A DNA stretch of 22,916 nt from a virus. Below are positions 1-22,916 of the stretch, in pieces. The position numbers and the translations under genes were made by a program. The DNA lies in IMG/VR virus record IMGVR_UViG_3300040815_002985, positions 1 to 22,916 of that record. One strand, given 5' to 3'. The first letter of the stretch is position 1, and each line of letters starts with the position of its first letter. Under the pieces are notes generated by a model, which was given only the letters and a program-made list of their open reading frames with translations, had not been told where the DNA came from and did no database searches.

Positions 1-554
1 TCTAGATCCTTGGGTTGGAACCAACCTTTGGGTATCACACGATGGAACTGCACGTCCTTGTAGTCCTCCAGGCAACGCTTGGTCTGGTTCATCCAGTTGC
101 CGTAGAAAGTGGCCTCGTCGCTACGCTTCTTGTAGTTGCGGGTGTCACCAAAAACGTTGTTGAGTTTGTATCTGTTGTTCTTGCTGTCTTCCCTGTGCCC
201 TTGGTAATCAAAACCCAGTATGTATATGTCTTTGAATCCGTGATCGCAGGCCAGTTTAAGTGCTGTTGGTCCACTGCTCCATCCCAGACTGGGTTTGCTC
301 CAGGTCACGTGGTCCAGCAGTTTCTGGTGTTTCTCGTATTGATTGTTGTAGTTGGAGTACACTTTATTATGTACAACATAATCAGTCTCCGCTATCTCTA
401 TCATCATCTTAGGATCGACCGCCACCAACCAGTGCGGTTGATGTGTCCTGTACACGGCGTTGCAGGCATACACTGTGCCTTTTTCTTTGAGATCGTTGAT
501 ATCTATGCCCCTACGGGACTCACCGTTACCCAGTACGAATGCTGTTTGTGACAT
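1..554 (-). CDS. Rossmann-like protein of unknown function (3' end cut by window edge)
   Basis: The minus strand is open from an ATG at 554 to the window edge, giving 184 residues with the C-terminus missing. The protein begins MSQTAFVLGNGESRRGIDI and later has SSGPTALKLACDHGFKDIY followed by ILGFDY. A glycine-rich N-terminal loop (LGNGES), then a CNAVY segment, then a G(F/Y)K(D/E)IYxxGxD segment is the pattern of CstII-type (GT42) sialyltransferases and DUF115/MptE-like Rossmann proteins. I infer a nucleotide- or nucleotide-sugar-binding fold, but the substrate and function are unknown. Its ATG shares one base with the stop of the upstream gene (TAATG), so the two are probably translationally coupled at the end of the portal transcript. 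A sugar-modifying or sensing role would be only a guess. Confidence 0.7.
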   Translation of the reverse strand, partial: MSQTAFVLGNGESRRGIDINDLKEKGTVYACNAVYRTHQPHWLVAVDPKMMIEIAETDYVVHNKVYSNYNNQYEKHQKLLDHVTWSKPSLGWSSGPTALKLACDHGFKDIYILGFDYQGHREDSKNNRYKLNNVFGDTRNYKKRSDEATFYGNWMNQTKRCLEDYKDVQFHRVIPKGWFQPKDL

Positions 555-796
555 TATAACTCTAAGTTATCGTCTTGGGCAGGTTGTCCGTACATCTTTT
601 GGACGAATACTGCCTCTTCCTTCTGTTGTGCATCGTGTGCCTCTGATGCCAACCTCATAGAGTTGATCTGTTTGAGTGTTAATCTCGTTTTCCTTGTGTC
701 TTCTGAATCTAGAATTGAAATATCGTTCTCAGGCTCATAAGTTTTGTCCTGTTCAAAGCCATCTGCGCCGTATGTGAAGAATTCATTCAGTTTCAT
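554..796 (-). CDS. Small acidic protein downstream of the portal gene
   Basis: This 80-residue ORF starts MKLNEFFTYGADGFEQDK and ends QPAQDDNLEL. It is acidic, rich in Asp, Glu and Gln, and has no visible membrane segment or enzyme motif. It starts 16 bases after the portal stop. An AAGGA-type ribosome binding site overlaps the end of the portal gene, and its stop overlaps the next ATG. In T4 the gene following the portal is the small prohead core protein gp67 (about 80 residues, acidic). Position, size and charge fit that role, but I see no diagnostic sequence match, so gp67 is only a positional guess. The tight spacing on both sides supports it being a real gene. Confidence 0.75.
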   Translation of the reverse strand: MKLNEFFTYGADGFEQDKTYEPENDISILDSEDTRKTRLTLKQINSMRLASEAHDAQQKEEAVFVQKMYGQPAQDDNLEL

Positions 797-811
797 AAAC
801 GTATTTAATCC

Positions 812-2542
812 TTATACCTGTCCGCCGCCACCTGTGCCGCCTGGTGTCTGTCCACCTGGGGTCTGTCCTGGTCCGCCTGGCTGTGGTGATCCTGGTTCTG
901 GTGCTTCTGGATCTGCTGTTGGTTCCTCGAATTGGTCTAGGTCTGAACTGATTCCTGACTGTGTCACACCGCCACCCCTCAATTCATTTGATTTGCTCTG
1001 TTTCTTCTGTGGCACGTTGTTCTCTTCCGCCCATAGTTCGGCGTTCCTTGCCATTTCTTCCTCAGAAAGGCCTAGATATCTCTTCAGTGCAAACCTCTTA
1101 CTCATGTAAGGCAGATCCGCCACTGCTGTGAATGTGTTTACTCTGCTTTGGTCCATTTCTGTCTGTCTGTACTGTGCGAAGTTTTGTGGTGGGTTAAGTT
1201 TAATCTCAAACATACCGTTGTCTATGTTGTAGCCTTTGTTCTTGACCCATAGTTTGAACTCACTGTCAAATGTTTCCGCCAACATCGATTGTAATCTAGC
1301 ACAATACTTGTTGAATCTCAATTCTTGGATGTATGCTGTTCCTACCCTACCGTCATTGTACTGTTGTCCACCGTCTTCCGCGCCTGTTGGTAGATATGAA
1401 CTTGGAATCCTCAAACCCCTGAACAGTTTGTTAGTGAAGAATCTCAAGTCATCGATCTCACCTAGGTTTGTACCACCTGGCAGTGTGTCAACTTTAGATC
1501 CTCTACCCTCTGCTGTCTGTGGGAAGAAGTAATCTTCGTTTATACTCATTGGATTGTATGTTGCATCTATGAAGTTTGCTCCCCCTGATGCACTCGGAAT
1601 TCTTCTCTGGTTGATCTCGTTTTTCACTCTCTCAACGAACTGCATCGCCAAGTGTGTAGGCATGTTACCCACGTCAATGTAGAACACCCTTCTTTCAGGT
1701 GCTCTCTGCACCCTGTAAATGATGATCGCGTCTTCTAATAATTCTTTCTGTTTGTAAACTTTGAATACCTGTTCCAACACTGACTGTCCAAATGGGAATA
1801 GGTTGTCTAACCCATCTGACATTGACATGTGAATCACGTGTTCTGCGTTGATGTTGTACGCATTCATGGTCTTGTAGAATCTTCCACCTGCGTTTCCGCC
1901 CGCGAATCCTGACATGTTGTTTGTGGCACCTGCGTTTGCATAACTTTGACCGTATGCCGCTGTACCTCCGCCTGTTGTTCCACCGCCACCATAAGTTTGG
2001 TTGGGTGTGATCTGTGTTGCCGAAAGTCTCTGTAGGTTAGGGTTGATGTCTCTGATCACGTACTGTTCGGGTTTCTTGCCTTCAGATTCGTTTACGACGA
2101 TCCTGTCAACTTTTGCGTTGTCAACGTACAACCATTTCTGTGTTTCTGGATCTCTCACGAAGAAACAGTCTCCGTATTTCAGTGCGTTCCTGAAAATCCT
2201 AAAAATTCTCTTGTTGAACTTGTTACTTTTTGTCCATTGTTGCAGTGCTTTCTTGAGAAGTTTCACTTCGTGTTCTGTGGTCTCGTCCTTGAACACAAGA
2301 TCGAACGGTGTCTCGTTTTCCGTGTTCTTCTGTGTTGAGAATTCTGCCAGGATGTCCAGTGCCGCGTTGATCTCTGAATCCGAATCCATTTGGTCATACT
2401 GGAAGTATCTCTGTATCCTGTTGGGGTGTCCCGTGTACACGTCCGGCAAGTAAGAACTGTAGTTCCTCTTGGCGAAGTTGGGTACCTTCTCTCCACTGAT
2501 CGGAGACATGTTTGCGTCTTTAAAATATTTTTTCCAAGCCAT
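812..2542 (-). CDS. gp20: Portal vertex protein of the head (gp20-like)
   Basis: The 576-residue protein is close to T4 gp20 (about 524). The N-terminus MAWKKYFKDANMSPISGEK and the following PNRIQRYFQYDQMDSDSEI segment are typical of T4-like portals, as are LKYGDCFFVRDPETQKWLYV (about 121-140) and the FFTNKLFRGLRIPSSYLP region. The portal is the dodecameric ring at the head vertex through which DNA is packaged and to which the neck attaches. Two regions are unusual: a Gly/Asn/Ala-rich insertion at about residues 180-221, and a disordered Pro/Gly-rich tail at about 522-576 with repeated PGG and TPGG units. The gene follows the tape-measure-like gene by six bases, so the two are almost certainly cotranscribed. 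Identity is confident. The low-complexity parts have no assigned role. Confidence 0.95.
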   Translation of the reverse strand: MAWKKYFKDANMSPISGEKVPNFAKRNYSSYLPDVYTGHPNRIQRYFQYDQMDSDSEINAALDILAEFSTQKNTENETPFDLVFKDETTEHEVKLLKKALQQWTKSNKFNKRIFRIFRNALKYGDCFFVRDPETQKWLYVDNAKVDRIVVNESEGKKPEQYVIRDINPNLQRLSATQITPNQTYGGGGTTGGGTAAYGQSYANAGATNNMSGFAGGNAGGRFYKTMNAYNINAEHVIHMSMSDGLDNLFPFGQSVLEQVFKVYKQKELLEDAIIIYRVQRAPERRVFYIDVGNMPTHLAMQFVERVKNEINQRRIPSASGGANFIDATYNPMSINEDYFFPQTAEGRGSKVDTLPGGTNLGEIDDLRFFTNKLFRGLRIPSSYLPTGAEDGGQQYNDGRVGTAYIQELRFNKYCARLQSMLAETFDSEFKLWVKNKGYNIDNGMFEIKLNPPQNFAQYRQTEMDQSRVNTFTAVADLPYMSKRFALKRYLGLSEEEMARNAELWAEENNVPQKKQSKSNELRGGGVTQSGISSDLDQFEEPTADPEAPEPGSPQPGGPGQTPGGQTPGGTGGGGQV

Positions 2543-2548
2543 ACTATA

Positions 2549-4585
2549 TTATACTAGACTTCCGCTCATGTTTGCAAGATTAAAATTAGTCTTTTTGGTA
2601 TTTTTTTCTGTCATAGCACTTACTGTTACAAGCATATTTAAGTGTTGTTCCATCGTTTTGTTAGTTTTGATCAGGTCGTTCACGGCAGTGTTGAGTGCTG
2701 TGAGGTCTCCCATCGTGTTGTCTATAGTGGTGTTATTGGTAACCAACTCTTTTTGACCTGTGCTAGAAACCGCTGTGCCCGTGGCCAATATCTCGTTGGC
2801 CAGGTTGGCCAATTGATCTCTAGTTGCCACCGCCTCTCTGCCGTGCAACATCACTGGTGTTCCAGAACCAAAGTTTTGTATACCGTTGGATCCTGTGTTA
2901 AACAGTGGCATCTCTGACGCGGAGAAATCGTCTATCATATGTTTGTTACTAGACCCTTCGGATCCGAACAGTCCCTTGCCTGCTTCTGGGAAAAGGAATT
3001 TGTTGAACCTGTCCATGAGACCACCGGGTTTGGCCGTGTTGCCCGGGGTTGGATCTTCATCAAGGCCTAAGGCATATCTCAATGCCTGAGCACTTTCGTG
3101 TACCGTGTTCCTGAATCTGCCCAGAGCACCCTCGTCCTCGGTCATCTTGGATAGGTAACTTGTGAATCCTTCCAACACGTCTGGCAGAACCGAAAACACT
3201 GTCTGTATCCTCACGTCCTGTAGGGTGGCGGCTATGGCGTCAAACTGGCTGAGCACGTTGACAGCCTTCTGACCACTGGTTGATAGTCTTTCCAATACGC
3301 CATTTACGTCCTGTTTATCAACCCCTTGACGAATACCGTCCGTGGTTATCTGTATGGCCTCTGCGAAATCTCCCGTCAGTATACCCAGGTCGGCGAACGG
3401 TTGTCCGCTCTTGACCACATCCTGACCAATCTGGCCGAGTGTGTTCTGGAATGTTCTGAATGCGTCTGGATCACCTGCTGTGTTGATGAACGACATAACG
3501 GCTCTTCTCATGTCACCGCCCGTCAACGCCTCCAGTTCAAAACCCAACTTGCTGGTAGGTCCCCCAAACGCCAACAACTCTTTAGTGAACTGTTGCATCT
3601 GTGGACTCATCTGCCCGAACGCAAGACTGATAGCATCCGCCCGTGTCTTCTCCATGCCGGCCAACTTCATCCTCATCAGTCCATCGGCCATGGCGGCCTT
3701 GTTCTGTTCGTCCAGTTCCTTGACACTCTTACCTGTCAAAGCACTCAGTGTTATCAGTTGTTTGGTATATGCCTGTGTGCCTGCTATCAACTGTTCGTTT
3801 GTGAATCTCTGTAAGTTACCCCTTGACCTTTCTGCTTCCACGAATGTCATAAGGAATTCTGAAGTGTCGTCTAAGCTCAATCCAAAACCTGCTAGGTCTC
3901 TTTCGGTCATATTCCTTAGGCCCCGGCCTAGGTCGGTGAACTGTGATACCCCTGCCTGAACCGTGCCATAGAATTTGCCCAGCAGTGTGCTGTTGGTCGC
4001 TATCAGGTCAGCGAACTTGGGTAATGGTATGGATGCCCTCGCCGCCGCGTTGCTGAGTGCCAGGATGTTGCCATTGAATGACGCACCTGTCTGCGACAAT
4101 TGGACGAAAAGTTCTCGGGTGGTGTCCATGTCTCTGGCTAAGGCCATGCTGACCTTACCAAAACCTGGTATGTCCTCTATACCCAGTGCCACCGCATCCG
4201 CCACACTGTTGATCTGTCTCGACACGTCCGTGAACCCTAGGGCGGTCTTGCCCGCGGCCATGAACGGTGTCGCTATGGCATCGAATATTTTCTTACCGAT
4301 TCCCACCATGCCCTTGCCGGATGCTTCGGTCTGTTTCTCGAACTTGTCCAATGCGGAAGTGGACTGCTTCAATTCCTGCTCTAGGTCATCGAACGATTTG
4401 CCCGATTTCTTACGCTGTTCTATCTCTTCCTTGATTCTCTTGATGTTTTCCTTCTGGAACACCATGCCAGACTTGACTGTTTTGGCCTGCTCTTTCAAGG
4501 CCCTGTTGGATCCCTTGAGATACGTGACTCCGTCCTTGAGTTCTTCAAGCAAGTCCTCTAGTATTCTCTGTATTTCTCTGTCCAT
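2549..4585 (-). CDS. Tail tape-measure-like structural protein
   Basis: The product is 678 residues. The N-terminal ~90 residues are strongly charged and heptad-like (coiled coil), followed by long alanine/glycine-rich helical stretches (about 100-480). Near the C-terminus is GTPVMLHGREAVATRDQL, a motif I associate with tape-measure-type proteins of marine myophages, and the protein ends in a further hydrophilic helix. This architecture fits a protein that sets tail length and lies in the tube lumen. T4 gp29 (590 residues) does this job, but I cannot claim direct homology to it. The gene is divergent from the gp26-like frameshift gene and shares its promoter region, and the portal gene follows directly. 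An alternative is a non-ruler internal tail or virion protein. Confidence is high for a structural protein, moderate for tape measure. Confidence 0.75.
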   Translation of the reverse strand: MDREIQRILEDLLEELKDGVTYLKGSNRALKEQAKTVKSGMVFQKENIKRIKEEIEQRKKSGKSFDDLEQELKQSTSALDKFEKQTEASGKGMVGIGKKIFDAIATPFMAAGKTALGFTDVSRQINSVADAVALGIEDIPGFGKVSMALARDMDTTRELFVQLSQTGASFNGNILALSNAAARASIPLPKFADLIATNSTLLGKFYGTVQAGVSQFTDLGRGLRNMTERDLAGFGLSLDDTSEFLMTFVEAERSRGNLQRFTNEQLIAGTQAYTKQLITLSALTGKSVKELDEQNKAAMADGLMRMKLAGMEKTRADAISLAFGQMSPQMQQFTKELLAFGGPTSKLGFELEALTGGDMRRAVMSFINTAGDPDAFRTFQNTLGQIGQDVVKSGQPFADLGILTGDFAEAIQITTDGIRQGVDKQDVNGVLERLSTSGQKAVNVLSQFDAIAATLQDVRIQTVFSVLPDVLEGFTSYLSKMTEDEGALGRFRNTVHESAQALRYALGLDEDPTPGNTAKPGGLMDRFNKFLFPEAGKGLFGSEGSSNKHMIDDFSASEMPLFNTGSNGIQNFGSGTPVMLHGREAVATRDQLANLANEILATGTAVSSTGQKELVTNNTTIDNTMGDLTALNTAVNDLIKTNKTMEQHLNMLVTVSAMTEKNTKKTNFNLANMSGSLV

Positions 4586-4615
4586 ACGGTTTTTATTTCA
4601 GCCTTTATCTGCGTA

Positions 4616-4623
4616 CATAAATA
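4616..4623 (+). promoter_or_regulatory. Late-type promoter element, plus strand (CATAAATA)
   Basis: CATAAATA differs by one base from the T4 late promoter box TATAAATA. It lies about 42 bases upstream of the gp26-like ATG and points towards it. In T4-like phages such boxes are read by RNA polymerase carrying gp55, which is encoded in this window. It is a one-mismatch match in AT-rich DNA, so support is moderate. Confidence 0.45.
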
Positions 4624-4652
4624 TTGACACGCAAGTTAGTTTAATGTATATT
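4624..4652 (+). promoter_or_regulatory. Sigma70-type promoter, plus strand (TTGACA-N17-TATATT)
   Basis: TTGACA at 4624-4629 is a perfect -35 box. TATATT at 4647-4652 matches five of six -10 consensus bases, with the ideal 17-base spacer. Transcription would start near 4659, only a few bases before the gp26-like ATG at 4666, so the message would be almost leaderless. No clear ribosome binding site precedes that ATG. It overlaps late-type boxes on both strands, so it could also be a chance match. Confidence 0.45.
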
Positions 4653-4656
4653 TATA
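4649..4656 (-). promoter_or_regulatory. T4-type late promoter, minus strand (TATAAATA)
   Basis: The minus strand reads a perfect TATAAATA here, 64 bases upstream of the tape-measure-like ATG at 4585 and pointing towards it. In T4 this box is sufficient for gp55-dependent late transcription. It would drive the tape measure, portal and the two genes beyond. Confidence 0.65.
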
Positions 4657-4665
4657 GATAGAAAA

Positions 4666-5520
4666 ATGACAGATCAAAGACCACTAGAGAAGTATTACAG
4701 ACAGCCCTCAGTCTACATAAGATTGCCCAGCGGCGGCAAATACTACGACGGTAGCGTGTTCACCCCAACAGAGACAGGTGAGATACCCGTGATGCCCATG
4801 AACGCCAAGGATGAATTGGCATTCAAAACACCAGACGCAATGATGAATGGTCAGGCCACGGTGGACGTGATCAAGAGTTGCATGCCTAATTTCGTTGATC
4901 CATGGAGGATGGTGAACTACGACACGGACGCGGTGCTGTTGGCCATACGAATCGCCACTTACGGTGAGACCATGAACATCAAATACAACCTACCGGTCAC
5001 AGGTGAGGAAATGGAACACACAGTGAACCTGCCCGCGTTACTCGAGGACCTTGCTAAAATTGAAATCAAAGATGAGGCTGTGACCAGCAAAGGATTCAAG
5101 ATCCTCATGGAACCATTGACCTACAAGACGCTGACCAAGGTACAACTGGCCAACTACGAATCACAGAAGATGTATGGAGCGTTGGACAATACCGCACTGG
5201 CGGACGAGGACAGGAGCAAGGTGTTCAGGGACACATTTGACAAGATAAACAAGATCAATTTCAGCCTTTTAGTGGACGGCATCAAGATGATCACCACACC
5301 GGACGGTGCCGAGGTTTCAGACAGGAAGCAGATCATCGACTTCTGCAATAACACGGATGCCAAGACAGTGGAAGAGATACAGACGCTGTTGGGAGGACTT
5401 AGGAACCAAACACAGATACCTCCATTGACAATGAAGTCCACAGAAGAACAGATCAAAAAAGGGGTGCCAGCCACTTACACAGTGCCGTTGACATTTGATA
5501 ACTCAAATTTTTTCGTATAG
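4666..5520 (+). CDS. gp26: gp26-like baseplate hub assembly protein (zero-frame product)
   Basis: The 284-residue product contains YIRLPSGGKYYDGSVFTP near the start, followed by EIPVMPMNAKDELAFKTPDA and FVDPWRMVNYDTDAVLLAIR. These are the conserved blocks of the T4 gp26 baseplate family (Pfam T4_baseplate, from memory). In T4, gp26 and the neighbouring gp51 help assemble the central baseplate hub and are not major virion components. This protein is longer than T4 gp26 (208). The ATG has no evident ribosome binding site, but an upstream in-frame start is excluded by the short intergenic region. The last codons (AAT TTT TTC GTA TAG) lie in a -1 slippery sequence, so a second, longer product is likely. 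It is divergent from the tape-measure-like gene. Confidence 0.85.
   Translation: MTDQRPLEKYYRQPSVYIRLPSGGKYYDGSVFTPTETGEIPVMPMNAKDELAFKTPDAMMNGQATVDVIKSCMPNFVDPWRMVNYDTDAVLLAIRIATYGETMNIKYNLPVTGEEMEHTVNLPALLEDLAKIEIKDEAVTSKGFKILMEPLTYKTLTKVQLANYESQKMYGALDNTALADEDRSKVFRDTFDKINKINFSLLVDGIKMITTPDGAEVSDRKQIIDFCNNTDAKTVEEIQTLLGGLRNQTQIPPLTMKSTEEQIKKGVPATYTVPLTFDNSNFFV
5505..5514 (+). promoter_or_regulatory. Probable -1 ribosomal frameshift site
   Basis: In the gp26-like reading frame the bases read A-AAT-TTT-TTC. Two overlapping X-XXY-YYZ heptamers are present in the correct phase: A-AAT-TTT (5505-5511) and T-TTT-TTC (5508-5514). The zero-frame stop TAG follows at 5518. In the -1 frame the reading continues (CTC AAA TTT TTT CGT ATA GAA CTG) without a stop to 5744. 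I see no convincing downstream stem-loop or pseudoknot by eye. The alternative is a sequencing error in the six-T run. Confidence 0.7.
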
Positions 5521-5744
5521 AACTGCTGACAAAGGATAACTCTGACATTGTTAAGTACCTAAAGGATTTCGATAACCAGATCAAGAATCTCAAAATGGAA
5601 GTAATGAAGATATGTTGGTTCATGCGTGGCGGAGTTACGTGGCAAGAAGCACTCAATCTCTCGCCGGAGGAACGTGGAGTAATATCGAAACTGGTAAAAG
5701 AGAACATGGAAACTACCAAGAAAACCGGTCAACCTTTCTTCTAG
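5511..5744 (+). CDS. -1 frame extension of the gp26-like gene (gp51-position domain)
   Basis: This open frame runs from the slippery sequence to a TAG at 5742-5744 and would add 77 residues, giving a fusion of about 359. The extension contains SDIVKYLKDFDNQIKNLK, then MRGGVTWQEALNLSPEERG and ends KKTGQPFF. It looks genuinely coding: amphipathic helices, normal codon use for this phage, and a 225-base stretch that otherwise lacks a gene. The only internal ATGs (5595 and 5604) have no convincing ribosome binding site and would remove a third of the domain. In T4 gene 51 follows gene 26, so this occupies the gp51 position, though I see no sequence proof of homology with gp51. By analogy with lambda G/GT it may be the tape-measure-binding part of a tail-assembly chaperone. 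Confidence 0.7.
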   Translation, partial: FRIELLTKDNSDIVKYLKDFDNQIKNLKMEVMKICWFMRGGVTWQEALNLSPEERGVISKLVKENMETTKKTGQPFF

Positions 5745-5746
5745 AA

Positions 5747-5760
5747 TATAGTATACTATA
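5747..5760. repeat. 14-bp perfect palindrome TATAGTATACTATA
   Basis: The palindrome lies three bases after the TAG of the frameshift extension and 36 bases before the next ATG. It contains no T-tract and its AT-only stem is weak, so it is unlikely to be a terminator. It could bind a dimeric protein, or be chance in AT-rich spacer DNA. Confidence 0.5.
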
Positions 5761-5796
5761 ATGGTATTCGAAAATGCAGATAATTAACACTTACAT

Positions 5797-6117
5797 ATGT
5801 CCGAAAAAGACCTAGTCAAGGAACTCAAAGCCGAAATCGTAGAAATCACAAAAGACCGTGATGACGCTCTGGCCAAAGTCAAGAGCAAGGAGAGCCGGAT
5901 GAAGCAGGTGTTGATCAAACTGGAACACAGAGAACAGGACGTCCAGCACTGTGGACACAAGATCGGTGAGCAGAACAAGGAGATCTCAGATCTGAAGGCC
6001 AAACTGGACACCAAGGCCCGACTGTTGGACGAGGCTCTGCAAAGGATAAAGGACATACATGACGACTCAACGCAAAAAACAGACGCCGACGGAGACGATC
6101 AAGACCTGGATCAGTGA
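5797..6117 (+). CDS. Small coiled-coil protein of unknown function
   Basis: The 106-residue product begins MSEKDLVKELKAEIVEITKD. It is strongly charged with a heptad-like pattern from about residue 4 to 90, so a parallel or antiparallel coiled coil is likely. The C-terminal ~18 residues are acidic and probably disordered (DDSTQKTDADGDDQDLDQ). There is no signal peptide, membrane segment or enzyme motif. The ATG lacks a good ribosome binding site. Its 3' end overlaps the next gene by 59 bases, which implies coupled expression. I do not recognise it. A structural or adaptor role is possible but unsupported. Confidence 0.7.
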   Translation: MSEKDLVKELKAEIVEITKDRDDALAKVKSKESRMKQVLIKLEHREQDVQHCGHKIGEQNKEISDLKAKLDTKARLLDEALQRIKDIHDDSTQKTDADGDDQDLDQ

Positions 6118-6586
6118 TTTCGTAACTCGACCCAATCCCATATTCGGTGACCTACCACCTTGCCCGTTCGCACAGAAGGCCATCATAGAAGACAAAGTGA
6201 CGTTCCTGGAGTTGGACGGCGTGGCAAGTTATCCCACATTGTACCAGCACATACTGGAATGTGACTTCGAGGAGAAGGACGTGCTCTGCATGATCGCCCA
6301 GCCGGATCATTTCACGGCCAAGGAGACGGTGGACCTCGCACACGATCTGAATCAATACTTCATGCCCAAGGATGTGGTGGTGTTGGAAGACCATCCTAAC
6401 ATAGATGAACGTGTCAAGGACGTGAAGTTGAACAACGGACATTACATACTGTTCCTTGCACAGAGCCTGAGCAAGTTGAACAGATTTTCAAAAATACTAG
6501 AGGCAGGTCCCTACTACAAAAATTGGTCTAAGTCTTATCTCGAATCAGTGAAAGGTTTCCGAGATCCCGAAGGTTCTCGATCCTAG
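6059..6586 (+). CDS. Conserved-looking phage protein of unknown function with CPFA motif
   Basis: The product is 175 residues. The ATG at 6059 is preceded by AAAGGA at good spacing (AAAGGACATACATG), which decides this start although it lies inside the upstream gene. Visible segments are IKTWISDFVTRPNPIFG, then LPPCPFAQKAIIEDKVTF, then DVVVLEDHP and GHYILFLAQSLSKLNRFS. The W-hx(3)V...N....PPCPFAxxA arrangement resembles DUF1415-type proteins, which share a CPFA motif, but I cannot confirm membership. It has no membrane segments. Its last 59 bases overlap the 3' end of the opposite-strand gene, an antisense tail-to-tail overlap that probably limits simultaneous expression. Function is unknown. 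Confidence 0.75.
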   Translation: MTTQRKKQTPTETIKTWISDFVTRPNPIFGDLPPCPFAQKAIIEDKVTFLELDGVASYPTLYQHILECDFEEKDVLCMIAQPDHFTAKETVDLAHDLNQYFMPKDVVVLEDHPNIDERVKDVKLNNGHYILFLAQSLSKLNRFSKILEAGPYYKNWSKSYLESVKGFRDPEGSRS

Positions 6587-7298
6587 AGTCCCTCCTACAC
6601 AATCTACGGTATTCCTTCTTGTTGCGGCTCCACTCCGTGCCCGTCCACCACTCAAATCCTTTATAGTTGGCCTTGTATTCCGATGATGTCTCGTAGCCGG
6701 ATCCCATGTAGAAGTAACTGACGTAGTTGTTGGCGGCCCACTCTATCTCCAGGTCCAGCGTGATGTCTGATATGGGTATGGTGTTGGCGTGTATCACTGA
6801 TTCCAGGCCGTGCAGGTCCTTGCTGTCATAACTGTCAATGGTGCTGTAGTGTTCGTCCTCCCAACGGTATCGCTTCTGCTTGGTGAAGCCCAGGATGTTG
6901 TCCGCTGTGCCGGTGTAGAATATCATGAACTGGTCACGGGCATTGTAGTTGGAGAATGGATCGTAGTCCTGTGTGAACTGCTTACGCTTCATGTACTGCT
7001 CGTAGATGTGTGGCAGTCCCAACAGTTTCACCATCTCGGATGCGTCAATTATTTTTAACCCGATCTCGTCGCCCTTGTACTCGTGTCGCTTGTAGCGTGG
7101 CTTGTACAGGTCCAGGTTTATGCGTGTGCTACGTGATTGGTAGAACACCTCACGGCCCAACACCGGGTGATCCAGTGCCAGCCAACCTCGGTCCAACGCC
7201 TCGTGTTCCTCGTCCACGTCCACTATGGCCATGGGTCGGCATATCACAAGGTCCTGGTGTTCCTGTTTGCCCAGAGTGTGATCGAAGAGTAGTTCCAT
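6528..7298 (-). CDS. Possible GNAT-fold / arginyltransferase-like protein
   Basis: The 256-residue product begins MELLFDHTLGKQEHQDLVIC. Residues from about 130 on include FMIFYTGTADNILGFTKQKR and, later, EIEWAANNYVSYFYMGSGYE followed by YKANYKGFEWWTGTEWS. The run of a beta strand with YxYMGxGYE, then a Y-K-x-x-Y-K-G-F-E segment, resembles the C-terminal GNAT half of arginyl- or leucyl-tRNA-protein transferases (YLGYYI...YKxxFxPxE). I infer a GNAT-like acyltransferase fold without being able to name the substrate. There is no signal peptide. Upstream on the minus strand lies a large structured intergenic region. A TTAAATA sequence only ten bases before the ATG is too close to be its promoter. 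The coding call is firm; the fold call is weak. Confidence 0.7.
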   Translation of the reverse strand: MELLFDHTLGKQEHQDLVICRPMAIVDVDEEHEALDRGWLALDHPVLGREVFYQSRSTRINLDLYKPRYKRHEYKGDEIGLKIIDASEMVKLLGLPHIYEQYMKRKQFTQDYDPFSNYNARDQFMIFYTGTADNILGFTKQKRYRWEDEHYSTIDSYDSKDLHGLESVIHANTIPISDITLDLEIEWAANNYVSYFYMGSGYETSSEYKANYKGFEWWTGTEWSRNKKEYRRLCRRDSRIENLRDLGNLSLIRDKT

Positions 7299-7320
7299 TG
7301 TGTGATATTTAAGGTGCTGT

Positions 7321-7402
7321 CAGAGACGGCTTACGCCATCTGAAACTTCGCTTACGCTCGTTTCGTTTTCTTAATTTACGCTTACGCAAAGCAAAAAATT
7401 AA
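7321..7402. repeat. Three adjacent hairpins sharing GCTTACGC
   Basis: GCTTACGC occurs at 7329-7336, 7350-7357 and 7380-7387. Each copy sits at the tip of its own inverted repeat. The first pairs CAGA (7321-7324) with TCTG (7339-7342) and GGC with GCC around a TTAC loop. The second pairs GAAAC (7342-7346) with GTTTC (7360-7364) around GC-TTAC-GC. The third pairs TTAATTT (7371-7377) with AAATTAA (7396-7402) and GCTT with AAGC. The arms differ in sequence while the tip is conserved, as in a repeated protein- or RNA-binding element. Confidence 0.6.
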
Positions 7403-7421
7403 CGGTGTACGCATATGTGTG

Positions 7422-7499
7422 CCCTGTGGTAGATGAGCAGTCACAATTCGGCTATTTCTAGCCGAACCGACTTGAACCCTGTGGTGAGTTCGCAGTCAC
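7422..7499. repeat. Imperfect 23-bp direct repeat, period 55
   Basis: Copy one is at 7422-7444 and copy two at 7477-7499. Both begin CCCTGTGGT and end GCAGTCAC with exactly the same internal distance, while the six bases between differ. Within each copy GTG and CAC can pair, so each may form a small stem. I do not recognise the element as a known riboswitch class or tRNA. Confidence 0.6.
7447..7466. repeat. Perfect 8-bp hairpin between the direct repeats
   Basis: TTCGGCTA (7447-7454) and TAGCCGAA (7459-7466) are exact reverse complements around a TTTC loop. No T-tract follows on either strand, so it is not a standard intrinsic terminator. It lies just after the first copy of the 23-bp repeat and may be part of the same structured RNA or DNA element. 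Confidence 0.6.
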
Positions 7500-7806
7500 T
7501 ATACATCGCTACCGTGGTTGGGCGGTTGTGCTGTACCCATTTGCTCATTCATTACAACGCGAGCCTACCAAACCCTTGTATAATAGTTCTTGGTAAACCT
7601 GAGGATTAACTTTTTCTAAGAGCCCCATCATTTTTTGCCGTTTGCATCTAAGGATTCACCTGTCGCTTGTTAGCCGCATTTCCTTGCTCACTGGTTGCGA
7701 TGCTATGTTTGCCTGTTGGAAATTTTTAAGAAATTGTAGTTTGCCTATCGCACTTGTTTATATGAGTTTTCTTTCTAGGTCAATCTTTTTGGCTTTAAAT
7801 ACCAAG

Positions 7807-8739
7807 ATGCGAAAATATCACGTGGTACACACACCTGGAACTTTTGGTAATTTCCTTGCTTGGTTGATCGACTGCTATCAGAACAAAGAAATACAAGATT
7901 CTCCGTTTCTAGGCAGTGGAAACAGTCACGGCAGGACAAAGACGACAACCAGTTGGGATATAGTCATGCCGCAGTACATGGAAAAATACATGAATAATGA
8001 CGTGGACGGTGCGACGCTGATAGGGGTCACATATCAAAGCAAATATTTCCCATACCTGCTACACGCCAGCCTTGATAGGACCAACACCGGACAGTATGGA
8101 GATAGTGGTGTGGCGTACGCAGAGAAAGATTTTTACGGTTTTGTGAAAAAGCACGAAGCATTGTTGGAAGATGGCAGTGTCTGGATGATGGAATACCTTC
8201 CCAGATTGAAGGAGCACTTCGATTTTGAATGCACGGAGCAAAATCCCACTGTTCCTCGGTTGGTTCTCCGTAACCTTCTGTGGTTGAACATGGCATCAGA
8301 AAGTAAGCACGTATGGACCACAACAAATCAAAGGATAAAATCATCGGACCATTCGAAAATTGACATGGAGGACATACTAGATTACAACAGGCTACGTAAT
8401 TACTTGGGTAACTTGTTTGGTCATGATCTGGATTTCAGCGGAATACACAAAACTTTTTTAGATCGCAATAACTCGTTGAAGGAATACAGGACAGCGATGG
8501 GCATATTAGACGCAGTGGACAAAAATAAAAATATTATCATTGAGAAAATGAGTGTGGTGGGCGAATGCATAGTGATGTGGTATCTGGAACGCAAATACTT
8601 CGACATCAGTTTCTATAATCTGCCATTCCGATTCGCCACAACCGGCGAGATTTTAGAATACGTGGCACACTATCCAAAGTACATGAAAAATCCAAACAAA
8701 TATTATCAGACGCACTGGAGAGATTTCAATAATGGATAA
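7807..8739 (+). CDS. Tandem paralogue A, unknown function
   Basis: I place the start at ATG 7807, giving 310 residues beginning MRKYHVVHTPGTFGNFLAWL. The frame is open 55 codons further upstream, but this start aligns end to end with the 308-residue neighbour (MDKTKLCFSTGMHGHFVEHL). Shared blocks are the G-x-(F/H)-G-(N/H)-F loop near the N-terminus, PxxxLRNxxxxN, then DI(L/F)DYNRL, then FG.(D/N)LDF..(I/L)H..FLD, an ER(K/R)(Y/H)F(D/N)I segment and (H/E)YxxH(F/Y)PxY(M/L)K.PN at the end. The glycine-rich N-terminal loop followed by a helix could be a nucleotide- or PAPS-binding loop as in sulfotransferase-like proteins, but this is tentative. No ribosome binding site is evident. It overlaps the next gene by eight bases. 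Confidence 0.75.
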   Translation: MRKYHVVHTPGTFGNFLAWLIDCYQNKEIQDSPFLGSGNSHGRTKTTTSWDIVMPQYMEKYMNNDVDGATLIGVTYQSKYFPYLLHASLDRTNTGQYGDSGVAYAEKDFYGFVKKHEALLEDGSVWMMEYLPRLKEHFDFECTEQNPTVPRLVLRNLLWLNMASESKHVWTTTNQRIKSSDHSKIDMEDILDYNRLRNYLGNLFGHDLDFSGIHKTFLDRNNSLKEYRTAMGILDAVDKNKNIIIEKMSVVGECIVMWYLERKYFDISFYNLPFRFATTGEILEYVAHYPKYMKNPNKYYQTHWRDFNNG

Positions 8740-9658
8740 GACGAAATTATGTTTCTCAACAGGCATGCACGGACATTTTGTGGAGCATCTGATGTACTGC
8801 TATATTGAAGGCAAGGTTCTGCCGCTGGACTTCAACCAGAACGGAAACGCACACAACAGCAGACACGGAGATGACCCGCTGTTAGGCAACAGGAAAGAAG
8901 TAGTGTCGTGGGATCTCACCAAACACGAACACTATCACAAGTTCGAAGATAACGATAAAATATTCGGACTGGTGTTCGAGGACAGACAGGAATTCTATTA
9001 CTGTTACAGGAGGAGCCTCGATGCGGCCGGAGACATCAAAGGTTCTGGTATAAAATTGATGTCTGATAACGTGCATGAATGGGTGAGACAAAGGTTGGTA
9101 GAGACAAATTTATTGAAAGATGCCACGACCATGTACAACTACCATGAGACGTCGGGAAAGATACCGCGTTGGATCTTGAGGAATTATATTATTTTTAATT
9201 TGATATCGTACCAGGAACACGCCATTTGGAAGTCAAACAAACAAATCATGAATCTAGCAAAGTATGTTATGAACTTAGATGACATATTTGACTACAACAG
9301 ATTAAAGTCTAAGTTAGACAACTGTTTCGGTGGCAATCTGGATTTCAAAGAACTTCACAACAATTTCTTAGATGCTAACTTGAACCGTTCAATCATGGAA
9401 AAAGAAAACCAAATCCTTAAGGCGATAAAGCGAGGTGCTTCTATGTCGCTCAAAGGGTTGGATGTTGTTTCAGAGGCGAGGATATTATACGAAGTAGAAC
9501 GTAGACATTTTAACATTCCTTTCCTAATACATGACAAGTTTTACGAGGACACCAGAGAAATACACGAATACATAAAGCACTTTCCGAATTACCTTAAACA
9601 GCCAAATAAATTGTTTGGGGAATACGGATACGCACCACCTAAGGAAAAATCCAAATGA
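8732..9658 (+). CDS. Tandem paralogue B, unknown function
   Basis: The 308-residue product starts at an ATG preceded by GGAGAG at useful spacing, inside the last codons of paralogue A. It shares the ordered blocks described for paralogue A, including PRWILRNYIIFNLISYQEHA, DDIFDYNRLKSKLDNCFGGN and HEYIKHFPNYLKQPNK. The two have clearly diverged: most residues between the blocks differ, and B lacks A's HTPG version of the first loop, having STGMHG instead. This points to an old duplication kept as a pair, or separate acquisition of family members. I do not recognise the family. A sulfotransferase- or glycosyltransferase-like fold is a weak guess. The stop overlaps the next ATG (ATGA), so three genes form one operon. 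Confidence 0.75.
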   Translation: MDKTKLCFSTGMHGHFVEHLMYCYIEGKVLPLDFNQNGNAHNSRHGDDPLLGNRKEVVSWDLTKHEHYHKFEDNDKIFGLVFEDRQEFYYCYRRSLDAAGDIKGSGIKLMSDNVHEWVRQRLVETNLLKDATTMYNYHETSGKIPRWILRNYIIFNLISYQEHAIWKSNKQIMNLAKYVMNLDDIFDYNRLKSKLDNCFGGNLDFKELHNNFLDANLNRSIMEKENQILKAIKRGASMSLKGLDVVSEARILYEVERRHFNIPFLIHDKFYEDTREIHEYIKHFPNYLKQPNKLFGEYGYAPPKEKSK

Positions 9659-10065
9659 GCAACTGGACATTCAAACACAAGGAAATAACAGAACTGCCTG
9701 CTGAAGTAGTAGGCTTCGTGTATGAGATAACCAACACCACAAACGGAAGGAAGTACATAGGTAAGAAACTGGCAAGGTTCAAGAGATCTCGTCCACCGTT
9801 AAAGGGAAGAAAGAACAAGCGTAGGTACAAGGTTGATTCTGACTGGCAGGACTACTACGGATCAAGTGACGATCTCACCATTGATGTGAACAAACTTGGC
9901 AAAGATAAATTCACAAGAGAAATACTTTTCTTCTGCTATTCGAAAGCGGAACTTTCTTACATAGAAGCACGAGAACAATTTGCTCGTAAAGTTTTAGAAT
10001 CAAACGATTACTACAATGGTCACATCCGTGTGAGGGTACACGGCAAAGGAATCCTCAAGAAATAA
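9655..10065 (+). CDS. SegE-like GIY-YIG endonuclease
   Basis: The 136-residue product has GFVYEI (20-25) and KYIGKK (33-38), the two strands of the GIY-YIG nuclease core with tyrosines 23 and 34 as expected catalytic residues. A basic segment follows (about 40-57), then WQDYYGSSDDL and a later SYIEAREQFA stretch that can supply the conserved glutamate. This matches the single-domain SegE-type GIY-YIG proteins of T4-like phages. It may be a free-standing homing endonuclease or a DNA-processing nuclease. No separate DNA-binding domain is visible beyond the basic segment. The ATG overlaps the previous stop and is preceded by AAGGA at nine bases. It converges with the histone-like gene, with a terminator between. 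Confidence 0.8.
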   Translation: MSNWTFKHKEITELPAEVVGFVYEITNTTNGRKYIGKKLARFKRSRPPLKGRKNKRRYKVDSDWQDYYGSSDDLTIDVNKLGKDKFTREILFFCYSKAELSYIEAREQFARKVLESNDYYNGHIRVRVHGKGILKK

Positions 10066-10095
10066 AAAACCCCCGACTCGCTAAAGCCGAGGGTT
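10064..10095 (-). terminator. Rho-independent terminator for the histone-like gene
   Basis: On the minus strand AACCCTCGGCT pairs with AGTCGGGGGTT (11 pairs including two G-T) around the loop TTAGCG (10068-10095 overall), followed directly by a run of six T. It ends the transcript of the basic protein gene whose stop is at 10120. The plus strand has the A-run first and no T-run after, so it should act mainly in the minus direction. Confidence 0.85.
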
Positions 10096-10119
10096 AGTAG
10101 AATTGCAATTCAATTATCG

Positions 10120-10314
10120 TTATCCCGCTGTTTTAGCCGCGTTCTTAACTTCTTGAATTTCTTTTCTTCTTGCCTTGATCAATTTAGCCAAGTTTGCAAG
10201 TGCTTTTCTGGCTCTAGTAGCCGAAGCCTTTACACCCTTGTCTACGAACTTACCATTCTCTTCTGAGTAAGTTTGTATCTCTGTCATGATCTGCTCGTGT
10301 GTTTCATTTGACAT
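10120..10314 (-). CDS. Small basic histone-H1-like (Hc1-type) protein
   Basis: The 64-residue product begins MSNETHEQIMTEIQTYSEEN and has a lysine/alanine/arginine-rich helical core, VKASATRARKALANLAKLIK, followed by ARRKEI. The pattern G-x-K-A-(S/A)-A-x-R-x-R-K-A...L.K..K..RKE resembles the chlamydial Hc1 histone-like family. I infer a nucleic-acid-binding protein that may compact phage or host DNA; this is not proven. The ATG is preceded by AAGGAAGGA. The gene has its own sigma70-type promoter and intrinsic terminator, so it is a single-gene unit probably expressed early and strongly. Small length and alanine-rich composition make the family call moderate, but the expression signals make the gene itself very likely. 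Confidence 0.8.
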   Translation of the reverse strand: MSNETHEQIMTEIQTYSEENGKFVDKGVKASATRARKALANLAKLIKARRKEIQEVKNAAKTAG

Positions 10315-10367
10315 AATTTACGTCCTTCCTTTATTGTCGTACGATAACATTAATTAACGTCATTGTA

Positions 10368-10397
10368 ATTAAAGCACGTATGAACTGGGTCTGTCAA
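10368..10397 (-). promoter_or_regulatory. Sigma70-type promoter of the histone-like gene
   Basis: On the minus strand TTGACA (10397-10392) is followed after 18 bases by TTTAAT (10373-10368), five of six matches to the -10 consensus. Transcription would begin near 10361, leaving a leader of about 46 bases that contains the strong AAGGAAGGA ribosome binding site. The -35 box starts nine bases beyond the gp46 stop. Confidence 0.75.
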
Positions 10398-10405
10398 CAG
10401 GAAAA

Positions 10406-12181
10406 TTACACAATAATGTCAACATCATTGGCATAATTGGTAAAACCATTCTCTTTTACAACTTTTAGTACGCTATTCACCCTGCTTACTAATTCGTCCT
10501 TGTGTGATATCAGGAATATGTTCTTCTTTTGCGTCCTACTCATGTCTTTCAGTACAGCCATCGAACTCTCAACACCGGATATGTCCATACCAGCGTCCAC
10601 CAACTCATCAATGAACAGCAAGTTGATCTGTTGATAAAGACTTTCCCAAACATCTCGGAACGCCCAACTCAAACTCAATATCAGTCTATTTCTTTCACCC
10701 CTGCTTAAATTATCAAAATCCAATTCTCTGCCAAGTTCCTCGATACGCACACTCAAGTCTGATTGGAACGTGACTGTGTGTGGCAGTTTCACTTTGCCTA
10801 GGAAGTATGCCAACCTCTGGTTTAGGTATGTCAAGTTCTGTTCTATGATCCTTGTCCTTATGAATGAATCTTTCGCAGTCAAAAGTTTGTACAAGAAGTC
10901 CTGGTGCCTGTGTAGGTCCTCCAATTCGTTTGCCTTGTCGTAGTCTATTTTCTGTATCGCTGATTTCTTCATTTCCGCTATCTGCTCCGCATAAGTGTCC
11001 TCGGACTTCTCTGTTCTTTCCAACTGTCTCTTTAAGTCTTGTAAAGATCCTTTGTGATTGTATGCTTCGTCTATTGTGTCATAATATGTTTCTGGTATGT
11101 TACCTAGATCTCCCACCTCGTCTATGCCCTGTTGTATATTTGCAAGATCAGTTTTCAGTTTGGTCACGTAGTCTGTTGATTCTGTCAGTTGCACTTTCAA
11201 CTTGTCTACCAGGTGTGTGTGCTTGTCATCGTGCAGTTCCTGTTCACACGTTGGACATTTCTGTTGTTCCGCGTATTCGAGATCCGCATTTGTTTTTGTC
11301 ACGGTGGTTTCTGCTTTTGTCAAACTGTTCTCGTGGTATGCTTTCTCTTTTTCCAAACTTCTCAACATAGTTTGAAGTTCATTTCTCTTCTGTAATTTCT
11401 TGTGTTTTTCGATCTCTATCTCACTGTCCACTTTTTCCAGTTCCGCTATTGCTTCTTTGAAATTTGTTATATCATCTTCTTTCTGTTTCGCCCAGGCGTT
11501 TGATCTTATCTGCAGGCTTTCTATAGACTCCTGTATCTTTTCATTGCTGGCAACTTTTGCGTCTATTTTCATTTTCTCTTCAGTGAGCATTTGTTTTGTT
11601 GCCTTTTGTTTTTCTTTTAGCAGGTCTGCTTTCTGTGATAGCAAAGTAATACCTAATAGTTGTTCTATGATTTCCCTTTGTTCTGCCTGTTTGGTGGACA
11701 GGAACGGTTGTGTGTAGGTGTTCAGTGCTATGATGTTCTTGAACATGGAATGGGTCATGCCCATCAGTTTGTTGATCTCTACCTGTGTCTCCCTGTTCTC
11801 ACCTTGTGCTTCGTTGCTCTCGCTGTTCTGTTCAATGTCGTTGGCATAGAATCTGAATATCTGTGGTTTACGTCCTCGCTCGATCGTGTATGTGACTCCG
11901 TTCTTTATGAACTTGACGCTGACCAACATACCCTTCTCGTTGGTCTTGTTGACCAGATTGTCTCTCCTGATGTTTGTAAGTGCTTCACCAAAGAACACGT
12001 AACTCAATGCGTTTATGATAGTGGTCTTACCCGTACCGTTCCTGGCACCGGCGTCATCACCTCCTAGGTCCATGTTCTCACCAATAACAAGAACCAGGCT
12101 TTTGTTTGAGAAGTCAATGGCCTGGGCCTGGTTGCCCACACTCATGAAGTTCTTTACCGTTAGTTCTTTAATCGTCAGCAA
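10406..12181 (-). CDS. gp46: Recombination endonuclease subunit gp46 (Rad50/SbcC-like)
   Basis: The 591-residue SMC-type ATPase shows all expected parts. Walker A NGTGKTT is at 48-54, long coiled-coil arms run at about 185-308 and 320-450, with a zinc hook CPTC at 309-312. The ABC signature LSRGE is at 492-496, Walker B LLFIDE at 521-526 and the H-loop histidine at 560. With gp47 it processes DNA ends for recombination-dependent replication. The start is TTG at 12181: it gives the usual LTIKELTVKNFMSVG N-terminus and is preceded by AGAGGA eight bases upstream, whereas the first ATG (residue 13) would remove the first beta strand. An extra GDDAGAR segment before Walker A is a small insertion relative to T4 gp46. 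Confidence 0.95.
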   Translation of the reverse strand: MLTIKELTVKNFMSVGNQAQAIDFSNKSLVLVIGENMDLGGDDAGARNGTGKTTIINALSYVFFGEALTNIRRDNLVNKTNEKGMLVSVKFIKNGVTYTIERGRKPQIFRFYANDIEQNSESNEAQGENRETQVEINKLMGMTHSMFKNIIALNTYTQPFLSTKQAEQREIIEQLLGITLLSQKADLLKEKQKATKQMLTEEKMKIDAKVASNEKIQESIESLQIRSNAWAKQKEDDITNFKEAIAELEKVDSEIEIEKHKKLQKRNELQTMLRSLEKEKAYHENSLTKAETTVTKTNADLEYAEQQKCPTCEQELHDDKHTHLVDKLKVQLTESTDYVTKLKTDLANIQQGIDEVGDLGNIPETYYDTIDEAYNHKGSLQDLKRQLERTEKSEDTYAEQIAEMKKSAIQKIDYDKANELEDLHRHQDFLYKLLTAKDSFIRTRIIEQNLTYLNQRLAYFLGKVKLPHTVTFQSDLSVRIEELGRELDFDNLSRGERNRLILSLSWAFRDVWESLYQQINLLFIDELVDAGMDISGVESSMAVLKDMSRTQKKNIFLISHKDELVSRVNSVLKVVKENGFTNYANDVDIIV

Positions 12182-12335
12182 GTTGTTTCCTCTTCCATTC
12201 CTTGTAGCCTTTCAGCCATTCTTCCTGTGTTGGTGGATTTTTGAACATGTCAAATATCTGTGCTTTAGACATGGTCGGTTGTTCAAAATCACCCTTCAAC
12301 ACTTTTATCAATTTCTTTTTACTAATTCGTGACAT
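12168..12335 (-). CDS. Small basic ORF bridging gp47 and gp46
   Basis: The 55-residue frame starts MSRISKKKLIKVLKGDFEQP and ends GYKEWKRKQLADD. It overlaps the end of gp47 by 14 bases and the TTG start of gp46 by 14 bases, filling the gap exactly, which suggests a real translationally coupled gene. It is basic, helical, and has TQEEWLKGYKEWKRKQ near the end. T4 also has small ORFs near gene 46. I do not recognise it. Function is unknown; a role linked to the nuclease is only implied by position. Confidence 0.65.
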   Translation of the reverse strand: MSRISKKKLIKVLKGDFEQPTMSKAQIFDMFKNPPTQEEWLKGYKEWKRKQLADD

Positions 12336-13341
12336 CTAGATCGTTGTAAATTGCTGTTAATACGTTCTTGTCGTACACTTCCGAGTCCACCCCCTGCAAC
12401 TGCTTGATGACTATTTGATCAACGCTGTCAAATTTCTGCACTTCTACCAGTGGTTGTTGTGCGTTGTCCACCTGTTCTGGGATCAGTTGCAGTTCTCTCA
12501 ATTGGTATTTGTCTATGAATGTTTCCCTCACGAAGTTTGCTTCTTCGTAACTGATTTTTATATCTAATGTTACCCTCACATACATCTTTGGTTTTAGGTA
12601 CTTGTCTGGATCTTCCAATAGCTCTGAAACTTTTATTGTGATATATCTTGGCATCTCTGGCCAATTCACAAATTTTGGTTCTCCCCCATATTCCAGGATC
12701 ATCATGCCCCGATCGTCGTCCCAGGCATCCGCGTAGTTGTGTGGGAAGGCGTTGCCCATGTACGTCACATTCTTCATGTACTGTCTCTTGTGGAAGTGTC
12801 CGGAGAACACCTTGCCACAGCCTGCGAAATGATCCGTCTGTATTCCTCCCACGTCCGGCATCTCTACCATGGCGTTCATCTTGAAGTACGGCAGTTCGAA
12901 GTGACCAAACACATACTTCTGTTTCATCTTTTCTATCTTTTTCCATTCGTCTTCTACTATCCACGGCAGTATGGCAACGTCATCTTCTACCAACCACTCG
13001 TTGACTATGTGTATGTTAGGAATATTTCTTATGTACTCCATTGAGTTAATTTCTCTCTTGTCTCTGTAATATAGATCGTGATTGCCCATTATGACATAAA
13101 CCTTCTCAAATGCTTTGCTTAACCGTTCCATGTTCGAAACTGTGTAATTCATTGTGGATACGTTTGTTGCTGATCTGTGGTGGTGCCAGTCACCAAGGAA
13201 TATGCAGGTCTCACATCCGTGCAGTTTGGCCTGTTCTATGAACCATATCACGAATGCCTCGCAGTCGTCGTTGTGTATACGACTGTTGCCTTTGAGTCCA
13301 AAGTGTATGTCTGTGAAACACGCTACTTTCTTAAAAAACAT
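12322..13341 (-). CDS. gp47: Recombination endonuclease subunit gp47 (Mre11/SbcD-like)
   Basis: The 339-residue product is a calcineurin-type metallophosphoesterase with all the metal motifs: TDIHFG (10-15), GDWHHH (50-55), GNHDLYY (86-92), GHFE (146-149) and GHFHKR (181-186). Its length equals that of T4 gp47 (339). It forms the nuclease half of the gp46/gp47 complex, resecting DNA ends to start strand invasion in T4-type recombination-dependent replication. It begins nine bases after the gp55 stop, in the same transcript, and overlaps the bridging small ORF at its end. The order 55-47-46 is the same as in T4. Nothing appears truncated. Confidence 0.95.
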   Translation of the reverse strand: MFFKKVACFTDIHFGLKGNSRIHNDDCEAFVIWFIEQAKLHGCETCIFLGDWHHHRSATNVSTMNYTVSNMERLSKAFEKVYVIMGNHDLYYRDKREINSMEYIRNIPNIHIVNEWLVEDDVAILPWIVEDEWKKIEKMKQKYVFGHFELPYFKMNAMVEMPDVGGIQTDHFAGCGKVFSGHFHKRQYMKNVTYMGNAFPHNYADAWDDDRGMMILEYGGEPKFVNWPEMPRYITIKVSELLEDPDKYLKPKMYVRVTLDIKISYEEANFVRETFIDKYQLRELQLIPEQVDNAQQPLVEVQKFDSVDQIVIKQLQGVDSEVYDKNVLTAIYNDLDVTN

Positions 13342-13350
13342 CTTAGTATT

Positions 13351-14334
13351 TTACCATTTCTTTTTCACCACCGGTTTGTGATTGGTCATGTCTATCTTGT
13401 TCTTGAATTTTATGTCGTCGAAGTCTTCAGAATCAAGTTTGCCTTTCTTCTTCAAGGTCTTGTTCAGTTTTGCTAAGGTCGTTTTGTTGACTGCGTGTAC
13501 GTCGCCGTGTGCTGTCTTCATTCTCTTCTGATATGACGGTCCTGCTGTCTCGTTCTCGTTCTGTCTCGTGAAACTAGGCATCATGCCGTTGAACTCCAAC
13601 AGGTCGTCTCTGATCGCTTGATTCTTCTTTTCAATGTTCAGTATCCTGGTGAAACTGTTGGTGATGGCCGCCGTGTAGTATGCGAAAGGGTTGTCTGATT
13701 TGGATTCATCGAACTGTAGTCCTATCTGTGATAGTTGCATCAATGCCTGAGACTGCATCTCATCATTGTATGTGTAACCTCTCCAGTTGGCCCTTGTACC
13801 ATAACGTTCACAAAGTTTCATATACATCATGGCCAGTTGGTTGGTCATCTTGCCATGATCCGCTGAGAAATGTCCGTTATTCATTCCGCCTATCCAGTGG
13901 CTCTTTCCCACACAGACTAACTTGCCTTTGTTGTCAAATTTATAATGCTGAAACGGAGGGAAGTTCACCTTTGCGTGATGATCCGCGGTGCTCTTTGGAT
14001 TCTTCTTACGTTCGTCGTCCATTGGTATGTGGTCAAACATCATGACCCTGAATATCAGGTCCGTCTTCTCTATCTTCCTGGGACTGACTGTGTAGTCCAC
14101 TAGTTTTATCTTCTTCAGTCCAGATACCTTGGCCGCCTCCCACGCCTCCTGTGTCAGCCTCTTGGCCTTGTTCTTCTTTGCGTCAGACACCGTGCGTATG
14201 TTGATCTTCTTGAGGTTGGGCACAATTAGGTCATACTGTGCGTCCTCGGGTGCGACATATGAGCAGTAGGTGTTCTTGCTGGCGTGTATCTGTGCCAGCA
14301 GATCTCGGTTGTTTAGGTACTTGACTCTCTTCAT
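13351..14334 (-). CDS. gp55: Late-transcription sigma factor gp55, extended
   Basis: Residues about 150-247 hold the sigma-region-2-like core: TNQLAMMYMKLCERYGTR, then NWRGYTYNDEMQSQAL and NPFAYYTAAITNSFTRILN. In T4-like phages this binds the host polymerase beta-prime coiled coil and recognises TATAAATA. At 327 residues it is much longer than T4 gp55 (185). The N-terminal ~140 residues form an additional part with FRVMMFDHIP and KVNFPPFQHYKFDNKG, and the C-terminal ~75 are basic. In T4 the extreme C-terminus contacts the sliding clamp. Here a SEDFDDIKF segment near the end could serve, but this is speculative. It heads the 55-47-46 operon and has an AAGAGA ribosome binding site. Confidence 0.88.
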   Translation of the reverse strand: MKRVKYLNNRDLLAQIHASKNTYCSYVAPEDAQYDLIVPNLKKINIRTVSDAKKNKAKRLTQEAWEAAKVSGLKKIKLVDYTVSPRKIEKTDLIFRVMMFDHIPMDDERKKNPKSTADHHAKVNFPPFQHYKFDNKGKLVCVGKSHWIGGMNNGHFSADHGKMTNQLAMMYMKLCERYGTRANWRGYTYNDEMQSQALMQLSQIGLQFDESKSDNPFAYYTAAITNSFTRILNIEKKNQAIRDDLLEFNGMMPSFTRQNENETAGPSYQKRMKTAHGDVHAVNKTTLAKLNKTLKKKGKLDSEDFDDIKFKNKIDMTNHKPVVKKKW

Positions 14335-14401
14335 AATTTGTTCTCTTTATATTGTGTTGATTCGTGCCGTATGGCGAATTAAGTGTGCCTAAAATAATGC
14401 C

Positions 14402-14409
14402 TATAAATA
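14402..14409 (+). promoter_or_regulatory. T4-type late promoter (TATAAATA) for the baseplate cassette
   Basis: A perfect TATAAATA lies 43 bases upstream of the first baseplate gene ATG (14453). Transcription would start about six bases after the box, giving a leader of roughly 38 bases containing AAAGGAAAG. It lies between divergent gp55 and the baseplate operon, so the sigma factor gene adjoins one of its own likely targets. Confidence 0.8.
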
Positions 14410-14452
14410 TAGTTAAAGTATACGAAATTTTACAAAGGAAAGCAACCATATA

Positions 14453-15289
14453 ATGGCATTCGGAAACATAGGCAAGATAGTCAAGAACGTGGGAGGGGGC
14501 ATATTCAACAGGACCCTGGGCAGGCTCACGGGTGCTGGTATTTCCACAGACAGTAGGATCGTAAATGCGAGAGCCAAATGGTCTGGCAGGAACGACAAAA
14601 AAGACTGGCGTGTGAGACTTCAAGTACCACCAGGAGATTTACAGAAGTTTTTCGATTTTGACAATAATCCTATTATGAAACCACTTGCGGATTCACAAGG
14701 AATATTTTGGCCGTTGACACCAACTATGATTGTACAACACAGTGCAAACTACAATCCCATGGATCAAGTGCATAGCAACTTTCCACATCAAGCATATCAA
14801 AATTCACAGGTAGATTCCTTCAATGTTATTGGAGAGTTTCCTGTACAGAACTCCGAGGATGCCAAGCACTGGGTAGCAACGGTAAATTTCTTAAGGACAG
14901 CCACTAAAATGTTTTTTGGACAAGAAGGAGGGATCGATGGACTGAAAGGTAATCCGCCACCTATCTTGCACTTCTATGGTTATGGTGATCACATGTTCAA
15001 CAAGGTACCTGTTGTCATGAACACTTTCAACGTGGAACTGAGACCAGGAATTGATTACATTTCTACCAAACAAGAAAATACTCCATACAGAGAATTGAAC
15101 GGTCCTGATGCTGGATTTGAGCAATCAGTAATAGCGGGGGAATCTCAGACCTGGGCACCAACGCTGTCAAACATTTCTGTAATGTTGACACCTATCTACA
15201 GCAGAGATTCGATCAAGAATTTTTCTATGAAAAAATTCGTCAACGGAGAGTTGAACGGTAAAGGAACAAACGAGGTAGGATTTATTTAA
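14453..15289 (+). CDS. gp48: Baseplate tail-tube junction protein (gp48/gp54-like)
   Basis: The 278-residue product begins MAFGNIGKIVKNVGGGIFN, a glycine-rich flexible N-terminus. The C-terminal part has HWVATVNFLRTATKMFFGQ, then GNPPPILHFYGYGDHMFN and VPVVMNTFNVELRPGIDYI. This helix, then P-P-x-L-x-F, then a V-x-(V/M)-x-x-F-x-V-x-L-x-P-G strand order is what tube-like proteins gp48 and gp54 share: they cap the hub and start tail tube polymerisation. Position at the head of a baseplate operon and the order before gp53 support this. Which of gp48 or gp54 it corresponds to is uncertain, and no second copy is seen in the window. Its stop overlaps the gp53 ATG (TAATG). Confidence 0.7.
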   Translation: MAFGNIGKIVKNVGGGIFNRTLGRLTGAGISTDSRIVNARAKWSGRNDKKDWRVRLQVPPGDLQKFFDFDNNPIMKPLADSQGIFWPLTPTMIVQHSANYNPMDQVHSNFPHQAYQNSQVDSFNVIGEFPVQNSEDAKHWVATVNFLRTATKMFFGQEGGIDGLKGNPPPILHFYGYGDHMFNKVPVVMNTFNVELRPGIDYISTKQENTPYRELNGPDAGFEQSVIAGESQTWAPTLSNISVMLTPIYSRDSIKNFSMKKFVNGELNGKGTNEVGFI

Positions 15290-15588
15290 TGGCCAAGTAC
15301 TCAAACACATCACCATATTTTGAGACAAGCGAGATTGCAAACTATCTTGACGTGTTAAATCCAAGGACCATAACTGCGGAGGACGACGACCAGAGTTACA
15401 CAGTAGAAAGGACTTACGCCTACAGACCAGATCTTTTGGCCTATGACTTATATGGCTCACCTAGGTTGTGGTGGGTTTTCGCACAGCGTAACCCAGACCA
15501 GATAGAGGATCCCATCTACGACTTCAAACCGGGAGTGACGGTTCAACTGCCAAAGAAAGAGAACCTGCTCAAAGACTTGGGGATATAA
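15289..15588 (+). CDS. gp53: Baseplate wedge protein gp53
   Basis: The 99-residue product contains RPDLLAYDLYGSPRLWWVFA followed by QRNPDQIEDPIYDFKPG and ends TVQLPKKENLLKDLG. This LysM-like arrangement (a Y-G-x-P-x-L-W-W-x-x-A-x-x-N helix and a final strand G-x-x-x-x-x-P) is the hallmark of gp53, which joins the baseplate wedges. T4 gp53 is about twice as long (196), so this one is essentially the LysM-like domain with a short N-terminal strand. It is translationally coupled to the upstream gene. Confidence 0.92.
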   Translation: MAKYSNTSPYFETSEIANYLDVLNPRTITAEDDDQSYTVERTYAYRPDLLAYDLYGSPRLWWVFAQRNPDQIEDPIYDFKPGVTVQLPKKENLLKDLGI

Positions 15589-15591
15589 CCC

Positions 15592-17760
15592 ATGGCACCA
15601 ATCAATTACGTGAAGAAGAAATTAGACAAGGAGAAATGGTCTAACTACGAGAACGCCGCCTACGCAAGGAAGGATAGCATCAAGCAACTTCCGTTGAATC
15701 CTGATCCAAATGTATTACACCAGTTCGCCTCATACAACACACTGTTCACGCTGTCTGCTCTCAGTTCAACAGAGATAAGGAACCCGAAACAGTTCTTCCA
15801 GGGCAAGCCACACGACATCATCGCACAGAGTGGTGGCATAGGACCAGATGCCAACAGGAACGACAAGCCGGCCTTCGAGCAGGAGAACCAGTTCACGGAT
15901 GAGACAAAGAAAACAATAATAAAGAACCAAGGCCTCCGAGATGCGTTGGGCAGGGCGACCACAGAGTTCATGAAGAACAATGACCTCTATTTCAGGAACG
16001 TGGAGATGACATCCGTACCAGGTTACAATGAGAAGAGGCGTCTGACCAGTGTCACTAACATAAAAATGGAATTGGTCGAACCCGCAGGCATCACACTACT
16101 CGAGAAAATCAAAGCCGCCGCGGCCAACAACGGTTACTTGGATCACTTAGACGCACCATACATGCTCACGGTTGAATTCAAGGGTTTTGATGAGAACGGA
16201 AAACAAATCAAAGAGAACAACGATTACGTGAAGAGGGTGATACCGATCAAGATCATGACGATGGACATAGATGTGAACCAGGCAGGCTCTTACTACACAA
16301 TACAGGCGATACCCTACAACGAGTTCGGCTTCACTAACGTGTACATGTATCCTAGGACCAGCGGAACTCTATCATCCACCACGAAGAATTTCAAAGATGC
16401 TGTGGTAGATCTCCAGAGAATACTGAACGAGCAAAATCAAGACGAGAAGGTCAGGCAATACAATCAATTCCCGGACCAATATGACATCTCGATAAGCCAA
16501 GACCTGGATCCGGACACGCAACTATCTTTCGACCTACTGTCACAGGTGGGCATGTCAGAGACCAGAACCCTTCAGGAGCCAGGCAGTGATGCGTTCAAAT
16601 TGGATTACTTGAAATTCAGTTCAGAGACCAGCATATTGAAATTGCTGGAGGATCTGATGAGGACCCATCCCAAGTACGGGGCCAAAAGTTTCGAGGAATG
16701 GAGTGAAGCGGTCAGCAAACGAGGCACGGATAGATTCAATCCCAATGAAGGTCTATCAACATACTTCAAGTACTTCCGTATACGTACCAGCATAGAGCCC
16801 ACGCCGAACTTTGATGAGATCAGACAGACCAACGCCAAGATAATACGTGTCGTGGTAGAACCATACTACATCAGTGCCTACAACTTGGCAACGGCTGGCG
16901 TACACCAGGATAAAAATTTCCAGACCTATGTGGCCAAGGACTACAACTACATATTCACGGGCGACAACCTTGACATACAGAACCTAGACATCAACTACAA
17001 GGTGGCCTACTACCAATCGAGGTTGAAGGATCTTGAGGCCAGTGAGAGCAGGACCTTCACTTCGGATAACACGGCCCAGAGCGAGGACACGGGCACACCT
17101 ACCAACAGGCAAAAATGGGGACCATTTGATTATCTGCCGACCAAGACCGAAACCGGACTGTACAAGACCTCTAACAGTGGTAGGACAGCCAAGAGTGACG
17201 CAAGGGTTGACCAGTTTTTTGATGCCATCACCAATCCAACTGCTGACATGGTGGTCATCAGGATGGACATACTGGGTGATCCGGCCTGGTTGGGACAGAG
17301 CCAGTTCATTCCACCCACTCCGGTGAACAGCAACGGCAGTTCCGTAGACAACAATATCGAGTTCTTCAGGGGAGGAGAAAAAGACAACATATGGAATCCA
17401 ACGCTGAGATGTTTCAATATGGACGTGGCAGAACCTGTGATCAACTTGACATTCAAAACGCCACAGGATCTTAATGATCAGACAGGCGTGTACGAGTTAT
17501 CATCGGAGCGACAGGCGGTGTTCTCAGGCCTCTACAAGGTGTTCCAGGTGCAACACAACTTCACCGATGGCAAGTTCACACAGACTTTGACGATGACACG
17601 TTTCAACAATCAGGACCGTAAAGTGACACAGACCAGCAACGAAAAAATCGTCAAGAAAAACGGTGTAATAACTAGTGTAGGCTCACACGCCGCATTTGGT
17701 AATGCTTGGCAGAGAGTCATAGACAAGAAAATTATCAATGACCCCAATGGATTATCATAA
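15592..17760 (+). CDS. Large baseplate structural protein with gp27-like hub features
   Basis: The product is 722 residues, with no membrane segments. The middle part (about 195-245) has APYMLTVEFKGFDENGKQIK, then VIPIKIMTMDIDVNQAGSYY, a beta-rich stretch of the type seen in hub proteins. The C-terminal part has FSGLYKVFQVQHNFTDGKFT followed by QTLTMTR, which matches the recurring F-x-G-x-Y-x-V-x-x-V-x-H-x-F-x-x-G-x-F-x-Q-x-L pattern of gp27/gpD-type hub domains. It lies immediately before gp5, whose trimer sits on gp27 in T4, and no other gp27 candidate is present. At 722 it is nearly twice T4 gp27 (391). I infer a hub protein with extra domains. Its stop overlaps the gp5 ATG. Confidence 0.7.
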   Translation: MAPINYVKKKLDKEKWSNYENAAYARKDSIKQLPLNPDPNVLHQFASYNTLFTLSALSSTEIRNPKQFFQGKPHDIIAQSGGIGPDANRNDKPAFEQENQFTDETKKTIIKNQGLRDALGRATTEFMKNNDLYFRNVEMTSVPGYNEKRRLTSVTNIKMELVEPAGITLLEKIKAAAANNGYLDHLDAPYMLTVEFKGFDENGKQIKENNDYVKRVIPIKIMTMDIDVNQAGSYYTIQAIPYNEFGFTNVYMYPRTSGTLSSTTKNFKDAVVDLQRILNEQNQDEKVRQYNQFPDQYDISISQDLDPDTQLSFDLLSQVGMSETRTLQEPGSDAFKLDYLKFSSETSILKLLEDLMRTHPKYGAKSFEEWSEAVSKRGTDRFNPNEGLSTYFKYFRIRTSIEPTPNFDEIRQTNAKIIRVVVEPYYISAYNLATAGVHQDKNFQTYVAKDYNYIFTGDNLDIQNLDINYKVAYYQSRLKDLEASESRTFTSDNTAQSEDTGTPTNRQKWGPFDYLPTKTETGLYKTSNSGRTAKSDARVDQFFDAITNPTADMVVIRMDILGDPAWLGQSQFIPPTPVNSNGSSVDNNIEFFRGGEKDNIWNPTLRCFNMDVAEPVINLTFKTPQDLNDQTGVYELSSERQAVFSGLYKVFQVQHNFTDGKFTQTLTMTRFNNQDRKVTQTSNEKIVKKNGVITSVGSHAAFGNAWQRVIDKKIINDPNGLS

Positions 17761-20024
17761 TGGCAAGTAAAGATTATTTGAAAGGACACGCATCCACCGC
17801 CAAGGCACCGGGCAACGACACGCAGTGGTCAGGTGAAAACGCTGGACCATACATAGGTGTTGTGAAAAACAATACCGATCCATTGAAGATGGGCAGGCTA
17901 CAGGTGAACATACCCAGCCTCAGCAAAACATCAGATCCTGTCAGCGGAAATCTCATAACCTGTGAATATCTTTCGCCGTTCTATGGTGCGAAGGATGTGA
18001 GGTATAATCTTCCGGGATCAACCAAGTACGAACACAGCCAACACAGTTATGGATTCTGGGCGGTACCACCGGACATAGGCACAAGGGTGCTTGTGATATT
18101 CGCTGAAGGTAAAATGGACCAAGCGTTCTGGATAGGTTGTGTACAGGAGCCTTTGGTCAACCACATGGTTCCGGGCATAGCGTCCAGTGAGAAGACCTGG
18201 GACAAAAGCAGTGGTGGCCCAGCAGGACAATTCAGTTCAGATGTGGACAAGATGGACACGTATGGAACAAAAGTTGTTCCGTCAGGAGAAATCAACAGGA
18301 GCATACCGGGTGTGACAGCAACCAACTATGATAGCCTCAACAAGCCAATACACCCGATGGCAGAGGTATTACAGAAACAAGGACTGTCGGAGGACACCAT
18401 AAGGGGGACAACAACCAGTTCGGCTAGGAGAGAGACGCCTAGCAGTGTTTTTGGAATCAGCACACCAGGACCTATAGACAAGACAACCACACAACAAACT
18501 GTGGGAACAAAAGATACTAACAAAAAAGATTTTGTGACAAGAAGGTCAGGACACACATTCGTGATGGACGACGGAGACACAAATGGCAACAACCAATTGA
18601 CAAGATTAAGGACAGCATCCGGACATCAGTTACTGATGCATGACACACAAGGAATTGTGTACATAGCCAACGCTTCAGGAAACGCCTACATAGAGATGCA
18701 GGCAAATGGAAGGATAGACGTCTACTCTGGTGTTGGTGGTATAAACTTACGTACGGAGGGAGATTTCAATCTTCATTCAGATTTGAATATCAACATGCAC
18801 GCCAACGGACAGATCAGGATGAGTTCTGCCAAGGAGATGATACAGAGTGCTGACGCAGTTGTTACTGTAGGAGACAAGGCTATCCTTCAAAGTTCTCCGG
18901 CGGGAGGCATACAGAACTACGCTTTGAATTCTATCAGTTCTTACACTCCAGGTGCTCAACTGCATGGAGCACTAGGACAGTTCCACGTACAGGGTGGTAG
19001 GATTGATTTGAACCTTCCAATGGGAGGTGTAGGCGACGATGGCGAGCAAGGTATAGCCAAGTGGGGACCACACTGGTTGAACGCAGAGAAGGTCGGTATG
19101 AATCTCAGAGAAGAGGGAGATGTGGAACTGGCACAGAAAGGACTTAAACCATTACAGGAATTCACAAGGAAGACCAAGACCACAGTTCACAGGTTGGTCA
19201 CACACGAACCCATGTTCCGAGCAAGTGTGATTAGTGGTGATGGTGTGATACCTATCGACGCTGATGACAAGAAACAGTGGTACAGGAACGCAAACACACC
19301 AGGCACACCGGAATTCATAAATCAGCAGAACAGGGTAGATGCCAACAGCACAATTAGAGACGCACAGTACCAAGCGGACGCATTACAATATGTGAAACAG
19401 AAAATAGGCAACAGCACAGACGCCGCCAAAGCCAAAGAGTTGTTGACCGAATTTGGATTGAAGTACAATGAGATATACGGAATTACACAGAAAATAGATC
19501 TGCCATTTGACATAAAGGACAGCATCACAGAGAAGATCAAGGGCATAGAGTTCAACTCAGACATCAAAGATCTGACCAACACCCTCACATCTCAGGTGGT
19601 GAATGTTTTGTCAGGCAAGAGCACGGAACTGTTTAAAGACAACGTGTTCGTCAACCAAGCAGGTGAGTTGTTCTCACTCGCCGGGGATACCAACAAGACG
19701 GCCATTGGGGCAATTGACGTGGCCAACAAGACACTCAACACCATAGACGGATTGAAAGGTAACCTGAAATCAGGCGATGTGATAGGAACCATAGGCACGC
19801 TCAACAGCATAACGCAGAACTACACCACTGTGGTCGGAGGCAAGATCCTTGCCATGGACTCGATCAAGAAGTTTGCGACGGCGAAAGGATTGTTCAACGC
19901 CAGAGATGCCGCCATGGGCAAACAGACATTCCTACAGAACGTTGGCGGAAATATAGCGTCCAAGATAGGAAAACTGCCTGGTGCCCAAGGGATAAAGAAC
20001 TTCTTTGGTAAGTTTAAATTTTAG
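17760..20024 (+). CDS. gp5: Baseplate hub spike protein gp5-like, without a visible lysozyme domain
   Basis: The product is 754 residues. Residues about 28-140 form the OB-fold of the gp5/VgrG family: PYIGVVKNNTDPLKMGRLQV, YGFWAVPPDIGTRVLVIFAE and DQAFWIGCV. Residues about 250-430 contain short strands rich in G, N and D (GHTFVMDDGD, GHQLLMHDTQGIVYI, GGINLRTEGDFNLHSD), as in the gp5 triple-stranded beta-helix spike. T4 gp5 has a lysozyme domain between these; I see no such domain, and the linker is only about 110 residues of low-complexity sequence. The C-terminal ~320 residues (helical, KQKIGNSTDAAKAKELLTEF) are additional. It forms the membrane-puncturing spike at the baseplate centre. Confidence 0.88.
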   Translation: MASKDYLKGHASTAKAPGNDTQWSGENAGPYIGVVKNNTDPLKMGRLQVNIPSLSKTSDPVSGNLITCEYLSPFYGAKDVRYNLPGSTKYEHSQHSYGFWAVPPDIGTRVLVIFAEGKMDQAFWIGCVQEPLVNHMVPGIASSEKTWDKSSGGPAGQFSSDVDKMDTYGTKVVPSGEINRSIPGVTATNYDSLNKPIHPMAEVLQKQGLSEDTIRGTTTSSARRETPSSVFGISTPGPIDKTTTQQTVGTKDTNKKDFVTRRSGHTFVMDDGDTNGNNQLTRLRTASGHQLLMHDTQGIVYIANASGNAYIEMQANGRIDVYSGVGGINLRTEGDFNLHSDLNINMHANGQIRMSSAKEMIQSADAVVTVGDKAILQSSPAGGIQNYALNSISSYTPGAQLHGALGQFHVQGGRIDLNLPMGGVGDDGEQGIAKWGPHWLNAEKVGMNLREEGDVELAQKGLKPLQEFTRKTKTTVHRLVTHEPMFRASVISGDGVIPIDADDKKQWYRNANTPGTPEFINQQNRVDANSTIRDAQYQADALQYVKQKIGNSTDAAKAKELLTEFGLKYNEIYGITQKIDLPFDIKDSITEKIKGIEFNSDIKDLTNTLTSQVVNVLSGKSTELFKDNVFVNQAGELFSLAGDTNKTAIGAIDVANKTLNTIDGLKGNLKSGDVIGTIGTLNSITQNYTTVVGGKILAMDSIKKFATAKGLFNARDAAMGKQTFLQNVGGNIASKIGKLPGAQGIKNFFGKFKF

Positions 20025-20040
20025 GGAGTAAATATACAAT

Positions 20041-20454
20041 ATGGCATATGGAGATTCAGGATCAGGAGACCTATCAAATAAGTCAGTGACCTTCAAGGGT
20101 TTCAGTTCACGTGCGGACAAGCGTAACTTCAAACTTTACGACTTCGAAGTGGCCAAGCAGGACCTCATCAACAGGTTATCGATACGTAAGGGCGAGAGGG
20201 TTGAGAACCCGGAGTTCGGCACCATAATATACGATGCCATATTCGAACCATTCACAGAAGCGTTGAAGGACGCCATAGTTGACGACATCACTGCCAATCT
20301 CAACGCGGATCCACGCATCAGTACACAGGAGATCTTGGTAACGGAAGCGGACAAGGGCATAGCCATACAGGCCACAATCACATATGTGCCTTTGAATATT
20401 ACTGAGAAACTACGTTTCAACTTCGACGAGAATTCACTGCTACGCCTATCTTAA
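20041..20454 (+). CDS. gp25: Baseplate wedge protein gp25
   Basis: The 137-residue product contains IRKGERVENPEFG (48-60), the signature of the gp25/TssE-like wedge family, followed by TIIYDAIFEPFTEALKDAI and an ITYVPLNITEKLRFNF strand. T4 gp25 is 132 residues, so the length is normal. gp25 sits in the inner baseplate core bundle with gp6 and gp53 and is the nucleus for sheath assembly. GGGAG lies about 13 bases before the ATG. It follows gp5 by 16 bases and precedes gp6 by 42, which matches the 5-25-6 order common in T4-like marine phages. Confidence 0.95.
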   Translation: MAYGDSGSGDLSNKSVTFKGFSSRADKRNFKLYDFEVAKQDLINRLSIRKGERVENPEFGTIIYDAIFEPFTEALKDAIVDDITANLNADPRISTQEILVTEADKGIAIQATITYVPLNITEKLRFNFDENSLLRLS

Positions 20455-20474
20455 AGTACGCACTTAATTTAATA

Positions 20475-20482
20475 TATAAATA
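20475..20482 (+). promoter_or_regulatory. T4-type late promoter (TATAAATA) for gp6
   Basis: A perfect TATAAATA lies between gp25 and gp6, with 14 bases from its end to the gp6 ATG. Transcription would start about six bases past the box, leaving a leader of about eight bases with no ribosome binding site. The gp6 transcript from here would be nearly leaderless. It probably supplements read-through from 14402. Confidence 0.6.
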
Positions 20483-20496
20483 TCCATACAAACAGT

Positions 20497-22916
20497 ATGG
20501 CCACTACAGATAGACAGAACAGATTATTAGTCGCGGAAGATTGGACAAAGATCTACCAGGCTTTCCAACAGGCTGATTTCAAGAGTTATGATTTTGAAAC
20601 TCTACGTAGGACAATGGTGGCCTACCTACGTGAGAACTACCCGGATGATTTCAATGATTTCGTAGAGAGTTCTGAGTACGTGGCATTAATTGATCTGATA
20701 GCCTACATTGCACAAGCACTTTCTTTCAGGGTCGACTTGAACGCAAGGGAGAACTTCCTTGAAACAGCGGAAAGAAGGAATTCAGTTTTAAGGTTAGCGA
20801 GACTAATCAACTACAACGCAAAGAGAAACAGACCCGGCACAGGATTATTGAAGGTTGATTCGATATCCACAACACAGGATGTACAGGACAGCACAGGGAC
20901 AAATCTAGCAAATCAAAATATTATTTGGAATGATTCTGCCAACGCAAACTACAGAGAGCAATTCACTGCCATACTGAATGCGGCAAACCAGACAGGACAA
21001 CTGTTTGGCAATCCAAGGGAGTCTGGCAAGATAGGCGGCATAGACACAGACGTATACACACTCAGTTCTAATCAATTGGATCTCCCAGTTTTCGACTTCC
21101 AGAAATCGGTAGGCGGTGTTTCTCGAAATTTTGAGATAGTGCCTAGCACAATAAGTGAATCGGAATCAATATACGAGTCATCACCAGTGTCTGGTACAGG
21201 ACTGACGTACACATATAGGACAGATGGAGCAGGGGACAGTTCTAACAACACAGGATTTTTCTTCTTGTTCAAACAAGGTTCGATCGAGTATCAAGATTTC
21301 ACAGTAGATACCAGTGTCACTAATTTTATCAAGAGTATTGACACACCAAACATCAACGACACAGATGTTTGGCTATACAAATTAGACCAGTTCGGACAGT
21401 TGTCTGAGAATTGGACAAAAGTTCCTTCGCTCACAGGTAACAACGCAATTTACAATTCTTTGGCAAAGACTGAAAGAAACATTTACAATGTCGTGACGAA
21501 AAACAATGATGCAATTGATCTTGTGTTTGGTGATGGCAACTTCTCCAACCTACCTCTAGGAAACTTCAGGGTATATTATAGGACAAGCGACAACACCAAG
21601 TATGCGATACAATCAGCAGACATGCAGGGAATACAATTGACGGTTCCTTACACTGACGCCAATGGAGCACAACAATCACTAGCAATGACTGTGAGCCTCA
21701 AGTCCAGCGTTTACAACGCGGCGGCCACAGAATCAAATGATTCAATAAAAGAGAAAGCGGCACAGGTCTACTATTCTCAGAACAGGATGATCACTGCGGA
21801 GGACTACCAAGTGGTTCCATTATCTGCGTCACAAGAGATTGTCAAAGTTAGATCTATTAATAGATCAGCATCTGGGATATCAAGAGCAAAAGAAATTGTT
21901 GATCCAACAGGGGCGTATTCAAATGTCAGTGTCTTTGCGGAAGACGGAATACTTTATAGGGAAGAATCAACACAGCAGTTCACATTCACTTTCAACAACA
22001 GAAGTGACATACAGTCAACCATAGACAAGTCTGTTGAAGCAAAATTAAAAGAAGCGTATGCTAGAAATTTCTACTATTTGAAATATGCCACAAAAGATGT
22101 GAGCACACTTTCAGCAACTTGGAATTCCACAACAACATCAACAAATACGAATACCGGTTACTTCACGTCAGGCGGAGCACTTGTGATAGGTGATTACGCT
22201 ACCTCAAATATGAAGTACGCAAAACCAGGAGCACTCGTGAAATTCACTTCCCCAGACACCAGAGAATTCAAGAACGGAACATTAGTGACTTCAGGCACAG
22301 ACGAAGCAGAAGATAGACTATGGGCCAAGATAGGTGCTGTAGTTTTAGATGGAGCAAACAGCGGTACCGGTAACTTAGAATCTGGTGTTGGTCCTGTGAC
22401 ATTAGCGAACATAGTGCCGAATGGTTCTGTTATAAATGCAATTATACCTAATTTGACAACGTCATTCTCTACAACATTAGAAGCAGATCTTATTGACAGG
22501 ATAGAGGCATACGAAGAATTTGGATTAAGATATGATGTTGACACAGAAACTTGGAAAGTAATAACTTCAACAAATCTAAGCACCAGTTCAGATTTTAATC
22601 TTGCTTCGGCGGGATCTACTGCTGGTACTAACAGTGACGCAAGTTGGTGGTTCAAGTTTACAAACGACGGAAACACTTACACAGTACAGTACAGAAAACT
22701 AGATTACATTTTTGAATCAGAGGGTCAAAACAAATTCCATTTTGATTCACAAGAAAAAATCTATGATTACAAAACAGGCAAGAGTGTCAAGGATGTGGTC
22801 AAAATTCTAAAAACAAATAGTATTGTGTCTACAGGTAACAGCATTGGTTATCCGATAACGTGGCAAGTTACTGATGTGATCACAGAATCAGATGGTTTCC
22901 AGGACAACAGGAAAGT
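20497..22916 (+). CDS. gp6: Baseplate wedge protein gp6 (3' end cut by window edge)
   Basis: The ATG at 20497 opens a frame that continues to the window edge (about 806 codons present). It begins MATTDRQNRLLVAEDWTKIY and has ALIDLIAYIAQALSFRVDLN then ARENFLETAERRNSVLRLA, the conserved N-terminal block of gp6, followed by INYNAKRNRPGTGLLKV. Later KNNDAIDLVFGDGNFSNLPL and ENDxVxPLS-like elements (RMITAEDYQVVPLSASQEIV) fit the gp6/gpJ family. gp6 forms the inner iris ring of the baseplate that opens on sheath contraction. T4 gp6 is 660 residues, so this protein is already longer than its T4 counterpart and is still incomplete. Confidence 0.93.
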   Translation, partial: MATTDRQNRLLVAEDWTKIYQAFQQADFKSYDFETLRRTMVAYLRENYPDDFNDFVESSEYVALIDLIAYIAQALSFRVDLNARENFLETAERRNSVLRLARLINYNAKRNRPGTGLLKVDSISTTQDVQDSTGTNLANQNIIWNDSANANYREQFTAILNAANQTGQLFGNPRESGKIGGIDTDVYTLSSNQLDLPVFDFQKSVGGVSRNFEIVPSTISESESIYESSPVSGTGLTYTYRTDGAGDSSNNTGFFFLFKQGSIEYQDFTVDTSVTNFIKSIDTPNINDTDVWLYKLDQFGQLSENWTKVPSLTGNNAIYNSLAKTERNIYNVVTKNNDAIDLVFGDGNFSNLPLGNFRVYYRTSDNTKYAIQSADMQGIQLTVPYTDANGAQQSLAMTVSLKSSVYNAAATESNDSIKEKAAQVYYSQNRMITAEDYQVVPLSASQEIVKVRSINRSASGISRAKEIVDPTGAYSNVSVFAEDGILYREESTQQFTFTFNNRSDIQSTIDKSVEAKLKEAYARNFYYLKYATKDVSTLSATWNSTTTSTNTNTGYFTSGGALVIGDYATSNMKYAKPGALVKFTSPDTREFKNGTLVTSGTDEAEDRLWAKIGAVVLDGANSGTGNLESGVGPVTLANIVPNGSVINAIIPNLTTSFSTTLEADLIDRIEAYEEFGLRYDVDTETWKVITSTNLSTSSDFNLASAGSTAGTNSDASWWFKFTNDGNTYTVQYRKLDYIFESEGQNKFHFDSQEKIYDYKTGKSVKDVVKILKTNSIVSTGNSIGYPITWQVTDVITESDGFQDNRK

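Follow-up and report, generated by a model that had tools for sequence, protein, structure and literature searches.

Reading frames at the end of a gp26-like gene

Does the gp26-like gene of this phage end at its own stop codon, or is it read in two ways, with some ribosomes passing into the frame one base back? The latter was the original prediction, made from the letters of the window (the whole stretch of DNA analysed, 22,916 nucleotides, positions 1 to 22,916 of the IMG/VR virus record IMGVR_UViG_3300040815_002985). We consider it very likely that one gene is read two ways here by a programmed −1 frameshift and that its products are a tail-assembly chaperone pair of the G/GT type. The features of the locus are as follows.

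4666..5520, plus strand: gp26-like short form, candidate tail-assembly chaperone N domain; 284 residues, 32.0 kDa; PF12322, phrog_150
5505..5511, plus strand: upstream slippery heptamer A_AAT_TTT, in phase, read from the sequence
5508..5514, plus strand: main slippery heptamer T_TTT_TTC, in phase, kept as NNT TTT TTY in relatives
5518..5520, plus strand: zero-frame stop TAG, one codon 3′ of T_TTT_TTC
5514..5744, plus strand: −1 frame extension, helical domain resembling the gp51 C-terminus; 76 codons plus TAG (5742-5744)

The gp26-like open reading frame (ORF), whose zero-frame 3′ end reads GAT AAC TCA AAT TTT TTC GTA TAG, belongs to the family PF12322 (E=2.4e-12; 47.4 bits, with a curated cut-off of 24.5) and also matches the phrog_150 profile (E=1.7e-14). 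As had been claimed, two overlapping heptamers, both phased X_XXY_YYZ relative to the gp26-like frame, lie before its stop, and the −1 frame is open, being stop-free from 5502 to 5741 (80 codons, 76 of them past the slip). Translation agrees with the predicted products of 284 and 359 residues: a slip at either heptamer would give the same long protein (40.8 kDa), so that the short and long forms have a common N domain, which at the level of sequence is the G/GT arrangement. The junction tryptic peptide GVPATYTVPLTFDNSNFFR is contained, by translation, only in the fused product. In the −1 frame, no start is possible before an ATG that lies 80 nt past the slip site, inside the conserved domain, so the window offers no credible separate start for the extension, in keeping with the original reading.

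As a string, TTTTTTC is ordinary in the window (6 observed, 5.7 expected), and the case for frameshifting therefore rests on conservation. Among the 14 FF pairs in the 14 main ORFs checked, the slip site is the sole one encoded as NNT TTT TTC.

The slippery heptamer across relatives

With the gp26-like protein as query, relatives were gathered by tblastn and from IMG/VR; they comprised marine contigs and jumbo phages of Agrobacterium, Sinorhizobium, Pseudomonas, Klebsiella, Cronobacter, Escherichia, Serratia, Salmonella, Xanthomonas, Vibrio and Salicola; a second route was to run the phrog_150 profile over complete genomes. In all jumbo and marine relatives an in-phase T_TTT_TTC lies at the equivalent point, and the −1 extension begins with FFR or similar, the junction in PA5oct reading FF-Q. 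The same heptamer and a −1 extension are found at this point in S-PM2, P-SSM2, S-CRM01, KVP40 and phiW-14, and in HTVC008M and phiM12 the slip site reads T_TTT_TTT. All 31 representative loci (jumbo phages, cyanophages, a pelagiphage and KVP40 included) carry NNT TTT TTY at the slip point, and the residue preceding FF varies among them (N, D, H, S, R or Y). Given the codon usage of each gene, the naive probability of this outcome is about 10^-29, a figure that ignores shared ancestry and thus overstates the evidence.

Two wider IMG/VR scans, from each of which the best 80 matches were taken (not a random sample of the family), contributed 156 further complete loci, 76 of them window/jumbo-like and 80 cyano-like. 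Every one of the 156 has an in-phase TTTTTTC and an open −1 frame, the extension being 76 codons long in the window/jumbo-like loci and 59-66 codons in the cyano-like ones (59-76 overall). The T run, the −1 frame and the synonymous constraint, which the original prediction proposed to look for in relatives, are kept in both sets, and this comparative evidence strongly supports a programmed −1 frameshift.

The upstream heptamer A_AAT_TTT is present in 11 of 13 window-clade representatives, 48 of 76 window/jumbo-like loci and 1 of 60 cyano-like IMG/VR loci. The stop falls exactly one codon past the heptamer in 11 of 13 representatives, 72 of 76 window/jumbo-like loci and 60 of 60 cyano-like loci, a spacing more regular than plain termination would require. 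Judged from these sequences, the slip-site trick appears to have been kept in almost all T4-like lineages sampled, with T4 itself having two separate genes instead.

Counterparts in T4

T4 gp26 (E=8.8e-64) and T4 gp51 (E=3.9e-52) both match PF12322; on phrog_150, whose profile spans the gp51 C-terminal part, they cover positions 14-235 and 13-280, respectively. The C-terminus of T4 gp26, KEFFELL, contains the FF of the slip point, and gp51 runs on beyond it, its C-terminal region being related to the extension. In hhalign, the window/jumbo extensions were matched to the set of gp51 C-termini (88%, E=3.5e-6, about 35 residues; reversed control, E=0.2). The predicted long form thus has the make-up of gp51, a gp26-like domain followed by a gp51 C-terminal domain. 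In S-PM2, P-SSM2, HTVC008M and phiM12, phrog_150 matches as two segments that differ in frame by −1. Two PF12322 genes occur in T4 and one in each of ten other complete jumbo genomes with a match; SCTP-2 escapes PF12322, yet has one phrog_150 match.

Since gp26 and gp51 both belong to PF12322 and the gp51 C-terminus resembles the extension, the one gene here, predicted to frameshift, corresponds to two paralogous genes in T4. The original prediction described T4 genes 26 and 51 as adjacent but separate. Adjacent they are, but as divergently transcribed paralogues and not as a short gene followed by a small one, an order that belongs to cyanophages and KVP40.

AlphaFold models were made of the short form and of the extension separately. 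The extension model is all helix (pLDDT 79) and had no match in a fold search of BFVD; the window extension alone had no match in PHROGs.

Two other phages differ in arrangement. Campylobacter phage CPt10 has, as T4 does, two separate PF12322 genes, one short and one with an in-frame C-terminal extension. The gp26 homologue of Rhodothermus phage RM378 ends in ESFFWNKL (stop around 2185) and has a seven-T run with an extension in the +1 (= −2) frame; to judge from this arrangement, the RM378 lineage may use a different shift.

A putative pair of tail-assembly chaperones

Homology to T4 gp26/gp51 and analogy with lambda gpG/gpGT suggest that the two forms probably act together as tail-assembly chaperones. 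PMC3004832 places T4 gp26 and gp51 among the hub assembly chaperones and describes gp51 as essential, of unknown function and absent from the final particle; this account and the short/long architecture together fit a G/GT-type pair. The proposal that gp26/gp51 are functional counterparts of lambda G/GT is strongly supported, in that both belong to one family and gp51 consists of a gp26-like domain plus an extension-like C-terminus.

There is a small chance that the shift is real and the gp26/gp51-type proteins form part of the baseplate hub, or serve as assembly factors specific to it, instead of being tape-measure chaperones. The family is annotated ‘baseplate hub', and genetic evidence from some studies puts gp26 in the hub (PMC3004832). 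In BFVD, the short-form model (pLDDT 84.8) matched baseplate hub proteins of T4-like phages (best E=8e-23) and, weakly, one protein annotated as a tail assembly chaperone (TM 0.26). No solved tail chaperone came up as a fold match, a PDB fold search with the 284-residue model giving no match at E≤0.001 and a sequence search of the PDB giving no match. However, PMC3004832 itself has both proteins as assembly chaperones, with gp51 missing from the final particle, and the arrangement of short and long forms near the 3′ end matches G/GT. Further, the gene next downstream in S-PM2 matches a tape-measure PHROG (E=5e-21), and such genes have been identified in print as those of tail-assembly chaperones, according to the passages of PMC10885494 and PMC12846349 that cite that work. 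A chaperone pair of the G/GT type is therefore the preferred reading.

Upstream of the gp26-like gene lies a divergent neighbour.

2549..4585, minus strand: probable virion structural protein of 678 residues, with a weak tape-measure PHROG match

The PHROG match (E=0.001) falls in a coiled-coil region; Pfam, NCBIfam, PHROGs and BLAST gave no firm tape-measure identification, and there is no clear homology to T4 gp29. In jumbo phages the gene at the equivalent position adjoins gp26, its similarity to the 678-residue neighbour being marginal. The neighbour is possibly the tape measure protein.

The model of 4666-5517 also matched in BFVD unnamed proteins of 450-550 aa from jumbo phages, among them Ralstonia RSF1, RP12 and Erwinia Special G, which on their modelled folds are possibly distant gp26 relatives.

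Elsewhere in the window, 7642-8739 and 8732-9658 are tandem paralogous genes (28% identity, E=3e-39; no Pfam match), 9655-10065 encodes a SegE-type GIY-YIG endonuclease (PF19835, E=4e-35), and 10120-10314 on the minus strand encodes a histone H1-like Hc1 protein of 64 aa (PF07432, E=4e-12), here on a phage contig.

Selection ahead of any start codon

The extension could also be a separate small gene, reached by reinitiation or from its own start just past the gp26 stop. Public annotation has such a gene in S-PM2 (gp51, 58 aa) and KVP40; a start codon 2-8 nt past the slip site is frequent in cyano-like loci, and in S-PM2, P-SSM2 and KVP40 an ATG adjoins the stop. Against this stand the distance of 80 nt in the window, the scatter of start positions across relatives (2 to 107 nt after the slip site) and the extension of PA5oct, which contains zero ATG, GTG or TTG. 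Moreover, constraint in the −1 frame extends to the residues ahead of the first ATG. In 11 marine relatives, pN/pS is 0.37 over the 26 codons that separate the slip site from the first ATG of the window, and 0.26 over the remainder of the extension, from that ATG on. In the pre-ATG stretch, variable columns at the first, second and third codon positions number 21, 9 and 24 of 26, the second position changing least. Purifying selection on the −1 frame already operates ahead of any start codon. With the start-less extension of PA5oct, this means that neither the window clade nor PA5oct can be accounted for by a small gene with its own initiation. The invariance of the heptamer at synonymous positions also speaks against a separate gene, which we regard as very unlikely. 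Cyanophages and KVP40 may produce a free small protein as well.

A model of slippage and its RNA context

Under programmed frameshifting, the majority of ribosomes would terminate at 5518 and release the short protein of 284 aa. A minority would slip one base back on T_TTT_TTC while tRNA-Phe occupies the P site at TTT and the A site at TTC; A_AAT_TTT, one codon earlier, would offer a second chance to slip, with an identical product. Slipped ribosomes would add 76 residues to give the long protein of 359 aa. The shared N domain would coat the tape measure protein and the extension would recruit tail-tube or hub proteins, the slip rate setting the stoichiometry of the short and long forms.

A downstream RNA stimulator is common in programmed −1 frameshifting, and is not obligatory. 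For the window clade, no downstream RNA structure was predicted (13 loci; mean z 0.0, none below −2), whereas the mean z of cyano-like loci is −2.4; an Rfam search for a stimulator RNA found nothing. In the window clade, the shift may accordingly be inefficient or depend on the heptamers alone.

A change of frame could instead arise by slippage of RNA polymerase on the T run, giving mixed transcripts. Runs of six or seven T are conserved, and polymerase slippage could also serve RM378, with its seven T and +1-frame extension. Yet a run of six T is short for such slippage, and the run nearly always closes with C and is placed as X_XXY_YYZ, which fits tandem tRNA slippage; many cyano-like loci also have a downstream stem, as ribosomal frameshifting would predict. 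Polymerase slippage thus seems very unlikely, and slippage by the ribosome is preferred. That a single continuous gene has been split by misreading or misassembly of the T run, homopolymers being error-prone in some technologies, has virtually no chance of being right, since the same six-T run and frames recur in many independently assembled IMG/VR contigs and in isolate genomes from different laboratories, which excludes a seven-T run. One further record is identical to the window over the slip region.

A more tentative scenario, which we think somewhat less probable than its failure, is that the −1 shift on T_TTT_TTC is ancestral in T4-like phages including jumbo phages, that T4 and the Campylobacter phages swapped it for gene duplication, and that the shift of the window clade is driven by the tandem heptamer and a stop one codon on, without an RNA stimulator.

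Comparison with known systems

The original prediction held that no such shift had been described for T4-like phages, and this does not stand. Chaperone genes of T4-like phages were identified by Vladimirov, Gautam & Davidson (2022, Virology 566:9-15), as cited in PMC10885494 and PMC12846349; in its citing passage, the latter credits them with finding that TAC-N genes of T4-like phages have poly-T slippery sequences. The corresponding passage of PRFect (PMC10885494) has some T4-like phages with a short gene and a longer fused gene, without a frameshift. A 2016 review (PMC5009743) had G-T frameshifting as widely conserved ‘except T4', and KVP40.0327 was already annotated as resembling the gp51 C-terminus. 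Given the published T4-like chaperone genes and the KVP40.0327 annotation, the present locus is a well-supported new example of a general principle already published.

The locus shares with T4 gp26 (short) and gp51 (long) the PF12322 and phrog_150 family and the same short/long relation, but in T4 two divergent paralogous genes make the forms, and here one gene with a −1 shift would do so. From lambda gpG/gpGT it differs in its slippery sequence and in that the candidate tape measure gene is divergent, not downstream. S-PM2, P-SSM2 and KVP40 likewise have a gp51-like domain in the −1 frame after a T_TTT_TTC at the FF end of gp26, whereas they are annotated with two genes and have a shorter extension (59-66 codons). 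Cyanophages and KVP40 often have a start near the stop and a strong downstream stem, and the window clade lacks both. The TAC genes of Vandenendeviridae/Andersonviridae (PMC12846349) also have a conserved −1 shift on a poly-T site beside the tape measure gene, but in a separate phage lineage and on a GTTTTT motif.

The small ORF annotated as ‘hypothetical' or ‘gp51' after gp26 in these phages most likely encodes the C-terminus of a fusion protein. An in-phase TTTTTTC at the FF end of gp26 can serve as a sequence mark by which to find the chaperone pair in T4-like and jumbo phages that have not been cultured, and one gene here for the job that T4 gives to two would amount to a natural experiment on the ways in which phages set the proportion of the two forms.
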